From Vulgatibacter incomptus (GTDB taxonomy: Bacteria; Myxococcota; Myxococcia; Myxococcales; Vulgatibacteraceae), in contig NZ_CP012332.1 in assembly GCF_001263175.1 (NCBI RefSeq), positions 304,001 through 368,000 on the forward strand: a stretch of DNA of 64,000 bases, given 5' to 3'. Below are positions 1-64,000 of this stretch, one piece after another; the first letter of the stretch is position 1, and the number at the start of each line of letters is the position of its first letter. The notes under the pieces were generated by a model. That model saw nothing but the letters and a program-made list of their open reading frames with translations, searched no databases and had not been told where the DNA came from. Position numbers and translations under genes: made by a program.

Positions 1-1216
1 GCGGCCACGCCTTGTAGTCCGCGTAGAGGCTCGTGATGTCGTCGTTGAAGATGTACTCGACGTACTGACCGCTGAGCCCTGCGCCGAGGAAGGAGTTCTG
101 CTTGATGCTCTCGGCGATGTTCCAGTCCTCCCGTTCCCGCCACAGGGTCGAACGGTCCACGTTCGAATCCAGCATCGTGTGGATCTTCGCGATCGGCGTG
201 AAGATGCCGGAGGCCTCGGCGTTCCTCCAGCCGACGGCGAGATAGGCAACGATGAGCGGAGACAGAATGAGCGCCGTCTTCACGATCCGTGATTTCCAGG
301 GTCGCCAGCTCGTTCCCAGGAAGATCACGCCGATCGCCATGGCGAGCATGGCCCAGACCAGCCTTCGGCTGTTCAGCAGCATGCCCCACAACGGCAAGGG
401 CAGGAGGAGGAGGGCTCTCGTCACGCTGCGTTTGGTCCGCTCCACCATCAGCGGGATCAGCAGGATCATCACCGCCATCGCGAAGGTGACGGAGTCGCCG
501 TGGTTGGTCGCGTACTCCAGCCTGCCGCCGGTGAGGGCTGGCGCGACCACCAGCTGGATCCAGACCGCCATGAGCGCCTTGATCTGGGCAGCCAACACCA
601 CCACGACCGCCAGCGGGCGAAAGTCCTCCGGCCTCCGGAACGCGGTCTGGAAGAAGACGAAGAACATCGGGACCTGCAGGAGATAGCGGATCTTCCACAG
701 CGCCAGGCCGTGGCCCTTCATGAACCCCATCGCGACCGCGTAGGCGCATCCCGCCAGGAAGACGAGGATGCCGTCCCGCATGACGCTCGCGGTCCGGACG
801 GACTCGCCCCCGTCGATGTCCGACGAGGTCGCGTGGCGCCACGCCGCGAGGATCATCAGGAGGGCGACGATCGCCTCGAAGCCCGAGAACGGGACGTGGG
901 CGAGTCGCGAGAATCCGTCGTGCAGCAGATCCCCGACGAAGATGAACGGCGACGACCAGAGGCCGCCCGCGTCGCTCGGGATGTCGATCGCGATGAGGAG
1001 CAGGACCAGCGTCGTCGCCGACCAGCGCAGCGGGATGCGGGTGATGACGTAGACGAGCGCGACGACCAGGGTGGGCGCGATCGCCGCGATCGGGTCTCCG
1101 CCTGACGCGACGACGCCACCCACGGTGGCCAGGGTCGTCACGACGGCGACGACCACCGGCATCCAACTCAGGATCGCCCCACCCGGCTCGAGCCGTGCCT
1201 CCCGTGCGATCCTCAT
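1..1216 (-). CDS. O-antigen ligase/polymerase-like membrane protein (partial)
   Basis: The protein starts at the ATG at 1216 and runs off the left edge, so about 405 residues are visible and the C-terminus is missing. The translation begins MRIAREARLEPGG and shows at least eight hydrophobic segments (for example VVVAVVTTLATVGGVVA and LVVALVYVI). After these comes a long hydrophilic stretch with the motif STLWREREDWNIAESI, followed by NSFLGAGL. That arrangement (many TM segments, then a large periplasmic loop with R-x-x-x-W and G-x-G) is typical of the Wzy_C/O-antigen ligase family. It probably polymerises or ligates undecaprenyl-linked repeat units in the inner membrane. It lies one base after the stop of the preceding small membrane gene, so the two are translationally coupled. 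Family identification is by topology and motif only; Wzy polymerase versus WaaL ligase cannot be decided. Confidence 0.8.
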   Translation of the reverse strand, partial: MRIAREARLEPGGAILSWMPVVVAVVTTLATVGGVVASGGDPIAAIAPTLVVALVYVITRIPLRWSATTLVLLLIAIDIPSDAGGLWSSPFIFVGDLLHDGFSRLAHVPFSGFEAIVALLMILAAWRHATSSDIDGGESVRTASVMRDGILVFLAGCAYAVAMGFMKGHGLALWKIRYLLQVPMFFVFFQTAFRRPEDFRPLAVVVVLAAQIKALMAVWIQLVVAPALTGGRLEYATNHGDSVTFAMAVMILLIPLMVERTKRSVTRALLLLPLPLWGMLLNSRRLVWAMLAMAIGVIFLGTSWRPWKSRIVKTALILSPLIVAYLAVGWRNAEASGIFTPIAKIHTMLDSNVDRSTLWREREDWNIAESIKQNSFLGAGLSGQYVEYIFNDDITSLYADYKAWP

Positions 1217-1217
1217 G

Positions 1218-1397
1218 TCAGAAGGGCACGTAGAAGCGCGTGTGCCCGTAGGCCACGTACAGGAAGTAGAGGAGGGTGGAGAACGCGAAGACCACGCTCA
1301 TTCTGCGAGCTCCCTGCCGAGGATCGGCGTTGCGGGCGGCGAGCAGTGGGAGCGCAAAGGTCACCCAGATCATCGACATCAGGAGAAAGGTCTTCAC
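1218..1397 (-). CDS. small membrane protein, 59 aa, hypothetical
   Basis: A GTG-started 59-codon gene (begins MKTFLLMSMIWVTFALPLL, ends YGHTRFYVPF) sits between a beta-helix lipoprotein gene and the polymerase-like gene. GAGGGTGGG lies just upstream as a ribosome binding site. The protein has two hydrophobic stretches, an N-terminal one at about residues 3-20 and a second at about 36-50, joined by a short basic loop (RNADPRQGARR). The stop codon is one base before the ATG of the downstream polymerase-like gene, which argues for coupled translation. I do not recognise a family. The position suggests an accessory subunit of the polymerase, but this is inference. Confidence 0.6.
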   Translation of the reverse strand: MKTFLLMSMIWVTFALPLLAARNADPRQGARRMSVVFAFSTLLYFLYVAYGHTRFYVPF

Positions 1398-1435
1398 CGG
1401 TACCCACCCTCATCGTGGCCATTCGGCGTCAGGGG

Positions 1436-3295
1436 TCACTTCCCCATGAGGAGCTGATCGAAACGCTCGCGAGCCGGGAGGATCGCCAGCGGAGCGCCGC
1501 TCTTTTCGGGGCTCACCCAGGGCCAGGGATTCTCGCCGAAGAAGGAGGGCTTCCGGTCGAGGTACAGGGAGGTCGGGAGCTCACGCCGCTCGATCCCCTC
1601 GTCCCAGACGACGCCGTTCGTGAAGAAGTCGAAGTTCCCGTGGCGGAGGGTCGCCGCGACTACCTTCGCGTCCTGCCCCTCCTTACCTGCGTCGTGCTCC
1701 ACTCCGATCGCCCAGATCGGGACCGGATCCCAGTTCCAGGGCGGACTGCCTTCGTAGACGAAGCCCGACTGGGGAGCCGCCTTCATGTCGGGAGTGCCGA
1801 TCACGTTGCCGAGGAAGCTGAAGCCCGTGTGCCATTCGGGCACGTGGATGAACTTCCGCATCACCTCGTCGCGGAGCTGGAGCGGCTGGGCCGAGCGCCG
1901 CCTTCCCGAGACGTGGTTCCGGAAGAAGGTGACGTCGATCGCGTTGCCCCAGTAGCCGTCGCCGCCGATGTGCCAGCTATCGTTCCCCTCGAAGAGCTCG
2001 TGGTGCGAGGTCGCGTAGTGCGACGCGTTCATCCCGATCTCGGGGATCGTCGGGTAGCCGGCGCCCCAGCCGTCCTCGAAGTAGTTGTAGGCGATCACGT
2101 TTCCGCCGCCGGCGGCGCGCATCACCATCACCTTGTTGAAGTTCCAGGAGATGTTGTTCTCGACGAGGTTGTCGGCGGCGTACTCGCTGACGTCGAGGCC
2201 GTAGCCCGCGCCGCCGGGATTGGGATCGACGGTGCTGTGTACGAAGGAGTCGCGCAGCACGCAGCGGAAGGTGCTCATGAAGGCCACGCTGCTGCCCGAG
2301 CTCCGATCGGACTCGATGTTCTTGGCCCACGAGTACGAGGCGGCCGTGAAGATCACGTTCCCCTGCTCTCCGCCGGAGACGTAGAGATCCTCGACGCCCG
2401 ACCACTTCTTCGTGGGAACGACGGGGCCATCCTGCTCTCCGCCAGAGAAGCGGACGACCTGCGCGCGGTTGGACTTGAAGTAGGGCAGGCGCAGCGGGGT
2501 GCTCAGCTCGAGGGTGTTGCCCTGGATGCCGACGATCTCGACCACCTGTCCGGTCGGGCGGTTCTGCCGGCTGAACCAGCCTCGGGAATCGTCGTCCGGG
2601 TGGGCCTGATTCACGGGATTCCACCAGGATCCGACCCGATCCCGATCCTCCAGCTGATCGATGAAGACGAGCTCCCCGACCTGGTAGCCGGGATCGCGAG
2701 CGACCTGAATCCGCTTGGCGCCGTGGGCCGTGTCGACCGCGAGGTCCACCGGCGTGGTGTGCTTCACCCAGAGGTGTCCGAGGCGCACCACGGGCATCCA
2801 CGTTCCCTGCGGTTTCACGAGGCGGGTCGCCTCGGGGCCTCGAGGTCCCTGCCCCCGGAGCGTGACGTAGCTCGGGACGATCAGGCCTTCCCCTCGGATC
2901 GAGTATTCGCCGGCGCGCAGGTACACGACCTTGCGGCTCCTCTCGCTGGCCTGCTCGCCGGCGGCGTCGAGGGCGGCCTGGATCGCGTCCGACGCGTCGG
3001 TGGCGCCATTGGCGAGGGCCGGGTCCACCGAGAAGCCGCCGTAGGGATCGTCGGGAGGAACGTAAACGCTCGCGGGCCTCTCGCGGTCGGAGTCGGCGGG
3101 AATCCCGCCCACGGCGTTGAGGCCCGGCTCCCAGCGGGTGAGGCGCTCCGGCGGAAGCAGTCCGCTCCGCTCGATTCGGCTCCGCCAGTCTCCGACGGAA
3201 GGTTCTCCGCTCGAGCCATTCGGATTGCTGCACGCGATGGTCAGGGCGCAGCAAACGATCGAGAGCGCGAGACCAGTCAGAAACCGACGGGACAT
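1436..3295 (-). CDS. right-handed beta-helix (pectate-lyase-like) lipoprotein, copy 1
   Basis: 619 residues from the ATG at 3295, chosen because GGAGG sits about 6 bases upstream and because the start opens directly onto a lipoprotein signal (MSRRFLTGLALSIVCCALTIAC). The mature part has the N-terminal signature of Pectate_lyase_3-type proteins: LNAVGGIP, then DASDAIQAALDAAGE and the first strands of a parallel beta-helix (VTLRGQGPRG), followed by many N-rich turns such as NLVENNISWNFNK. Such proteins bind, cleave or epimerise acidic polysaccharides in the periplasm or outer membrane. It is a close paralogue of the gene at 4947-6887, with long identical blocks in the last 450 residues. The setting in a Wzx/Wzy locus suggests a depolymerase or trimming enzyme for the locus product. 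The catalytic residues and substrate are unknown. Confidence 0.75.
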   Translation of the reverse strand: MSRRFLTGLALSIVCCALTIACSNPNGSSGEPSVGDWRSRIERSGLLPPERLTRWEPGLNAVGGIPADSDRERPASVYVPPDDPYGGFSVDPALANGATDASDAIQAALDAAGEQASERSRKVVYLRAGEYSIRGEGLIVPSYVTLRGQGPRGPEATRLVKPQGTWMPVVRLGHLWVKHTTPVDLAVDTAHGAKRIQVARDPGYQVGELVFIDQLEDRDRVGSWWNPVNQAHPDDDSRGWFSRQNRPTGQVVEIVGIQGNTLELSTPLRLPYFKSNRAQVVRFSGGEQDGPVVPTKKWSGVEDLYVSGGEQGNVIFTAASYSWAKNIESDRSSGSSVAFMSTFRCVLRDSFVHSTVDPNPGGAGYGLDVSEYAADNLVENNISWNFNKVMVMRAAGGGNVIAYNYFEDGWGAGYPTIPEIGMNASHYATSHHELFEGNDSWHIGGDGYWGNAIDVTFFRNHVSGRRRSAQPLQLRDEVMRKFIHVPEWHTGFSFLGNVIGTPDMKAAPQSGFVYEGSPPWNWDPVPIWAIGVEHDAGKEGQDAKVVAATLRHGNFDFFTNGVVWDEGIERRELPTSLYLDRKPSFFGENPWPWVSPEKSGAPLAILPARERFDQLLMGK

Positions 3296-3421
3296 CCAGA
3301 CCTCCAGTCCATGGGTGGGAAGGACGGGAGGACTACCGCAGCGATGGGGATGGAAAAAGATCCGGCGGGTGGTCATGGGCTCGCTCGGTTCGAGGCGAAC
3401 GGATGGAACGAAAGACTTCCT

Positions 3422-4939
3422 TCAGAGGCGGTTGGTTCGGTTCAGCGCGTTGCGAAGGATCTCCATGTCCGCTCGCCCGAGCAGCCGGCAGGCGATCGCC
3501 GCGGCAGCGAACGACAGGAGAAAGACGGGGATCCGGACGATCGGAGTGGAAACCGGGAGGGCGAGGACGACGGCCGTGGCCGCCCCGGCGGAGAAGAGCG
3601 CCCGCAGGAGATCCGCCAGCGACCTCCTCGAAAGGATGCCGCGGGGGGCGAGCGAGATCGACGCGGCGAGGAGGACGGTCTCGGCGAGGAGCGACGCGGC
3701 GAGGAGGCCGATGGCGGCGCTCCCCCAGCGCTGCTCCGTGAGCGGGATCACGTGCCAGGCGAGCAAGGCGAACGCCGCCATGATCACGACTCGAATCGCG
3801 GCGATCGGCGTGGCGCGTCCCTGGATGATCAGCACGGACGCGAAGAGCAGGTTGAGGAATACGAGGAAGAGCCAGGGCGACATGATCTGCAGGATCGTCA
3901 CCGCGGGTCCGTAGCCCTCCTTCCCGTAGATCACGCCGATGGCGACGTCCGCGAAGAGGGCCGTCCCGCTGGCGACCAGGATCCCCAGGATCAGCACGGG
4001 GCGCAGCGCGTTCGCCACCTCCTCGCGCATGGCCGCCGGATCGCCCAGCGCCCTCGAGAGCCTCGGGTAGGACGCGGTGATCAGGATGGAGGCGGGCATG
4101 ATCAGCGTGTTGGTGATGGTCCGGGCGGCGCCGTAGAAGCCCAGGACGACTGCCGGACCGAGGGCCGAGAGCAGGAGGGTCTCGATGTAGATCTGGGCCT
4201 GGGCGAGCACCGCCATCCCGAGGACCGGCGTGCCGTGGCTCATGAGGTGCCGGACCGCCTGGGCTTCGATCCGTAGGCGGCCGAAGGCGAGCTCGCGCGA
4301 CTTGGCGATCGCGTAGCCAAGGGTGATCACAGCTGCGATGCCAAGTGAGACGATCACGGCCAGCAGGTGTCCGCCGAGGGCGAAGGCGGCGAGGACCATC
4401 CCGACGTGCAGCACCTTGTTGAGGACGGTGGCGCGTGCGTCGAGGTCCATGCGCTCGCGGCCACGAAAGACGAGGCCGAAGGTCTGGAACAGCGAGTTCG
4501 GCGTGAAGGCGACGATCGTGAGCGCCATCAGGAGCTGGGTGCGGAGGTCGTAGCCGAGGAGGCGGACGACGAGGGTCCCGACGATCGTCCCCGGGACGGC
4601 GAGGGCCACCCGGATCGCGAGAGCGCTCCCCAGGAAGCGGGCGGTGGAATCGGGGCGCCTGGCGACGTCGCGGACCAGGATCGATCCCTGGCCCCACTCC
4701 ATGAAGACGTTGACGAAGTAGGTCGACGTCAGGAGAAAGAAATACAGGCCGAAGTCGGTGGCACCGAGGGTTCTCCCGAGCTTCGCGTTCAGGAGGATCG
4801 AGAGCAGGGTCGTGGCGACCTGGCCCGAAAGGAGGTGGAAGGCGCTGCGCGCCACGCTGCCGTTCGCCGCCGCTCCGGTGGACGGCGCGACTGGCGCGGG
4901 TGCGACGGCGACGAGTTCTTCTGGGGAGGCGTCGGGCAT
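3422..4939 (-). CDS. polysaccharide flippase (Wzx/RfbX-like, MATE/MVF superfamily)
   Basis: 505 residues with a hydrophilic, Ala/Pro-rich N-terminus (about 30 residues) followed by 12-14 predicted membrane segments. The start of the membrane domain, SAFHLLSGQVATTLLSILL then GRTLGATDFGLYFF, matches the first two helices of Polysacc_synt (RfbX/Wzx) proteins. It is expected to flip undecaprenyl-diphosphate-linked repeat units across the inner membrane. It lies 7 bases downstream of the second beta-helix lipoprotein gene and 126 bases upstream of the first, all on the same strand, so the three are probably co-transcribed. An alternative family member would be a peptidoglycan-type MurJ, but the locus makes Wzx much more likely. 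Confidence 0.85.
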   Translation of the reverse strand: MPDASPEELVAVAPAPVAPSTGAAANGSVARSAFHLLSGQVATTLLSILLNAKLGRTLGATDFGLYFFLLTSTYFVNVFMEWGQGSILVRDVARRPDSTARFLGSALAIRVALAVPGTIVGTLVVRLLGYDLRTQLLMALTIVAFTPNSLFQTFGLVFRGRERMDLDARATVLNKVLHVGMVLAAFALGGHLLAVIVSLGIAAVITLGYAIAKSRELAFGRLRIEAQAVRHLMSHGTPVLGMAVLAQAQIYIETLLLSALGPAVVLGFYGAARTITNTLIMPASILITASYPRLSRALGDPAAMREEVANALRPVLILGILVASGTALFADVAIGVIYGKEGYGPAVTILQIMSPWLFLVFLNLLFASVLIIQGRATPIAAIRVVIMAAFALLAWHVIPLTEQRWGSAAIGLLAASLLAETVLLAASISLAPRGILSRRSLADLLRALFSAGAATAVVLALPVSTPIVRIPVFLLSFAAAAIACRLLGRADMEILRNALNRTNRL

Positions 4940-4946
4940 GGGCGGC

Positions 4947-6887
4947 TTATCGAGACATGAGCTGGTCGAAGCGCTCGTGCGCCGGAAGGATCGACACCGG
5001 AGCGTCGGCCTTCTCGGGGACGACCCAGGGCCAGGGCTTCTCCCCGAAGAACGATGGCTTCGCGTCGAGGTAGAGGGAGGGCGGGAGGTCCCGTCGAGCG
5101 ATCGCGGGATCCCAGCTCACCTTCTTCGAGACGAAGTCGAAGTTGCCGTGGCGGAGGGTGGTCGCGACCACCTTCGCGTCCTGTCCCTCCTTGCCGGCGT
5201 CGTGCTCCACCCCGATCGCCCAGATCGGGACCGGGTTCCAGTTCCAGGGCGGCTTGCCCTCGTAGACGAATCCCGACTGGGGAGCCGCCTTCATGTCGGA
5301 AGTGCCGATCACGTTGCCGAGGAAGCTGAAGTTCGTGTGCCACTCGGGCACGTGGATGAACTTCCGCATCACCTCATCCCGGAGCTTGAGCGGCTGGAAG
5401 GAGCGCCGCCTCCCCGTGACGTGGTTCCGGAAGAAGGTGATGTCGACCGCGTTGCCCCAATAGCCGTCGCCGCCGATGTGCCAGCTCTCGTTCCCTTCGA
5501 AGAGCTCGTGGTGCGAGGTCGCGTAGTGGGATGCGTTCAGCCCGATCTCGGGGATCGTGGGGTAGCCGGCTCCCCAGCCGTCCTCGAGGTAGTTGTAGGC
5601 GACCACGTTTCCGCCGCCGGCGGCGCGCATCACGATCACCTTGTTGAAGTTCCAGGAGATGTTGTTCTCGACGAGGTTGTCGGCGGAGTAGGTGCTGAGG
5701 TCGAGGCCGTAGCCCGCGCCGCCGGGGTTGGGATCGACGGTGCTGTGCACGAAGGAGTCGCGCAGCACGCAGCGGAAGGTGCTGAGGAAGGCCACGCTGC
5801 TCCCGGAGCTCCGATCGGACTCGAGGTTCCTGGCCCAGGAGTACGAGGTCCCGGTGAAGATCACGTTCCCCTGCTCTCCACCGGAGACGTAGAGGTCCTC
5901 GACCCCCGACCACTTCTTCGTGGGGACGGCAGGACCGTTCTCCTCGCCTCCGGAGAAGCGGACGACCTGCGCCCGATCGGAGGTGAAGTAGGGCAGGCGC
6001 AGCGGGGTGCTCAGCTCGAGGGTGTTGCCGCGGACGCCGACGATCTCGACCACCTGCCCGGTGGGGCGGTTCTGCCGGCTGAACCAGCCTCGCGAAGGGT
6101 CGCTCGCCGTCTTCTGCCGTAGCGGGTTCCACCAGGAGCCGACGCGCGCCGTGTCGACGAGCTGGTCGATGAAGACCAGCTCGCCCACCTCGTATCCCGG
6201 GTTCTTCACCACCTGGATCCGGGTCGTTCCGTGGGGCGCATCCTCAGCGAGGTCGATCGGAGCGGTGTGCTTGATCCAGAGGTGGCCGAGGCGCACCACG
6301 GGCATCTGGCTCCCCTTCACCTTCACCACGCGGGTGGCGTTGTCGCCGCGGGGCCCCTGTCCGCGAAGCGTGACGAAGCTCGGGACGATCAGGCCTTCGC
6401 CTCGAATCGAGTACTCGCCGGCGTGCAGGAAGACGACCTTGCGTCCCTTCTCGCTGGCCTGCTCGCCGGCAGCGTCGAGGGCGGCCTGGATCGCGCGTGA
6501 GGCGTCGGATTTTCCGTTGGCGAGCACCGGATCCACCGAGTACCCGCGGAAGGGATCGCCCTTGGGCAGATAGATCGTTGCAGGGCGGGCCGAGTCCGTG
6601 TCCGACGGGATCCCGCCGACGGCGTTGAGGCCCGGGAGCCAGAGGGTCTGCCGGTCCGGCGGCAGGAGCCCTGCGGCCTTCGACTGGATCGCAGCGCCGT
6701 TCGCCTGGGTGGCGGGGGCGCTCTGCGCCTCATCCGCTGCCGAGGCGAGGGCGCGACGCCTCTCGCTTTCGCGCGACGCCGCGCCATCGGTCTGCGCGGC
6801 TCCGTCCTGGTTGCGGTTGCTGCACGAAGCGCCGACCGAGAACCAGGCCAGCGCCAGCGCGAGCGCCATGTTGCGCATGCGAAACAT
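4947..6887 (-). CDS. right-handed beta-helix (pectate-lyase-like) lipoprotein, copy 2
   Basis: 646 residues; the ATG at 6887 has GGAGG 8 bases upstream. The signal region MFRMRNMALALALAWFSVGASC ends in a lipoprotein-type cysteine. An Ala/Gln-rich linker of about 60 residues precedes the conserved domain that starts at LNAVGGIPSDTDSARP and continues DASRAIQAALDAAGE. Compared with copy 1 the mature domain is nearly colinear: both share GWFSRQNRPTGQVVEIVG, PTKKWSGVEDLYVSGGEQGN, HVPEWHT and the terminal GENPWPW/GEKPWPW. The main difference is a longer linker here. The gene lies 31 bases after the chain-length gene stop and 7 bases before the flippase start. It was probably created by duplication around the flippase; function as for copy 1. 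Confidence 0.75.
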   Translation of the reverse strand: MFRMRNMALALALAWFSVGASCSNRNQDGAAQTDGAASRESERRRALASAADEAQSAPATQANGAAIQSKAAGLLPPDRQTLWLPGLNAVGGIPSDTDSARPATIYLPKGDPFRGYSVDPVLANGKSDASRAIQAALDAAGEQASEKGRKVVFLHAGEYSIRGEGLIVPSFVTLRGQGPRGDNATRVVKVKGSQMPVVRLGHLWIKHTAPIDLAEDAPHGTTRIQVVKNPGYEVGELVFIDQLVDTARVGSWWNPLRQKTASDPSRGWFSRQNRPTGQVVEIVGVRGNTLELSTPLRLPYFTSDRAQVVRFSGGEENGPAVPTKKWSGVEDLYVSGGEQGNVIFTGTSYSWARNLESDRSSGSSVAFLSTFRCVLRDSFVHSTVDPNPGGAGYGLDLSTYSADNLVENNISWNFNKVIVMRAAGGGNVVAYNYLEDGWGAGYPTIPEIGLNASHYATSHHELFEGNESWHIGGDGYWGNAVDITFFRNHVTGRRRSFQPLKLRDEVMRKFIHVPEWHTNFSFLGNVIGTSDMKAAPQSGFVYEGKPPWNWNPVPIWAIGVEHDAGKEGQDAKVVATTLRHGNFDFVSKKVSWDPAIARRDLPPSLYLDAKPSFFGEKPWPWVVPEKADAPVSILPAHERFDQLMSR

Positions 6888-6918
6888 CGTCGATTCCTCC
6901 GTCGGTCGAGCCAGGCCC

Positions 6919-8385
6919 CTACGGCAACCGCTTCGTCTCTCCGAGCACGGGCAGCCCGAGCTGATGCTCGACCTGCCAGCGCTCGAGGGCCTTCCCTCCG
7001 CGGAGATCGGCTGCGACCGCGGCGAGGTGCGCGAGCAGCACGCCGCCGAGGAGTCCGCTCACGAGGAAGAGCATCGCGTAGGGCTTGATGGGCTTCTTGG
7101 GGAGCCGGGGCGGCGTGACCACCGCGTACCGGAGCTTGAACGCGGCCTCGGCCGTCTCCATCTGGAGGCGGGACGAGGCGATCCGGGCCGAGATCTCGCC
7201 CAGCCGCGAATTGAGGTTCCGCAGTCGCTCTCTGTCCGCCTCCTCGCGCGGGCTCTCCTCGAAGAGCGCCTGCGCCGGTTCCTGCCGGGCAGGCAGCGCC
7301 TGAGAGCTGGTGCCGGCGCCGGTGGCAGGGCTGGCGCCGGCGCTGGTGGCGCTGCCGCCGCGTGACCGGATCTCGTCCTCGAGCCTGCGGCGCTCCTCGC
7401 GCAGCGACGCCACCTGCGACGACGGCTGCTGCACGATCTCCAGCATCCGCTTGGTGGCTCCGATCGCGGGATGATCCGGCGCGTAGATGCTCTGCTTCTG
7501 CAGGAGCTCCGCCTGGAGCTCGATCAAGCGCTGCTGCCTGGCGGTCTCGAGGTCGGTGGCGGCGCGCTGGTTCGCCGCAAGCAAGGTCTCCAGCCGGGAG
7601 ACGTCCGGATCCTGGTTCGGCCGACGGACCAGGCGCGGCGCGGCGGCGGGGGCCGGGGCGCCATGACGCTTCTCGCCGGCCTCGGCCTTCGCCCGCTCCT
7701 CCATCGCAACGATCCGCTGATCGATCTCCTCCTCGACGCGCGCCCTGTGGTCTTCGAGGATCGTGATCGACTCGGCGACCGTCTTGATCTCGGTGGAGTG
7801 CCTCATCGCCATGAAGCTCTCGCCCGCCGCGTTCACGACGTCGTAGGCCATCTGCTTGTCCCACCACCGGAACGTGATCGAGATGGTCCCCTCCGTGTCG
7901 ATGTTGACGCCCAGGCGCTCGTCGAGGGCGTCGACGAGGCTCTCCCTCACCTCGTCGACGGTCCGCTCCCTCCCGTTGAGATAGTCGAAGAAGCGGTGGA
8001 CCATCCGGATGGCGAGGGGACGCGCCGCCAGGTAGCGCTCAGCGAAGTTCACCTGCTTCGCGAGCGCCTCGAGGTTGTCGCGCCGCACGAGGATCTCGCG
8101 CGCCGCACGGGTCGGCGCGTCGCGCTCGTGGTCGCGCTGCTCGAAGAGCGCGCCGGTCAGCGGAGAGCCGGCGAGGATTGTCGTCTTCACCTCGTACCGT
8201 TGGGGAAACAACATCAAGCCCCCTACGGCAGCCGAAAAGACAACCAGGAACGTGCCCACGGCGAGGAGCGGATGCCGGAGCGGCGCGCGGAGGGTGAAGA
8301 GGATTGCGTGCGCCACGAGTGCCAGGTCGAAGAGATCGGCATCTCCGGACGTCGCCCGACGGTTGCTCTGTAGAGGTTCTCTCAC
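6919..8385 (-). CDS. Wzz/GNVR-type polysaccharide chain-length determinant (PCP)
   Basis: 488 residues. A cytoplasmic N-terminus is followed by a first TM near residues 41-61 (LLAVGTFLVVFSAAVGGLMLF) and a beta-rich Wzz head (QRYEVKTTILAG). A long periplasmic coiled coil follows (EEIDQRIVAMEERAKAEAG, then QQRLIELQAELLQKQSIYAP with the GNVR-family DHPAI signature). The second TM, preceded by the proline-rich PPRLPKKPIKP, lies near residues 440-465. This is the normal architecture of polysaccharide co-polymerases that set chain length with Wzy. No Walker-type tyrosine-kinase domain is fused, so any BY-kinase partner must lie elsewhere. It is the first gene of the minus-strand operon and diverges from the carrier-protein operon across 231 bases that should hold both promoters. 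Confidence 0.88.
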   Translation of the reverse strand: MREPLQSNRRATSGDADLFDLALVAHAILFTLRAPLRHPLLAVGTFLVVFSAAVGGLMLFPQRYEVKTTILAGSPLTGALFEQRDHERDAPTRAAREILVRRDNLEALAKQVNFAERYLAARPLAIRMVHRFFDYLNGRERTVDEVRESLVDALDERLGVNIDTEGTISITFRWWDKQMAYDVVNAAGESFMAMRHSTEIKTVAESITILEDHRARVEEEIDQRIVAMEERAKAEAGEKRHGAPAPAAAPRLVRRPNQDPDVSRLETLLAANQRAATDLETARQQRLIELQAELLQKQSIYAPDHPAIGATKRMLEIVQQPSSQVASLREERRRLEDEIRSRGGSATSAGASPATGAGTSSQALPARQEPAQALFEESPREEADRERLRNLNSRLGEISARIASSRLQMETAEAAFKLRYAVVTPPRLPKKPIKPYAMLFLVSGLLGGVLLAHLAAVAADLRGGKALERWQVEHQLGLPVLGETKRLP

Positions 8386-8616
8386 GACGCGAAGCTAGCA
8401 CAGCAAAAGCGCCGAAGACCGCCTGGAGCCCGGCCCGATTGGTGTATGTGCAACATGTGGTCGAAAAAGACGCCGTAGTGTCGTTTTTGGAAAACCTGCC
8501 GGGCTCGAGGGGTTGCTCGCCCGATGGGCGGTTGCGAAACTGGCCCCACTTCGTCAGTTCGTTCTTGGATTGGGGGGAGAAGCGATGCCCTCGATCCAGC
8601 CCATCGAGGTGATCCC
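8386..8616. promoter_or_regulatory. divergent promoter region between the two polysaccharide operons
   Basis: 231 bases separate the minus-strand chain-length gene from the plus-strand carrier-protein gene, and both operons must start here. The stretch is more A/T-rich than its neighbours, with GTCGAAAAAGACGCC and TCGTTTTTGG patches. I could not pick out a convincing sigma-70 or sigma-54 hexamer pair, so only the region is marked. Confidence 0.5.
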
Positions 8617-8859
8617 ATGAACGTGTCTTCGAACATCCGCTCTTTCATATCGGAGACGTTCTTCGTCGACGACTTCGCCGACGAGGACTCCTTCCTCCAG
8701 ACCGGGATCATCGACAGCACCGGGATGATGGAGCTCGTCGCGTTCCTGGAGCAGTCGTTCGAGATCAAGATCACGGACGCCGAGCTGATCCCGGACAACC
8801 TCGACTCCCTCGCGAACCTCTGCCGGTTCGTGGAACGCAAGCGCTCCGAGGCGGCGTGA
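8617..8859 (+). CDS. acyl/peptidyl carrier protein
   Basis: 80 residues, ATG at 8617 with GAGGTGAT as ribosome site. The motif GIIDSTGMMELVAFLE holds the serine (Ser34) that would carry 4'-phosphopantetheine, in the D-S-x-x-x-x-E context of DltC/PCP-like carriers. The rest is predicted helical and acidic, as usual for the family. It is the first gene of a tight plus-strand operon (6 bases to the amidotransferase). A stand-alone carrier next to an adenylating ligase suggests that an acyl or aminoacyl group is activated, held as a thioester and then transferred or amidated. No phosphopantetheinyl transferase is in the window. Confidence 0.85.
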   Translation: MNVSSNIRSFISETFFVDDFADEDSFLQTGIIDSTGMMELVAFLEQSFEIKITDAELIPDNLDSLANLCRFVERKRSEAA

Positions 8860-8865
8860 CCTCCC

Positions 8866-10842
8866 ATGTGCGGCATCGCGGGCTTCGCCCTTCCGATCGC
8901 TCCGAGCCCTGACGAGCGCGCCGCATTCGCGGCGAGGCTGCGTCGCATGGTGGCGTCCCTGCGGCACCGCGGTCCGGACGCCCTGAACGGTCTTGTGCTC
9001 CCCGGGATCGCCCTCGGGCATGCCCGGCTGTCGATCGTCGATCCCGCCGGCGGGCATCAGCCCATGCGCGACGCGGGCACCGGCGTGACCCTGGTTTTCA
9101 ACGGCGAGATCTTCAACCACCCCGAGCTCCGCGAGGCGCTGGCGCCGGGGTACCGGTTCCGGACAGCCTCCGACACGGAGGTGCTCCTTGCCGCGTTCCT
9201 GGAACACGGCATCGACTGCGTGGACGAGCTCAATGGGCAGTTCGCCTTCGCCATCCACGATCCCCGGGACGGGAGCCTCTGGCTCGGCCGTGACCGCTTC
9301 GGGAAGCTCCCGCTCTTCTACGTCCACGACCGCGATTGCTTTGCGTTCGCCTCGGAGGCCAAGGCCCTCTTCGCAGGAGACGTGGTCCGTCCGCGGCTCG
9401 ACGCGCGCGCGCTCTTCGAGACGCTTCACCTCTGGGGTCCGTCGGAGGCACGCTCGGCGTTCGACGGCGTACGATCGCTCCCGCCGGGCTGCGTCGCTCG
9501 CGTGCGCGGCGGCGAGCTCACGATCCGGCGGTATTGGGAGCTCGACCTGGCCGACGAGCGGATCGACCACGGCCTCACCCTCGATCGCGCGGCAGACGAG
9601 GTGGAGGAGCTCCTCGAGGACGCCGTGCGGCTGCGCCTGCGCGCCGACGTGCCGGTGGCGGCGTACCTCTCGGGCGGCCTGGACTCCAGCCTGCTCTGTG
9701 CGATCGCCCAGGATCAGCTCGGCGGGACGCTCCAGACCTTCTCGGTGGCCTTCGCCCACGAGCGCTACGACGAGCGGGCGTTCCAGGCTGGAGTCGCGGC
9801 AGCGCTCGAGACCGAGCACCACTCGATCGCGGTCGAGGCGCCCGACATCGGCGCGCTGCTCCCGCAGGTGGTGGAGCACGCCGAGGCCACCCTCCTGCGC
9901 ACCGCGCCCGCGCCGCTCCTGAAGCTGTCGGGGCTGGTGCGGGATCACGGGACGAAGGTGGTGCTCACCGGCGAGGGCGCCGACGAGGTCTTCCTGGGCT
10001 ACGATCTCTTCAAGGAGACCCGGATCCGGCAGTTCTGGGCGAGGAGGCCAGAGTCGAGCGTCCGCCCGCTTCTCTTCGGGCGCCTCTACCCCTACCTGGA
10101 CGTGTCGCGGCAGTCGCCGCAGCTCCTGCGCCAGTTCTTCGGGATCGGGCTGGACGAGCCGGGCGCCCTCGACTTCTCACACCGGGTTCGGTGGACGAAC
10201 AGCGGGCGAATCGCGCGCTTCCTCTCGCCCGCCTTCCGGGAGCACCTCGAGGGATGGGATCCGGTGGCCGAGCTCCTCGGCTCGCTCCCCGCGCGGATCC
10301 GGGAGTGGAGGCCCCTCGCCAGGGCGCAGTTCCTGGAGATCCGCACGCTGCTCTCCCAGTACCTCCTCTCCTCTCAAGGGGATCGGATGCTGATGGCGAG
10401 CTCGGTGGAGGGGAGGTTCCCCTTCCTCGATCACCGCCTGGCCGAGCTCTCTGCGAGGCTCCCCGACTCCTTCAAGCTCGGGGGCCTGAAGGAGAAGCTC
10501 GTCCTGCGGCGCATCGCCCGCGGACGCGTGCCGGCGCAGGTGACCGCCAGGACCAAGTTCCCCTACCGCGCGCCGATCGCCGAAGCGCTAACGGGCCCGA
10601 GGGCGCCGACGTGGGCCCGCGAGCTCCTCGGCCGCGACGCGGTCGATTCGCTTGGAATCTTCGACGGAAGCAAGGTGGAGAGGTTTCTCGCGAGGCTCGC
10701 GGCGCGCGCGCAGGCGCCGAGCGACGCGGACGACATGGTGCTCGCCGCCGTGGCGTCGACGCAGCTCCTGGCGCATCGATTCCTGGGTGAACGCGAGATC
10801 CCTCGGGCGCAGGCAGACTCCGTGAAGGTGTGTTTCGCATGA
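8866..10842 (+). CDS. asparagine synthase-like glutamine amidotransferase
   Basis: 658 residues. The N-terminus MCGIAGF supplies the Cys2 nucleophile of class II glutaminases, with the LRHRGPDA and FNGEIFNH motifs following. The synthetase domain carries the ATP pyrophosphatase loop SGGLDSS at 269-275, then GEGADEVFLGYD and SSVEGRFPFLDHRLAE. All catalytic parts appear intact. The enzyme would adenylate a carboxylate and transfer ammonia from glutamine. In exopolysaccharide loci (for example exosortase-A-associated ones) homologues of this AsnB-like group are linked to sugar or acyl amidation rather than asparagine supply. The stop overlaps the next start (ATGA), so it is coupled to the acyl ligase; the true substrate is unknown. 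Confidence 0.85.
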   Translation: MCGIAGFALPIAPSPDERAAFAARLRRMVASLRHRGPDALNGLVLPGIALGHARLSIVDPAGGHQPMRDAGTGVTLVFNGEIFNHPELREALAPGYRFRTASDTEVLLAAFLEHGIDCVDELNGQFAFAIHDPRDGSLWLGRDRFGKLPLFYVHDRDCFAFASEAKALFAGDVVRPRLDARALFETLHLWGPSEARSAFDGVRSLPPGCVARVRGGELTIRRYWELDLADERIDHGLTLDRAADEVEELLEDAVRLRLRADVPVAAYLSGGLDSSLLCAIAQDQLGGTLQTFSVAFAHERYDERAFQAGVAAALETEHHSIAVEAPDIGALLPQVVEHAEATLLRTAPAPLLKLSGLVRDHGTKVVLTGEGADEVFLGYDLFKETRIRQFWARRPESSVRPLLFGRLYPYLDVSRQSPQLLRQFFGIGLDEPGALDFSHRVRWTNSGRIARFLSPAFREHLEGWDPVAELLGSLPARIREWRPLARAQFLEIRTLLSQYLLSSQGDRMLMASSVEGRFPFLDHRLAELSARLPDSFKLGGLKEKLVLRRIARGRVPAQVTARTKFPYRAPIAEALTGPRAPTWARELLGRDAVDSLGIFDGSKVERFLARLAARAQAPSDADDMVLAAVASTQLLAHRFLGEREIPRAQADSVKVCFA

Positions 10843-12452
10843 GCACTGCCAGTGCCTTCGTCTTCGACTGGGTCTTCGAGCACGCCCGCAGGTCGCCGGA
10901 CGCGCCGGCGGTGGGCACGCCATCGGGTTGGACGTCCTACCGCGAGCTCGCCGGTGCGGTGCGGGGGCTCGCGAGCCGGCTCGAGGAGGGGGGCGTACTC
11001 CCCGGAGCCTTCGTGACGCTCGCGCTTCCACCGGGCCCGGCTGCGGTGGCCTCGGCGACTGCGATCCAGGCGCTGGGCGCATGTGCCGTGGAGCTCAACC
11101 GCCAGCTCGACGCTCGGACGATCGAGGAGGTCCTCGCTCAGACCGGCGCGCGCCACGCCGTCGTCCATCTCCGCGATGTGGAGGTCTGGGCCCAGCTCGC
11201 CCGCGCGCATGGCTTCTCGCGGCTCTTCGTCGTCGCTCCTGCCGCGCCCTCACCCCGGCTCCAGGCGCTCCTGCAGGGGATCGACTGGACCTGGGTGGAC
11301 GAGCAGACGCCCGGCGGAGGCGATTCTGCGTGGGACGCTCCGGTCCGTGAGGCGGAGGCGCCGGCTCTCCTGGTCTACACCTCCGGAAGCACGGGGGCGC
11401 CGCGCGGGGTGGTCCAGACCCACTCGAACGTCCACGCGAACACCGAGGCGATCGGCTCGTATCTCGGCCTCACGAGCGCGGACCGGGCCCTCTCGATCCT
11501 GCCGCTGTTCTACTGCTTCGGTCGGAGCATCCTCCAGACCCACCTCTTCGCCGGCGGCTCGTTCTTCTTCGACCACCGCTTCGTCTATCCGAAGGTGGTG
11601 ATGGAGGCCGTGGCCGAGCAGCGGTGCAGCGGCTTCTACGGAGTTCCCCTCACCTTCGAGCTGATCCGGCGGCACGTGGACCTCCGCTCGATCGCCTTGG
11701 ATTCGCTGCGCTACGTCGCCCAGGCGGGCGGCGCGATGAGCCCGGACACGATCCGCTGGGCGCGCGAGGTGTTCGCTCCTGCGCCGCTCTTCGTGATGTA
11801 CGGCCAGACCGAGGCGACGGCGCGGCTCTCCTACCTCCCTCCCGATCGCGCGGCGGACAAGGCCGGCTCGATCGGGCGCGGCCTGGACAACGTCGAGCTG
11901 CGGGTGGTGGACGCCACGGGACGGGAGCTCGCGCCTCGCGCGGTCGGGGAGCTCGTGGCGCGCGGACCCAGCATCACGCCGGGCTACTTCCGCGCGCCTG
12001 CCGAGACGGCGGAGATCCTCCGCGACGGCTGGCTCTGGACCGGCGACCTGGGCTGGCAGGACGAGGAGGGCTTCGTCTTTCTCGTGGGCCGCGCGAAGGA
12101 CATGCTCAAGCTGGCAGGGCACCGGGTGAGCGCCGCCGAGCTCGAGCACGTCCTGTCGGAGCATCCGGACGTCCGCGAAGCGGCGGTGGTCGGCGTCCCC
12201 GACGCGGCCGGCCAGGAGGCCGCCGTTGCGTTCGTGGTCGCCGCAGGCGACGCGTCGCCCGACGCCGGCGAGCTCCGGCGCTTCTGCAGGCAGCGGCTTC
12301 CGGCGTTCAAGGTACCCCGCGAGATCCGTTTCGTTCGCGAGCTGCCGCGGACCGCGTCGGGAAAGATCGCGAAGGCAGCTCTCAGGGAGGGACTCGACGA
12401 TGCGATTCTCGAAGGACGTGTTGAAGCTGGATCTCGAGCGGAAGGCGGCTGA
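10839..12452 (+). CDS. AMP-forming acyl-CoA/acyl-carrier ligase (ANL family)
   Basis: 537 residues from the ATG at 10839, which overlaps the preceding stop as ATGA. The ANL superfamily motifs are complete: P-loop YTSGSTGAPRG near 180-190, MYGQTEA, the hinge WTGDLG, and the C-terminal catalytic lysine in RTASGKIAKAAL. A short N-terminal domain is usual for stand-alone members. It should adenylate a carboxylic acid and load it on CoA or on the carrier protein encoded two genes upstream. Its 3' end overlaps the NAD-synthase-like gene by 53 bases, an unusually long overlap. It resembles the acyl-CoA ligases of exosortase-A loci, but no exosortase gene is visible here. Confidence 0.85.
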   Translation: MSTASAFVFDWVFEHARRSPDAPAVGTPSGWTSYRELAGAVRGLASRLEEGGVLPGAFVTLALPPGPAAVASATAIQALGACAVELNRQLDARTIEEVLAQTGARHAVVHLRDVEVWAQLARAHGFSRLFVVAPAAPSPRLQALLQGIDWTWVDEQTPGGGDSAWDAPVREAEAPALLVYTSGSTGAPRGVVQTHSNVHANTEAIGSYLGLTSADRALSILPLFYCFGRSILQTHLFAGGSFFFDHRFVYPKVVMEAVAEQRCSGFYGVPLTFELIRRHVDLRSIALDSLRYVAQAGGAMSPDTIRWAREVFAPAPLFVMYGQTEATARLSYLPPDRAADKAGSIGRGLDNVELRVVDATGRELAPRAVGELVARGPSITPGYFRAPAETAEILRDGWLWTGDLGWQDEEGFVFLVGRAKDMLKLAGHRVSAAELEHVLSEHPDVREAAVVGVPDAAGQEAAVAFVVAAGDASPDAGELRRFCRQRLPAFKVPREIRFVRELPRTASGKIAKAALREGLDDAILEGRVEAGSRAEGG

Positions 12453-13449
12453 GCTCGCCGGAGCGCTCGAGGAAGCGGTGCTCCGGAAGCTCCGTCGTCG
12501 CGGCGTGGTCGTGGCGATCTCGGGAGGGATCGACTCGGCCTGCGTCGCCGCCCTCGCCGTTCACGCCCTCGGCCCGAAGCGGGTCTTCGGCTTGCTCCTG
12601 CCCGAGCGGGACTCGTCTCCGGAGAGCACCTCGTACGGCAGGGCGCTATGCGAGCGCCTCGGGATCGCTTTCGAATTGCACGACATCGCTCCCATGCTGG
12701 AGGCCGCCGGCTGCTACGCGCGCCGCGACGCCGCGGTGCGATCCGTGTTTCCGGAGTTCACGCCGGACATGCCGTGGAAGCTGGTCCTGGGGCCCAGCAG
12801 CCTCAACGTCTTCTACGTGGTGGTGCGGACGCCGGACGGCGGCGAGCGGAGCGTGCGGCTGACGCCGTCTGCGTACCTGGAGATCGTCGCGTCCACGAAC
12901 TTCAAGCAGCGCACGCGTAAGATGATGGAGTACTTCCACGCGGACCGGCTGGTGTACGCGGTGGCCGGGACGCCCAACCGCCTCGAGTACGATCAGGGCT
13001 TCTTCGTGAAGCTGGGCGACGGCGCTGCCGACGTGAAGCCGATCGCCGGGCTCTACAAGACCCAGGTCTACGAGCTGGCGCGGCACCTCGGGGTCATCCC
13101 CGAGATCCTGCACCGGGAGCCGACTACGGATACGTACTCGCTGGAGCAGTCCCAGGAGGACTTCTACTTCTCCGTTCATCACTCGCAGCTCGACCTGATC
13201 CTCTGGGCCAAGAACCACGGCGTCCCGGCCGAAGACGTCGCGCAGGAGCTCGCGCTCCCGACGAATCAGGTCGAGAGCGTCTTCGCGGACATCGACCAGA
13301 AGCGCCGCACGACGGCCTACCTGCACGCGCCGCCGATCCTCCTGGAAGCGGTCCGGGAGCTCGAGTCGTTCGCGCTTCGGCCCGCGGGCCGCCCGCCGGC
13401 CGAGGTGCAGAGCGAAGCGGCCGCGTCTTCGCTGTCGGTCGTTTCCTAG
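12400..13449 (+). CDS. NAD synthase-like ATP pyrophosphatase (no glutaminase domain)
   Basis: 349 residues; the ATG at 12400 has GGGAGG just upstream. The P-loop SGGIDSA lies at residues 41-47, followed by the NadE-type LLPERDSSPES and the segment GTPNRLEYDQGFFVKLGDG then KTQVYELARHLG. These are hallmarks of the NadE catalytic domain. The N-terminal nitrilase-type glutaminase found in many NadE proteins is missing, so ammonia must be free or come from the neighbouring AsnB-like protein. It has a longer region between the P-loop and GTPN motifs (with DMPWKLVLGPSSLN) than short NadE proteins. Being embedded in an acyl-activation operon, it may amidate a carrier-bound or sugar acid instead of NaAD. 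An ordinary NAD synthase role cannot be excluded. Confidence 0.75.
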   Translation: MRFSKDVLKLDLERKAAELAGALEEAVLRKLRRRGVVVAISGGIDSACVAALAVHALGPKRVFGLLLPERDSSPESTSYGRALCERLGIAFELHDIAPMLEAAGCYARRDAAVRSVFPEFTPDMPWKLVLGPSSLNVFYVVVRTPDGGERSVRLTPSAYLEIVASTNFKQRTRKMMEYFHADRLVYAVAGTPNRLEYDQGFFVKLGDGAADVKPIAGLYKTQVYELARHLGVIPEILHREPTTDTYSLEQSQEDFYFSVHHSQLDLILWAKNHGVPAEDVAQELALPTNQVESVFADIDQKRRTTAYLHAPPILLEAVRELESFALRPAGRPPAEVQSEAAASSLSVVS

Positions 13450-13474
13450 GGGATCCTGGCGCCCGGACGCGGAA

Positions 13475-13536
13475 CGCCGGCGAACGATCGCCGGCGCCCC
13501 CGAACGCGAGCACGCCGGCGAAGGATCGCCGGCGTG
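13475..13536. repeat. two tandem long hairpins between convergent genes
   Basis: Two near-identical perfect inverted repeats lie 14 bases apart. The first (13475-13496) has 9-bp arms CGCCGGCGA/TCGCCGGCG around ACGA. The second (13511-13536) has 11-bp arms CACGCCGGCGA/TCGCCGGCGTG around AGGA. They fill the gap between the convergent NAD-synthase-like and priming-transferase genes, so a bidirectional terminator is likely, although neither is followed by a T run. A REP-like element is the alternative. Confidence 0.6.
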
Positions 13537-13559
13537 CCCTTTGGCTCCCGAGCTTCGCC

Positions 13560-14966
13560 CTACTGCGCGCCTCGGGCGGTGATCACGGCCGGAATCGTCT
13601 TCAGGCAGATCTGCATGTCCTGCCAGAGCGACCAGTTGTCGATGTACTCGAGGTCGAGCTCCATCCAGCGGTCGAAGGAGATCCCGCTGCGACCGCTGAC
13701 CTGCCAGGTGCAGGTGAGGCCCGGCCGGACCGAGAGCCGGCGACGCTGCCACCGCTGGTACTGCTGGACCTCGGAGGGGATCGGAGGCCGCGGCCCGACG
13801 ATGCTCATCTGCCCGCGGAAGACGTTCCAGAACTGCGGCAGCTCGTCGATGGAGGTCTTCCGGATGAAGCGGCCGACCCGGGTGACGCGGGGGTCGTTCT
13901 TCATCTTGAACACCGGCCCGCTCACCTCGTTGAGGGCGCGCAGCGCCTGCAGCCGCTGCTCCGCGTCGCGGAACATGGAGCGGAACTTCACCATGGTGAA
14001 GGGTCGGCCGTTGAGCCCGACCCGCGTCTGCTTGAAGAACACCGGCCCCCGGGACTCGAGGCGGATCGCCGCCGCGACAATCAAGAAGACGGGCGTCAGC
14101 ACGATCATGGCGGCGAGGCTCACGACGATGTCGAAGAGCCGCTTGGCCGCGAGGGGCAGTATGTCCGACGGGGTGCGGATGAAGACCAGCATCGACAGGT
14201 CGGAGAGCTCGAAGAGGGACATCCGCCCCATGCCCAGGTGCAGCGGCTCGAGCGACACCACCACGGTCACGCCCTGGTCCTCGCACATCTTCACGGCCGG
14301 CTCGATCGTGTTCAGGCGCTCGCGCGGGACGGCGAAGACGATCTCGTCGAGCACCTGCTCGTCGAGGATCCGGGCGAGGTCCGAGAGGGAACCGAGGACC
14401 CTTCCGCTCGGGGACCGCACCGGTGCCTCGTCCAGCAGGATGAAGCCGGCGAGCTCGAAGCCCCACTGCGGGTGTTTCGCGAAGGTGATCGCGACCTCTT
14501 CGGCGGCGCTCCCCGTACCGACGATCGCGTACCGCCGCATGTTGTACCCGCTCCGGCGCAGGGCCCGGGCGGTCATCCTCACGACGAGCCGGCTGGAGAC
14601 GAGCAGGCCGCTGGCGATCGCGAAGTAGAGGCCGATCAGGAGACGCGGCAGGCGCGTGTCGGCGCTGAAGAGGACCGCGAGCGTCACCACGGCGACGAGC
14701 GCGAGGGCCCTCGCGATGCGCCCGAGCTCCTCGATGATGCCCCGGGTGCGGTAGGTGCCGTACACCTGGGAGATCGCGGAGGCGGTGATCCAGAGGAGCA
14801 GGACCGCGACCACGCGCACCCAGAGAATCTCGATCGGCGGCGGCCCCCAGCGCGCCATCGGAGCGTGAGCGTAAGCGAAATGTGCCGCCGGAAGTGCGAG
14901 CGTGAAGAGGATCAAATCGGCCAGGCGGACGCAAAGATCGACGAATCGAGCGTGCTGTTTGAGCAT
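13560..14966 (-). CDS. undecaprenyl-phosphate sugar phosphotransferase (priming, WcaJ/PssY-like)
   Basis: 468 residues from the ATG at 14966. About four N-terminal TM segments and a CoA-binding-like Rossmann middle domain (YAIVGTGSAAEEVA) precede a fifth hydrophobic hairpin and the bacterial sugar transferase domain. The transferase domain begins KRLFDIVVSLAAM and carries KFRSMFRDAE, KTSIDELPQFWNVF, SIVGPRPP and the C-terminal RPGLTCTWQVSGRS. This is the full polyisoprenyl-phosphate hexose-1-phosphate transferase architecture, so the enzyme should load the first sugar on undecaprenyl phosphate at the inner membrane. A run of nine G's lies 5 bases before the start. The gene converges on the carrier-protein operon and has its own 478-base upstream region. 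Confidence 0.92.
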   Translation of the reverse strand: MLKQHARFVDLCVRLADLILFTLALPAAHFAYAHAPMARWGPPPIEILWVRVVAVLLLWITASAISQVYGTYRTRGIIEELGRIARALALVAVVTLAVLFSADTRLPRLLIGLYFAIASGLLVSSRLVVRMTARALRRSGYNMRRYAIVGTGSAAEEVAITFAKHPQWGFELAGFILLDEAPVRSPSGRVLGSLSDLARILDEQVLDEIVFAVPRERLNTIEPAVKMCEDQGVTVVVSLEPLHLGMGRMSLFELSDLSMLVFIRTPSDILPLAAKRLFDIVVSLAAMIVLTPVFLIVAAAIRLESRGPVFFKQTRVGLNGRPFTMVKFRSMFRDAEQRLQALRALNEVSGPVFKMKNDPRVTRVGRFIRKTSIDELPQFWNVFRGQMSIVGPRPPIPSEVQQYQRWQRRRLSVRPGLTCTWQVSGRSGISFDRWMELDLEYIDNWSLWQDMQICLKTIPAVITARGAQ

Positions 14967-14971
14967 CGTGG

Positions 14972-14980
14972 CCCCCCCCC
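14972..14980 (-). repeat. G9 homopolymer in the ribosome-binding region of the priming transferase
   Basis: On the minus strand the sequence reads A-G9-CCACG-ATG. The G run therefore occupies the Shine-Dalgarno position, 5 bases from the start codon. If the upstream TTG in the same frame (14999) were the start, the run would be inside the coding sequence and slippage would shift the frame. Confidence 0.6.
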
Positions 14981-15444
14981 TAGGAAACCGGCGGCGCAAC
15001 CTACATCCGCAGATGTTTCCCTACAGTCCCACGAGTATGTGTCGATTTACATGCGGTCCTCAGCGGCGGTGTCTTTTTATGTGCAGAGCAGAGGCGCTCG
15101 CCTCCCTCGTGTGCACGTTTCGACCTCGAGAGCCGGTCGCTCCCCGCTCGTCTGGCCTTCGCTCGACCCGCGCGGGGCGTCTTCTCGTCCCAAATTGCGA
15201 GTCCAGCGACCGATCGCGGGCGGATCTCCGAATGGGGGATCCATGTCCGGATTCGAAATGAGAGCCAACGGATAGACCTCGTTGGCTGGCTGGACTGCGC
15301 CCATGACGACCCTCCCCGCCGCCCCTTACCCGCCGAGTGTCCAAGACGGGATTCCGAGACGGGAAAGATTTACCTATGCGCGCCGGGCCCAGACAGTGCG
15401 CGATAGGGGGGCGTCGGCGCGCGGTCCGGCGCGCACCTCGAACG
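14981..15444. other. long intergenic region, no gene recognised
   Basis: The 464 bases upstream of the priming transferase contain no frame with protein-like composition that I trust. A 75-codon minus-strand frame at 15077-15304 has a plausible beginning (MGAVQPANEVYPLALI) but degenerates to arginine/serine-rich shadow-type sequence. The part next to the G tract is locally A/T-richer (TCTTTTTATG, GTCGATTTACATG) and probably holds the promoter of the transferase. No riboswitch or RNA was recognised. Confidence 0.4.
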
Positions 15445-16107
15445 TCACACCCTGTATGGGGCGAGTCCCGGCAGGACGCGCTCGAGGGCCGCGACGGCGG
15501 CCGCGCTCGCCTCGCGAGCGTGGCGCTTCCACTGTTCGTGGCCCAGCGGCCCGACGTCGTTCGCGACCCCCAGGAGGCACGCGGCGGGAACGCCGGCCCG
15601 CTCTGCGGCGCGGAGGAAGCCGTGGGCCTCGAGGTGCTCGACCTCGCAGCCGGATGCGCGGCCCAGGGCCGCGGCATGGTCGCCGTCCCGGGTGATCGCC
15701 ACGACCGTGGCGCAGCCGACCCGCGGGAGGCCGCCCATGGAGAGGGCTTCGATCAGGGCGGGGGAGGAGCGAGCGAGGCCCGCGGCGGGGCCCGGAACGT
15801 AGGCGAGCCCGGCACCGGCATCCGAGGAGGTGAGCAGCGAGCGCTCGATCACCGCCACGCTCCCGATCCCGAGCCCGGAGCCGGGGAAGGCACCGCATGT
15901 CCCCACGAGGATCGCCCCGGAGACCGGCCGCTCGGCAAGCGCGGCCGCGGCCCCCAGGGCGGCCTCGACCGGGCCGACTCCGAGCGTCCGGGCGAGGACC
16001 CCGACGCCGCCGATGGAGCCGCTCCATCCGGCCTCGTCGGCCTCCAGGAGTGGAAGCAGGGCGTCGAGCTCCTCCTTCACCGCTGCACAGACGAGCAAGG
16101 TCTTCAC
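15445..16107 (-). CDS. nucleosidase of the PNP/UDP family, futalosine hydrolase-like
   Basis: 220 residues from the GTG at 16107, where the protein-like sequence begins (VKTLLVCAAVKEELDALLP); the open frame upstream has no such character. The fold signature is the early GVGPVEAALGAAAAL followed by GTCGAFPGSGLGIGSVAV and, near the end, CEVEHLEAHGFLRAA then GVPAACLLGVANDVG. This matches MTA/SAH nucleosidase and futalosine hydrolase (MqnB) proteins, which cleave the N-glycosidic bond of purine nucleosides. The diverged glutamate motif (EVEHLEAHG in place of DMEGAAV) fits MqnB better than MTAN. If it is MqnB, the host makes menaquinone by the futalosine route. It diverges from the cyclase-like gene over 80 bases. 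Confidence 0.6.
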   Translation of the reverse strand: MKTLLVCAAVKEELDALLPLLEADEAGWSGSIGGVGVLARTLGVGPVEAALGAAAALAERPVSGAILVGTCGAFPGSGLGIGSVAVIERSLLTSSDAGAGLAYVPGPAAGLARSSPALIEALSMGGLPRVGCATVVAITRDGDHAAALGRASGCEVEHLEAHGFLRAAERAGVPAACLLGVANDVGPLGHEQWKRHAREASAAAVAALERVLPGLAPYRV

Positions 16108-16187
16108 CAGGTCGTCCCTATCCCCGTGGCCTCGGGATGTCGAGCGCCTTGCCCGCGGCGGGCGATCCGGGCGAAGAAGGGCCGACG

Positions 16188-17522
16188 ATGTTCCATCCTT
16201 CTCCCGACCTCCGCAGCGCGAAGAGCGCATCCCGAACGGTCCTGGCCGTTCGCCTCGCGTGGAACGCGCCCAGCGAGCCGGGGGCCGCGCGCCCCACGCC
16301 CGCGGAGCTCGCCCGCGACGTGGTGATGGCCTACGGCGGGCGGGTGGTGACGTCGACGCCGGAGAGCCTGCTCGCGGAGCTCGAGTCTCCGACGGACACG
16401 CTCCAGTGCGCGGCGGCGCTCCACGATCGATTCGCCCTCGAGCGGAGCGAGTCCGGCCTCGCGGTCGCCGTTCGGGCTGCGGTCGCCGCCGGCGAGGTCC
16501 TGCGCCAGGGGCGCTTCCTGATCGGCGAGGCCGTGGGCCACGCGAACGAGCTCGTGGAGATGGCGGCTCCGGGTGAAGTTCTGTTCACTCAGAGTGTATG
16601 CCTCGGAATGACCCGCGGCGAGGTGACGTGGGAGCCGCACCCGGGCCCCGCCCCCGAGATCGGCCAGCCCGTGCATCGGCTCCTCGCCCAGCCCGGGGCT
16701 GCGGTGCCGGCGCTGCCCTTCGGAGGCTCGAGCCTGGCTCGTTCCCGCGCCGGGGCCCTCGGCAGGGCCCTCCGGCGCTCCGGGCCGCTGGCGTTGGCCG
16801 GGACGCGCGCCGTCGCCCGGGGTACCGCAGAGGCGGGCCGGCGGCTCTCCTCGCTGCCCCGCGGACAGAAGGTGGCGGCGGCGGTGATCCTGGCCACGGT
16901 CTTGGGAACCGCCTGGCTCGTGGGCACGACGAGGCAGGCCGCATCGATCGAATCGGCGCTGGAGAAGGCCCGGCCCGATGAGGCCCTCCGGCTCGCGGAC
17001 GCTTGGTTCGGGGATTCCTCGGGCCGCCCCGAAGCGCGGGCCTGGCAGGGGAGGGTGCTCGCCGACCTCGATCGCCTCGACGAGGCACGGGAGAGGCTCG
17101 GACAGGCGCTCGAGAGGGAGCCCGGGCTCTCTTCGCGCGAGGGCATCGCCAGGGGGCTCGTCCGCACGCTGGACGAGTCCGGCGCGGATCGCGCGCTCCT
17201 CCTCAAGCATCGATCCTCCGCGCTGGAACGGGCGCTCCTCGAGGCGACGCTCTCCGAGCGCTACTGGATGCGGTGGAACTCGGTGGCGGTGCTGGAGAAG
17301 TACGGCCTGGGCGATCGGGTGGACCGGGTCGGCATCCGCCTCCTCGACCTGCAGCACGCGGGATCCTGCGGGACCCGGATCCGGGCGGCGCAGGAGCTGG
17401 GAAAGCTGGGCGATCGCAGGGCCCTCCCCGCCCTCCGGGACGCGCAGGAGAAGGGATTTCCTGGCGCCTTCTGCAATCTGCAGAGCGCGGCGCGGGACGC
17501 CATCGCCCTCATCGAGCCGTAG
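16188..17522 (+). CDS. membrane protein with degenerate class III cyclase homology domain and helical repeats
   Basis: 444 residues from the ATG at 16188, which has AAGAAGG upstream; an in-frame ATG at 16137 is possible. Residues about 15-160 follow the pattern of adenylate/guanylate cyclase homology domains: LAVRLAW, then CAAALHDRFALE, VRAAVAAGEVL, IGEAVGHANELVEMAAPGEVLFTQ. However, the two metal-binding aspartates are not evident, so it is probably a regulatory pseudo-cyclase. A single TM segment (VAAAVILATVLGTAWLVG) follows near 230-250. The C-terminal half has TPR-like helices (ARAWQGRVLADLDRLDEARERL) and a final HEAT-like pair (RAAQELGKLGDRRALPALRDA). Such proteins are common in myxobacteria; no ligand or partner is known. 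Confidence 0.65.
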   Translation: MFHPSPDLRSAKSASRTVLAVRLAWNAPSEPGAARPTPAELARDVVMAYGGRVVTSTPESLLAELESPTDTLQCAAALHDRFALERSESGLAVAVRAAVAAGEVLRQGRFLIGEAVGHANELVEMAAPGEVLFTQSVCLGMTRGEVTWEPHPGPAPEIGQPVHRLLAQPGAAVPALPFGGSSLARSRAGALGRALRRSGPLALAGTRAVARGTAEAGRRLSSLPRGQKVAAAVILATVLGTAWLVGTTRQAASIESALEKARPDEALRLADAWFGDSSGRPEARAWQGRVLADLDRLDEARERLGQALEREPGLSSREGIARGLVRTLDESGADRALLLKHRSSALERALLEATLSERYWMRWNSVAVLEKYGLGDRVDRVGIRLLDLQHAGSCGTRIRAAQELGKLGDRRALPALRDAQEKGFPGAFCNLQSAARDAIALIEP

Positions 17523-17606
17523 GTGCGAGGCCGCCCCTCGCGGGCGCGATTTCGTACGGGGTGGGGCGTCGCGGCCGCGCCGATGGAGCGGCCGCGATCA
17601 GGGCCC

Positions 17607-19277
17607 TCAGGCCGGGACGATCCAAGGAGCGGCGAAGCGCGGGTCCAGGCGTCCTTCCGCGAGGAGCTGCGGCCCGACCTCGGCCTCGAGGCGGTCGAGG
17701 GCTGCCTCCGCCGCGGCTCGAACGGGCGCCTCGATTGCGCCGGCTGCGCGCTCGAGCGCCGCGATCGCGCCCTGGCGGAACGCCGGACGCAAGCGCGCGT
17801 CGTCGTCGAAGGCGGCGCGGGCCGCCTCGTCGAGCATCGAAGCCGGGAGCGATGCGAACGCGAAATCGAGGCCCGAGGCCTCTCGCGCCGCCGCCGTGAC
17901 GAAGAGCTCGCCGAAGCGAGCGCGCGAGATGCCCGCGTCGCCCCACGCCTCGATCACCGAGGCGGCGGCGCGCGCGGGCTCGAGGCCCGCCGCCTTCAGC
18001 GACAGGCCCAGCGCCTCGATCCGGTCGAGGGCGGCGCCCGCGCGGAGGATCTCGTCATGGGTGGCGAAGGCCCGGACCTCGGCTCGCGCCCCGGGCCCAT
18101 CGAGGCCCCCGTGGTAGCGCGGGCGACGCCGGAGGAGCGTCTCGAGGGCGTCGCCGTCCGGTGCGTCGGGAAGGAACGCCCCGTTCGCCGCGAGCCGCAG
18201 GGGCAGCTCGCGGACCAGCCGCTGGGCCTTCCACGAGAGCTCCAGCGTGCACGTGAAGCCGACCTGGAAGAGGTGCTTCAGCGACGCGCCGGCCAGGAGG
18301 GTGGAGGCACGGACGGGTTCGTCGCCTGCGAGCTGCGACAGGCCGAGCTCGATCGTCGCGCGGACCGCCTGGGCCTGTGCGCGGACGGCGTCGGAGTCGG
18401 AGACGTCGACGCGATCGGCCACGAAGGAGGCGTTCATCACCGCGACGAGCTGGAGCTGCAGCTCGTCGCGGGCCTCGTCGGGGAGGAGGCCCAGCGCGCG
18501 GTCGAGGAGAGTGCCGCTCTCGAGGCTCGCCAGGAAGAAGCCCGGCGGCTCGTCGGGCGGCGCACCCGGAGCCGGCAGCGGGGCCGAGGGATCGACCTTG
18601 GCGTAGAGGCTCGCGGCCTCCTGGGGCGAGGGAAAGCCCAGGTCGGCCAGCCGCGCGTTCCGCCAGCGCCACGCGGTCTCGTTGAGCTCGCTCTCGAGCT
18701 CCCAGCGCACGGCATAGAGCAGCCGTCCCGCGCGGAACGGGTCTTCGGCGTAGAGATCCTGGATCAGCCGGCGAGCAGCGGCGTATTCGGCGCCTTCGGA
18801 CGGGTAGACGAGGACGAAACGCCCCTCCGCCGTGTGCTCGATCGTGCCTTCCAGCTCGTCGGGGGGCTCGCCGTCCTCTTCGAGGTCGAAGACCCGCACG
18901 ATCCCCCGGAGCAGGAGCTCGAGGACCTCGAGGTCCAGGCCTGCGAGGCGGGCGCGGTACTCTTCGTCCTCCGGGCCGCGCGCAAGGCGCAGCCAGAGCA
19001 GGACCTTCTCGGGGTCGATCTCGTCGCCCTTCCAGGCGTCGAGGTCGACGAAGAGACGGAACTGCTCCGGAGTGGCGAGGCGGACGATCGGCGCGGAGTC
19101 CGCGAGGCCGATCTCCTGGATCGCGAAGAAGAGATCCTCGGCGGGGAGGCTGGCGACCAGCGCTTCCGGCTGCCGGCTATCGAGGATCACGTCGAGCTTG
19201 CGCCGCCCTCGCGCTTTGGCGAGGGAGGCACGCTCGGAACGAAGCCACTGCGTGGAGAGCTCGGACATACTCGTCAT
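17607..19277 (-). CDS. DUF6178 family protein
   Basis: 556 residues (or 553 from the second ATG at 19268; neither has a strong ribosome site). The N-terminal 90 residues, including LDVILDSRQPEALVASLPAEDLFFAIQEIG, resemble the N-terminal helical domain of MgtE-type proteins. The rest is leucine/alanine-rich and helical with no membrane segment or catalytic motif. The length and the opening region match the delta-proteobacterial/myxobacterial family I know as DUF6178, whose function is not established. It lies 71 bases after the start of rpmB's downstream flank on the same strand, so it may be read through from rpmB. Name assigned from memory of the family. Confidence 0.65.
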   Translation of the reverse strand: MTSMSELSTQWLRSERASLAKARGRRKLDVILDSRQPEALVASLPAEDLFFAIQEIGLADSAPIVRLATPEQFRLFVDLDAWKGDEIDPEKVLLWLRLARGPEDEEYRARLAGLDLEVLELLLRGIVRVFDLEEDGEPPDELEGTIEHTAEGRFVLVYPSEGAEYAAARRLIQDLYAEDPFRAGRLLYAVRWELESELNETAWRWRNARLADLGFPSPQEAASLYAKVDPSAPLPAPGAPPDEPPGFFLASLESGTLLDRALGLLPDEARDELQLQLVAVMNASFVADRVDVSDSDAVRAQAQAVRATIELGLSQLAGDEPVRASTLLAGASLKHLFQVGFTCTLELSWKAQRLVRELPLRLAANGAFLPDAPDGDALETLLRRRPRYHGGLDGPGARAEVRAFATHDEILRAGAALDRIEALGLSLKAAGLEPARAAASVIEAWGDAGISRARFGELFVTAAAREASGLDFAFASLPASMLDEAARAAFDDDARLRPAFRQGAIAALERAAGAIEAPVRAAAEAALDRLEAEVGPQLLAEGRLDPRFAAPWIVPA

Positions 19278-19348
19278 ACTGCCGTCGGCGGGACCGCGAC
19301 TCGCACGGACCTACCGGACGCCGGGGCTCCCGCGATCAGCGAGCGGCG

Positions 19349-19540
19349 TTAGCCGGCCTTCTCGACCTTGTTGGCCTTGATGCAGCGGGTGCAGACGCGA
19401 ACGCGCATCGGGCGGCCACCGACGTTGGCCTTGATGCGCTGCAGGTTCGGGAGCGTGCGCCGCTTGGTCTTGTTGTTCGCGTGGGAAACGTTGTTCCCAA
19501 CGAGGGGACCCTTGTCGCAGATCTCACAACGGCGAGCCAT
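19349..19540 (-). CDS. rpmB: 50S ribosomal protein bL28
   Basis: 63 residues from the ATG at 19540, with GGAGTCGAAG immediately upstream; the frame extends further 5' but that part is not conserved. The start [20 protein letters not shown] and [13 protein letters not shown] are diagnostic for bL28. Two cysteine pairs (C5/C8 and C50/C53) identify the zinc-binding (C+) form of the protein. Its length is normal. It is transcribed away from the repeat element at 19661-19771. Confidence 0.96.
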
Positions 19541-19631
19541 CTTCGACTCCATTGGCAGGGCGCCTTCTACGGCGGCCCGCGAACTTCGAATAGAAGCGGC
19601 CAAAAGCGGCCGTTTCCGAAAAAGAGCGCGC

Positions 19632-19659
19632 AAGGTAACAGAAAAATCCGATTGATCAA
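19632..19659 (-). promoter_or_regulatory. candidate sigma-70 promoter for rpmB
   Basis: On the minus strand TTGATC (19659-19654) and TACCTT (19637-19632) are separated by 16 bases in an A/T-rich patch, about 90 bases before the rpmB start. The -35 match is fair and the -10 match weak. No other candidate in the gap looks better. Confidence 0.35.
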
Positions 19660-19660
19660 G

Positions 19661-19771
19661 CGATTCGCGTGATCACCGAGCCGAAGGCGAGCAAACGCAA
19701 AGGAGCGCCCTCGCGCGAAGCGCGAGCTGAAGAAGTCGCTCCCTCGCCGCGGGGGGCGATTTCTTCACACG
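19661..19771 (-). repeat. dispersed hairpin repeat, copy C
   Basis: This is one of three related intergenic elements (others at 38232-38350 minus and 56548-56661 plus). Read on the minus strand it begins CGTGTGAAGAAATCG. The main hairpin spans 19767-19728, with outer arms TGAAGAA/TTCTTCA and inner arms TCGCCCC/GGGAGCGA. A second hairpin CTCGCGC-TTC-GCGCGAG follows at 19726-19710, then GCTCGCCTTCGGCT. It lies between the stop of the FAD oxidoreductase and the promoter of rpmB. Confidence 0.7.
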
Positions 19772-19820
19772 CTCGGCGAGATCGCAATTGCCCCGTGGAT
19801 TCCGGGGCATGGGCGGCCGC

Positions 19821-21227
19821 CTACGAAGGCCGGATCTTCCGGATCTGCTCCTCCGCGAGCCGCGCGAGCCGCGTGCCGACGAGCAGCTCGCCCTCGAGAC
19901 CAAGGCCCGGGAGCACGCTCCGGTTCGCCACGAGCAAGCGATCGATCGAGCTCCGGAGCGGCAGGCCCGAGAGGGCGGTCGTCCCGTCGGAGGTGAGCTC
20001 CACCCTTGCTTCGGACCGCGGCGGCCGGGCCCGGAAGCGGACGTGGCGCTCGTGGAACGGGAGGACCTCCTCGAGGATCGCGTCCAGGCGGGCGCCCGAG
20101 GCCTCCTCCGCTTGGTCTGCAGGGGCGAGGGAGGCAGCCGTCACGGTCCGCAGGCCCTCGTCGATGGCGCCGTTCGCTTTCCGCGCCACGTCGAGCTCGA
20201 CCAGCGCCGGGCGGCCGAAGCCGGAGACGAGCACCAGCTCGCCGAGGCCGGGCGGGATCGCGTCCTTCGCTACGACGAGGTTCGAGACGACGAGCCGCTG
20301 CGGGGCGGAGACGAGCCCGGCCTGGCGGACGAGCTTTCGCTGCGCTCTCGACGAGGCGAGGAGCGAGGAGATGCGATCGAGGTCGGTCGCCGCGAAGCAG
20401 ATCCGGCCCCGATGGGGCTCGGAGAAGCCCGCGAGCCGCACGCCCGACACGCCGCCGCGCTCGACCACGAGCTCCTCGGCGATGGCCGGGGCACCTGGCT
20501 CGCCGGCGAAGTCGCCGCGATGGCTCGCGATGAACGCACGGAGCAGCGAGGCGAGGCCGTGGCCCGGGAGCCGGCAGGCCTCGGAGAGGAGCGGCATCGT
20601 CGCGCGGAGGAAGCCCGTCGGGGACGCGTCGCCGGCGAGGTTCGACGCGAAGCCATGGAGGCCGAGGAGCGCCTCGCCCACGGGATGCGAGCGATCGATG
20701 GGCAGCTCGGTGAGCTCCTTCTCGCAGCGCGCCGCGAGGCGGGCGTGGGACCGGCGCTCCAGCCAGCCGTCGGGCGGGAGCCTCCCGGCGAGGAGGCGAT
20801 CGAGCGTCGCCATTCCATCCGCCGCCAGGTCGAGGGATCGCGCCTGCGCCTCGCCGTCCGGGCCGAACGCCCGCACGAGGCTGGCGACGCGGGCGTCCCG
20901 GGAAGGCCGAAGCTCCAGCCTCGCTCGCGGCAGGAAGAGCTGCAGGCCTTCCGCGAGGGGCCGCGCAGAGCGGGACCAGGCGGGGATCGCACCCAGCTCG
21001 TCGAGGAGCGCGTGGAGCGCGGGGGCGGCCTTGGGCGTCGGAAGGATCGTCGGCCGCTGGGGCAGCCGGAATCCGCCCGCCTCGTGGTGATCGTAGGGGC
21101 CGCCATCGTCCACCACGAGCACCCGCAGGTTCCGCTTCGCGAGCAACGCGCCGGCGACGAGTCCCGGCAGCTCGGAGCCGAGGACGATGGCGTCATAGAG
21201 CTGGGTCGGACGCCTGGAGCCGCTCAC
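19821..21227 (-). CDS. FAD-dependent oxidoreductase, phytoene-desaturase/NAD(P)-binding Rossmann type
   Basis: 468 residues from the GTG at 21227, which overlaps the purN stop as GTGA. The start is set by this overlap and by the dinucleotide-binding beta-alpha-beta just after it (YDAIVLGSELPGLVAGALLAKRN, a G-x-x-x-G-x-x-x-A variant, ending VLVVDDGG). The C-terminus has a second FAD-contacting region typical of amine-oxidase/desaturase-like proteins (RLLVANRSVLPGLGLEGELLVGTRLA). There is no membrane anchor or obvious catalytic signature. Coupling to purN is probably organisational, since no purine step needs such an enzyme. It may act on lipids or carotenoid-like substrates; the substrate is unknown. 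Confidence 0.65.
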   Translation of the reverse strand: MSGSRRPTQLYDAIVLGSELPGLVAGALLAKRNLRVLVVDDGGPYDHHEAGGFRLPQRPTILPTPKAAPALHALLDELGAIPAWSRSARPLAEGLQLFLPRARLELRPSRDARVASLVRAFGPDGEAQARSLDLAADGMATLDRLLAGRLPPDGWLERRSHARLAARCEKELTELPIDRSHPVGEALLGLHGFASNLAGDASPTGFLRATMPLLSEACRLPGHGLASLLRAFIASHRGDFAGEPGAPAIAEELVVERGGVSGVRLAGFSEPHRGRICFAATDLDRISSLLASSRAQRKLVRQAGLVSAPQRLVVSNLVVAKDAIPPGLGELVLVSGFGRPALVELDVARKANGAIDEGLRTVTAASLAPADQAEEASGARLDAILEEVLPFHERHVRFRARPPRSEARVELTSDGTTALSGLPLRSSIDRLLVANRSVLPGLGLEGELLVGTRLARLAEEQIRKIRPS

Positions 21228-21883
21228 GGTCGATCCGGATGCGGGCAGGCGAGGACGCCGGTGGGCCACGAATCGGGCGGCAGATCGATGGCGACCCTGC
21301 GGCCCTCGACGCTCACGAGGCCCTTGGCGAAGAGGCCGACGACCTCGGGGAGGAGGCGATGCTCCTGCTCGCGGATCCGCGCGTGGAGGCTCTGCTCCGT
21401 GTCGCCGGGGACGACCGGCACCGCGGCCTGGGCGATGATCGGCCCCGTATCCGTGCCGGCGTCGACCAGGTGCACGGTGCATCCCGCGACGCGGACGCCC
21501 GCGTCCAGCGCCTGGCGGGCAGCGGCCATGCCCGGAAAGGCGGGGAGGAGGGACGGGTGGACGTTGACGATTCGATCCTGCCAGTGGCGGATGAAGTCCT
21601 CGCCCAGGATGCGCATGAAGCCGGCGAGGACTACGAGGCCTACACCGCGCGCCTCGAGCTCGGCCGTGATCGCGGCGTCGAAGCTCCGGCGATCCGGGTA
21701 GCGGCCGTGCTCGACCAGGGCCGTGGGAACGCCGGCGCGCCGGGCCTTCTCGAGGGCGCCGGCGCCCGGGACGTTGCAGACCACCAGCGAGACCCGGGCC
21801 GGGATGCGGCCCTTCTCGCAGGCGTCCAGGAGGGCGGAGAGGTTGGTCCCCTCTCCGGAGGCGAGGACTCCGACTTCGAGCAT
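21224..21883 (-). CDS. purN: phosphoribosylglycinamide formyltransferase
   Basis: 219 residues, slightly longer than the usual 190-215. The N-terminus VGVLASGEGTNLSALLDAC is the phosphate-binding loop for GAR. The catalytic motif block is clear: LAGFMRILGEDF, then IVNVHPSLLPAFPG (the catalytic Asn-His pair) and DAGTDTGPIIAQAAVPV with the essential Asp. It transfers a formyl group from 10-formyl-THF to GAR in de novo purine synthesis. It lies 48 bases after purM on the same strand, a standard purM-purN operon, and its stop overlaps the start of the FAD oxidoreductase. Confidence 0.96.
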   Translation of the reverse strand: MLEVGVLASGEGTNLSALLDACEKGRIPARVSLVVCNVPGAGALEKARRAGVPTALVEHGRYPDRRSFDAAITAELEARGVGLVVLAGFMRILGEDFIRHWQDRIVNVHPSLLPAFPGMAAARQALDAGVRVAGCTVHLVDAGTDTGPIIAQAAVPVVPGDTEQSLHARIREQEHRLLPEVVGLFAKGLVSVEGRRVAIDLPPDSWPTGVLACPHPDRP

Positions 21884-21931
21884 ACGGCGGCGGACCCTAC
21901 CACAAGCCCGCGACTCGAGGTGCGGCGCCTC

Positions 21932-22969
21932 TTACTTGATCTCGCAGGTGGCCTCGCCGGAGCCGGCCTGGATCTCGCCGATGGTCACGGCGTCGATCCC
22001 GCGCCCGCGCAGGAGCTGGAGGGCAGGGCCCTCGTCCGAGCGCGGCACGATGATCGTGAAGCCGATCCCGAGGTTGAAGGTCTGGAGCATGTCGTCCGCC
22101 GGGACGTCGCCGCCCTCGCGGATCATCTCGAAGATCGCGGGGATCTTCCAAGCCTTGGAGTCGAGCATCGCCTTGGTGCCGTCCGGCAGCGTGCGCGGCA
22201 CGTTCCCCACGAGACCGCCGCCCGTGATGTGGCTCATCGAGCGCACGTCGACGCCCGATCGCCGCAGCGCGAGGAGGTCGCGCACGTAGATCGTGGTCGG
22301 CTCGAGGAGCGCCTCGCCCAGCGTCCGCCCGCCCAGAGCCTCGGGGCGCTCGTCGAGCTTCATGCCCTTCGCCTCGAGGAGCACCTTCCGCGCGAGGGAG
22401 TAGCCATTCGAGTGGAGCCCGGAGGAGGGGAGGCCGATCACGACGTCGCCCACCTGCACGCGCTTGCCGTCGATCACCTCGGACTTCTCCACCACGCCCA
22501 CGCAGAAGCCGGCGAGGTCGTACTCCCCCGGCGCGTAGAAGCCGGGGAGCTCCGCCGTCTCGCCGCCCACGAGCGCGCAGCCCGCCTTCGCGCAGCCGTC
22601 GGCGATGCCCGCCACCACGTCCGCCGCCTGGTCCGACGAGAGCTTGCCCGTGCCGAAGTAGTCGAGGAAGAAGAGCGGCTCCGCGCCCGTGCAGGCCACG
22701 TCGTTCACGCACATCGCCACGAGGTCCTGCCCGATCGTGTCGTGGCGCCCGGCGAGGAAGGCCACCTTCAGCTTGGTGCCCACGCCATCCGTGCCCGACA
22801 CGAGGATCGGCTCCCGGTAGCCCTTCGGGAGCGAGACCAGGCTGGCGAACCCGCCGATGCCCGCCATCACCTCCGGGCGCATCGTCTTCTTTGCGTGGGG
22901 CTTGATCCGCTCGACGAGCCGATCGCCCTCTTCGATGTCCACGCCGCTGTCGCGATAGGTGATCGCCAT
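21932..22969 (-). CDS. purM: phosphoribosylformylglycinamidine cyclo-ligase (AIR synthetase)
   Basis: 345 residues, normal for the family; the ATG at 22969 has GGAAGGCGG upstream. Diagnostic segments are ILVSGTDGVGTKLKVA, DLVAMCVNDVACTGAEPLFF, VGGETAELPGFY, GLPSSGLHSNGYSL and HITGGGLVGNVPR. It closes the imidazole ring of AIR with ATP, the step after PurL. It heads the purM-purN-oxidoreductase operon and is divergent from the YggS gene; the 115-base gap between them should hold both promoters. Confidence 0.97.
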   Translation of the reverse strand: MAITYRDSGVDIEEGDRLVERIKPHAKKTMRPEVMAGIGGFASLVSLPKGYREPILVSGTDGVGTKLKVAFLAGRHDTIGQDLVAMCVNDVACTGAEPLFFLDYFGTGKLSSDQAADVVAGIADGCAKAGCALVGGETAELPGFYAPGEYDLAGFCVGVVEKSEVIDGKRVQVGDVVIGLPSSGLHSNGYSLARKVLLEAKGMKLDERPEALGGRTLGEALLEPTTIYVRDLLALRRSGVDVRSMSHITGGGLVGNVPRTLPDGTKAMLDSKAWKIPAIFEMIREGGDVPADDMLQTFNLGIGFTIIVPRSDEGPALQLLRGRGIDAVTIGEIQAGSGEATCEIK

Positions 22970-23084
22970 CGTCCGCCTTCCGGTCTAAAGGTCGGCGCGT
23001 GGTTAGCAGAGGCCCCGCGGCCTTGCAAGGCGGGCCCTTGCTCCCGTTCGACGCTTGGCGTAAGGCGTGCCCGCTGGAGACTGC

Positions 23085-23816
23085 ATGGTGACCTCCCCGG
23101 AAGACAGCGCGATCATCCTCGACCACCTCGCCTCCGTCCGCCGCCGCATCGCCGAGGCATGCGCGCGGGTCGGCAGGGATCCCGCCGAGATCCGCCTCCT
23201 CCTCGCCACCAAGACCGTGACCCCCGAGCGGATCCGGGTGGCCGTCGAGGCCGGCGCCACCCTCCTCGGCGAGAACCGCGTGCAGGAGGCCCTCGGCAAG
23301 TACGAGGCCATCCCCGAGGCCGAGTGGCACTTCATCGGCCACCTGCAGACCAACAAGGTCCGCCAGGTCCTCCAGTTCGCCAAGGTGATCCAGTCCGTCG
23401 ACCGGCCCTCCCTCGTCGAAGCGCTGGACGCGAGGCTGCAGTCCGAGGGGCGGGCCATCGACGTCCTCCTCCAGGTCAACACCTCCTACGAGGAGAGCAA
23501 GTACGGCGTCGCCCCCGAGCAGGCGCTCGACCTGGCTCGACTCGTGAAGTCGCACGACACGCTCCGTGTCCGAGGCCTGATGACCATCGGGCCGCTCTCC
23601 GACGACCTCGAGCGCGTCCGCCGCGCCTACCGCCTCCTCCGCGAGATCCACGGCCAGGTCGAGGGCGAGCTCGGCCCGCTGCCGATCCTCTCGATGGGCA
23701 TGTCCGGCGACTTCGAGCTCGCCATCGAGGAGGGCGCCACCCTCGTGCGCGTCGGCACCACCGTCTTCGGCGCCCGCGCCCACCCCGACTCGCACTACTG
23801 GCCCGACGGGAAGTAG
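23085..23816 (+). CDS. PLP homeostasis protein, YggS/ProSC family
   Basis: 243 residues from the ATG at 23085, preferred over the in-frame GTG at 23067 because GGAG sits 7 bases upstream. The PLP lysine is in LLLATKTVTPERI and is followed by the family motifs LLGENRVQEALGKY, WHFIGHLQTNKVRQVL, VNTSYEESKYG and, near the end, LSMGMSGDFELAIEEGAT then VRVGTTVFG. These proteins bind PLP without a known catalytic reaction and buffer vitamin B6 and amino-acid pools. There are no obvious operon partners downstream, as the next gene is a transposase. Confidence 0.94.
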   Translation: MVTSPEDSAIILDHLASVRRRIAEACARVGRDPAEIRLLLATKTVTPERIRVAVEAGATLLGENRVQEALGKYEAIPEAEWHFIGHLQTNKVRQVLQFAKVIQSVDRPSLVEALDARLQSEGRAIDVLLQVNTSYEESKYGVAPEQALDLARLVKSHDTLRVRGLMTIGPLSDDLERVRRAYRLLREIHGQVEGELGPLPILSMGMSGDFELAIEEGATLVRVGTTVFGARAHPDSHYWPDGK

Positions 23817-23981
23817 CCCGCGAGCCCCGAGCCATCGGAGCACCGCGGCTTCGAGTGGCCCGCTCGCCGCGGATTGTCGACCCGGCCCACCGTTTCGTGC
23901 CTGGTCTGGACCCGGATCGAACCCCCCGCCCGAACCTCGATGTCAGGGGTCCGCGATAGGATCTGTGCCGATTCAAGTCGG

Positions 23982-23991
23982 GGGACAGTCC
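23982..23991 (+). promoter_or_regulatory. small inverted repeat overlapping the ribosome site of the RAYT gene
   Basis: The sequence GGGGGACAGTCC ends at the base before the ATG and contains the inverted repeat GGAC-A-GTCC (23983-23991). A hairpin here would mask the ribosome site. The GGGGACAGTCC motif commonly precedes solitary transposases of this type in delta-proteobacteria (recalled, not checked). Confidence 0.35.
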
Positions 23992-24633
23992 ATGCGGAAG
24001 CGAGTGTTCGGACGCCAGTTGGAGATGCGGTTGCCGACGTGGGGAGGCCGCCGAGTGGGAGCAGGACGGAGGCCTGTCGGCTCCCGCCCAGGCGTATCAC
24101 ACTCGGTCCGCGGAGCGCTGTCGTGCAGGCACCCGGTCCACGTCACGATGCGCGTCCGTGACGAGGTCTGGAGCCTTCGCAGCCGGCGATGCTTCCGGGT
24201 TATCGAGGCCGCGCTCTTCGTCGGGTCGGATCGCCTCGGAATCCGACTCACGCACTACTCTGTGCAGGGAAACCATCTTCACCTCATCGTCGAGGCCCGC
24301 GATGCCCAGGCGTTGTCGCGGGGAGCGCAGGGCCTCAGCGTGCGGATCGCGCGTGGCCTCAACCGGCTGATGGTGCGAAAGGGGAAGGTCTTCGCCGACC
24401 GCTTCCACTCGCACGTGCTTCGCACGCCGCGCGAAGTACGCAACGCAATCGCATACGTCCTCGGCAACGCGCGGATCCACGCTGCGCGCCAGGGCCGTAC
24501 GGCGTTTCCATGCCCGGACCCTTACGCGGCGGGCCCCGCAGAACAGGTTTCGGCGTCTCCGCCGCGCTCGGTTGTGTCGCCGCGGACGTGGCTGCTGCGG
24601 GTCGGATGGCGTCTCGCCCAGGCGAAGACCTGA
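23992..24633 (+). mobile_element. REP-associated tyrosine transposase (RAYT, Y1_Tnp)
   Basis: 213 residues from the ATG at 23992. The HUH motif is present as NHLHLIVE (His95 and His97), preceded by THYSVQG. The nucleophile tyrosine is probably Y155 in NAIAYVLGNARIH, and FADRFHSHVL is also typical of RAYTs. The N-terminus (MRLPTWGGRRVGAGRRPVG) is the GGxRxGAGRKP motif that precedes the catalytic core in this group. No terminal repeats or IS200-type second gene are seen, so it is a domesticated solitary RAYT rather than an IS. Such enzymes act on REP-type palindromes; the dispersed hairpin repeats in this window are candidate substrates, which is inference. Confidence 0.88.
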
Positions 24634-24690
24634 GTCAGGCAGGAAAAAGGCGAAGCGGTCTCGTGAACCTGATCGCGGCCCAGCCGGCGT

Positions 24691-25691
24691 TCAGTCCATC
24701 CCGTCCGCGGGAGGGCAGGAACTCGCTGGATCGACGTCCGCGGGCATGACTCCCTCGGGCAGCCGAACGGCGCCAAACGTCGAGCCGGCCAATGGTAGCG
24801 GAGCAGGCTTCGTGGTCGCTCCCCGCGCGGTACCGCAGAAGAGGTCGTCGCTCACTGTGTCGGAGGTGAGCTCGATGTTGGCCTCGATTGTGCGAGGGCT
24901 GATGGGATTGCCGCACGCGTCGATCAGAGCGCCCTCGAAGGCGGCGCGAAACGATCCGCTTGAGTCCATCTCGACCCCGTGAAGCAGGACTGGATCGCCG
25001 ACTGGCGCGAACGGAGCCGGGCATGGCGAAGCGGCCGACCGGGAGCTGGCGAGAGGCTGCAACGAGAAATTCATCATGCACGCGCCAGGCGGGCAGGTGT
25101 TTCCGGTCCCGAGAGTCATGTCGATGCTGGCTTCGAAATAGATGGGTGTCGCAGGGGCTAGGCTCGTGGCCAACGCAATGAGGAATCGGCCGTTCAGGTC
25201 GGGCACGACGCGAAGCTCTCCGCCCGAGCCTCCCGTCTCTCCACCGCCGCCCGCGCCTCCATCGCCCCAACGCCACCGTGGCCACCGGAGCCCCCCGAAC
25301 CCCCAATGCCGCCGGTGCCGCCGGTGCCGTCCAAGCCGCCAGCTCCGCCGGTGTCGCCACCGCCGCTTGCGCCGCACATCGTGATCGCAGCCCGTTCGTA
25401 GCACCGAAGGTGGGCGTCGCGCTTCGAGGCGCATTCGACCGGATCACATCTCTCGGACGCGGTGCCAGTGCACTCGCTGCATGCGACGATCGAGGCCTGA
25501 TACGACTCCTCACAGACCTCGTACCTGGCGCTCAGCAGGCAGGCGGCGCACTCGCGCGAGGACGCCAACGCCTCGGTCTCGCAGGCGAGGCGGTTCGATA
25601 CCGAGCCCGAGCTGCCGTCGGCACAGCCGAGGCCCGACGAGAGCAGCACGACCGCAAACGACAAGTGCGCCCACCGGATATCCAACGTCAT
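24691..25691 (-). pseudogene. cysteine-rich, glycine-repeat lipoprotein, interrupted by a frameshift
   Basis: The 5' part starts at the ATG at 25691 (ribosome site GGAGGGGAAG) and encodes a lipoprotein signal ending SSGLGC. A cysteine-rich domain follows (ECAACLLSARYEVC, then ACSECTG) and a glycine tract (GGTGGIGGSGGSGGHGG). The continuation (GDGGAGGGGETGGSGG, then VVPDLNGRFLIALATS) is in another frame and ends at 24691. The frames join if one G is added to the minus-strand GGGG run at 25265-25268. The C-terminal part is a beta-rich secreted domain (IYFEASIDMTLGTGNTCPPG). The domain plan resembles many myxobacterial surface lipoproteins. Either a sequencing error or slippage in the glycine tract explains the break. 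No function is known. Confidence 0.6.
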
Positions 25692-25893
25692 CGAACTTCC
25701 CCTCCCTTGCGCCCGGAGCACGGCCCCCCAGTGGCGGCGTCAGCCTAGATGAACGCGAGGCAAAGCGCGACCGAGCGCTGTGCGCGTGGGCCGTCACGGC
25801 CGCATACCTCCGCGTTAGCGCCCTCCACGACGAAATCCAGGAACACCCGCACCTTCGGCAAGGCCTGCCGGCAGCTGCTGGCCCGGGCTTCGC

Positions 25894-27312
25894 CTACGTG
25901 CTCGGGCGCGCGGCGCTCGGGCCGCGGGCGAGGGACGCCGTCGCGGCGAGGAGGCCGGTGGCGGCGCCGACGAGGGAGGAGAGGGCGAGGCCCTTCGCTG
26001 CGGCGGCAGGGGCGGTGGAGCCGCCGCTCGCGGCGAGGAAGGCGGCGCCCCCGACGGCGTTGCCGACGAGGAGGCCGGTGACCCGCATGGACGCGAGGAG
26101 GCCGCCGGCGGTGCCGAGGCGCTCGGCCCGTACGGAGCCCATGACGGCGCTGTTGTTGGGCGACTGGAAGGTCCCGATCGCGAGGCCCAGGCCGCCCAGG
26201 AGGGCGGCGACGGTGACGGCGTCGGCGACGGCGTCGTGGACGGCGAAACGGAGGAGGACGAGGACCACGGCAGCCAGGATGGCGCCGGTGGAGGCGATGC
26301 CGCGGGTCGAGTGGAGGCGGTCGGAGAGCCAGCCCGAGAAGGGCGAGACCACGGCGAGAACGACGGGGAGCGACGTGAGGACGAGGCCCATTTCGGTGGT
26401 GGAGAGGCCGAGGGCACGCGTCAGGTAGAAGGGCATCACCAGGTTCACCGCGCCCAGGGTGACGAAGACGAGGAAGCCCGCCGCGGCGCTGCCGGTGAAG
26501 AGGCGGTTGCGGAAGAGCCCGAGGTCGATCACGGGAGCCCGAACCCGCTTCTCGACGATCAGGAAGGCGATCAGCAAGCCGAGGGAGAGGGCGAGGAGGG
26601 CGCCGCTCTTCGCGCTCCACACCCCCCACACGTGGACCTGGGTGAGCAACAGCATCAGCGCGGTGAGGAAGAGGCCCAGGAGGATCGAGCCGGCGACGTC
26701 GAAGCGCTCCTTCGAAAGGGCGGCGGCGGGGACGGCGCGGCTGGCGACGAAGGCGGCGACGAACGAGATCGGGACGTTGGGCAGGAAGATCCAATGCCAG
26801 GAGAGCGCGCCGATGATGAAGCCGCCGACCGCGGGGCCTGCGGCGAGGCCGGCGCTGACGGCGAGGCCGACCAGTCCCAGGACCCGTCCCCGCTGGGCCG
26901 GCGGATACGCGGCCGTGAGGATCGCCGGGCCGGCGGCGTTCATCATCGCCCCGCCAACGCCCTGCACGACCCGGGCGATCACGAGCGGGATCACGCTGCC
27001 GGAGAGGGCGCACGCGCCGCTGGCGATGCCGAAGACGAGGAGTCCCGTCGTGTAGACGCGCCGCTGGCCGATGACGTCGACGAGGCGGCCGGCGTTGAGG
27101 AGGAGGGCGGAGAGGGCGAGGAGGTAGGAGAGGACGACCCACTCGACCTGGCCCAGATCGGCCCCGAAATCCCGGGCCAGGGTGGGGAGCGCGATGTTGA
27201 CCACGCTGGCGTCGAGCGTGCTCATGAAGGTGCCGATGGCGACCGCCGCGAAGGCCACGTGGCGGCTGGGGTTGCCCTCGGGAGGGCTCGGCATCGACTT
27301 CGGGGGTGGCAT
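25894..27312 (-). CDS. MFS transporter, DHA2 (EmrB/QacA) drug-efflux type
   Basis: About 472 residues from the ATG at 27312; ATG 27294 or TTG 27351 are possible, and none has a strong ribosome site. The first helix carries the DHA2 signature GTFMSTLDASVVNIALPTLA, and motif A follows as GRLVDVIGQRRVY. Motif C is the segment VGLAVSAGLAAGPAVGGFI, and 14 TM segments can be counted. The protein should export hydrophobic toxic compounds in exchange for protons across the inner membrane. The C-terminus is alanine-rich and short. There is no adjacent TetR/MarR regulator and no EmrA-like partner. It diverges from accD. Confidence 0.88.
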   Translation of the reverse strand: MPPPKSMPSPPEGNPSRHVAFAAVAIGTFMSTLDASVVNIALPTLARDFGADLGQVEWVVLSYLLALSALLLNAGRLVDVIGQRRVYTTGLLVFGIASGACALSGSVIPLVIARVVQGVGGAMMNAAGPAILTAAYPPAQRGRVLGLVGLAVSAGLAAGPAVGGFIIGALSWHWIFLPNVPISFVAAFVASRAVPAAALSKERFDVAGSILLGLFLTALMLLLTQVHVWGVWSAKSGALLALSLGLLIAFLIVEKRVRAPVIDLGLFRNRLFTGSAAAGFLVFVTLGAVNLVMPFYLTRALGLSTTEMGLVLTSLPVVLAVVSPFSGWLSDRLHSTRGIASTGAILAAVVLVLLRFAVHDAVADAVTVAALLGGLGLAIGTFQSPNNSAVMGSVRAERLGTAGGLLASMRVTGLLVGNAVGGAAFLAASGGSTAPAAAAKGLALSSLVGAATGLLAATASLARGPSAARPST

Positions 27313-27468
27313 GTCGCGCGATCGATCGCCTCGGAGGAGGGGCCCCTCCAACCTATGCCATTTCCTCGACTTTCCCGGCCCCTGGACGGGTTTTCCCGCG
27401 GCTCGGCCCGGTTCTTCGACGCAGTGCGGATTGAACCGCGACCGGAGCCGTTGTAAAGACGCGCCCCT

Positions 27469-28322
27469 ATGGCCTGGTTCCGGAAGGAAAAGCAGAAGGT
27501 CGCCCCCCGACGGGGACGGACCCGCGAAGCCGAGCGAGCCGCATGGAGGGCCTCTGGTCCAAGTGCGACGGCTGTGGCGAGATCGTCTACCGCCCCGACC
27601 TGGAGAAGGCGTGGAACGTCTGCCTGGTCTGCGGCCACCACGGGGTGCTCCCCGCGCGGCGGCGGCTCGAGCTCGTCCTCGACGAGGGCTCCTTCGAGGA
27701 GCACGACGTCGGCCTCGCGCCCAAGGACCCGCTCCAGTTCTCCGACTCGAAGAAGTACCGCGATCGCGCGCGCCAGACCCACAAGGCGCTCGGCGAGCGC
27801 GACGCCTTCATCAGCGGGGTCGGGCGGATCGACGGGAAGCAGGTGTCGGTCGGCACGTTCAACTTCGCGTTCATGGGCGGCTCCATGGGCTCGGTGGTGG
27901 GCGAGAAGGTCACCCGGGTCTTCGAGCGCGCCATCGACCTGCGCTGCCCGGCGATCGTCTTCTCCTCGTCCGGCGGCGCCCGGATGCAGGAGGGCATCTA
28001 CTCGCTGATGCAGATGGCGAAGACCTCCGCCGCGATCGCCCGCTTCCGCGAGACGGCGCAGCCCTACATCAGCGTGATGCTCCACCCGACCACGGGCGGC
28101 GTGGCCGCCTCCTTCGCGTGGCTCGGCGACGTGATCATGGCGGAGCCCAAGGCGCTGATCGGCTTCGCGGGACCGCGGGTCATCGAGCAGACCATCCGGC
28201 AGAAGCTCCCTGAGGGCTTCCAGCGCTCGGAGTTCCTGCTCGACCACGGGATGATCGACATGATCGTTTCGCGCAAGGAGATGCGCGAGAGGCTCGCCGC
28301 GGTCATCGGGCTCCTCGGCTAG
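27469..28322 (+). pseudogene. accD: acetyl-CoA carboxylase carboxyltransferase beta subunit, frameshifted near its N-terminus in this sequence
   Basis: The canonical AccD N-terminus MAWFRKEKQKVAP starts at 27469. The body, from MEGLWSKCDGCGEIVYRPDL, is in another frame and runs from about 27507 to 28322. Adding one C to the C6 run at 27503-27508 joins them into a normal-length protein of about 284 residues. The body is intact: a zinc ribbon (CDGC...CLVCGHH), FAFMGGSMGSVVGEK, VFSSSGGARMQEG, and LIGFAGPRVIEQTI. The enzyme moves carboxyl groups from biotin to acetyl-CoA with AccA for fatty acid synthesis. As the gene is essential in most bacteria, a real inactivation is unlikely; either the missing base is an error or translation starts at ATG 27543. 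The YkgJ-type gene starts right after its stop. Confidence 0.85.
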
Positions 28323-28619
28323 GTGGAGTGCACGTGCTGCGGGGCGTGCTGCGTCGCTCCGGACATCGCGGCCCTCGACAAGCCGCTCGGCGTCCGCTGC
28401 AGGCACCTGGGCGACGACAACCTCTGCACGATATACGAGTCGAGGCCGCAGATCTGCCGCGACTACGCGGCGGACGCGCTCTGTGAGCGGATCGCGGCGC
28501 CGAGCCTGCACGAGCGCGTGGAGCGCTACCTCACGGAGTTCGGCCTCCTCGACGAGGCGCGAGCGAACGCCGGGGCGAGCTCGATGCGCCAGGCTCGCGG
28601 GCTGCCGATCCTCGGATAG
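28323..28619 (+). CDS. YkgJ-type cysteine-cluster (zinc/iron-chelating) protein
   Basis: 98 residues from a GTG that directly follows the accD stop. The cysteine pattern ECTCCGACCVAP ... VRCRHL ... LCTIYESRPQICRDYA is the CxxCCxxCC/CxxY..RPxxCR signature of the YkgJ/CxxCxxCC family, which binds a metal cluster of unknown role. It also lies 8 bases before folC, so accD, this gene and folC form one operon. It is small for the family but appears complete, with a helical C-terminus (ERVERYLTEFGLL). Confidence 0.8.
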   Translation: MECTCCGACCVAPDIAALDKPLGVRCRHLGDDNLCTIYESRPQICRDYAADALCERIAAPSLHERVERYLTEFGLLDEARANAGASSMRQARGLPILG

Positions 28620-28627
28620 AAGGGGAC

Positions 28628-29914
28628 ATGACGAAGGTCGAAGAGCTCCTGGCCACCCTCCCGCAGAGCTCGATCCACCTCGGGCTCGAGCGGATCACGG
28701 CGGCCTGCCAGGCCCTCGGCGACCCGCAGGGCCGCTTCGATTCGGTGCTCGTCGCCGGGACGAACGGCAAGGGCTCGACCTGCGCCTTCCTCGCCTCGGC
28801 CCTTGCCCGCACCGGCCGGAAGGTGGGCCTGTACACGAGCCCCCACCTCGTCTCCTTCCGGGAGCGGATCCGCATCGACGGCGCACCGATCTCTTCTGAG
28901 GCGCTGGAGCGCGCCGGGGCGAGGCTGCGCGCGGTGTGGCCGCCCTTCGGTGACCATCCAGACGCGCTCACCTATTTCGAGGCCGCCACCGCGCTCGCCT
29001 TCGAGGCCTTCGCCCAGGCGGGCGTGGAGATCGCCGTCCTCGAGGTGGGGCTAGGCGGGCGCCTGGACGCCACCAACGTACCGGGCACCCGGCTCTGCGC
29101 CACGGCGATCACCCGGATCGGCTTCGACCACATGGAGTACCTGGGGACGACACTGGACGCGATCGCCGGCGAGAAGGCGGCGATCGCGAGGTTCGGCGTC
29201 CCGATGGTGGTGGCGCCGCAACCCGACGAGGCGATGGAGGCGATCCGGCGCAAGGCCGAGACCGTCTCCGCGCCCCTGGTGGAGGTAGGCCGGGACGCCG
29301 CCCTGGTCAGGGCCCATGGGGGCCTCGAGTATCGAGGGCCCGATTGGGCGCTCGAGGGGCTCACCTTGGGGCTCGCTGGCGAGCATCAGCTCCAGAACGC
29401 GGCGGTCGCCGTGGCGGTGCTGGAGGCCGCCGTGCCGCGCCTGGGCGCAGGTCCGGACGAAGCTCGCGAAGGCCTTGCCGAGGCGCGCTGGCCGGGGCGC
29501 CTCGAGGTGATCTCCGCCGCTTGGGGGGAGCGCCCGCGCGTGATCCTGGACGGCGCCCACAACCCGGACGGAGCCCTGGCCCTCGCGGAGTCGTTCCCTC
29601 GCCTGTGGCCCGGCGTGCGGCCGCAGGTCGTCTTCGGCGTGCTCGGAGACAAGGATCGCCTCCCCATGATGCGGGCGATCTTCCCGCTGGCCGGCGAGGT
29701 CCACCTCTGCCTGCCGCCGAGCCCTCGCGCGGTGCCCACCGAGACGCTCGCGCAGGAGGCCGCTTCGTTCAGCGCGAGGCTGCACCTGCACCCGAGCCCG
29801 GAGAGCGCCCTGGAGGCCGCCAGCTCCCTCGCCGGCCCGGCGGGCACGGTGCTCGTCTGCGGCTCCCTCTACCTCGTAGGAGCGATTCGCGGCCTGATCT
29901 GCGGCGCCCCCTGA
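28628..29914 (+). CDS. folC: bifunctional folylpolyglutamate/dihydrofolate synthase
   Basis: 428 residues, normal length. The P-loop VAGTNGKGSTCAFLA lies at 42-56, followed by GLYTSPHLVSFRERIRIDG. The Mur-ligase middle motifs VLEVGLGGRLDATN and ITRIGFDHMEYLGTTL are present, and the C-terminal domain begins ILDGAHNPDGALALA. The enzyme adds glutamate to dihydropteroate and to reduced folates using ATP. Following accD, as in many proteobacteria (accD-folC), it is translated from ATG 28628. No change in key residues is visible. Confidence 0.95.
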   Translation: MTKVEELLATLPQSSIHLGLERITAACQALGDPQGRFDSVLVAGTNGKGSTCAFLASALARTGRKVGLYTSPHLVSFRERIRIDGAPISSEALERAGARLRAVWPPFGDHPDALTYFEAATALAFEAFAQAGVEIAVLEVGLGGRLDATNVPGTRLCATAITRIGFDHMEYLGTTLDAIAGEKAAIARFGVPMVVAPQPDEAMEAIRRKAETVSAPLVEVGRDAALVRAHGGLEYRGPDWALEGLTLGLAGEHQLQNAAVAVAVLEAAVPRLGAGPDEAREGLAEARWPGRLEVISAAWGERPRVILDGAHNPDGALALAESFPRLWPGVRPQVVFGVLGDKDRLPMMRAIFPLAGEVHLCLPPSPRAVPTETLAQEAASFSARLHLHPSPESALEAASSLAGPAGTVLVCGSLYLVGAIRGLICGAP

Positions 29915-29959
29915 ACGAGGGGCCTTTGCCGCGGTGCGTAGTCCCTTAGATTCCATGGG

Positions 29960-31249
29960 GTGCGGCACCTCACCGACGCGGTAGCACCGGCGGAGCTCAC
30001 GGTCGACGACGTCGAGTTCAAGTCGCTATACCGAAAGACCGAATACGAGGCGCAGACCAGCGACGGATGGACGCTGGTCGTCACGCGCTACCAGCCGGTG
30101 CCTCGGCCGTTCTTCCAGCCGATCTTCGGAGAGCCCCTGCTGCTCGTCCACGGCTTCTGCCAGAACCGGCACGCGTGGACGAGCGGGCAGTTCGTGAAGA
30201 ACCTGCTCTTCTTCGGCGCGGACATCCACATCCTCGAGCTGAGGGGCCACGGCAAGAGCTCCCGCGAGCTCCAGCTCCGACGCTCGCAGGCGGCCGGGCT
30301 GCCGCCGCCGGCGGACCTCGACTACGCGTGGGACATCGACAGCTACTTCCTCCACGACCTGCCTGCGGCGGTGGGGGCGGTGAAGGCCGTCACCGGGCGC
30401 GAGAGGATCTTCTTCTGCGGGCACTCGATGGGCGGGATGATCGGCTATGGCTATGCCGGGCTCCACGACGACTTCGAAGGGATCGTCACCATCGGCGCGT
30501 CGTCGGAGATGGGGAAGGGCTTCCCGCTCCTCAGGCTGATCGCGGCGGCGGAGCCCTTCCTCGGCGGCGCGATCGACGGCGGACTCGCCGCGGGCAACGT
30601 GGCCCGCCAGGCCTCGCACGTGTTGACCGGGTTCGCAGGTCGTTCGTTGCGGCGCACGGGCCTTCATGCGCTCGCGGACCGCGTGGGCCCGGCGTCGCTT
30701 CCGCCGACTCCGTACTCGTTCCGGTATCTGCCGACGGACGACCTGGTCCGGTGGGTGGAGTCCGCGTTCACCACGGGGCGGTACTCGACCTTCCGGGAGA
30801 TCACCGCCTTCCTCACGATCCTCGCGAACCCCTCCCGGGCCACCTCCGACGACGTGAGGTGGCTGATGCGCCACGGCGTCGAGCGAGAGCCCCGCGGCGT
30901 CGTCACGCAGTTCGCCCGGTGGATCCGGCGGCGCGACCTCGTCTGCTACCGCACGGGCTACGACTTCAAGAGCGGCTTCGGGAACATCACGGTGCCGATG
31001 GCGATCATCTTCGGCGACCTCGACAAGCTCGCGTCGATGAAGAGCACCGCGGGCATCTACCGGCGCGCGCGATCCGAATACCTTCTCTGGCGCCCGGTGA
31101 AGGGGAACAGCCACGTGGAGCTCACCATGGGGCACGACATCCGGCAGATCTGCTACGACATCAAGAACCTGATCGACTTCGCCAGGAAGCACCGCGGCAG
31201 GCGGCCTTCGCTGCCCCGTCTCGAGGGGGACGCTTCGCCGCGCAGGTAG
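29960..31249 (+). CDS. alpha/beta hydrolase fold protein
   Basis: 429 residues from a GTG. The N-terminus EYEAQTSDGWTLVVTRYQP precedes the oxyanion region LLLVHGFCQNRHAWTSG. The nucleophile elbow is GHSMGGMIGYG, and the acid and histidine are probably in IIFGDLDKLAS and GNSHVELTMG. The layout (about 100 residues of lid/cap between the elbow and the acid) resembles lipase-type and PHA-synthase-related hydrolases. There is no signal peptide, so it is probably cytoplasmic or membrane-associated. It is 45 bases downstream of folC. The substrate is unknown. Confidence 0.78.
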   Translation: MRHLTDAVAPAELTVDDVEFKSLYRKTEYEAQTSDGWTLVVTRYQPVPRPFFQPIFGEPLLLVHGFCQNRHAWTSGQFVKNLLFFGADIHILELRGHGKSSRELQLRRSQAAGLPPPADLDYAWDIDSYFLHDLPAAVGAVKAVTGRERIFFCGHSMGGMIGYGYAGLHDDFEGIVTIGASSEMGKGFPLLRLIAAAEPFLGGAIDGGLAAGNVARQASHVLTGFAGRSLRRTGLHALADRVGPASLPPTPYSFRYLPTDDLVRWVESAFTTGRYSTFREITAFLTILANPSRATSDDVRWLMRHGVEREPRGVVTQFARWIRRRDLVCYRTGYDFKSGFGNITVPMAIIFGDLDKLASMKSTAGIYRRARSEYLLWRPVKGNSHVELTMGHDIRQICYDIKNLIDFARKHRGRRPSLPRLEGDASPRR

Positions 31250-31278
31250 CGCCGCGGCCGCCGTGGTAGCTTGGCTCT

Positions 31279-32883
31279 GTGAGATCGTGGACGATCGGGT
31301 TGGTCTTCATCGCGTGGAGCGCGTCGGCAGCGGTGCAGGAGAACGTGCTCGGCGCGATCCGGACGCGCTCGACCGCCGACGGGACGTGGGTCGAGCTGAC
31401 CGGGTCCCTGCCGCCGAGCTTCACGACCTCCTCGTTGCCGGACAAGCTGGTCGTCGACATCGCGGGGTCGCGCCTGGGGCCGGGGGTGAGCGAATCGCCG
31501 GGCAAGGGGCTGGTGCGCGCCGTCAAAGGCGAGGCGACCGGTGGCGGCGTTCGCATCGTGATCGATCTCGAGGAGGACGCGGAAGCGACGCTCTCCACCA
31601 GGGGGAACGTTCTGGTGGTCGCCGTGGCGCCGGGGGTTGCGCGAGCTGCCGCCGAGGCGAAGCGCAGGCAGGCCGAGGCCGATCGGCTCGCGGCGGAGGA
31701 AGGGGCGCGGAAGCAGGCGGAGGCGACTCGGCACGCTGAGGCGGAAGCTACGCGGATGAAGGCCGAGGCCGACCGGATCGCGGCCGCGGAATCGGCGCGC
31801 CAACAGGCGGAGGCCGACCGCCTCGTGGCAGCGGAAGCGGCACGCCAGCAAGCGGAGGTCGACCGTCTAGCGGCAGCGGAAGCGGCGCGCAGGCAGGCGG
31901 AGGCCGACCGCCTAGCGGCAGCGGAAGCGGCGCGCAGGCAGGCGGAGGCCGACCGCCTAGCGGCAGCGGAAGCGGCGCGCAGGCAAGCAGAGGCCGACCG
32001 CCTCGCTGCGGCGGAAGAAGCACGCCAGCAGGCAGAGGCCGACCGTCTCGCTACGGCGGAAGCGGCCCGCCGGCAGGCGGAGGCCGACCGCCTCGTGGCA
32101 GCGGAAGCGGCGCGCAGGCAGGCGGAGGGCGACCGCCTCGCGGCAGCGGAAGCGGCGCGTAGGCAGGCGGAGTCCGACCGGGCCGCGGCAGCGGAAGCGG
32201 CGCGTAGGCAGGCGGAGTCCGACCGGGCCGCGGCGGCGGAAGCGGCGCGCCAGCAGGCGGAGGCCGACCGCCGCGCAGCGGCAGAGGCAGCGCGTAGGCA
32301 GGCGGAAGCCGATCGCCTCGCAGCGGCGGAGGCCGCCCGTAGGCAGGCAGAAGCCGATCGGCTCGCTGCGGAAGAGGCCGCGCGCAGGCGAGCGGAGGCC
32401 GATCGTCTCGCTGCGGCGGAAGTGGCGCACGCGCAAGCCGAGGCCGTCCGAGTCGCGGCGGCGGAATCGCCCCGCCGGCAGGCGGAGGACGCCCGTATCG
32501 CCGAGGTCGCGCTCCACGCCGCGCCCACTCCGACCCCCGCCCCTCCCTCCCGCCACGGCGGCCCGGCAGAGATCAGCCACCTGGCGTTCCGTCCCACCGA
32601 CGAGGGCGCCCGAATCACGATCCGGCACGACTCGCCGCCGGTCTGGCGGGTCGAGGAGCGAAAGGGCCTCCTGCTCCTCACCCTCGAGAACAGTCGGATC
32701 CCGCGGCCGAACGATAGGAGGCCCATCGACGCGAGCTTCTTCGGTACCGTCGTGGGCCTGATCCGGCCGGTGGAGGACCACGCCGACCACGCCGTCCGCG
32801 TGGAGATCGCCCTTCGGAAACCGAACGCCCGCTACGAGATCACCCAGGACGACGAGGGGCTCGTCCTCGACTTTTCGCGATAG
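31279..32883 (+). CDS. AMIN-domain protein with long repetitive coiled coil
   Basis: 534 residues from the GTG at 31279. A signal peptide (MRSWTIGLVFIAWSASAAV) leads to an AMIN-like domain (about 22-118: VELTGSLPPSFTT, KLVVDIAGSRLG, VRIVIDLEEDAEATL). Eighteen 15-residue repeats of the type QAEADRLAAAEAARR fill residues 131-400 and should form one continuous helix or coiled coil. A second AMIN-like beta domain (about 430-534: GARITIRHDSP, VRVEIALRKPNARYEI) ends the protein. AMIN domains target peptidoglycan or the secretin/amidase machinery, so this is probably a periplasm-spanning tether, with TolA as a loose analogue. It sits immediately upstream of lptD. The function is not known. Confidence 0.7.
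   Translation: MRSWTIGLVFIAWSASAAVQENVLGAIRTRSTADGTWVELTGSLPPSFTTSSLPDKLVVDIAGSRLGPGVSESPGKGLVRAVKGEATGGGVRIVIDLEEDAEATLSTRGNVLVVAVAPGVARAAAEAKRRQAEADRLAAEEGARKQAEATRHAEAEATRMKAEADRIAAAESARQQAEADRLVAAEAARQQAEVDRLAAAEAARRQAEADRLAAAEAARRQAEADRLAAAEAARRQAEADRLAAAEEARQQAEADRLATAEAARRQAEADRLVAAEAARRQAEGDRLAAAEAARRQAESDRAAAAEAARRQAESDRAAAAEAARQQAEADRRAAAEAARRQAEADRLAAAEAARRQAEADRLAAEEAARRRAEADRLAAAEVAHAQAEAVRVAAAESPRRQAEDARIAEVALHAAPTPTPAPPSRHGGPAEISHLAFRPTDEGARITIRHDSPPVWRVEERKGLLLLTLENSRIPRPNDRRPIDASFFGTVVGLIRPVEDHADHAVRVEIALRKPNARYEITQDDEGLVLDFSR
31669..32478 (+). repeat. 18 tandem 45-bp coding repeats
   Basis: Eighteen in-frame units of 45 bases encode the QAEADRLAAAEAARR repeat of the AMIN-domain protein. 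Units 5-7 are nearly identical at the DNA level, whereas the first four and last four have drifted. Such an array can expand or contract by slipped pairing without changing the frame. Confidence 0.9.
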
Positions 32884-32894
32884 CCGACGCCTCC

Positions 32895-35408
32895 GTGCCC
32901 GCCGAAGGGTGGGGAAATTGCCCGAGCTGGCACGAACGGCTGGCGGCAGCGCTTCGCCTCTGCTTTTCTGCGCCGGTGCGTCTCGCCGGCCTCCGCGCCT
33001 TCCTCTTCGTGATCCTCCTCGCCGGCGCTGCCGTTGCCCGGGCCCAGGGCCCGCTGCCTTCCGGCGTCGAGCCGGAGACGCCCGTCCACCTGTCCGCGGA
33101 TCGCCTGGTCCGCGACGAGTCCGGCGTCGTGGAGGCGGAAGGGAACGTCCGCCTCATGGCGGGCACCCTCCACCTCGGCGCCGATCGGGTCCGCTACGAT
33201 CCCGAGGCGCAGTCTGCCGAGCTCTCCGGTTCCGTCACCCTCGTCGACGGTGAATACGTGGCGCGGGCCGCGACCGCCCGGATCGACCTGGCGGAGCGGA
33301 CGGGCGTCTTCGAGCACGCCGCCCTGTTCCAGAAGCGGGATCCCGTCGATCCAGACGCGATCCTGGCGGCACGGGACGTCGAAGACGTCCGGCGAGCCGG
33401 ACACAACGAGCTCGAGATCCACGCCGAGAGGGTGGCCCGGCTCGCGGACGGGAGCTACGCTGCGAGCCAGCCGTCGGTCACCACCTGCGATTGCGGCGAC
33501 CACCCGCCCGACTGGCGGATCGGCGCGTCCGAGGCGCGGCTCTCCACCAAGGACCGCCTCAGCCTCAGCTGGCCCGTGCTCTACGCCCGGGGCGTGCCGA
33601 TCTTCGCGGCCCCCTATCTCTCGATCCCGGTGACGGACGAGCGCAGGTCGGGCCTCCTCTTCGCGGTCCCCCACATCACGGGCCGTCGCGGCGCCTCGTA
33701 CGAACAGCCCGTCTACATCGTCCTAGGCCACTCCTACGACATGACGGTGAGCGCCGGCTACTACACCGGGCATCAGATCTCCCTCTCCGACCGTGGCAGG
33801 AGCGAGAAGGCCGACGTCTTCCAGGGCCCTCGCGGATCCCTCGAGTTCCGCTACACGCCGCGGGTGGGGACCGCCGGCCGCGCCTTCGTCGCCTACGGCT
33901 ACGACCTCTCCAAGACCGACAACCAGGTGCCGGGAGCGGCCCCGAGCCGCTACGCGATCCAGGCCGACCACATCGACGATTGGGGAGGGCACTTCTCCGA
34001 TCGACTGGCGCTGAACCTCGTCTCCGACCGCGACTACATCCGGGACTTCGTCGACGACATCGTGCTCCGGGGCGAGCAGACCCTGCGGAGCACGGCGTGG
34101 GTGGGCTACCGGAAGGGCGCGGTCCTCGGCGTGGCGGAGGGCTCGTTCCTGCAGGATCTCCGTCCGGCCTTCGGCCCGGAGGTGACGGCCCCGCCGGAGG
34201 GCTTCCAGGAGACCTTGCGCCTCTTCGGCGCTGGCGCCCGGAACACCTTCCAGCGCGTGCCCGCCGTGGCGATGGACGTCGCCCGCATCGAGGGGCCGCT
34301 GGGCTCGGGGCTCTCGCTGCACCTGGGCGCCGCCCGCTTCGCCCCCTGGACCTCCGCCGCCTTCGGCGACGTGGGCCTCGACGGCCTGGGGCCCGGCGAC
34401 TTCGGCTACCCGGGCCCCGATACGGGCGAAGGCGATCACATCTTCGAGCGGGGCGGCAAAGACGGTTCCATCCCGGGCGAGATCCCCCGGGCCACCAGGC
34501 TCAGCATCCGCCCGACGGCCTCGTGGCCGCTCCTGGCAGGCCGATACCTCTCCCTCACGCCCTACGCGGGCTGGCGCGAGCAGCTCTACCAGTACGGCCC
34601 CACCGGCGCCGACACGGGAGTCGCCGGATGGGGGCTCTTCGGCGCAGCGGCCCATACGGAGCTGGCGCGCACCTTCTCCAACGGCGTCCGGCACGCCTGG
34701 ATCCCGAAGGCCGAGCTCCGCCGCCTCTGGCCGGGCCACGTCCGGAACGCGCCCTTGCAGCTCCCCTCGCAGATCTACGACGAGCTCGACATCCTCCCCC
34801 TGCGGGCCACGACCCAGTCTCGCCTCAGCCTCGCGAGCCAGCTCGAGGTCCCGGGGCCGGGTGGGGGGCTGATCGCCATCGAGGCCGAGGCGGGGCAGAA
34901 CTTCATCCTCGCGCCTTCGCCCTACATCGCAGAGGGCTTCGCGACGGCGACCGCGAGGCTCTGGCCGGTCCAGCTCGCGGGGCTCGCGCAGTGGGATCCC
35001 CACCGGGGCCAGATCACCGAGGCGGTCGCCGAGGCGTCGATCAGCGATCGACGCGGCGACCAGCTCCGCGGCAACTACCGGAGGCTCGCGGTCGGCGCGT
35101 CGTCGAGGCTCCTCGCCGGCCCGGACGAGCTCTTCTCCGACCTCTACTTCACGGAGACCTTTCGCCCGCCCGTGCTCCAGGAGCTGGAGCAGATCGGTGC
35201 CGGCGCGACCGTCGTCCCGTTCCCGTGGCTGACTCTGAGCTACGACCTGCTGTTCCTGCCCGATCTCCCCTCGGCCAAGCTGCTCCAGCAGCGGGCTTCG
35301 GTAGGCCTGCGATCGGCGTGCGATTGCTGGGCCGGCGCCTTCCACTTCGGCAAGCGGCGGGACGAGGGCCTCGACTTCTGGGTGTCCTTCAACCTGGGTC
35401 GAATTTAG
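32895..35408 (+). CDS. lptD: LPS-assembly outer-membrane protein LptD
   Basis: 837 residues from a GTG at 32895; another GTG at 32976 lies just before the signal peptide core (LRAFLFVILLAGAAVARAQG) and may be the true start. The N-terminal OstA/LptA-like jelly roll (VHLSADRLVRDESGVVEAEG, LHLGADRVRYDP) is followed by the beta-barrel with LptD signatures (YLSIPVTDERRSGLLF). Two cysteine pairs, CDC near residue 197 and CDC near residue 809, match the disulfide pairs expected for LptD. The protein inserts LPS in the outer leaflet with LptE. It is close downstream of the AMIN-domain gene, whose product may share the envelope site. Confidence 0.9.
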   Translation: MPAEGWGNCPSWHERLAAALRLCFSAPVRLAGLRAFLFVILLAGAAVARAQGPLPSGVEPETPVHLSADRLVRDESGVVEAEGNVRLMAGTLHLGADRVRYDPEAQSAELSGSVTLVDGEYVARAATARIDLAERTGVFEHAALFQKRDPVDPDAILAARDVEDVRRAGHNELEIHAERVARLADGSYAASQPSVTTCDCGDHPPDWRIGASEARLSTKDRLSLSWPVLYARGVPIFAAPYLSIPVTDERRSGLLFAVPHITGRRGASYEQPVYIVLGHSYDMTVSAGYYTGHQISLSDRGRSEKADVFQGPRGSLEFRYTPRVGTAGRAFVAYGYDLSKTDNQVPGAAPSRYAIQADHIDDWGGHFSDRLALNLVSDRDYIRDFVDDIVLRGEQTLRSTAWVGYRKGAVLGVAEGSFLQDLRPAFGPEVTAPPEGFQETLRLFGAGARNTFQRVPAVAMDVARIEGPLGSGLSLHLGAARFAPWTSAAFGDVGLDGLGPGDFGYPGPDTGEGDHIFERGGKDGSIPGEIPRATRLSIRPTASWPLLAGRYLSLTPYAGWREQLYQYGPTGADTGVAGWGLFGAAAHTELARTFSNGVRHAWIPKAELRRLWPGHVRNAPLQLPSQIYDELDILPLRATTQSRLSLASQLEVPGPGGGLIAIEAEAGQNFILAPSPYIAEGFATATARLWPVQLAGLAQWDPHRGQITEAVAEASISDRRGDQLRGNYRRLAVGASSRLLAGPDELFSDLYFTETFRPPVLQELEQIGAGATVVPFPWLTLSYDLLFLPDLPSAKLLQQRASVGLRSACDCWAGAFHFGKRRDEGLDFWVSFNLGRI

Positions 35409-35527
35409 GAAACGGTCGCGGCAACGCCTCGTACGGCCTGCCGTTCGAAAGTCCGCTGACCATCCTTGACGGGCCGGAAGTCTCGGCCGTAGGTTGCGCG
35501 GCGCGTCAAACCCAGGAGTTTTTGAAG

Positions 35528-37114
35528 ATGGCAGCAAAGGTTTTGGTCAGCGACGATCTGTCCCGAGAGGGCATCGAAATCCTCGAGCGCGGCGGCCTCT
35601 CCGTCGACGTCAAGGTGGGCCTCAAGCCCGAGGAGCTCCGCGCGATCATCGGCGAGTACGATGGCCTGGCCGTGAGGTCGGCGACCAAGGTGACGGCCGA
35701 CCTCCTCGCCGCGGCGGGGAAGCTGAAGGTCGTCGGCCGCGCCGGCGTGGGCGTCGACAACGTCGACCTGCCTGCGGCGACCAAGCGCGGTGTGATCGTG
35801 ATGAACACGCCGGGTGGATCGTCCGTGACGGTGGCGGAGCAGACCTTCGCCATGATGCTCTCGATGTTCCGCCACGTCCCCGCGGCGACCGCGAGCGTGA
35901 AGCAGGGGAAGTGGGAGAAGAAGAAGTTCCAGGGGCGCGAGGCGGCCGGCAAGACCCTCGGCGTGATCGGCATCGGCAACATCGGCGCGATCGTGGTGGA
36001 GCGGGCCCGGGCCTTCGGGATGAAGGTGATCGCCCATGACCCCTTCATCTCCCCCGAGGCCGCCGCGAAGCTCGGCGCCACCCTCGTTCCCCTCGAGGAG
36101 ATCTGGTCGAGCTCCGACGTGATCTCCCTCCACGTGCCCCTCACCGAGCAGACGCGCCACATCGTGAACGCGCAGACCCTCGCGAAGATGAAGCCGGGCT
36201 CGTACCTGGTGAACGCGGCACGGGGAGGCGTGGTCGACGAGGTCGCCCTCGCCGACGCGCTCAAGAGCGGCCACCTCGCCGGCGCCGCCCTCGACGTCTT
36301 CGAGAAGGAGCCGCCCGCCGCCGATCATCCGCTCTTCGCCCTCGACAACTTCGTGTGCGCGCCGCACCTCGGCGCGTCCACCCAGGAGGCCCAGGAGATC
36401 GTCGCGGTGCAGCTCGCCGAGCAGATGGTGGCCTTCTTCCAGGACGGCTCCATCAAGAACGCCGTGAACGTCCCCGCGGTCTCGAAGGAGCTTCTCGAGC
36501 ACCTCGGGCCCTGGCTCGACCTCGCGGGCCGCGTCGGCGCGGTGGCCGGGCAGCTCGCGCCGGAGAACGCCTCCAAGGTGACCATCGAGCTCACGGGCGA
36601 GGTCACGGAGCACGGCACCAAGCCGCTCACCAACGAGATCCTCCGCGGGCTCCTCCCGTTCTTCACCCAGGATCCGGTGAACGTGGTGAACGCGCCGGCC
36701 CTCGCCAAGGAGCGCGGCCTCGCGATCACCGAGGTGAAGAAGGCCGAGAGCCCCGACTACGCCTCCACGATCGGCATCAAGCTCGAGGGCGCCTCGGGCT
36801 CCATCGAGGTCGTTGGCTCGGTGCTGGGCAAGCACGACCTGCGCATCACGCGGATCGACCGCTTCGAGATCGACGCGGTGCCCGACGGCTACATCCTCGT
36901 GCTCCGCAACGAGGACGTCCCGAAGATCGTCGGCAAGGTCGGCAGCATCCTCGGTGACGCCGGGGTGAACATCGGCCGGATCCACCTCTCGCGCTCGGCG
37001 CGGAGCGGCCAGGCGTTCTCCATGATCAACATCGACTCGCCGGCGTCGGCTGCGGTGCTCGCCGAGCTCCGCGCCGTCCCGCACGTGATCAGCGTCACGC
37101 CGATCCAGCTCTGA
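35528..37114 (+). CDS. serA: D-3-phosphoglycerate dehydrogenase (long, ACT-domain form)
   Basis: 528 residues from the ATG at 35528, with AGGAG upstream; the open frame continues 5' but overlaps lptD in a non-coding frame. The domain order is: N-terminal substrate domain, NAD-binding GIGNIG at 148-153, catalytic NAARGG and PHLGAS, then the intervening ASB domain (about 320-450) and a C-terminal ACT domain (YILVLRNEDVPKIVGKVGS). The long form is usually serine-feedback regulated. It oxidises 3-phosphoglycerate in the first step of serine synthesis. It is followed 18 bases later by serC, the next enzyme of the pathway. Confidence 0.96.
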   Translation: MAAKVLVSDDLSREGIEILERGGLSVDVKVGLKPEELRAIIGEYDGLAVRSATKVTADLLAAAGKLKVVGRAGVGVDNVDLPAATKRGVIVMNTPGGSSVTVAEQTFAMMLSMFRHVPAATASVKQGKWEKKKFQGREAAGKTLGVIGIGNIGAIVVERARAFGMKVIAHDPFISPEAAAKLGATLVPLEEIWSSSDVISLHVPLTEQTRHIVNAQTLAKMKPGSYLVNAARGGVVDEVALADALKSGHLAGAALDVFEKEPPAADHPLFALDNFVCAPHLGASTQEAQEIVAVQLAEQMVAFFQDGSIKNAVNVPAVSKELLEHLGPWLDLAGRVGAVAGQLAPENASKVTIELTGEVTEHGTKPLTNEILRGLLPFFTQDPVNVVNAPALAKERGLAITEVKKAESPDYASTIGIKLEGASGSIEVVGSVLGKHDLRITRIDRFEIDAVPDGYILVLRNEDVPKIVGKVGSILGDAGVNIGRIHLSRSARSGQAFSMINIDSPASAAVLAELRAVPHVISVTPIQL

Positions 37115-37132
37115 TTTCGAAACGAGGAAGCA

Positions 37133-39715
<2,583 letters not shown>

Positions 39716-39894
39716 GAGCGATCGGCCGCCGGTGGAAGCCGAGCGGCCGACCTCTGGCGGAGCGCCGTGAAATCCCTCCCGAGTACGCTCCCTTGCGAGG
39801 GGCGCACCGGGCAGGTCGAATTCCGGTACACGCATTCGCGAGATCGGGCATGGTCCGCGACGCACGGCGGTTCGACCGCTGAAGGCACGTTGCC

Positions 39895-39956
39895 GGATGG
39901 ACGTTCCATCCTTGCTGCGGGGACGCCTTCCGGCGTATAACGCCGTGCTCTTTTTT
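39895..39956 (+). promoter_or_regulatory. candidate yajC promoter with inverted-repeat site and hairpin
   Basis: A perfect 7-bp inverted repeat GGATGGA-CGT-TCCATCC (39895-39911) is directly followed by TTGCTG and, 18 bases on, by TATAAC (39936-39941). These could be -35 and -10 boxes placed about 45 bases before the yajC start. TATAAC also lies in the stem-loop CGGCGT-ATA-ACGCCG (39931-39945), which is followed by TGCTCTTTTTT. The same bases could thus be an intrinsic terminator for purA. Confidence 0.45.
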
Positions 39957-39988
39957 GGGGGATTGTCTCACCCCGTAGGGAGAAGACG

Positions 39989-40345
39989 TTGCTCGATATC
40001 ATTCCTGCGCTCATCGCCCAGGCCGAGGCTCCTAGCGGCGCCGGCGGCATCCTCGGCATGGCGCCCATCCTGCTGATGTTCGTGGTCATCTACTTCCTGA
40101 TGATCCGGCCGCAGCAGAAGCAGGCGAAGAAGCACCGGGATTACGTCGCTGGCCTCAAGAAGGGCGACGAAGTTGTTACCAACTCCGGGATCTTCGGGAA
40201 GATCGAGGCCATCGAAGACACCGTGGTTCGCCTCGAGATCGCCCGGGACATCAAGATTCGGGTGCTCAAGTCGCAGATCGCCGGCGCCCAGCCCGGTGCT
40301 GCCGACGTCGCTCCCGGCGCGCCCGCGCCGGCTCGCAAGGATTAA
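39989..40345 (+). CDS. yajC: preprotein translocase accessory subunit YajC
   Basis: 118 residues from a TTG with AGGGAGAAG upstream. The single TM (PILLMFVVIYFLMIRPQQKQ) with its RPQQKQAKKH cytoplasmic edge and GDEVVTNSGIFGKI are the YajC signature. It has an extended N-terminus (LIAQAEAPSGAGGIL) and an Ala/Pro-rich tail. It associates with SecD-SecF and SecYEG in the inner membrane. It is the first gene of the yajC-secD-secF operon. Confidence 0.95.
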   Translation: MLDIIPALIAQAEAPSGAGGILGMAPILLMFVVIYFLMIRPQQKQAKKHRDYVAGLKKGDEVVTNSGIFGKIEAIEDTVVRLEIARDIKIRVLKSQIAGAQPGAADVAPGAPAPARKD

Positions 40346-40400
40346 CGCCGCCCGTTCCTGCCTTCGGCTCCGACTCCTGCCTTGGGAGTGGGGGGCGGCG
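40346..40400 (+). other. nested hairpin between yajC and secD
   Basis: Arms CGCCGCCC (40346-40353) and GGGCGGCG (40393-40400) enclose a smaller hairpin ACTCC-TGCCTT-GGGAGT. The structure starts one base after the yajC stop codon and ends 24 bases before secD. There is no T run, so it may be a stabilising, processing or attenuating structure instead of a terminator. Confidence 0.5.
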
Positions 40401-40424
40401 GGCGGGGACGGCGTGAGGTTACGC

Positions 40425-42185
40425 ATGGAACGTAGCTGGTACGTGCGGCTCTGGATCGTGCTCGCGGTGGTGCTCAGCGCCACCTACCTGCTCATCCCGA
40501 CCTTCGTCTACTTCACCCTCCCCGCCGAAGTCCGGAACGACAAGGATGCCTTCGAGGCCGCCTTGCCCGGCTGGGCGCCCAAGAAGCGCATCAACCTGGG
40601 GCTCGACCTCCAGGGCGGCGTGCACCTCGTCCTCGGCGTCGATCTCGACAAGGCCGTGAAGGACAAGGTGGTCCGCCGCGCCGACGAGATGCGGACCTTC
40701 GCGACCGAGAAGAAGCTCTCGGTCCAGTCGATTCAGGCCAACCGCGCCAAGGAGGAGATCCTCGTCTCCTTCGCCTCCGATGCCGATGCGGATGCCTTCC
40801 GCACCGCGGCCCAGGAGTTCTTCGGCGACATGCACCGGTCCGGAGGCGGAACCGCCAGCCGCTACGCCTTCGACGCCGAGTATCTGAAGCGGTTCAAGGA
40901 AGGCGCGCTCGATCAGGCGCTGCGCACCATCCGCAACCGCATCGACAAGTGGGGCGTCTCCGAGCCCACCATCGCCAAGCGCGGCAGCGACGGCATCCTC
41001 GTCCAGCTCCCGGGCTTCAAGGATCCCGAGAAGGCCAAGGAGCTCCTCGGCCGGACGGCCCAGCTCGAGTTCCGCATCGTGGCCGACTCCGAGGCTTCGA
41101 GCCTCGTCGACAACCTCGGCGCGCTCCCCGACGGGATCACCAAGGGCTCCGACGGCTACCAGGCCTATCTCCAGTCCACCGATCGCCAGGCCCTCGAGCA
41201 CTTCGTCGACGGCAAGGCGCCGGAGGGCCTGGCCATCGCCACCAGCAAGGTCGAGGCGCGTGACGCCGCGGGCCTCGCGGGCGCGGTCAGCTACCGGACC
41301 TACGTGCTCCGCTCCAAGACCGAGATCACCGGCGACAAGCTCACCGACGCCCGCGTGGCGGTCGATCAGTCTGGTCTCGGCGGCGGCAAGCCCTACGTCT
41401 CGCTCTCCTTCGATCCGGAGGGCGCGCGGGCCTTCGAGCAGCTCACCGGCGCGAACATCGGCAAGCGCCTCGCGATCGTCCTCGACGGCAACGTGGACTC
41501 GGCTCCTGTGGTCCAGTCGAAGATCGCCGGCGGAAGCGCCCAGATCACCCTGGGTGGCAACCGCAACTACAACCAGCTCATCGAGGAGGCCAACGAGCTC
41601 TCCCTCGTGCTCCGCTCCGGCGCGCTCCCCGCTCCGGTGTCGATCTTCGAGGAGCGGACCGTGGGCGCGTCCCTCGGGCCCGAGCTCATCCGCAGCGGCG
41701 CCACCGCCTCGGTGGTCGGCCTCCTGCTGGTGCTGCTCTTCATGGCGGTCTACTACAAGCTCACCGGCGTGATCGCCGACGTCGCCCTGGTGCTGAACGG
41801 CCTGCTCATCCTCGCGGCCCTCGGCATGGTGGGCGCCACGCTCACGTTGCCCGGCATCGCCGGCTTCATCCTCACGCTGGGGATGGCGGTGGACGCGAAC
41901 GTGCTCATTAACGAGCGCATCCGCGAGGAGCTGCGGCACGGGAAGAACTCCAAGGTCGCCATCAAGGAGGGCTACGGCCGGGCGTTCGCCACGATCTTCG
42001 ACGGCCACGTCACCACCCTCGTCGCGGCCTTCGTGCTCCTCCAGTACGGAACCGGTCCGATTCGCGGCTTCGCGGTCACCCTGATCATCGGTCTCGTCGC
42101 GTCGCTGTTCACCTCGATCGTCGTCACCCGCCTCGTGAAGGATCGCCTCTATCAGGGCCGTCCGGGAGAGGTCATCTCGGTCTGA
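40425..42185 (+). CDS. secD: protein translocase subunit SecD
   Basis: 586 residues from the ATG at 40425 (GAGG upstream); the open frame continues further 5' but without conservation. TM1 (LWIVLAVVLSATYLLIP) is followed by the large periplasmic P1 domain with INLGLDLQGGVHLVLGVDLD and the RIDKWGVSEPTI motif. The five C-terminal TM helices carry EERTVGASLGPELIRSG and LGMAVDANVLINERIREE, the conserved proton-path region. It uses the proton-motive force to pull exported proteins through SecYEG, with SecF and YajC. Confidence 0.96.
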   Translation: MERSWYVRLWIVLAVVLSATYLLIPTFVYFTLPAEVRNDKDAFEAALPGWAPKKRINLGLDLQGGVHLVLGVDLDKAVKDKVVRRADEMRTFATEKKLSVQSIQANRAKEEILVSFASDADADAFRTAAQEFFGDMHRSGGGTASRYAFDAEYLKRFKEGALDQALRTIRNRIDKWGVSEPTIAKRGSDGILVQLPGFKDPEKAKELLGRTAQLEFRIVADSEASSLVDNLGALPDGITKGSDGYQAYLQSTDRQALEHFVDGKAPEGLAIATSKVEARDAAGLAGAVSYRTYVLRSKTEITGDKLTDARVAVDQSGLGGGKPYVSLSFDPEGARAFEQLTGANIGKRLAIVLDGNVDSAPVVQSKIAGGSAQITLGGNRNYNQLIEEANELSLVLRSGALPAPVSIFEERTVGASLGPELIRSGATASVVGLLLVLLFMAVYYKLTGVIADVALVLNGLLILAALGMVGATLTLPGIAGFILTLGMAVDANVLINERIREELRHGKNSKVAIKEGYGRAFATIFDGHVTTLVAAFVLLQYGTGPIRGFAVTLIIGLVASLFTSIVVTRLVKDRLYQGRPGEVISV

Positions 42186-42243
42186 CGGCCGAGGTCCGCA
42201 CGGGGGGGCCGCTCGTCGGCCCCGCCGGCGGTGGAGAAATCTC

Positions 42244-43449
42244 ATGGAACTCATCAAGCCGGGTACGAACTTCGACTTCCTGGGGAAGCGGCGGCTCCTG
42301 ATCACGATCTCCCTGGCGTTGATCGCCGGGGTCCTCGTGCTCCTCCCCTTCCGCATCAACTTCGGCGTGGACTTCGCCGGCGGCACGGAGATCGAGGTCA
42401 AGTTCAACCAGCCCGTGTCGGCAAAGGACGTGCGCCTCAAGATCGAAGAGGCGGGCTTCCACGACGCGAGCGTGCAGCAGTTCGGCACCGCCGAGGAGAA
42501 CTCCTTCCTCGTCCGGGTGCAGCGCGTGTCCATCCTCAGCCACGAGCAGGCCGAGGCGCTCCGCCAGAACCTGGAGAAGGAGCTCGCCGCCTACGGGGTC
42601 GAGTCCGTCGACTTCGACGAGCACGTCGGCGACCGGGTCGACATCCGCACCGAGAGGCCGGTTCCGCTCGAGGCGCTCCGCGGGGCGGCCACCGGGACGG
42701 GCGTCCACCTCTCGCAGACCAGCGAGCCGATCCGCGACCTCACCCGCGCCGGCCAGCCTGCGTACCAGGTCCTCACCCAGGGCCTGTCGGACAAGGTCTC
42801 GGAGGCGCTCCGGGCGTCCTTCGGCGAGGACACGGTCGACGTTCGGCGCGTCGAGTACGTCGGTCCCCAGGTCGGTCAGCAGCTCCGCAACCGCGGCATC
42901 ATGGCGGTGCTCCTGTCGATGGTGGCGATCCTCCTCTACATCGCCTTCCGCTTCGACCTCCGCTTCGCCCCTGGCGCCGTCGTCGGCCTCTTCCACGACG
43001 TCGCCGTGGTGCTCGGCTACTGGGTGGTGACCGGACGGGAGTTCAACCTCACCTCCATCGCCGTGATCCTCACGGTGGTCGGATACTCGGTGAACGACAC
43101 CATCGTGGTCTTCGACCGGGTCCGCGAGGTGCTGGCGCGCAACAACGGCAAGTCGCTGCTGGAAAACATCAACATCGCCACCAACGAGGCTCTCGGCCGC
43201 ACCGTGATCACCTCGGGCGTCACCGCGCTCTCGCTGGTCGGCCTGCTGATCTTCACCTCGGGCTCGCTCTTCGACTTCGCCGCGGCGATGCTCGTCGGCA
43301 TCATCGCCGGCACCTACTCGTCGGTGTTCATCTCCGGCCCCGTGGCCGTGTGGATCGACCACTGGATGCAGAAGCGCGACGCGCAGAAGGCCGCCCTGGC
43401 CGGCACGACCCGAGGCGCCACCAAGCGCGCCCCGGCCCACGCCGACTGA
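42244..43449 (+). CDS. secF: protein translocase subunit SecF
   Basis: 401 residues, longer than the usual 300-320. The extra length is in the periplasmic domain (about 110-190, including TERPVPLEALRG and YQVLTQGLSDK). The N-terminus KRRLLITISLALIAGVL precedes INFGVDFAGGTEIEVKF, the GGT motif of SecF. The last four TMs carry ILTVVGYSVNDTIVVFDRVRE and the end ISGPVAVWIDHW. It lies 58 bases after secD and is the last gene of the operon; a strong terminator follows. Confidence 0.95.
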   Translation: MELIKPGTNFDFLGKRRLLITISLALIAGVLVLLPFRINFGVDFAGGTEIEVKFNQPVSAKDVRLKIEEAGFHDASVQQFGTAEENSFLVRVQRVSILSHEQAEALRQNLEKELAAYGVESVDFDEHVGDRVDIRTERPVPLEALRGAATGTGVHLSQTSEPIRDLTRAGQPAYQVLTQGLSDKVSEALRASFGEDTVDVRRVEYVGPQVGQQLRNRGIMAVLLSMVAILLYIAFRFDLRFAPGAVVGLFHDVAVVLGYWVVTGREFNLTSIAVILTVVGYSVNDTIVVFDRVREVLARNNGKSLLENINIATNEALGRTVITSGVTALSLVGLLIFTSGSLFDFAAAMLVGIIAGTYSSVFISGPVAVWIDHWMQKRDAQKAALAGTTRGATKRAPAHAD

Positions 43450-43476
43450 CGTCGAGTCAGAAGTTGCTCGGACGAG

Positions 43477-43508
43477 AGGCCGGGGAGAGCGAGAGCTCCC
43501 TCCGGCCT
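43477..43508. terminator. bidirectional terminator hairpin after secF
   Basis: A 14-bp stem AGGCCGGGGAGAGC pairs with GCTCCCTCCGGCCT around GAGA, with one wobble and one mismatch. It is followed by TTCGCGTTTGTT. It lies between the convergent secF and AraC-type genes. The T stretch is weak, but the stem is the strongest in this region. Confidence 0.65.
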
Positions 43509-43551
43509 TTCGCGTTTGTTGCGGCCAGGTCGAAGTGGCGGGGTGGGCCCG

Positions 43552-44442
43552 TCAGGCGAGCTCGCGCAAGCGCGCAGGGATGGCGCCGGGCGAGGGCAGG
43601 CCGAGGTTCGCGAGCGCGTGGCAGAACGCAGAAGGCGAGGCGTAGCCGAGCATCTGCGACACGCCCTCGGTGGTGGCGCCGGGCGCGCTCATGAAGCAGA
43701 CGCCCATCGTGGTGCGCCACCGCTGCAGGAGCTCGCGCCAGCCGCCGGACGCGTTGTACGCGTAGCGGTCGTGGTAGGCCTGCAGGTAGCGGAGGATCGG
43801 CGGGCGGGAGCGCCCGAGGGCGTCCTGGACGTCCACCAGCATGGGCCGCCGCGCCAGCGTGGCCAGGGCCGGATCCACGATGGCCACGAGCTGGCGCAGA
43901 GGGGCCGGCACCTCCTCGACGAGCGCTCCAGGATCGATCGGGTCGAGAGGCACGCCTTCGGCGCGGAGGACGGCGACGATCGTCTCGGTCGCCGCTTCGG
44001 CTCGGACCTCCATCGAGGCCGTCGCGTGGAGGAGGGCCTGCAGCGTCTTCGCGGAGAGCTTGCCGGTCCCGCCCGGCTCCACCAGCCGGGTGCCGAGGAG
44101 CGTAGGCTCCCACTCGACGATCAGGGTGGTCGCGCTCGCCTCCCGGCGGAGGTGCCAGCCGCTGCCGCGCCGCTCGGAGAGCCACTCGCCCGGGGCGAGG
44201 ACCACGTCGCCGCCCGGGCGGCGGACCCGAGTCTCACCTTCGAGCGAGACGAGCACGTTGGAGCGGGCGGGGTCGAGCCGTCGTCCGAAGTGCCCGACGA
44301 GCAGCGCCTCGTCGTCGACGAATCCCAGGCGGCTTTGTACGAAGATCCGAAACCGCGTGTGCAGGATCGCGTGATCGGCGAACCGGACTCCGAGCTCCGG
44401 CACTTCGACCTGGCGAACCGACACGAGCACTCGAACCTCCAC
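43552..44442 (-). CDS. AraC-family transcriptional regulator
   Basis: 296 residues from the GTG at 44442. The N-terminal half is a cupin-like sensor region (VLAPGEWLSERRGSGWHLRR). The C-terminal ~100 residues carry the AraC DNA-binding core: first helix-turn-helix DVQDALGRSRPPILRYLQAYHD, then the second with TTEGVSQMLGYASPSAFCHALANLG. The canonical GF-x-S-x-x-x-F-x-R-x-F ending is changed to GYASPSAFCHAL, so the second helix is atypical. It is monocistronic, faces secF, and diverges from the lipoprotein gene at 44653, which could be its target. The inducer is unknown. Confidence 0.75.
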   Translation of the reverse strand: MEVRVLVSVRQVEVPELGVRFADHAILHTRFRIFVQSRLGFVDDEALLVGHFGRRLDPARSNVLVSLEGETRVRRPGGDVVLAPGEWLSERRGSGWHLRREASATTLIVEWEPTLLGTRLVEPGGTGKLSAKTLQALLHATASMEVRAEAATETIVAVLRAEGVPLDPIDPGALVEEVPAPLRQLVAIVDPALATLARRPMLVDVQDALGRSRPPILRYLQAYHDRYAYNASGGWRELLQRWRTTMGVCFMSAPGATTEGVSQMLGYASPSAFCHALANLGLPSPGAIPARLRELA

Positions 44443-44652
44443 GGGCGCCGCGGGCGCCTCGCAGGGCCGCCCCCCGCCACGCGAGACGGCACCGCTCTGG
44501 CACGGCGGCGCCTCACATCAGCGTATCACCGGAGTCGGTTTACAAAATGACAATGGATCGAGGCCCCCCTTCGTGGTCGTTTCAAAAGTTGCTTCGGCAG
44601 GAAAGCGGAGCGCTTTCGAGACCCTGCTTTCGAGACCGTGGAGGACGACGAG

Positions 44653-46965
44653 ATGACGAACTGGAACATTCGCCTGGCGTTGGCGCTCTCTTTCGCATGC
44701 GCTGCCTGCGGCGGAAAAGCCGAGCCGAAGTCAAACATCGATCCTCCGGAGGATTCGGGCGAGACGGTCGCGGATCGCTGTGCGCCCGCCGATCTGTCGG
44801 GCTCCCTCGCCGGCGGCTCGTGGGATCCTCGCTTCACGGTGGCCGGGCTCACGGGCCACGACGGCCAGGCGCCGACGGTCTACGACTTCGCAGTGGATCC
44901 CGAAGGGCGCCTCCTCGCCGCCGGGCGCTTCCATTGGAACGGAAGCGACGTGGTTGGCCCTCTGGCCCGCCTCGAGGCCGGGACGTGGAAGCCGGCGCAG
45001 TCGACCTGGACTCGCGAGCCTCCCCCCGGCGGCTTCTCCGCCGTGGCCTCGGCGCCGGACGGCAAGCTCGCCCTCGCCACCCACCGCACCCTCGCGCCGC
45101 GCGGGGGCGAGATCTGGCTGGACGGCGAGCCCATCGCCACCTTCTCCGGCGCCGTTCGTCGGATGGAGTGGGTGGGAGACCGGCTCTGGGTGGCGGGCTC
45201 CTTCGAGCTCGACGGCGTCGACGGCGCCTTGGGTCTGGCGGTTTGGGATGGAAACGCCTGGTCGCCGGCGCCCGGCGGTCCCGCGGACGGATCCGTCTTC
45301 GCCCTGATGGTCGAGGACGGCCACGTCTGGGCCGGCGGTGCCTTCGACGCAATCGGGGGGATCGAGTCGCACGGCCTCGCCGAGTGGGATGGCGAGACCT
45401 GGATCGCCCACGACGTCGACCTGCCTCGCGCCGTCGTCTACGCGATCGCGCGGGACGGCGACGAGCTCTACCTGGGCGGTGGACTCTACGTCGAGGAGGG
45501 CGAGATGGGCCACTCGGTCGGCGGCATCCTCCGTCGCAACGACGCGGGCTGGGAGCTCGTGGGAGGCGGCGTGGCCGCCGGCTACAACTACGGCATGGTC
45601 AGCGACCTGCTCGTGCACGGCGGCTACCTCTACGCCACGGGCTGCTTCTCCTTCCTCGGCGGCGGCGCGCTCGATCCCGACGCCATTCCGTCCCGCGCCT
45701 TCGCGCGTTGGAGCGGCACCGAGTGGGAGCCCCTCGACGACGGCTCGGAGGGAGGAGTCGGCACGGTCTGGTTCACGCCGAGCGTGTGCGGCGACGAGGG
45801 CCCCTTCGCGATCTGGGATTCGGAGTACCAGCGCCTCTTCGTCCACGACGGCAAGGTCCACGCAGGCGGCGCGTTCCCGGGCGTGGCGGGCGTCGCTTCC
45901 CAGAGTGTGATCGCATTCGACGGAGAGCGTTGGCTTCCGGCGACCTCGGCCGGAGCCGGCGTCTCAGGCGAGGTGGGCGACCTGAGCGTGGGCGGCGCCG
46001 CTTGCACGCCCTACGCGCTGGGAGGCTTGACCCACGCCGGCGGGAGCCGCGTGCCGTCCGGCGTGGCGCGCTTCGACGGCGGCTGGAAGGCCGTGGGCAC
46101 GGCGCTCCCCGACGGGCTCTTCAACTGCGTGCGGGTCGCGGTCGACAAGGAGGAGAGGGTCTTCGTCGGCTGCTCCATCGACGGCGAGGGCGAGCCCCTG
46201 GCGCGGGTGCTGCGCTGGAGCGGCGCCGCCTGGGAGCCGGTGGGCGAGCCCCACGAGCTCGTCATGCTCCATGACATGGCCCTGGATCCCGCCGGCAGGC
46301 TCTGGATCGTCGGCGGCACCGAGAAGGGCTGGGTGGCACGCCTCGACGACGACCACTTCACGGTGGTGGAGGACGGCTTCGACGGGATGGTCTACCGCCT
46401 GGCCTTCGGCCGTACCCGCGCCAAGGGGGTCTCCGATTTCCCGATGGTCGTGGCCGGCGTGTTCGAGGCCGTGGGCTCGCAGCCCGCCCGGCGCATCGCG
46501 CACTGGGACGGCGCCGCGTGGACGCCGCTGGGCGAGGGCGCTCCCGCGTTCGTGGAAGGGTTGGCCCTTGGCAAGGACGGCGTGATCTACGCGAGCACGC
46601 AGGAGGAATGGACCGGGGAGCGCTTCGTCCTCGCAGCCTGGGATGGAAAGACCTGGACGGAGCTCGGCACGCCGGCGCGCGGCCTCCCGGCCCCTATGGA
46701 GGGGACGGTCCACACCTTCATGCGCCTCCTCGAGCGCGACGGCACCCTGATCGCGACGGGCTACGTCTGGCCCGAGGACGGCGCTCGGAACGCCTTCGTG
46801 TACGACGGCGAGAAGTTCTCGCCCGTCGCACGCGGCGTGCCCGCCATCTCGGTGGTCGCCATTGGCCTCACGCCCGATGGACTCTGGCTGGGCGGCTCCA
46901 TCGCCGAGGTCGTCGACGCCGACGGGCACCACCCCTCCGTCGGCGTCGCCCGCTTCGAGTGGTGA
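44653..46965 (+). CDS. large secreted lipoprotein with beta-propeller-like repeats, hypothetical
   Basis: 770 residues from the ATG at 44653, with GGAGG 7 bases upstream. The signal MTNWNIRLALALSFACAAC ends at a lipoprotein cysteine, followed by GGKAEPKSN. The mature part repeats a 45-60-residue motif of the form LARLEAG-TWKP, LAVWDGNAWSPAP, LAEWDGETWIAHD, FARWSGTEWEPLD, VLRWSGAAWEPVG and IAHWDGAAWTPLG. Each repeat ends with a W-D/S-G-x-x-W-x-P strand and has interspersed glycine-rich turns (LYLGGGLYVEEG). This matches delta-60 or Kelch-like beta-propeller repeats seen in myxobacterial surface proteins. A few cysteines (SVCGDEG, AACTPY) may form disulfides. Function and export partner are unknown. 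Confidence 0.75.
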   Translation: MTNWNIRLALALSFACAACGGKAEPKSNIDPPEDSGETVADRCAPADLSGSLAGGSWDPRFTVAGLTGHDGQAPTVYDFAVDPEGRLLAAGRFHWNGSDVVGPLARLEAGTWKPAQSTWTREPPPGGFSAVASAPDGKLALATHRTLAPRGGEIWLDGEPIATFSGAVRRMEWVGDRLWVAGSFELDGVDGALGLAVWDGNAWSPAPGGPADGSVFALMVEDGHVWAGGAFDAIGGIESHGLAEWDGETWIAHDVDLPRAVVYAIARDGDELYLGGGLYVEEGEMGHSVGGILRRNDAGWELVGGGVAAGYNYGMVSDLLVHGGYLYATGCFSFLGGGALDPDAIPSRAFARWSGTEWEPLDDGSEGGVGTVWFTPSVCGDEGPFAIWDSEYQRLFVHDGKVHAGGAFPGVAGVASQSVIAFDGERWLPATSAGAGVSGEVGDLSVGGAACTPYALGGLTHAGGSRVPSGVARFDGGWKAVGTALPDGLFNCVRVAVDKEERVFVGCSIDGEGEPLARVLRWSGAAWEPVGEPHELVMLHDMALDPAGRLWIVGGTEKGWVARLDDDHFTVVEDGFDGMVYRLAFGRTRAKGVSDFPMVVAGVFEAVGSQPARRIAHWDGAAWTPLGEGAPAFVEGLALGKDGVIYASTQEEWTGERFVLAAWDGKTWTELGTPARGLPAPMEGTVHTFMRLLERDGTLIATGYVWPEDGARNAFVYDGEKFSPVARGVPAISVVAIGLTPDGLWLGGSIAEVVDADGHHPSVGVARFEW

Positions 46966-46966
46966 T

Positions 46967-47704
46967 CTACCGGCGCTGGAGCTTGCTGAGCAGGCGCAGC
47001 ATCTCGAGGTAGAGCCAGACGAGGGTGACGATCAGCGAGAAGGCGCAATACCACTCCATGTGCTTGGGAGCGCCTTCTCGCGCGCCGTTCTCGATGAGGT
47101 CGAAGTCGATCACGAGGTTGAGCGCGGCCACGCAGACGATGACCAGGCTGAAGATGATGCCCACGGGCCCGGAGCTGTGGAGAAGGGGCATCCGCACGCC
47201 GAACAGTCCAATCAAGAAGCTGACGACGTAGAAGAGGGCGATGGCCCCCGTTGCACCGATCACCACTCGCTGGAAGACCGGCGTCGCTCGAAGGACGCCG
47301 GCGCGGTAGAGCCCCAGGATCGCGAGGCAGACGGCGAAGGTGAGCGCCACCGCCTGAATCGCGATTCCGGGATACGCGGCCTCGGCCACCGCGGAGAGGG
47401 CACCGAGGAAGACGCCCTCCAGCAGCGCATAGATCGGCGCGGTGAACGGCGCCCAGCTCCGCTTGTAGATCGTGACGATCGCGATCACGAAGCCGCCGAG
47501 GCCGCCGATCACCATCCCGCCGCCCACCGCCCCGCTCGTGGGATCGGCGATCGCACGGCCCCAGATGGTCGCCGCGCCCGCAACCACGAGGAGCAGGAGG
47601 ATGAGGGTACGGTTCACCGTGCCGTGCACCGTCATGGCCTCGCCGAGGGCGCCGGCCGGGCGGGCGAAGGTTCCTTCCTTGAGCAGCGGATTGCTGGAGC
47701 GCAA
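46967..47704 (-). CDS. Bax inhibitor-1/YccA family membrane protein
   Basis: 245 residues from the TTG at 47704, chosen because AAGGAATC lies just upstream and the protein-like sequence begins there (RSSNPLLKEGTF). Seven TM segments follow, with the BI-1 signatures TAPIYALLEGVFLGALSA and, near the C-terminus, LVIVCVAALNLVIDFDLIENG then WYCAFSLIVTLVWLYLEMLRL. The conserved aspartates of the proposed calcium/proton site are present (IDFDLIENG). The protein may be a pH-gated calcium leak channel or a stress membrane protein, as in other bacteria. It converges with the lipoprotein gene, only 1 base from its stop. Confidence 0.9.
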   Translation of the reverse strand: MRSSNPLLKEGTFARPAGALGEAMTVHGTVNRTLILLLLVVAGAATIWGRAIADPTSGAVGGGMVIGGLGGFVIAIVTIYKRSWAPFTAPIYALLEGVFLGALSAVAEAAYPGIAIQAVALTFAVCLAILGLYRAGVLRATPVFQRVVIGATGAIALFYVVSFLIGLFGVRMPLLHSSGPVGIIFSLVIVCVAALNLVIDFDLIENGAREGAPKHMEWYCAFSLIVTLVWLYLEMLRLLSKLQRR

Positions 47705-48015
47705 AGGCGATTCCTTTCCAAAGACGCGTGTCGAGTCGAGACACGGACGGTCCACGCTAGCAGACGAGCCCGCCACCAGGCGACGTCGGACTCCAATGCG
47801 ATGTTCGTCCGACCTTGGACGAGGGGGTCGGGCAGGCATTCGACTGACGATGGCTTCGGCTGGGCGCCTGGGCGGAGGACGAGCGGCCTCGCGTCGAGCC
47901 CTTCGCCGAGCTCGAGCTCGAGCTGCAGGCGCTCTGGTTGCCGCGGTAGGGGGCCCCAAACAGGGCGCGGGCGGCGAGTTGATCCCGGGATCCGGGCGGG
48001 CGCAAGCTCCTCACC
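47705..48015. other. 311-base divergent intergenic region, no gene recognised
   Basis: This region separates the minus-strand BI-1 gene and the plus-strand DoxX gene and must hold both promoters. The frames crossing it are arginine/alanine-rich shadows. I see no clear inverted repeat or promoter hexamers. Confidence 0.4.
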
Positions 48016-48468
48016 ATGGCCTCCAAAGAGCTTCTCCTCGATCGGTTTCGAACGGTCTCGTGGACCCTCCTGCGGATCGTCCCGGCGGTGATCCTCATGC
48101 AGCACGGCGCCCAGAAGCTCTTTGGCGCTTTCGGTGGCCTCGACGGCTCCGGCGGGACCGTGCCGCTCGCTTCGTTGATGGGCTTCGCGGGAATCCTCGA
48201 GTTCTTCGTGGCTGCACTTGTCGTGCTCGGGTTGTTCACATGTCCGGCGGCCTTCATCCTCTCGGGGGAGATGGCGGTCGGCTACTTCATGGCCCATGCG
48301 CCGAAGGGCTTCTGGCCCATCAACACCGGTGGCGAGCCCGCGGTGCTGCTCTGCTTCTCCTTCCTCGCCATCTCTGCATGGGGAGGAGGGCCCTTCAGCC
48401 TCGACGGTCTCCTGGCCCGCCGCAAGCGCGAGAAAAAAGCGAACCGCCCGGTCGCCTCGCGGCCCTGA
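48016..48468 (+). CDS. DoxX family membrane protein
   Basis: 150 residues with four TM segments. The pattern LLRIVPAVILMQHGAQKLFGAFGG is the DoxX N-terminal signature, followed by PLASLMGFAGILEFFVAALVVLG, then GEMAVGYFMAHAPKGFWPINTGGEPAVLLCFSFL with the GxxG-x-x-P motif of the family. The C-terminal tail is basic. DoxX-like proteins are involved in quinone/thiosulfate or redox stress functions in some organisms; for this member the role is unknown. It starts at ATG 48016 and is apparently monocistronic. Confidence 0.88.
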   Translation: MASKELLLDRFRTVSWTLLRIVPAVILMQHGAQKLFGAFGGLDGSGGTVPLASLMGFAGILEFFVAALVVLGLFTCPAAFILSGEMAVGYFMAHAPKGFWPINTGGEPAVLLCFSFLAISAWGGGPFSLDGLLARRKREKKANRPVASRP

Positions 48469-48582
48469 GGGCGTCACACGCGAGCGGGTCGCTTCCGACC
48501 GAACGCCGCGTTCATCGAGCCCATGAAACCGACGAGGCGATCGAGGTGGCCGCGACGGAGAAGCCGGCGGACGACCAACGGT

Positions 48583-48771
48583 TCATGCCTCTGCCAGCGC
48601 GGCGTCGAGGGCGCGGAGCGACCTCGCCTCCTCTCGCACGGCCTCCAGCATCTCGTCGGTGTTGGCGCTCTGCAGGACGCGATGCTGCGCCGAGCGAAGA
48701 CGCCTCGCGATGTCCGCGATGCCTCGAAGCCGCTCGAGCTCCGAACGGGAGAGGGTCACGGTGTCTCTCAT
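48583..48771 (-). CDS. small helical protein, 62 aa, hypothetical
   Basis: 62 residues from the ATG at 48771, with GGAGAACGAA just upstream; a longer in-frame start at 48819 would add 16 residues without support. The sequence (MRDTVTLSRSELERLRGIAD, then HRVLQSANTDEMLEAV) is almost entirely helical and charged, with no membrane segment. It is divergent from the XRE regulator over a 123-base gap that holds a perfect inverted repeat. It may be the target of that regulator. I do not recognise a family; an antitoxin-like or protein-interaction role is speculative. Confidence 0.55.
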   Translation of the reverse strand: MRDTVTLSRSELERLRGIADIARRLRSAQHRVLQSANTDEMLEAVREEARSLRALDAALAEA

Positions 48772-48841
48772 TTCGTTCTCCGTCGGGGAACCGCCCCGGG
48801 TGAGGGATTCGTTTCCCAAGGGGGCGGGGCCATCGTCTGTG

Positions 48842-48861
48842 TGGTTCGTCTGGACGAACCA
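48842..48861. promoter_or_regulatory. operator-like perfect inverted repeat between the small gene and the XRE regulator
   Basis: The 9-bp arms TGGTTCGTC and GACGAACCA are separated by TG and occupy 48842-48861, 34 bases before the XRE start codon and about 70 bases from the divergent small-gene start. The length, symmetry and placement are those of a lambda-repressor-type operator controlling both promoters. Confidence 0.7.
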
Positions 48862-48894
48862 TTCTGTTGGGTGGTGCCCGTACCGTCAAGCGCG

Positions 48895-49458
48895 ATGCCA
48901 CGCAGGTCGACACCAGACCCCCTCGCCCTGAAAATCGGCCTGAGAATCCGGCAGCTTCGAGAAGACGCGGGCCTGTCCCTCGAGAAGTTGGCCTACGAGA
49001 GCGAGCTGGGCTCGAAGGGGCACCTCTCCGACCTCGAGCGCGGGCTCACCCGCCCGACCGTCTCGACCCTGAAGGTTCTGGCCGATCGCCTAGGGGTCGC
49101 CCTCCTCGACCTGGTGACCTTCCCGGACGAGGACGAGCGGCAACGACGGATCGATCGCGAGCGCGCGAGCGGTGCGTCCGCTCCCTATGGTGACGGCTCC
49201 CGAATGGAGGAACGAGCGCTCGGCCTCACGGTGGCCGAGCCGAACCTCGAAGGGGTGGCGCGAGAGCTTGGGGGGCGGATCCGTGACGCCCGGCTCCGGG
49301 CCGAGCTGAGCGAAGATGCCGTCGCCGCTCGCGCGGGCCTGGACCCGCCGCAGCTCCGCGCGATCGAGAGCGGCGTCGCGGACGTCACGGTGAGGGCCCT
49401 CGGCCGCATCGCCGCAGCGATCGGGCTGGATTTCTGGGACCTCGTGGGCGGCCGGTAG
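48895..49458 (+). CDS. XRE-family regulator with two helix-turn-helix domains
   Basis: 187 residues from the ATG at 48895. The first HTH lies at about residues 10-68 (KIGLRIRQLREDAGLSLEKL, then GHLSDLERGLTRPTVSTL and LADRLGVALLDLV). A second, more diverged HTH is at about 125-187 (LGGRIRDARLRAELSEDAVA, then LRAIESGVADVTVRALGRIA). A tandem double-HTH is unusual for short XRE proteins and could let one chain read both arms of the operator at 48842-48861. The linker (about 70-120) is charged. It is probably autoregulatory, controlling itself and the divergent 62-residue gene. recJ follows 52 bases later. Confidence 0.8.
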   Translation: MPRRSTPDPLALKIGLRIRQLREDAGLSLEKLAYESELGSKGHLSDLERGLTRPTVSTLKVLADRLGVALLDLVTFPDEDERQRRIDRERASGASAPYGDGSRMEERALGLTVAEPNLEGVARELGGRIRDARLRAELSEDAVAARAGLDPPQLRAIESGVADVTVRALGRIAAAIGLDFWDLVGGR

Positions 49459-49510
49459 CGATCCCGCCGGCGTCGCCGCGGAATCCTGGATCGAACGCGG
49501 GGTCGCCTCC

Positions 49511-51250
49511 GTGCGGCTCGTGTACCATGCGCCCGTGCGCTGGGAGCTCCTGCCAGAAGAGAACGCAGCCGATGGCCTCGCCGGAGATCTGGGCTGCCAT
49601 CCGCTCGTCGCCGGCATCCTCTACCGGAGGGGCGTGCGGAGCGCCGAGGAGGCGGAGCGCTTCCTCCGGCCGCGCCTCGCCGATCTGCCGGATCCTTCGC
49701 TCCTGGCCGGCATCGAGCCCGCGGTGGCGCGGATCGTGCGGGCCATCGACGCCGGCGAGCGTATCACGGCCTACGGCGACTACGACGTCGACGGCGTCAC
49801 GTCCACGACGCTGCTCGTCTCGTTCCTGCGGGCGTGCGGCGCCGACGTGGACTTCTACGTGCCCCACCGCCTGGAGGAGGGCTACGGCCTGAACCTCGAG
49901 GCCGTTGCGCACCTCGCGGAGCGGGGCACCCGCCTCCTGGTCACGCTGGACTGCGGCGTGACCGCCGTGGCCGAGGTGGACGAGGCGATCCGCCTGGGCC
50001 TCGAAGTGGTCGTGGTCGATCACCACACCACCCCCGCCGAGCTCCCCCGCGCCGCGGCGATCCTCAACCCCTGGCAGCCCGGCTGCACCTATCCCACGCG
50101 GCACCTCTGCGCGGTGGGCGTGACCTTCCTCCTCTGCGCCGCCCTCCGGCGAAGCTTGCGGGCGCGGGGCCGATTCGCCCAGAGGCCCGAGCCGAACCTC
50201 AAGAGCTACCTCGACCTGGTGGCGCTCGGCACCATCGCCGACGTGGTGCCGCTCACCGAGGCGAACCGCCTCCTCGTGCGCGAGGGCCTCGAGGTCCTCG
50301 CGCGGACGAAGCGCCCCGGCCTGCAGGCCCTGAAGCGCGTTGCGGGGGTGGAGCCCGACGGAGCGGTGACGGCAGGCCAGGTGGGCTTCCGCCTCGGCCC
50401 GCGGATCAACGCCGCCGGCCGCCTCGACGACGCGGGCAAGGCCGTGGAGCTCCTGCTCTGCGACGATCCGGCGCGGGCGGAGCGCCTCGCCCGGGAGCTG
50501 GACGCCGCCAACGCGGAGCGCCAGGCCATCGAGCGAGGTCTCGTCGACGAAGCCCTCGTTTTGGCGGAGAGCCAGCCGGGCGCCTGTGGGCTGGTCCTTG
50601 CCGGCGACGGCTGGCATCCGGGCGTCGTGGGCATCGTCGCGTCGCGCGTCGTCAGCAAGCTCCATCGGCCTGCGGTGGTCATCGGGATCGATCCCGAGAC
50701 CGGAGTGGGGAAGGGGAGCGGCCGTTCCATTTCCGCCTTCGATCTCTACGGCGCGCTCTCGCGCTGCAGCGAGCACCTCGAGCGCTACGGCGGGCACAAG
50801 CACGCCGCCGGCGTCACCGTCGCCCGCGAGTCCCTGGAGGACTTCCGGCGCGCCTTCGAGCGTGAGGCCGAGGCGCAGCTCGCCGGCCACGACCTCACCC
50901 CCGTCTGCCGCGTCGACGGGACCCTCCGGCCGTCCGATGTGAACGAGACCCTCTGCGAGGCGCTGGAAGCGCTCGCTCCCTTCGGCGCAGGCAACCCGGA
51001 GCCCGTCCTCGCCCTCATGGGCGTGCGGGCGCGGGGCCGCATCGTCGGCGGCACCGATCGGGGCCCCGGCCACCTCAAGCTCACCCTCGACGCCGCCCCC
51101 ACCGCCGACGCCATCGGCTTCGGCATGGGCGACCGGCTCGGCGAGCTCTCGGGCCCGGTTGATCTCGCGTTTACCCTGGGTTTCAACGAGTTCCGGGGCG
51201 AGCGCCGCGTCCAGCTCGGCCTGCGCGACCTGCGCCCGACCCGATCGTAG
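49511..51250 (+). CDS. recJ: single-stranded-DNA-specific exonuclease RecJ
   Basis: 579 residues from a GTG at 49511. The catalytic motifs are GDYDVDG at 89-95, the DHH motif at 170-172 (VVVVDHHTTPAELP), and in the DHHA1 domain the RINAAGRLDDAGKAVEL and GGHKHAAGVTV segments. The C-terminal OB-like domain is present (VRARGRIVGGTDRGPGHLKL). It degrades ssDNA 5'-3' in recombination and mismatch repair. The length is normal (550-600). Its start could be one of several close in-frame GTG codons. Confidence 0.95.
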   Translation: MRLVYHAPVRWELLPEENAADGLAGDLGCHPLVAGILYRRGVRSAEEAERFLRPRLADLPDPSLLAGIEPAVARIVRAIDAGERITAYGDYDVDGVTSTTLLVSFLRACGADVDFYVPHRLEEGYGLNLEAVAHLAERGTRLLVTLDCGVTAVAEVDEAIRLGLEVVVVDHHTTPAELPRAAAILNPWQPGCTYPTRHLCAVGVTFLLCAALRRSLRARGRFAQRPEPNLKSYLDLVALGTIADVVPLTEANRLLVREGLEVLARTKRPGLQALKRVAGVEPDGAVTAGQVGFRLGPRINAAGRLDDAGKAVELLLCDDPARAERLARELDAANAERQAIERGLVDEALVLAESQPGACGLVLAGDGWHPGVVGIVASRVVSKLHRPAVVIGIDPETGVGKGSGRSISAFDLYGALSRCSEHLERYGGHKHAAGVTVARESLEDFRRAFEREAEAQLAGHDLTPVCRVDGTLRPSDVNETLCEALEALAPFGAGNPEPVLALMGVRARGRIVGGTDRGPGHLKLTLDAAPTADAIGFGMGDRLGELSGPVDLAFTLGFNEFRGERRVQLGLRDLRPTRS

Positions 51251-51365
51251 AGCGGGTAGCGCCTCCCTGCCTGCCCCACGGATTTCCGAGGGGATCTGTG
51301 TAGGTGCCCGAAATCACGTTTGTTTCGAGGGAAACGACCCGGCGGTCGACGATTTTTGCGTCGCG

Positions 51366-51371
51366 TGTCGA
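51366..51371 (+). promoter_or_regulatory. TGTCGA box, candidate ECF42 promoter of the first DGPF gene
   Basis: TGTCGA is embedded in CGTGTCGATCCAGG and lies 74 bases before the ATG at 51440. The same 14-mer precedes the second DGPF gene at nearly the same distance. ECF42-type sigma factors are reported to recognise a TGTCGA -35 element. CGTC sequences follow downstream, so the -10 position is ambiguous. Confidence 0.5.
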
Positions 51372-51439
51372 TCCAGGCCATCGTCGTTCGTCGTCTGGGT
51401 GAGGCCCGCGAAGAGCCTCCAACATCCAAGGAGCTTCAG

Positions 51440-51868
51440 ATGCGAGTGATGGTGATCCTAAAGGCCAATCAGCAGTCCGAGTCGGGACAGATGCCCAGCA
51501 CGAAGGAGCTCGCCGAGATGGGCGCCTTCAACGAAGAGCTGGTGAAGGCGGGCGTCATGCTCGACGGCGAAGGTCTCCACCCGAGTGTCCGGGGAAAACG
51601 CGTGCGCTTCGCCGGTGGTCGGACGACCGTGCTCGACGGTCCGTTCGCCGAGACGAAGGAGCTGATCGCCGGCTTCTGGCTCTGGCGCGTGAAGTCTCTC
51701 GACGAGGCGGTGGAGTGGGCGAAGCGCATCCCCGCCATCGAAGGCCAGGAGACGGAGGTCGAGCTCCGGCAGGTCTTCGACGCCGAGGACTTCGGCGAGG
51801 CGTTCACGCCCGAGCTGCACGATCAGGAGGCCCGCCTGCGCGAAGAGGTCGAGCGGCAGAGGGCGTAG
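51440..51868 (+). CDS. YCII-related (DGPF) protein, first copy
   Basis: 142 residues from the ATG at 51440, with AAGGAG upstream. The core carries the DGPF motif in TTVLDGPFAETKELIAGFWL, preceded by the first beta strand MRVMVILKANQQSE and followed by SLDEAVEWAKRIPAI, which is the YCII-like ferredoxin fold. These proteins are almost always encoded next to ECF42 sigma factors, and their enzyme role is unknown. It has an acidic, helical C-terminal tail (DQEARLREEVERQRA) not present in the second copy. Confidence 0.85.
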   Translation: MRVMVILKANQQSESGQMPSTKELAEMGAFNEELVKAGVMLDGEGLHPSVRGKRVRFAGGRTTVLDGPFAETKELIAGFWLWRVKSLDEAVEWAKRIPAIEGQETEVELRQVFDAEDFGEAFTPELHDQEARLREEVERQRA

Positions 51869-51932
51869 CGCGCGGGAGTACCCGTACGGCTGCCGCCGGG
51901 AAGATCCGGGGATCGGACGAATTCTCAGGACG

Positions 51933-51938
51933 TGTCGA
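51933..51938 (+). promoter_or_regulatory. TGTCGA box, candidate ECF42 promoter of the second DGPF gene
   Basis: TGTCGA within CGTGTCGATCCAGG lies 73 bases before the ATG at 52006, the same placement as the box ahead of the first DGPF gene (74 bases). The flanks differ, so conservation of just this 14-mer is meaningful. This promoter could also serve the sigma gene that follows. Confidence 0.5.
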
Positions 51939-52005
51939 TCCAGGTCGATCGTCCTAGGAATGAGGCCGCCGCAAATCCAGGCATCCACGACAGGAGAAGG
52001 ACCCG

Positions 52006-52407
52006 ATGCGATTCATGATGCTGATGATCCCGAAGGGCTACGAGACGGCGAAGCCGGGCGTCATGCCGAGCCCCGAGGCCGTGGCCGCGATGATGAAGTA
52101 CAACGAGTCCCTCCAGAAGGCAGGCGTGCTCCTGGCGCTGGACGGGCTGCATCCGCCCTCGATGGGCGCACGGGTGACGTTCTCCGGCGGCAAGCCCAAG
52201 GTCATCGACGGTCCGTTCCCGGAGGCCAAGGAGGTCATCGGCGGCTACTGGATGATCGACGTCAAGTCGAAGGAGGAGGCCATCGAGTGGGCCCGCCGCT
52301 GCCCCGGTGGCGACAACGAGATGATCGAGGTCCGCCAGGTGCAGGAGTTCGCCGACTTCCCCGAGGACGTGCAGAAGGAGATCTCGGCCGACCTCGGCAA
52401 GAAGTAG
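52006..52407 (+). CDS. YCII-related (DGPF) protein, second copy
   Basis: 133 residues beginning MRFMMLMIPKGYETAKPG, with GGAGAAGGA as ribosome site. The signature is KVIDGPFPEAKEVIGGYWMI, followed by SKEEAIEWARRCP. It shares the fold and the DGPF motif with the first copy but is clearly diverged in sequence, so the duplication is not recent. It ends 3 bases before the ECF42 sigma factor gene, with which it is co-transcribed. Confidence 0.88.
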   Translation: MRFMMLMIPKGYETAKPGVMPSPEAVAAMMKYNESLQKAGVLLALDGLHPPSMGARVTFSGGKPKVIDGPFPEAKEVIGGYWMIDVKSKEEAIEWARRCPGGDNEMIEVRQVQEFADFPEDVQKEISADLGKK

Positions 52408-52410
52408 GCG

Positions 52411-53667
52411 ATGGGCTCCGACGGCGTTCGCAAGGCGATCGAGGCGATCTGGCGGATCGAGTCCGCCCGGATCGTGGGCGCCCTCGTCCGGATGGTGCGG
52501 GACGTCGGCGCCGCCGAGGATATGGCGCAAGAGGCGCTCGTGACGGCGATGGAGCGGTGGCCGGAGGCCGGGATCCCGGACAACCCGGGGGCATGGCTCC
52601 TGGCGACTGCGCGGAATCGGGCGATCGACGAGCTGCGCCGCCGAGGCCTTCGGGAGCGCAAGCAAGGCGCGATGGCCGACGCCGAGCCCGCCGTCTTCGA
52701 AGAGGATCTCGCCTCGCGGATCGACGAGGACGTAGGCGACGATCGGCTCCGGCTGATCTTCGTCGCCTGCCATCCGGTCTTGTCGAAGGACGCCCGGGTC
52801 GCGCTCACGCTGCGGCTGGTGGGCGGCCTGAGCACCGCGGAGATCGCGAGAGCCTTCCTCGCCCCGGAGCCCACGATCGCCCAGCGGATCGTGCGCGCGA
52901 AGCGGACGCTCGCCGAGGCGCGGGTGCCCTTCGAGGTCCCCACCGGCCCCGATCGCGCCGAGCGCCTCGCGTCGGTCCTCGAGGTGATCTACCTCGTCTT
53001 CAACGAGGGTTATACGGCGACCGAAGGCGACGACTGGATGCGCCCCGAGCTCTGTGGCGACGCCCTTCGCCTGGGCCGAATCCTCGCCGCGCTCGTGCCG
53101 GACGATCCAGAAGTGCTCGGCCTCGTCGCGCTGATGGAGCTTCACGCGTCGAGGGCGAGGGCCCGAGTCGGTCCGAGGGGAGAGCCCATCCTCCTCCTCG
53201 ATCAGGATCGATCGCGATGGGATCATCTGCTCATCCGTCGCGGGCTCGCCGCCCTGGACCGCGCCGAGGCCCTCGGCGGATCGCTGGGGCCCTATGCGCT
53301 GCAGGCTGCCATCGGCGCGTGCCACGCCCGGGCGAGATCGGCGGATCAGACCGACTGGGCCCGCATCGTCGCTCTCTACGACGGGCTCGTCGAGCTCACG
53401 GGATCGCCGGTGGTGGAGCTGAACCGGGCCGTGGCGGTATCGATGGCCTTCGGCCCTGCCGCGGGCCTGGAGCTCCTGGAGCCGCTGGCCTCGGAGCCTT
53501 CGATGCAGCGCTACCACCTGCTGCCGAGCGTGCGGGGCGATCTCCTCATGAAGCTCGGGCGCTTCGAGGAGGCCCGCGCCGAGCTCGAGAGGGCCGCCTT
53601 CCTCGCGTCGAACGCGAAGGAACGGGCGCTGCTCCTCGCGCGGGCGAAGGCGTGCCGTGGGCCGTGA
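52411..53667 (+). CDS. ECF42-type RNA polymerase sigma factor with C-terminal helical extension
   Basis: 418 residues. Sigma region 2 is at about 18-85 (VGALVRMVRDVGAAEDMAQE, NPGAWLLATARNRAIDELRR). Region 4 lies near 120-170 (RVALTLRLVGGLSTAEIARAF, TIAQRIVRAKRTLAEA). A long C-terminal TPR-like helical domain of about 240 residues (VIYLVFNEGYTATEGDDWMR, LRLGRILAALVPDDPE) is the defining trait of the ECF42 group and replaces an anti-sigma factor. It is coupled to two DGPF genes with TGTCGA boxes, so it probably directs its own operon. The inducing signal is unknown. Confidence 0.9.
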   Translation: MGSDGVRKAIEAIWRIESARIVGALVRMVRDVGAAEDMAQEALVTAMERWPEAGIPDNPGAWLLATARNRAIDELRRRGLRERKQGAMADAEPAVFEEDLASRIDEDVGDDRLRLIFVACHPVLSKDARVALTLRLVGGLSTAEIARAFLAPEPTIAQRIVRAKRTLAEARVPFEVPTGPDRAERLASVLEVIYLVFNEGYTATEGDDWMRPELCGDALRLGRILAALVPDDPEVLGLVALMELHASRARARVGPRGEPILLLDQDRSRWDHLLIRRGLAALDRAEALGGSLGPYALQAAIGACHARARSADQTDWARIVALYDGLVELTGSPVVELNRAVAVSMAFGPAAGLELLEPLASEPSMQRYHLLPSVRGDLLMKLGRFEEARAELERAAFLASNAKERALLLARAKACRGP

Positions 53668-53722
53668 ACAAGGACGGGCGACGCTGGCGCCCGACTTCGT
53701 CGGTGACCCGAACGAAGCGCCG

Positions 53723-54913
53723 CTACGCCCGCATCTTCCGCAGCGCTTCGATCCTGGGTGCCCGGCTCTTCGGGCTGTCGAGGCTGAAGGAGCGCGCGTC
53801 GCCGAGCTGCTCGCGCACGTAGCTCTCGGTCTTCGCCACCGCTTCCTCGAGGGCGCGGCTCTTGCCCACGAACGAGGCCCAGACGATCGACTCCGACTCG
53901 ACGTCGTACTCCCAGAGGCCCACGAGCCGGCCCCGATCGAGGATTGCGTGGCTGGGCAGATCCGAGAGTCCGCCGAGGGTCCCGACCGCCCGATCGAGGG
54001 CCACCGTCCGCTCGAGATCGGCGTCGTCGAGGAGGGTCCGCACGTCGCGGCGCGTGGCGGAGATCGCGTCGAGGCTGCTCACCAGCACGGGCTGCGCCTT
54101 CTTCGGCGGGACGAACGCGCGCAGGGCGTCGGCGTCGTCCGGGAAGAGGAGGCGCTCGCTGCCCGGCTCCATCGGCACCAGCTCGAGGCGGGCGACGAGC
54201 TCCTTGCTCGCCTTCACACCGAGTGAGAGGAACCACTGGAGCTCGCCGACGGTCGCCGGGCCAACCCAGCGGAAGAACCGGCTCGCCACCTCGAGCTGCG
54301 CGTCGTCGACGGAGCCGCGGTACGCCTTCAGTGGATTCCGATCCCACTTTGCGTACCGGTAGCGCTGCTGGTCGAGGCGCCCGTTCACCGGGAGCCTCCG
54401 GATCTCGCCGAGGGACTGGAGCTTGCCCAGCGCGAGGGGGAGGGTGGTCCCGATGCCCTTCTTCTTGCCCTCTTCGCCCAGGCTGCGGGAGAGGCCGCCC
54501 GTGGCCTCCCGAAGCTCGTCGGGATCGAGGGGACCTTTGGCGAGCGCTTCGATGACGCCGTCGCAGAGCGCGTCGATCTCGCGGTCGGTGACGCCCAGCT
54601 TGCGCGCCGGACGCATGGGCGCGTCGGCGAAGGCCTGGCTGGCCTTGAGCGCGATCGCGAAGTCGCGAGAGGGGACGACGTAGGTGCAGCCCCGCGCCGA
54701 CGGCAGCTCGTGGATCTCGAGGCGCTGGACCGCGGCGTCGGCCTCCTCGCGGCTCGTGCCCGCGCGGGAGAAGAGGGTGAGGTACGGCCCGACGCCGGCG
54801 ACGGAGCGCGCCCAGCCGGAGCGCTCCAGCACCTGGGCCGGGCTGGCCCCGTCCAGGGAGCCGTCGAGGCCCTGCCGGGCGGACCACCACGCACGAAGCA
54901 CGCTCGCATCCAT
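53723..54913 (-). CDS. winged-helix DNA-binding domain protein (HTH_42/YcaQ-like)
   Basis: 396 residues from the ATG at 54913, with AGGGAGC upstream. The opening MDASVLRAWWSARQGLDG and the following wHTH segments (HELPSARGCTYVVPSRDF) match the HTH_42 (PF06224) family, and the C-terminal end has EALRKMRA. Members of this family include AlkX/YcaQ-type DNA glycosylases; the characteristic Q-x-D or Q-x-Q catalytic motif of AlkZ/AlkX was not located, so glycosylase activity is unproven. The start codon lies just beyond the 54952-54965 palindrome. Confidence 0.7.
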   Translation of the reverse strand: MDASVLRAWWSARQGLDGSLDGASPAQVLERSGWARSVAGVGPYLTLFSRAGTSREEADAAVQRLEIHELPSARGCTYVVPSRDFAIALKASQAFADAPMRPARKLGVTDREIDALCDGVIEALAKGPLDPDELREATGGLSRSLGEEGKKKGIGTTLPLALGKLQSLGEIRRLPVNGRLDQQRYRYAKWDRNPLKAYRGSVDDAQLEVASRFFRWVGPATVGELQWFLSLGVKASKELVARLELVPMEPGSERLLFPDDADALRAFVPPKKAQPVLVSSLDAISATRRDVRTLLDDADLERTVALDRAVGTLGGLSDLPSHAILDRGRLVGLWEYDVESESIVWASFVGKSRALEEAVAKTESYVREQLGDARSFSLDSPKSRAPRIEALRKMRA

Positions 54914-54951
54914 GATTGCTCCCTGGTTCCAAAGAGGATCATGGAATATCA

Positions 54952-54965
54952 CCGCGGATCCGCGG
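54952..54965. promoter_or_regulatory. perfect 14-bp palindrome between dioxygenase and winged-helix genes
   Basis: CCGCGGATCCGCGG sits in the 72-base gap upstream of the winged-helix gene, in its promoter region. An additional short hairpin TATCAC-CCGAA-GTGATA (54984-55000) spans the stop codon of the dioxygenase gene. Either could be an operator or part of a weak terminator. Confidence 0.35.
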
Positions 54966-54985
54966 CGGTCCAGGAAGGGCCTTTA

Positions 54986-55912
54986 TCACCCGAAGTGATA
55001 GGCGGAGAGACGCGCGCTCGCGAAGCTGCCGTTGTAGGCGACCACGCCCTGGTCGTCGCCCGCCGCTCCGGCGACCACCATCAGCGGAAGGAGGTGCTCC
55101 TCTCGCGGGTGCGCGCGCCGCGCCATCGGGGCGCTGGTCCAATCCGCCAGGAGGCGGTCGCGCTCTGGCCGGCTCCTGGTGGTCGCCTCCCGAAGCCAGG
55201 CGTCGAAGGTCTCCGACGCGGGGCCGCCTCGGGGTCCGAAGCTGCGCAGGTCGTGGAAGGTCATGCCGCTGCCGACGATGAAGACGCCCTCGTCCCGCAG
55301 CGGCGCCAGCGCCCGGCCCATCGCCAGGTGCACCTCGGGATCGAGGTCGCGCCGCAGGGAGAGCTGGACCGTGGGGACGTCGGCGTTCGGATAGGCGAGC
55401 TTGAGCGGCACGAAGGTGCCGTGGTCGTAGCCGCGCGTGGGGTTCGCGGCGGTCTCGAAGCCGGCGCCGCCGAGGAGCTCCCGTACTCGCGCCGCCAGCG
55501 CCGGGCTCCCGGGGGCCGGCCACTGGAGCTCGTACGACTCCGGCGGGAAGCCGTAGTAGTCGTAGAGCATCGGCGGCCTCTCGGCGGTCGACACCGTGGG
55601 CACGCGCTCCTCCCAGTGGGCGGAGATCACGAGGAGCGCGGTGGGCTTCGTCTTCGGCACCTCGCTCACGGAGCGGAGGTAGGCGGCCAGCTCGTCGAGC
55701 TCGGCGGGCGTGCCGAAACCGATGTCCACGAAGGGCCAGGGTCCGCCGCCGTGGGGAAGGAAGACTACCGGCATCCGCTCGGGGCGCGCGGCGCTCTTTT
55801 CACCCTTGCCCGGGGTGGCGAGCGAGAGGCCGGCAAGGCCTGCAGCGCCTGCGGCCAGGCCGGTGGCCAGCAATTTTCTCCGCGTGATCCCTTCGTCGTG
55901 CTCGTCGGACAT
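54986..55912 (-). CDS. class III extradiol ring-cleavage dioxygenase (YgiD/DODA-like), Tat-exported
   Basis: 308 residues from the ATG at 55912. The N-terminus EGITRRKLLATGLAAGAAGLAG is a twin-arginine signal, so the enzyme is exported. The catalytic domain has the DODA pattern: VVFLPHGGGPWPF, LLVISAHWEERVPTV, DHGTFVPLKLAYPNADVPTVQL and GSGMTFHDLRSFG. The iron-ligand histidines are visible in PHGGG, SAHWE and DHGTF, followed by EEHLLPLMVV. The substrate is a catechol-type aromatic but is unknown here. Tat export is unusual for YgiD-like proteins, which are normally cytoplasmic. Confidence 0.82.
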   Translation of the reverse strand: MSDEHDEGITRRKLLATGLAAGAAGLAGLSLATPGKGEKSAARPERMPVVFLPHGGGPWPFVDIGFGTPAELDELAAYLRSVSEVPKTKPTALLVISAHWEERVPTVSTAERPPMLYDYYGFPPESYELQWPAPGSPALAARVRELLGGAGFETAANPTRGYDHGTFVPLKLAYPNADVPTVQLSLRRDLDPEVHLAMGRALAPLRDEGVFIVGSGMTFHDLRSFGPRGGPASETFDAWLREATTRSRPERDRLLADWTSAPMARRAHPREEHLLPLMVVAGAAGDDQGVVAYNGSFASARLSAYHFG

Positions 55913-56060
55913 GGACCGGCTCCCGGCTCGTTTCAGTGAACCGGGATCGTGATCCAGAAGCGTCCGAGGCGCCACCCCGACGTGTGCACATCATCGTTCC
56001 GGGGGGCGCAACGGCGGCGCACGCTCGAACGTGCGCCGCGCCCGCGCATTCAAACCGCTC

Positions 56061-56267
56061 TCACGCCATGCCCCAGCGGACCTTTCCGCTGGAGAGCAGC
56101 GCGCCCACCCGGGCGAGCTCGTGAAGGCGGATCCGCTCCGCCTCGCGCTGGAAGGACGCGCGGCAGCCCTCCGAGCAGAAGTAGTACTTGCGCTTCTTGT
56201 ACTCGACGCAGATGACGCCGGAGCTGCCGGCGCTCACCTTCCTTCCGCAGATTGGATCGTAGAGCAT
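56061..56267 (-). CDS. YHS-domain protein
   Basis: 68 residues from the ATG at 56267. MLYDPICGRKVSAGSSGV is the N-terminal DPVCGMxV-type motif, and YYFCSEGCRASFQREAERI carries the family Y-F-C-S-x-x-C-x-x-x-F pattern with two cysteines. YHS domains bind metals (often copper or iron) and are found alone or fused to copper ATPases. No metal-resistance gene is adjacent. The longer in-frame start at 56345 is not supported by conservation. Confidence 0.85.
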   Translation of the reverse strand: MLYDPICGRKVSAGSSGVICVEYKKRKYYFCSEGCRASFQREAERIRLHELARVGALLSSGKVRWGMA

Positions 56268-56547
56268 CGCCGCCCGCCCCCTTTGCGCCCGTCGCGCGTG
56301 TCCCGTGCCCCGGAGCCGGCCCTCGCCGACCCCCACCGTCTGCATTCCTGCTCCGGGGCCCGGTCCCCTCCGCGATCGCTTCCGATCGCGGTCCTCCGTC
56401 GCCGCCGCCTCCCTGTCGCGAGTGGATTTCGTGCAACCTCGAAGCCAACCGCGGCGGGCGTCCCTGGGCGACTTCCGGCGCCGAAGGAGAGGCGGTCTCC
56501 TTTCGGCTTTACCGATCGGACATTTCGCGGGCGGTCGGTTCTACAAC

Positions 56548-56661
56548 CGTATGAAGAAAACGGTCCCGCAGAAGCGGGCCCGTTCTCTTCAGCGTCGGGC
56601 GAACGCGCTCTTCCGTTGCTCCGCCTTCGGCTTCGCGTGCGCGGAAACGCTCTTTTTTTCG
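56548..56661 (+). repeat. dispersed hairpin repeat, copy A
   Basis: On the plus strand the element reads from CGTATGAAGAAAACGG to GCTCTTTTTTTC. The main hairpin (56552-56591) has outer arms TGAAGA/TCTTCA and inner AACGG-T-CCCGC/GCGGG-C-CCGTT around AGAA. A second weak hairpin GCGT/ACGC follows, then TTGCTCCGCCTTCGGCTTCG. It lies downstream of the cupin gene (opposite strand). Read from that gene the stem is followed by TTTTCTTC, like a terminator. The 280 bases between it and the YHS gene hold nothing else I recognise. Confidence 0.7.
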
Positions 56662-56673
56662 TCTACTCGGCTC

Positions 56674-57057
56674 TCAGCCCGACGAGCCGTAGTCGTGGCG
56701 ACCCAGGCCCGCGCCCGTGTACGCCTCCGCCCTGGCCTCCTCCTCCGCCGGAAAGGCGGGGGGGCCGTAGATGTTGAAGAGCGAGGCGGAGCGGCGGCCG
56801 ATTACCTTCATGCGGTACGGGCTGGCTGCCGGGATCACCGCGCCTTCTCCTGCCCGGAGCTCGCGGGTGTCGTCGCCGATGGCGAGCTCGATCCGGCCCT
56901 CCACCACATAGACGACCTGATCGCTCGACGTGTTGCCGTCCTCGTTGACCGACGACCCCCCCGGCGGGAGCGTCATCATCGCGAGCTGCGTCCGATCGGT
57001 GGTCTTCACGAGCTTGAAGCGCTCGCCTTTTTCCTGGTGAACGTCGAAGTGGATCAC
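56674..57057 (-). CDS. small cupin-domain protein
   Basis: 127 residues from the GTG at 57057, with AAAGGGGGG just upstream; the frame continues 5' as non-conserved sequence. It begins VIHFDVHQEKGERFKL. The core cupin beta strands are LAMMTLPPGGSSVNEDG, VVYVVEGRIELAIGDDT, then LRAGEGAVIPAASPYRMKV, an asymmetric version of cupin motif 1 without the usual His pair. The protein therefore may not bind a metal. It ends YTGAGLGRHDYGSSG. Its gene precedes repeat copy A. No pathway is suggested by the neighbours. Confidence 0.78.
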   Translation of the reverse strand: MIHFDVHQEKGERFKLVKTTDRTQLAMMTLPPGGSSVNEDGNTSSDQVVYVVEGRIELAIGDDTRELRAGEGAVIPAASPYRMKVIGRRSASLFNIYGPPAFPAEEEARAEAYTGAGLGRHDYGSSG

Positions 57058-57242
57058 GCCAAGCCCCCCTTTCCCGGGCCTCCTCGCGAGAGGAGGACCT
57101 TCTCCCTGTACAGAAGCTAGCCACTGTGGGAGGCGCCTGCCCAGGAGGCGGCCGGATCGATGCCCGAAGGCGAGGCGGACGTGATGGGAGGCACCGACAC
57201 GCCGCGAGCAGGCCGGCGATCGGCGGCTCGCCCGAGGTGGGG

Positions 57243-57884
57243 TTAGATCTCGAAACCGAGGCCGAAGGTGGCGGCGAAATCCGAGTAGTAGGAGCGGTGC
57301 ATATTCGTCAGCTCCAGGCGGCCCACCGGGCGGAAGGCCCCTGCGTCGCGCAGGGAGAGGCCGAGGCCAACGCCGTAGGCCGCTCCCCACTGGAGCGCCG
57401 ATTGCGACTCTCCGGTCGGGCCCCTGCCGAGAGGATCGTTCACCGCGTAATCGACGGAGACGATCGTGGCGGCAGGTCCTGCGGTCAGGTACGGCGACAA
57501 TCGCAGCGGGAATCCCGGCAGATCCGGCGAAAGGCCGAAGCGAAGGGGAAGCGCGAAGGCGTCGAGCGTCCGGGAGACGCGCATGTCCCGGGTTCCTTCG
57601 TCGCTGGATGTCGTGCTCCAGAGCAGCCCCGCGTCGAAGAGGATGCCCCGCGACAGGCCCAGGTGGCGGCCCAGGTCGTAGCCGAGCCGAAGGCTCCACG
57701 CAGCCGCCGTCGGCGAAGCGACTCGGAGGGGATCCTGATGAACGACCAGCGAGATCCCGCCTTCCACGGAGAGCCCGGTCCCGGCGGGTGGGCTCTCGGC
57801 ACGCACCTCTGCCTCGGGAGCCTCCTGCGCGGACGCGAAGCAGGGGAGGCCGAGGGCGAGGAGGAGACAAATCGTGTTTCTCAT
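57243..57884 (-). CDS. outer-membrane beta-barrel protein, hypothetical
   Basis: 213 residues starting MRNTICLLLALGLPCFASAQEAP, with signal cleavage probably after ASA. The mature part alternates hydrophobic/polar strands typical of a small 8-stranded barrel (WSLRLGYDLGRHLGLSRGIL, LPLRFGLSPDLPG, WGAAYGVGLGLSLRDAG) and ends in FGLGFEI; the final residue is Ile rather than the usual Phe. The start overlaps the stop of the zincin lipoprotein (ATGA), so both are translated together and may form a complex. No family is recognised beyond OmpA/porin-like barrels. Confidence 0.7.
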   Translation of the reverse strand: MRNTICLLLALGLPCFASAQEAPEAEVRAESPPAGTGLSVEGGISLVVHQDPLRVASPTAAAWSLRLGYDLGRHLGLSRGILFDAGLLWSTTSSDEGTRDMRVSRTLDAFALPLRFGLSPDLPGFPLRLSPYLTAGPAATIVSVDYAVNDPLGRGPTGESQSALQWGAAYGVGLGLSLRDAGAFRPVGRLELTNMHRSYYSDFAATFGLGFEI

Positions 57885-59128
57885 CGGCACTGTCCGTTGC
57901 TCGGAACGCCGCTGCACGCAGCGCCGAGGGCGTCCGCGGTCAGCGACAGGCGGTCCTGGAAGACCGCGCAGAGCGCCACCCGGGTCGCGTCGTCGGGAGC
58001 GCCCGCGATGATCGCGGAGGCGATGGTGTCGAGCCTGCCGAACGAGTCCCCGGTTGGATCCTCCGCGACGACGGCCGCGAGGCTCCTGGGCCCGATCGAG
58101 CGGTAGCTGGCGCGGAGCGCGTCGACCACGCGGTCGAGGTCGGTGTTTGGCGCCTTGCTCGCCCCGTAGAGGGCCGACGCCCACACGGTGCCGAGCTCGT
58201 ACTTCCGCGGGCCCCAGTGCTCCGCCTTCTCCCTGGAACCCGCGAAATAGCGCGCGAAATAGCCGATCTCTTCGTCGAACTCGCGCTGGGACCAGCAATG
58301 CGCCTTGGGATCGAAGTAATTGAGGTCGCGACCTCTCCCCTCCCACTCGAGGAGGGAATGTCCGATGAAGCGCGGATCGCCCGTGGTGGCCACGGCCCAA
58401 ACGTCGGCGAAGCCCTCCTCGAGGAGCGACAGCATGATCGGGCCTGCCGTGTCGACGCACGAGACGGGGCACCAGCGGTCCACGTAGTCCGGGTTCCACG
58501 CGCCTCCGTGGACCTCGGCGGTGAAGATCCCGTGGCCGTACTCGTGAGCGATCACGCCCTGGTTCATTGCGAGCGGGATGCTCTGGAGCTCTTCGAAGCG
58601 GAAGAGCAGGAACGAGCGGAGGGAGGAGTACCAGGCGGCGTTGTCCTTGCCCCGGTCGTCCCGGTTGACCCGGAAGCTGGGGAAGTAATAGACGGGCACG
58701 CCCCTCAGGGCCTCGGGGTCCACGCCCCGCGCCAGCGCGTACGCCCGCGCCCGCTCGAAGCCGTAGTAGGCCGAGGCGAGGCTCAGGGATTGGAAGTCGG
58801 ACGGCCAATAGACGCCGTCCTTCTCCAGGAACTGCGCCTTCGCGGCGGTCCCGGGATCGTCCAGCACCGCGTCCCGGAACTGTTTCTCGGTCGAGACGTA
58901 GTTCAGACGTCCGTCGAGGACGATGCTGGCGCCGACGATCGGCGTGGCGGCCTCGCCCCGGAGGGAGGGCAGGTCCTCGAGGGTCCGGACCTCCACCACC
59001 TCGAGGCCGTAGCCGTTGGTGTCCGGATCCCACTGGAGGACCGCCATCTTCACGGGGCCGGACACGTCTGGCGAGCAGGCGGCCAGAACGGAAGCTGCGA
59101 GGAATAGAAAACAGGGCTTGAGATTCAC
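57881..59128 (-). CDS. secreted zinc metalloprotease-like lipoprotein
   Basis: 415 residues from the GTG at 59128; longer in-frame starts lack a signal peptide. The signal (NLKPCFLFLAASVLAAC) ends in a clear LAAC lipobox. The zinc motif HEYGH lies at about 195-199, followed about 40 residues on by LLEEGFADVW, whose Glu is a candidate third ligand as in thermolysin/fungalysin-type gluzincins (HExxH + E). Between them are two cysteines (WCPVSC). The C-terminal half is helical, with four further cysteines. It is probably anchored in the outer membrane and is coupled to the overlapping beta-barrel gene, which may be its partner or carrier. The peptidase family is not certain. Confidence 0.68.
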   Translation of the reverse strand: MNLKPCFLFLAASVLAACSPDVSGPVKMAVLQWDPDTNGYGLEVVEVRTLEDLPSLRGEAATPIVGASIVLDGRLNYVSTEKQFRDAVLDDPGTAAKAQFLEKDGVYWPSDFQSLSLASAYYGFERARAYALARGVDPEALRGVPVYYFPSFRVNRDDRGKDNAAWYSSLRSFLLFRFEELQSIPLAMNQGVIAHEYGHGIFTAEVHGGAWNPDYVDRWCPVSCVDTAGPIMLSLLEEGFADVWAVATTGDPRFIGHSLLEWEGRGRDLNYFDPKAHCWSQREFDEEIGYFARYFAGSREKAEHWGPRKYELGTVWASALYGASKAPNTDLDRVVDALRASYRSIGPRSLAAVVAEDPTGDSFGRLDTIASAIIAGAPDDATRVALCAVFQDRLSLTADALGAACSGVPSNGQCR

Positions 59129-59225
59129 GGCCGCGAACCGTAGCACTTGGCGCCCGGCGCGAACACCTTGACTCTGCGCGTCTGGCTCCGTGAAGATCAC
59201 CCGTTCCTCTCCTGGGGTTTCACCC

Positions 59226-61019
<1,794 letters not shown>

Positions 61020-61061
61020 CCTGCGCAACAAAGGCGGCGTCGGGCATCGCGCGGGGGAGCG

Positions 61062-62831
61062 ATGTACGACCTGATCGTCATCGGCGGCGGCGTCAACGGC
61101 ACGGGGATCGCCCGCGACGCCGCTATGCGGGGCTACCGCACGCTCCTGGTGGAGAAGCGCGACTTCGCCGCGGGCTCCTCCGGCGCTAACTCCGGGATGA
61201 TCCACGGCGGCGTGCGCTACCTGCGCCACGATCGGCACGTCACCGAGCTCGCCTGCATCGACTCCGGCTACATCCAGAAGATCGCGCCTCACCTCCTCTT
61301 CCGGATTCCCTTCCTCTTCCCCTTACGGGCCGTCGATCCGGCGAAGCCCTCGGTTAGGGAGCGCCTCTACCGCTACGCGGTGGAGGTCTACCTGGGGATC
61401 TACGACCGCTACCAGCCGCTGAAGGCCGGCAAGGAGAGCGTGATCCTCTCGCCGGAGGAGGCCTACGAGCTCGAGCCCAACCTCGCCCGGGATCTCGTCG
61501 GCGCGGTGAGCTTCGACGAGTGGGGCATCGACCCCTTTCGCCTCTGCGTCGCAAACGCGCGCTCGGCGAAGGCCCACGGCGCCGATCTCCTCACCTACGC
61601 CAAGGTGGTGGCCTTCACCCGGGGTGAAGGCGGCCGGGTGACGGGGATCGTCGTAAGGGACGAGGCCTCGGGCCGTGAGCTGCGCTACGAGGGCCGAGCC
61701 GTGATGAACGCCGGCGGCCCCTGGGCGCCGAAGGTGGCGGCGCTCGCGGGGATCGAGCTCAAGTTGCGGCCCGGCAAGGGGGTGCACCTCACCCTCGATC
61801 GGCGCGTCTCCAACTACGGCGTGATCTGCGAGGCCGCCGACGGACGCGAGGTCTTCGTGATCCCCCACGAGCAGACCGCGATCATCGGCACCACCGACGA
61901 CGACTTCTACGGCGATCCGGACGACCTCCGAGTGAAGGAGGACGAGGTGAAGTACCTCTGGCAAGCGGCGGAGCGGAGCCTGCCGGCGGTAGCGCACGCG
62001 AGGATCCTCCGGGCCTGGGCGGGGGTGCGGCCGACGGTGTGGGAGTACGGCAAGACCGAGGACGCGCTGAGCCGCGAGCACGAGATCCACGACCACGCCG
62101 AACAGGGCGCCGCCGGCTTCCTCAGCCTCGTCGGAGGCAAGCTCGCCTCGTTTCGGATCATGTCCGAGGAGGCTGTGGACGCGGTCGAGCGCGTGCTCGG
62201 CGAGGATCACCGGGCGTGCACGACCCACCTCGAGGCCCTTCCCGGCGGCGAGGCGCTCCCGGATCCTGCGCTCCTCGCGAAGGAGGCGAGGATCCCGGAG
62301 TCCACCGCCGCGCGCCTCGTCTACCGCCACGGGCGCGAGGCGGAGCGGATCTGCGAGCTCGTACGAGCGGACCCGCGGCTGGTCGCGCCGGTCTGCCGCT
62401 GTGAGCAGGTGATCGCCGCCGAGCTGGTGTGGTCGATCCGCAAGGAGGAGGGGCGCCGGCTCCTCGATCTCCGCCGCCGCACCCGCCTCGCAATGGGGCC
62501 GTGCCAGGGCACGGACTGCGCCGCCCAGGCCGCCGCGATCCTGGCGCGCGAGGCGGGATTGAGTGTCAGCGAGTACCACAAGGAGCTCTACGACCTCCTC
62601 CAGGTGCGCTGGAAGGGGAACCGCGCGGTGCTCGACGGAGACGGTCTCGCCCAGGAGGAGCTCTCCCGCGGGCTCCACCTCGCCTCGGGCGCGCTGGGCA
62701 ACGCCTCGATGCGGCCCGGCGAATCGGCGCCGGCCTTCGGCGCGTTCCGGGACGCGGCCCTCGGGCGAGGCTCGGAGCCTGCCGCCAGCACGGCTCTTGG
62801 AGCGACGCGGCGGGGAAGGGCGCCCGAATGA
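61062..62831 (+). CDS. glpA: glycerol-3-phosphate dehydrogenase, GlpA type (FAD subunit with BFD [2Fe-2S] domain)
   Basis: 589 residues from the ATG at 61062. The FAD-binding motif is VIGGGVNGTGIARDAAMRGY, then FAAGSSGANSGMIHGGVRYL. Later come the substrate-domain residues (EVFVIPHEQTAIIGTTDDD) and SLVGGKLASFRIMSEEAVDA. The C-terminus carries a BFD-like [2Fe-2S] domain with the CRCEQV ... GPCQGTDC cysteines. This arrangement fits the anaerobic GlpABC flavoprotein subunit A, which oxidises glycerol-3-phosphate and passes electrons to GlpC and the quinone pool. The 65-residue tail after the cluster is low-complexity. The stop overlaps the glpB start (ATGA), so both are coupled. Confidence 0.9.
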   Translation: MYDLIVIGGGVNGTGIARDAAMRGYRTLLVEKRDFAAGSSGANSGMIHGGVRYLRHDRHVTELACIDSGYIQKIAPHLLFRIPFLFPLRAVDPAKPSVRERLYRYAVEVYLGIYDRYQPLKAGKESVILSPEEAYELEPNLARDLVGAVSFDEWGIDPFRLCVANARSAKAHGADLLTYAKVVAFTRGEGGRVTGIVVRDEASGRELRYEGRAVMNAGGPWAPKVAALAGIELKLRPGKGVHLTLDRRVSNYGVICEAADGREVFVIPHEQTAIIGTTDDDFYGDPDDLRVKEDEVKYLWQAAERSLPAVAHARILRAWAGVRPTVWEYGKTEDALSREHEIHDHAEQGAAGFLSLVGGKLASFRIMSEEAVDAVERVLGEDHRACTTHLEALPGGEALPDPALLAKEARIPESTAARLVYRHGREAERICELVRADPRLVAPVCRCEQVIAAELVWSIRKEEGRRLLDLRRRTRLAMGPCQGTDCAAQAAAILAREAGLSVSEYHKELYDLLQVRWKGNRAVLDGDGLAQEELSRGLHLASGALGNASMRPGESAPAFGAFRDAALGRGSEPAASTALGATRRGRAPE

Positions 62832-64000
62832 TCGGCCGCGTTGCCGAAGGGCCGATCTCCACCGACGTCCTCGTGATCGGCGGTGGCGCGGCAGGCGCCA
62901 TGGCGGCCCTCGCCGCGCGAGAGCGGGGCCTGAGGGTGGACCTGGTGCGGCGCGCATGGGCGTCCACGGCGCTCTCGTCGGGCACCGTGGACGTGGCCGG
63001 CGATGCGCTGGCGAGCCCGTCCCTTCCGCTGGGGGCGCGCCACTCGATCGCGGATTGCGCGCGCTATCTCGCGTCGCGCCGCCCGGACCATCCCTACGCC
63101 GTCTTGGCTGACCGGCTCCCCCTCCTCGACGAGGCCCTGGCCTTCGCGTCCGGCAGGCTGGGAGGCCTCCTCCAGCTCGCCGGCGCCCTCGACGAGAACC
63201 GGGTCTTCCTCTCGCCCCTGGGCCTCCTCAAGACCGCGGCCGGCGGCCTCTTGTCGATCGCCGCTGGAGACCTCCTCGAAGCCCGCGGCACCATCGGGAT
63301 CGTCGGCTTCGATCGGCACCTGCAGCCCGATCCGCACGTGCTCGCCATGGCCGCGGCGGACTCGCTCGCGAAGGCGAAGATCGACGCGTCGGTGGAGGCG
63401 GTCGAGTGCGACTTCCTCCGGCGCAGCGACGATCCCCTCCTCCGCCCCCACGAGATCGCCGCTCGGATCGAGGCCGCGCCCGAGCAGCTGGCGGCATCCA
63501 TCGAGAGGGCCATCCGCGGCCGGGCGATCTCGCGCCTCCTCTTCCCGCCTGTCCTCTCGAGCGGGGACGCCTCGCCCATCCTTCGCGTGCTCGAGGGCGT
63601 GCTCGGCATTCGCTGTGCCGAGCTCCCCGCAGGCGCCCTCTCGGTCCCGGGCGTGCGGCTGCAGCGGGCGCTCGAAGACATCTTGAGCACTCAGGGTGTC
63701 AACTTGTGGCACGGGGACGTCTTCGCCGACTCGGAGCCGGGCAGGGTGGCCGCTCTCGAGCGGCTGCGGGTACGCGGCGCGGTGGACCAGGGCCTGCAGG
63801 TCACGGACGCGACACCGATGGTGGAACCTTCGGGGCGACCTCCAGGATGGCCGATCGACGCCCGCGCCGTCGTCCTTGCCACCGGCCGTTTCCTTGGCGG
63901 CGGCATCCGCCGGAACGGCCGCCTCCGGGAGACGGTCCTCGATCTGCCGGTGTGGATCGACGGGCGGATCGACGAGGGCCGCTGGCTCGGCGATCTCACC
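62828..64000 (+). CDS. glpB: anaerobic glycerol-3-phosphate dehydrogenase subunit GlpB-like, truncated by the window edge
   Basis: 391 codons are visible from the ATG at 62828, which overlaps the glpA stop. After MIGRVAEGPISTDVLVIGGG the Rossmann FAD site continues AAGAMAALAARERG. The remaining region carries SSGTVDVAG, RHSIADCARYL, LSPLGLLKTAAGG, LLFPPVLSSGDASPILRVLE and, near the edge, DARAVVLATGRFLGGGIRRNG, as in GlpB flavoproteins. GlpB is the second FAD subunit of the quinone-linked GlpABC dehydrogenase at the inner membrane. The window ends before the C-terminus, and a glpC-like iron-sulfur gene is expected downstream. Confidence 0.88.
   Translation, partial: MIGRVAEGPISTDVLVIGGGAAGAMAALAARERGLRVDLVRRAWASTALSSGTVDVAGDALASPSLPLGARHSIADCARYLASRRPDHPYAVLADRLPLLDEALAFASGRLGGLLQLAGALDENRVFLSPLGLLKTAAGGLLSIAAGDLLEARGTIGIVGFDRHLQPDPHVLAMAAADSLAKAKIDASVEAVECDFLRRSDDPLLRPHEIAARIEAAPEQLAASIERAIRGRAISRLLFPPVLSSGDASPILRVLEGVLGIRCAELPAGALSVPGVRLQRALEDILSTQGVNLWHGDVFADSEPGRVAALERLRVRGAVDQGLQVTDATPMVEPSGRPPGWPIDARAVVLATGRFLGGGIRRNGRLRETVLDLPVWIDGRIDEGRWLGDLT

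Follow-up and report, generated by a model that had tools for sequence, protein, structure and literature searches.

A four-gene cassette with a carrier protein and a NadE-like enzyme in an exopolysaccharide locus of Vulgatibacter incomptus: a candidate module for the decoration of surface polysaccharides

Gene organisation of the locus

The window, i.e. the whole stretch of 64,000 nucleotides analysed from V. incomptus (NZ_CP012332.1, positions 304,001 to 368,000), opens on an exopolysaccharide (EPS) locus in which the following genes were recognised (coordinates are those of the window, while those prefixed C1 refer to sites elsewhere in the genome).

2..1216, - strand: Wzy-type EPS polymerase, the frame of which reaches the window edge (NF041870 212 bits, below the cut-off of 670; PF04932 in the gene as seen from the flank)
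1436..3376, - strand: pectate-lyase-like (rhamnogalacturonase/epimerase-type) EPS-locus protein (PF12708 31 bits)
3422..4939, - strand: Wzx-type flippase (PF01943 84 bits)
4947..6887, - strand: second pectate-lyase-like protein of the same family, paralogue of that at 1436..3376 (PF12708 26.4 bits, just under the cut-off of 27)
6919..8385, - strand: EpsV-like polysaccharide co-polymerase, divergent from the adjoining cassette (NF041864 240 bits, below the cut-off of 800)
8617..8859, + strand: stand-alone acyl carrier protein (ACP), 80 aa (PF00550 26.1 bits, cut-off 20.8; predicted phosphopantetheine site Ser34 in a DSTG motif)
8866..10842, + strand: AsnB-like glutamine-dependent amidotransferase, 658 aa (Cys2 glutaminase and SGGLDS ATP-pyrophosphatase domain)
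10839..12452, + strand: ANL-superfamily acid:ACP ligase, 537 aa (PF00501, PF13193; subtype without the alpha-amino-binding Asp)
12400..13449, + strand: NadE-like ATP-pyrophosphatase, 349 aa, single-domain, without a glutaminase domain (NF002048/PRK00876)
13560..14999, - strand: EpsZ-like polyprenyl glycosylphosphotransferase, initiating enzyme of EPS repeat-unit synthesis (TIGR03025 432 bits, cut-off 295.6; NF041877 366 bits)

The four genes on the + strand form a tightly coupled operon in the order ACP, AsnB-like, ANL and NadE-like, with a gap of 6 bases, an ATGA overlap and a 53-base overlap, respectively; coordinates and couplings were re-checked and are all as originally predicted. The placement inside a Wzx/Wzy locus holds as well, with the Wzy, Wzx, EpsV-like and EpsZ-like genes found as neighbours in the window, and left of the window lie a Poly_export gene, an acyltransferase-3, a glycosyltransferase and a second AsnB.

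Features of the cassette proteins

The ACP has a PP-binding domain with a predicted phosphopantetheine Ser, and D33-S34-T35-G36 is kept across the alignment of 54 cassette ACPs. The AsnB-like protein (PF00733 291 bits, GATase_7 140 bits) starts with MCGI, contains the SGGLDS motif and belongs to the glutamine-dependent asparagine synthetase superfamily (TIGR01536 439 bits, cut-off 267); it scores below the cut-offs of both TIGR03108, the XrtA-system amidotransferase (376 bits, cut-off 816.9), and TIGR03104, the N-acetylglutaminylglutamine amidotransferase (337 bits, cut-off 570). Among cassette AsnB proteins, SGGxDS is present in 54/54 and Cys2 in 50/54, the glutaminase residues being lost in one of them (L013/L071).

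Regarding the ANL ligase (PF00501 239 bits, PF13193 82 bits), K424 and K509 are invariant and R329 is conserved in the cassette alignment, so that the C-terminal catalytic Lys is in place. It remains below the cut-off of the XrtA-system ligase TIGR03098 (315 bits, cut-off 592), for which a gammaproteobacterial cassette ligase within an XrtA locus also reaches just 504 bits. Cassette ANL proteins fall into subtypes, one of which has the Asp typical of amino-acid-activating domains, and the motif in the window is LFYCFG, with AFDYG as its Asp-type counterpart. A PrmC-like enzyme of the glutamine-amide N-methylating type accompanies the Asp-type subtype only (9/15 loci vs. 0/35 other loci); its gene lies about 11 kb from the cassette in Sinorhizobium medicae and S. 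meliloti RMO17.

The NadE-like protein scores 159 bits against PF02540 and 457.5 bits against NF002048/PRK00876 (curated cut-off 313), a family carrying the NCBI name NAD(+) synthase, and the profile search gave neither a glutaminase nor a nitrilase domain. S41-G42-G43-x-D45-S46, R171, T191, E196, K204, D211, K220 and T243 are conserved in 54/54 sequences; the PP-loop is thereby kept together with the equivalents of R140, T160, E165, K173, D180, K189 and T211, which we take to be the ATP, Mg and deamido-NAD ligands of E. coli NadE (HAMAP MF_00193), and the position facing H260 is occupied by a non-His residue. Besides, the family has conserved residues of its own (C105-Y106, K169-Q170, H180-x-D182-R183, Y197-D198-Q199 and H309), unmatched in the canonical NadE of the same genome, as well as an insert at about 126-153 predicted as a three-strand beta structure. 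In a structure model of pLDDT 72, with the stretch 186-210 and the C terminus poorly modelled, the nearest folds are the NH3-dependent NAD synthetases 2e18 and 1xng, with a structural-alignment identity of 27% to 2e18 and mostly below 25% to the remaining matches.

The original prediction was vulnerable to this protein being the sole NAD synthase, which is ruled out by a separate NadE in each of the 26 genomes checked, that is V. incomptus itself (C1:1929707-1930447, 614-codon frame, 248 bits) and 25/25 others (20/20 and 5/5). In Myxococcota the NadE-like protein is accessory, with a match over the cut-off in 75/195 genomes. It is labelled NAD synthase in databases, yet it is probably no longer one.

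Co-conservation and recurrent partners

In a set of 45 untruncated loci, drawn from Myxococcota, Alpha- and Gammaproteobacteria and Planctomycetota, the neighbourhood of the NadE-like gene contains an ACP in 44, an AsnB in 43 and an ANL ligase in 39, and the co-conservation on which the original prediction depended was found, the complete set being present in 39/45 loci under several gene orders. Several loci are without a ligase nearby, and the NadE-like gene is solitary at one Planctomycetota locus. The divergences of AsnB and NadE-like proteins are correlated (r = 0.77); this, together with the position of the paralogue (the only other full-length AsnB-type protein of the genome is also within the same EPS locus), counts against a housekeeping asparagine synthetase as the sole reason for the AsnB.

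The cassette is found throughout many bacterial phyla, with exopolysaccharide genes as its usual neighbours, and the family of the NadE-like protein also has a copy in Methanosarcina acetivorans. A combination that was not placed at first can be placed, since it is a widespread module with an AsnB and an ANL resembling XrtA-associated families. Gammaproteobacterial cassettes, for instance, sit in XrtA/PEP-CTERM EPS loci (TIGR03015, TIGR03018, TIGR03006 and TIGR03019 over cut-off), and this recurrence of an EPS or XrtA context agrees with the exosortase-A/polysaccharide association noted at the outset. In S. medicae (beside minCDE) and Nitratireductor, the cassette is stand-alone, outside any EPS operon.

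Tandem hexapeptide (left-handed beta-helix) acyltransferases adjoin the ACP in multiple loci, and SGNH-hydrolase-like proteins are further recurrent partners. The cassette is also present in 48/50 LbH-B genomes, lying no more than 15 kb away in 43 of them (Fisher p about 1e-23, treating related genomes as independent), and an LbH-B orthologue is absent in 27/75 cassette-bearing Myxococcota genomes. In V. incomptus, the orthologous acyltransferase pair is found at C1:2184331-2185421, 1.9 Mb from the cassette, and the SGNH orthologue is also off-site. The original statement that no transferase or exosortase is visible stands for the surroundings of the cassette within the window and, as PF09721 has no match anywhere in the genome, an exosortase system and XrtA/PEP-CTERM membership are rejected for V. 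incomptus; it does not stand for transferases at large, given the pair just mentioned and the O-acyltransferase-3 just left of the window. Most likely, the recurrent acyltransferase partners supply the missing transferase.

Comparison with known systems

In S. meliloti strain 2011, the same four gene families form one operon on pSymB (1450-1455 kb), which differs by its order AsnB-ACP-ANL-NadE, its Asp-type ANL and its location outside an EPS operon. By elimination on the replicon rather than by locus tag, its ligase and ACP would be SMb20650 and SMb20651; because the pSymB ACP gave no score above threshold with PF00550, the link to SMb20651 relies on the ligase/ACP adjacency. According to the lines of PMC7232532 describing Ramos-Vega et al. 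(2009), SMb20650 acylates the ACP SMb20651 and does not replace FadD. By orthology, this account supports the claim that the ligase loads an acid on the carrier, and activation of fatty acids by the ligase is rejected. In a literature search, no text was found that names PRK00876, SMb20649 or SMb20648, or that treats NAD synthetase and ACP together with asparagine synthase and exopolysaccharide.

Of the named families linked to EPS, those nearest to the ANL and AsnB proteins are ligase_PEP_1 (TIGR03098) and the amidotransferase (TIGR03108) of XrtA/PEP-CTERM EPS loci, but both window proteins are far below the equivalog cut-offs, the genome is without an exosortase and the NadE-like enzyme comes in addition. 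Asparagine-synthetase genes are reported to belong to the conserved XrtA-type cluster (PMC9012009), and those of such clusters are reported to be required for floc formation (PMC7662799). In the loading module of glutarimide polyketides, the proposed task of an AsnB-type amidotransferase is to amidate an acid held on the ACP, at its free carboxylate (PMC4853412). This module shares a discrete ACP and an AsnB-like amidotransferase with the cassette, but it is loaded by a malonyl transacylase instead of an ANL, has no NadE-like enzyme and feeds a polyketide synthase.

With NadE proper (2e18, 1xng), the NadE-like protein shares the fold, the PP-loop and the Mg, ATP and most deamido-NAD residues, while it differs by its low identity, family insert, own conserved residues, accessory distribution and near-obligate partners; the NMN synthetase of F. 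tularensis (3fiu) is a precedent for a NadE-type enzyme with a shifted substrate. In Dlt D-alanylation, an ANL ligase and a stand-alone carrier decorate a cell-surface polymer, the transfer being ensured by the MBOAT protein DltB. Unlike the scheme proposed for the cassette, Dlt has no amidation step and uses DltB instead of hexapeptide acyltransferases; no MBOAT protein was found among the annotated neighbours of the cassette locus, in the window and left flank.

Proposed function and alternatives

The genes, their co-inheritance, the intact catalytic motifs, the EPS/XrtA context and the extra canonical NadE are direct observations, and on balance it is rather probable that the cassette makes an amidated acyl-ACP to decorate the surface polysaccharide. 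The scheme that follows is our inference as regards what is loaded, how the steps succeed one another, what the NadE-like enzyme catalyses and which acceptor is used. The ANL ligase would adenylate a carboxylic acid and attach it to the ACP. The AsnB-like enzyme, producing ammonia from glutamine, would amidate a free carboxylate on the loaded acid or on its precursor. The NadE-like enzyme, descended from an ammonia-dependent NAD synthetase, would adenylate a second carboxylate and form an amide there, the nitrogen donor being ammonia or another amine. From the ACP, the completed group may next be passed by hexapeptide acyltransferases to one of the sugars in the EPS repeat unit, either ahead of Wzx/Wzy assembly or in the course of it, and exported SGNH-like proteins could trim or move the transferred group. 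The decoration model originally put forward is hence supported in part, by the co-conservation, the accessory NadE-like protein, the ligase-ACP acylation of the S. meliloti orthologue (PMC7232532), the EPS/XrtA context and the acyltransferase partners.

The product could instead be a free small molecule, lipid or osmolyte (amidated acyl or aminoacyl) unattached to polysaccharide, the EPS neighbourhood being secondary. This is unlikely, as EPS or XrtA genes flank the cassette both in V. incomptus and in many loci of Gammaproteobacteria, and the recurrent hexapeptide acyltransferases and SGNH-like proteins are typical of glycan modification; it does, nevertheless, draw on the stand-alone operons of S. 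medicae and Nitratireductor, on the likeness of the AsnB to the N-acetylglutaminylglutamine amidotransferase and on the lipids (sphingolipids) fed by known ACP and ANL pairs (PMC9386255).

Still less likely, the operon would combine two jobs, with the AsnB-like and NadE-like enzymes amidating uronic acids (of a nucleotide sugar or polymer) and the ANL and ACP giving an unrelated acyl group. AsnB homologues of O-antigen loci amidate uronic acids, and the dinucleotide-binding residues retained from NadE are compatible with a nucleotide-sugar acid. However, the ACP is commoner than the ANL (44/45 vs. 39/45 loci), and therefore the carrier is tied to the AsnB and NadE-like proteins and not to the ligase alone; besides, the PrmC-like partner follows the ANL subtype.

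A genuine ammonia-dependent NAD synthase, serving as a back-up or locally regulated enzyme next to a decoration module of the other three genes, is an improbable reading of the NadE-like protein: its NCBI name, PP-loop and conserved equivalents of the E. coli residues are outweighed by the separate NadE in every genome checked, the near-obligate presence of ACP and AsnB as partners in different phyla, the strong co-divergence with AsnB, and the insert and conserved residues unmatched in the canonical NadE. A chance operon is ruled out, since the four-gene set recurs across phyla, in 39/45 loci.

Several observations count against the decoration model, namely the retention of nearly all ATP and deamido-NAD residues (as we presume them from E. 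coli), which is odd given an unrelated substrate, as well as the stand-alone cassettes, the 27/75 genomes without LbH-B, the loci without ligase and the AsnB L013/L071 without glutaminase residues.

Beyond V. incomptus, and as a more tentative extension of the decoration reading, PRK00876 could be a neofunctionalised NadE acting as an ATP-dependent amide synthetase on a carrier- or nucleotide-bound acid, within a module building amide-bearing surface-polysaccharide substituents across many phyla (N-methyl-amide aminoacyl in the Asp-type branch), and many nadE annotations would be functionally wrong. If true, an NCBI NAD(+) synthase family of Myxococcota, rhizobial megaplasmids, Gammaproteobacteria and Planctomycetota would be a surface-polymer enzyme, and reconstructions of NAD metabolism using it would therefore be wrong. 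The polysaccharide substituent would be of a kind so far undescribed, to our knowledge. This reading would also help explain the importance of asparagine-synthetase-like genes in floc-forming XrtA clusters and give a role to the SMb20651 carrier of S. meliloti, a genetically tractable bacterium in which the question is therefore directly testable.

Cassette organization and conservation

The cassette is real and conserved and most likely constitutes a new form of carrier-based surface decoration; "NAD(+) synthase", the NCBI name of the family of its core NadE-like protein (PRK00876, NCBIfam NF002048, cut-off 313 bits), is probably wrong. The four gene positions, the gap and the overlaps originally predicted were all correct on recheck of the window, and Pfam and NCBIfam identified the products listed below, the NadE-like protein being single-domain and devoid of the glutaminase that it had been predicted to lack.

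Genes of the cassette and its surroundings (window positions, except C1, the genome contig)
8617..8859 (+), acyl carrier protein (ACP)
8866..10842 (+), complete AsnB-type amidotransferase
10839..12452 (+), ANL ligase with both subdomains
12400..13449 (+), NadE-like protein, PRK00876
One flank: Wzy, two pectate-lyase-like proteins, Wzx, EpsV-like co-polymerase
Opposite flank: EpsZ-like glycosylphosphotransferase
Outside the window, left: Poly_export, acyltransferase-3, second AsnB, glycosyltransferase
C1:297555-298718, synthetase domain of the second AsnB-like amidotransferase

The neighbours in the window are exopolysaccharide (EPS) genes. The pectate-lyase-like paralogues (1436-3376 and 4947-6887, both (-)) lie one on each side of the Wzx gene, and the second AsnB-like amidotransferase, which also belongs to this EPS locus, beyond the left edge of the window, is full-length (L107:12526-14856, (-)); two asparagine-synthetase genes were also reported in floc-forming exosortase A (XrtA) clusters (PMC9012009).

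The relatives of the cassette came from named genome contigs, Myxococcota, rhizobial plasmids, Gammaproteobacteria and Planctomycetota. PRK00876 exceeded its cut-off in 75/195 Myxococcota, 17/369 sampled Gammaproteobacteria and 8/246 Planctomycetota, and in Methanosarcina acetivorans as the sole control genome; a Spirochaeta locus interrupted by a contig end carries all four genes. Among 45 deduplicated loci flanked by 6 kb or more on each side, which are not 45 independent cases as the Corallococcus loci are closely related, the NadE-like gene is accompanied by ACP in 44, AsnB in 43, ANL in 39 and all three in 39. The original prediction could not place this combination; the co-occurrence is conserved and has proved more general than was thought. 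The commonest orders are AsnB-ACP-ANL-NadE (16 loci), ACP-AsnB-ANL-NadE (9) and NadE-ANL-ACP-AsnB (5), the rest being fewer, and strands also differ between loci, a pattern that favours selective maintenance of the grouping over inherited synteny. In pairwise comparisons, NadE-like divergence tracks that of AsnB (r = 0.77), with ANL the most loosely coupled member (r = 0.26-0.47); the core is likely ACP-AsnB-NadE, with an exchangeable ligase. In a Myxococcales MAG, two different opposite-strand genes occupy the ligase slot between AsnB and NadE-like (L008:3555-6316), and one planctomycetotal NadE-like gene (L111:9093-10073) is solitary, the other cassette genes being undetected within 9 kb on each side.

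The NadE-like protein and NAD synthesis

The NadE-like protein is not the sole NAD synthase: a canonical NadE, within a 614-codon frame, occurs in the V. incomptus genome (single contig, 4.35 Mb), and separate NAD synthetase-like proteins in 20/20 Myxococcota checked, cassette-bearing and cassette-free alike, and in 5/5 genomes reached via other loci. The NadE-like gene is therefore accessory. Its predicted model matches NH3-dependent NAD synthetases best and carries a three-strand insert at about 126-153. The alignment of 54 NadE-like proteins shows conservation of the PP-loop and of the positions equivalent to the Mg, ATP and deamido-NAD residues of E. coli NadE, alongside many additional family-specific residues. 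The deamido-NAD residues would be compatible with genuine NAD synthase activity or with a substrate that retains a nucleotide diphosphate moiety; their retention is the main fact that the decoration model leaves without explanation.

Catalytic motifs and ligase subtypes

The other catalytic motifs are intact, namely DSTG in ACP, the catalytic lysines in ANL and, in AsnB, SGGxDS (54/54) and Cys2 (50/54). Two of the four Cys2-less AsnB are incomplete at the start; the others, two entries from one genome (L013:6409-8343 and L071:6040-7974), show genuine loss (Cys2 to Ala, N79S, E81H, D103P) with an intact ATP-pyrophosphatase motif, so that ammonia would have to come from elsewhere.

The window ligase reads LPLFYCFG, and another group LPLAFDYG, whose Asp lines up by motif with the A4 Asp responsible for binding the alpha-amino group in domains that activate amino acids. 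On that basis, the acid loaded by the window ligase should lack an alpha-amino group. A HemK/PrmC-type methyltransferase accompanies 9/15 Asp-type loci vs. 0/35 others (p about 2e-6, uncorrected); that of locus L095 exceeds the TIGR00536 cut-off and scores 195.5 against 199 for TIGR03534. Since PrmC enzymes methylate the glutamine amide nitrogen, this association fits an amide-bearing product, amino-acid-based in the Asp-type branch. Two of the nine genes lie about 11 kb from the cassette and share 58% identity with the copy in the Myxococcota cassette:

L076:23107-23715, PrmC-like, S. medicae
L078:24466-24864, PrmC-like, S. meliloti

The S. medicae gene adjoins GNAT and lipopolysaccharide genes. 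One genome holds two cassettes of different ligase subtypes (L058 and L059), one Asp-type with a PrmC-like gene, the other of a second type with a hexapeptide acyltransferase pair (LbH-A/LbH-B).

In S. meliloti 2011, the pSymB cassette (1450-1455 kb) is the sole site on this replicon with a ligase found beside an ACP and should therefore be SMb20650/SMb20651. SMb20650 produced acylated ACP in E. coli and did not replace FadD (PMC7232532); the function of SMb20651 was still termed open in 2017 (PMC5686131).

Acyltransferase partners and proposed pathway

LbH-A and LbH-B adjoin the cassette as an adjacent pair in numerous loci of Myxococcota and in a single Nevskia MAG. LbH-B orthologues occur in 50/195 Myxococcota genomes, 48 with the cassette (within 15 kb in 43) and two, both fragmented assemblies, without it (Fisher p about 1e-23, relatedness ignored). 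Gammaproteobacterial cassettes reside in XrtA/PEP-CTERM loci, with marker families (pepcterm ATPase, tyrosine kinase, polysaccharide deacetylase, FemAB) scoring above or near cut-offs and hexapeptide and SGNH-like genes nearby as well. Planctomycetota cassettes adjoin an apparent polysaccharide deacetylase, recognised by eye.

Gene linkage and intact catalytic motifs are directly established; in the best-supported scheme, ANL loads an acid on ACP, as published work with an orthologue indicates, after which AsnB would amidate it with glutamine-derived ammonia, a step with precedent in glutarimide loading modules (PMC4853412), NadE-like may perform a second adenylation-amidation, and hexapeptide acyltransferases would move the group to an EPS sugar.

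In V. incomptus, the LbH orthologues remain in tandem beside helicase and antiporter genes (C1:2184331-2185421), and an SGNH-like protein is encoded at C1:2213733-2214518. Beside one cassette (L013/L071), four consecutive matches to the SGNH-like exported protein lie upstream of the LbH pair.
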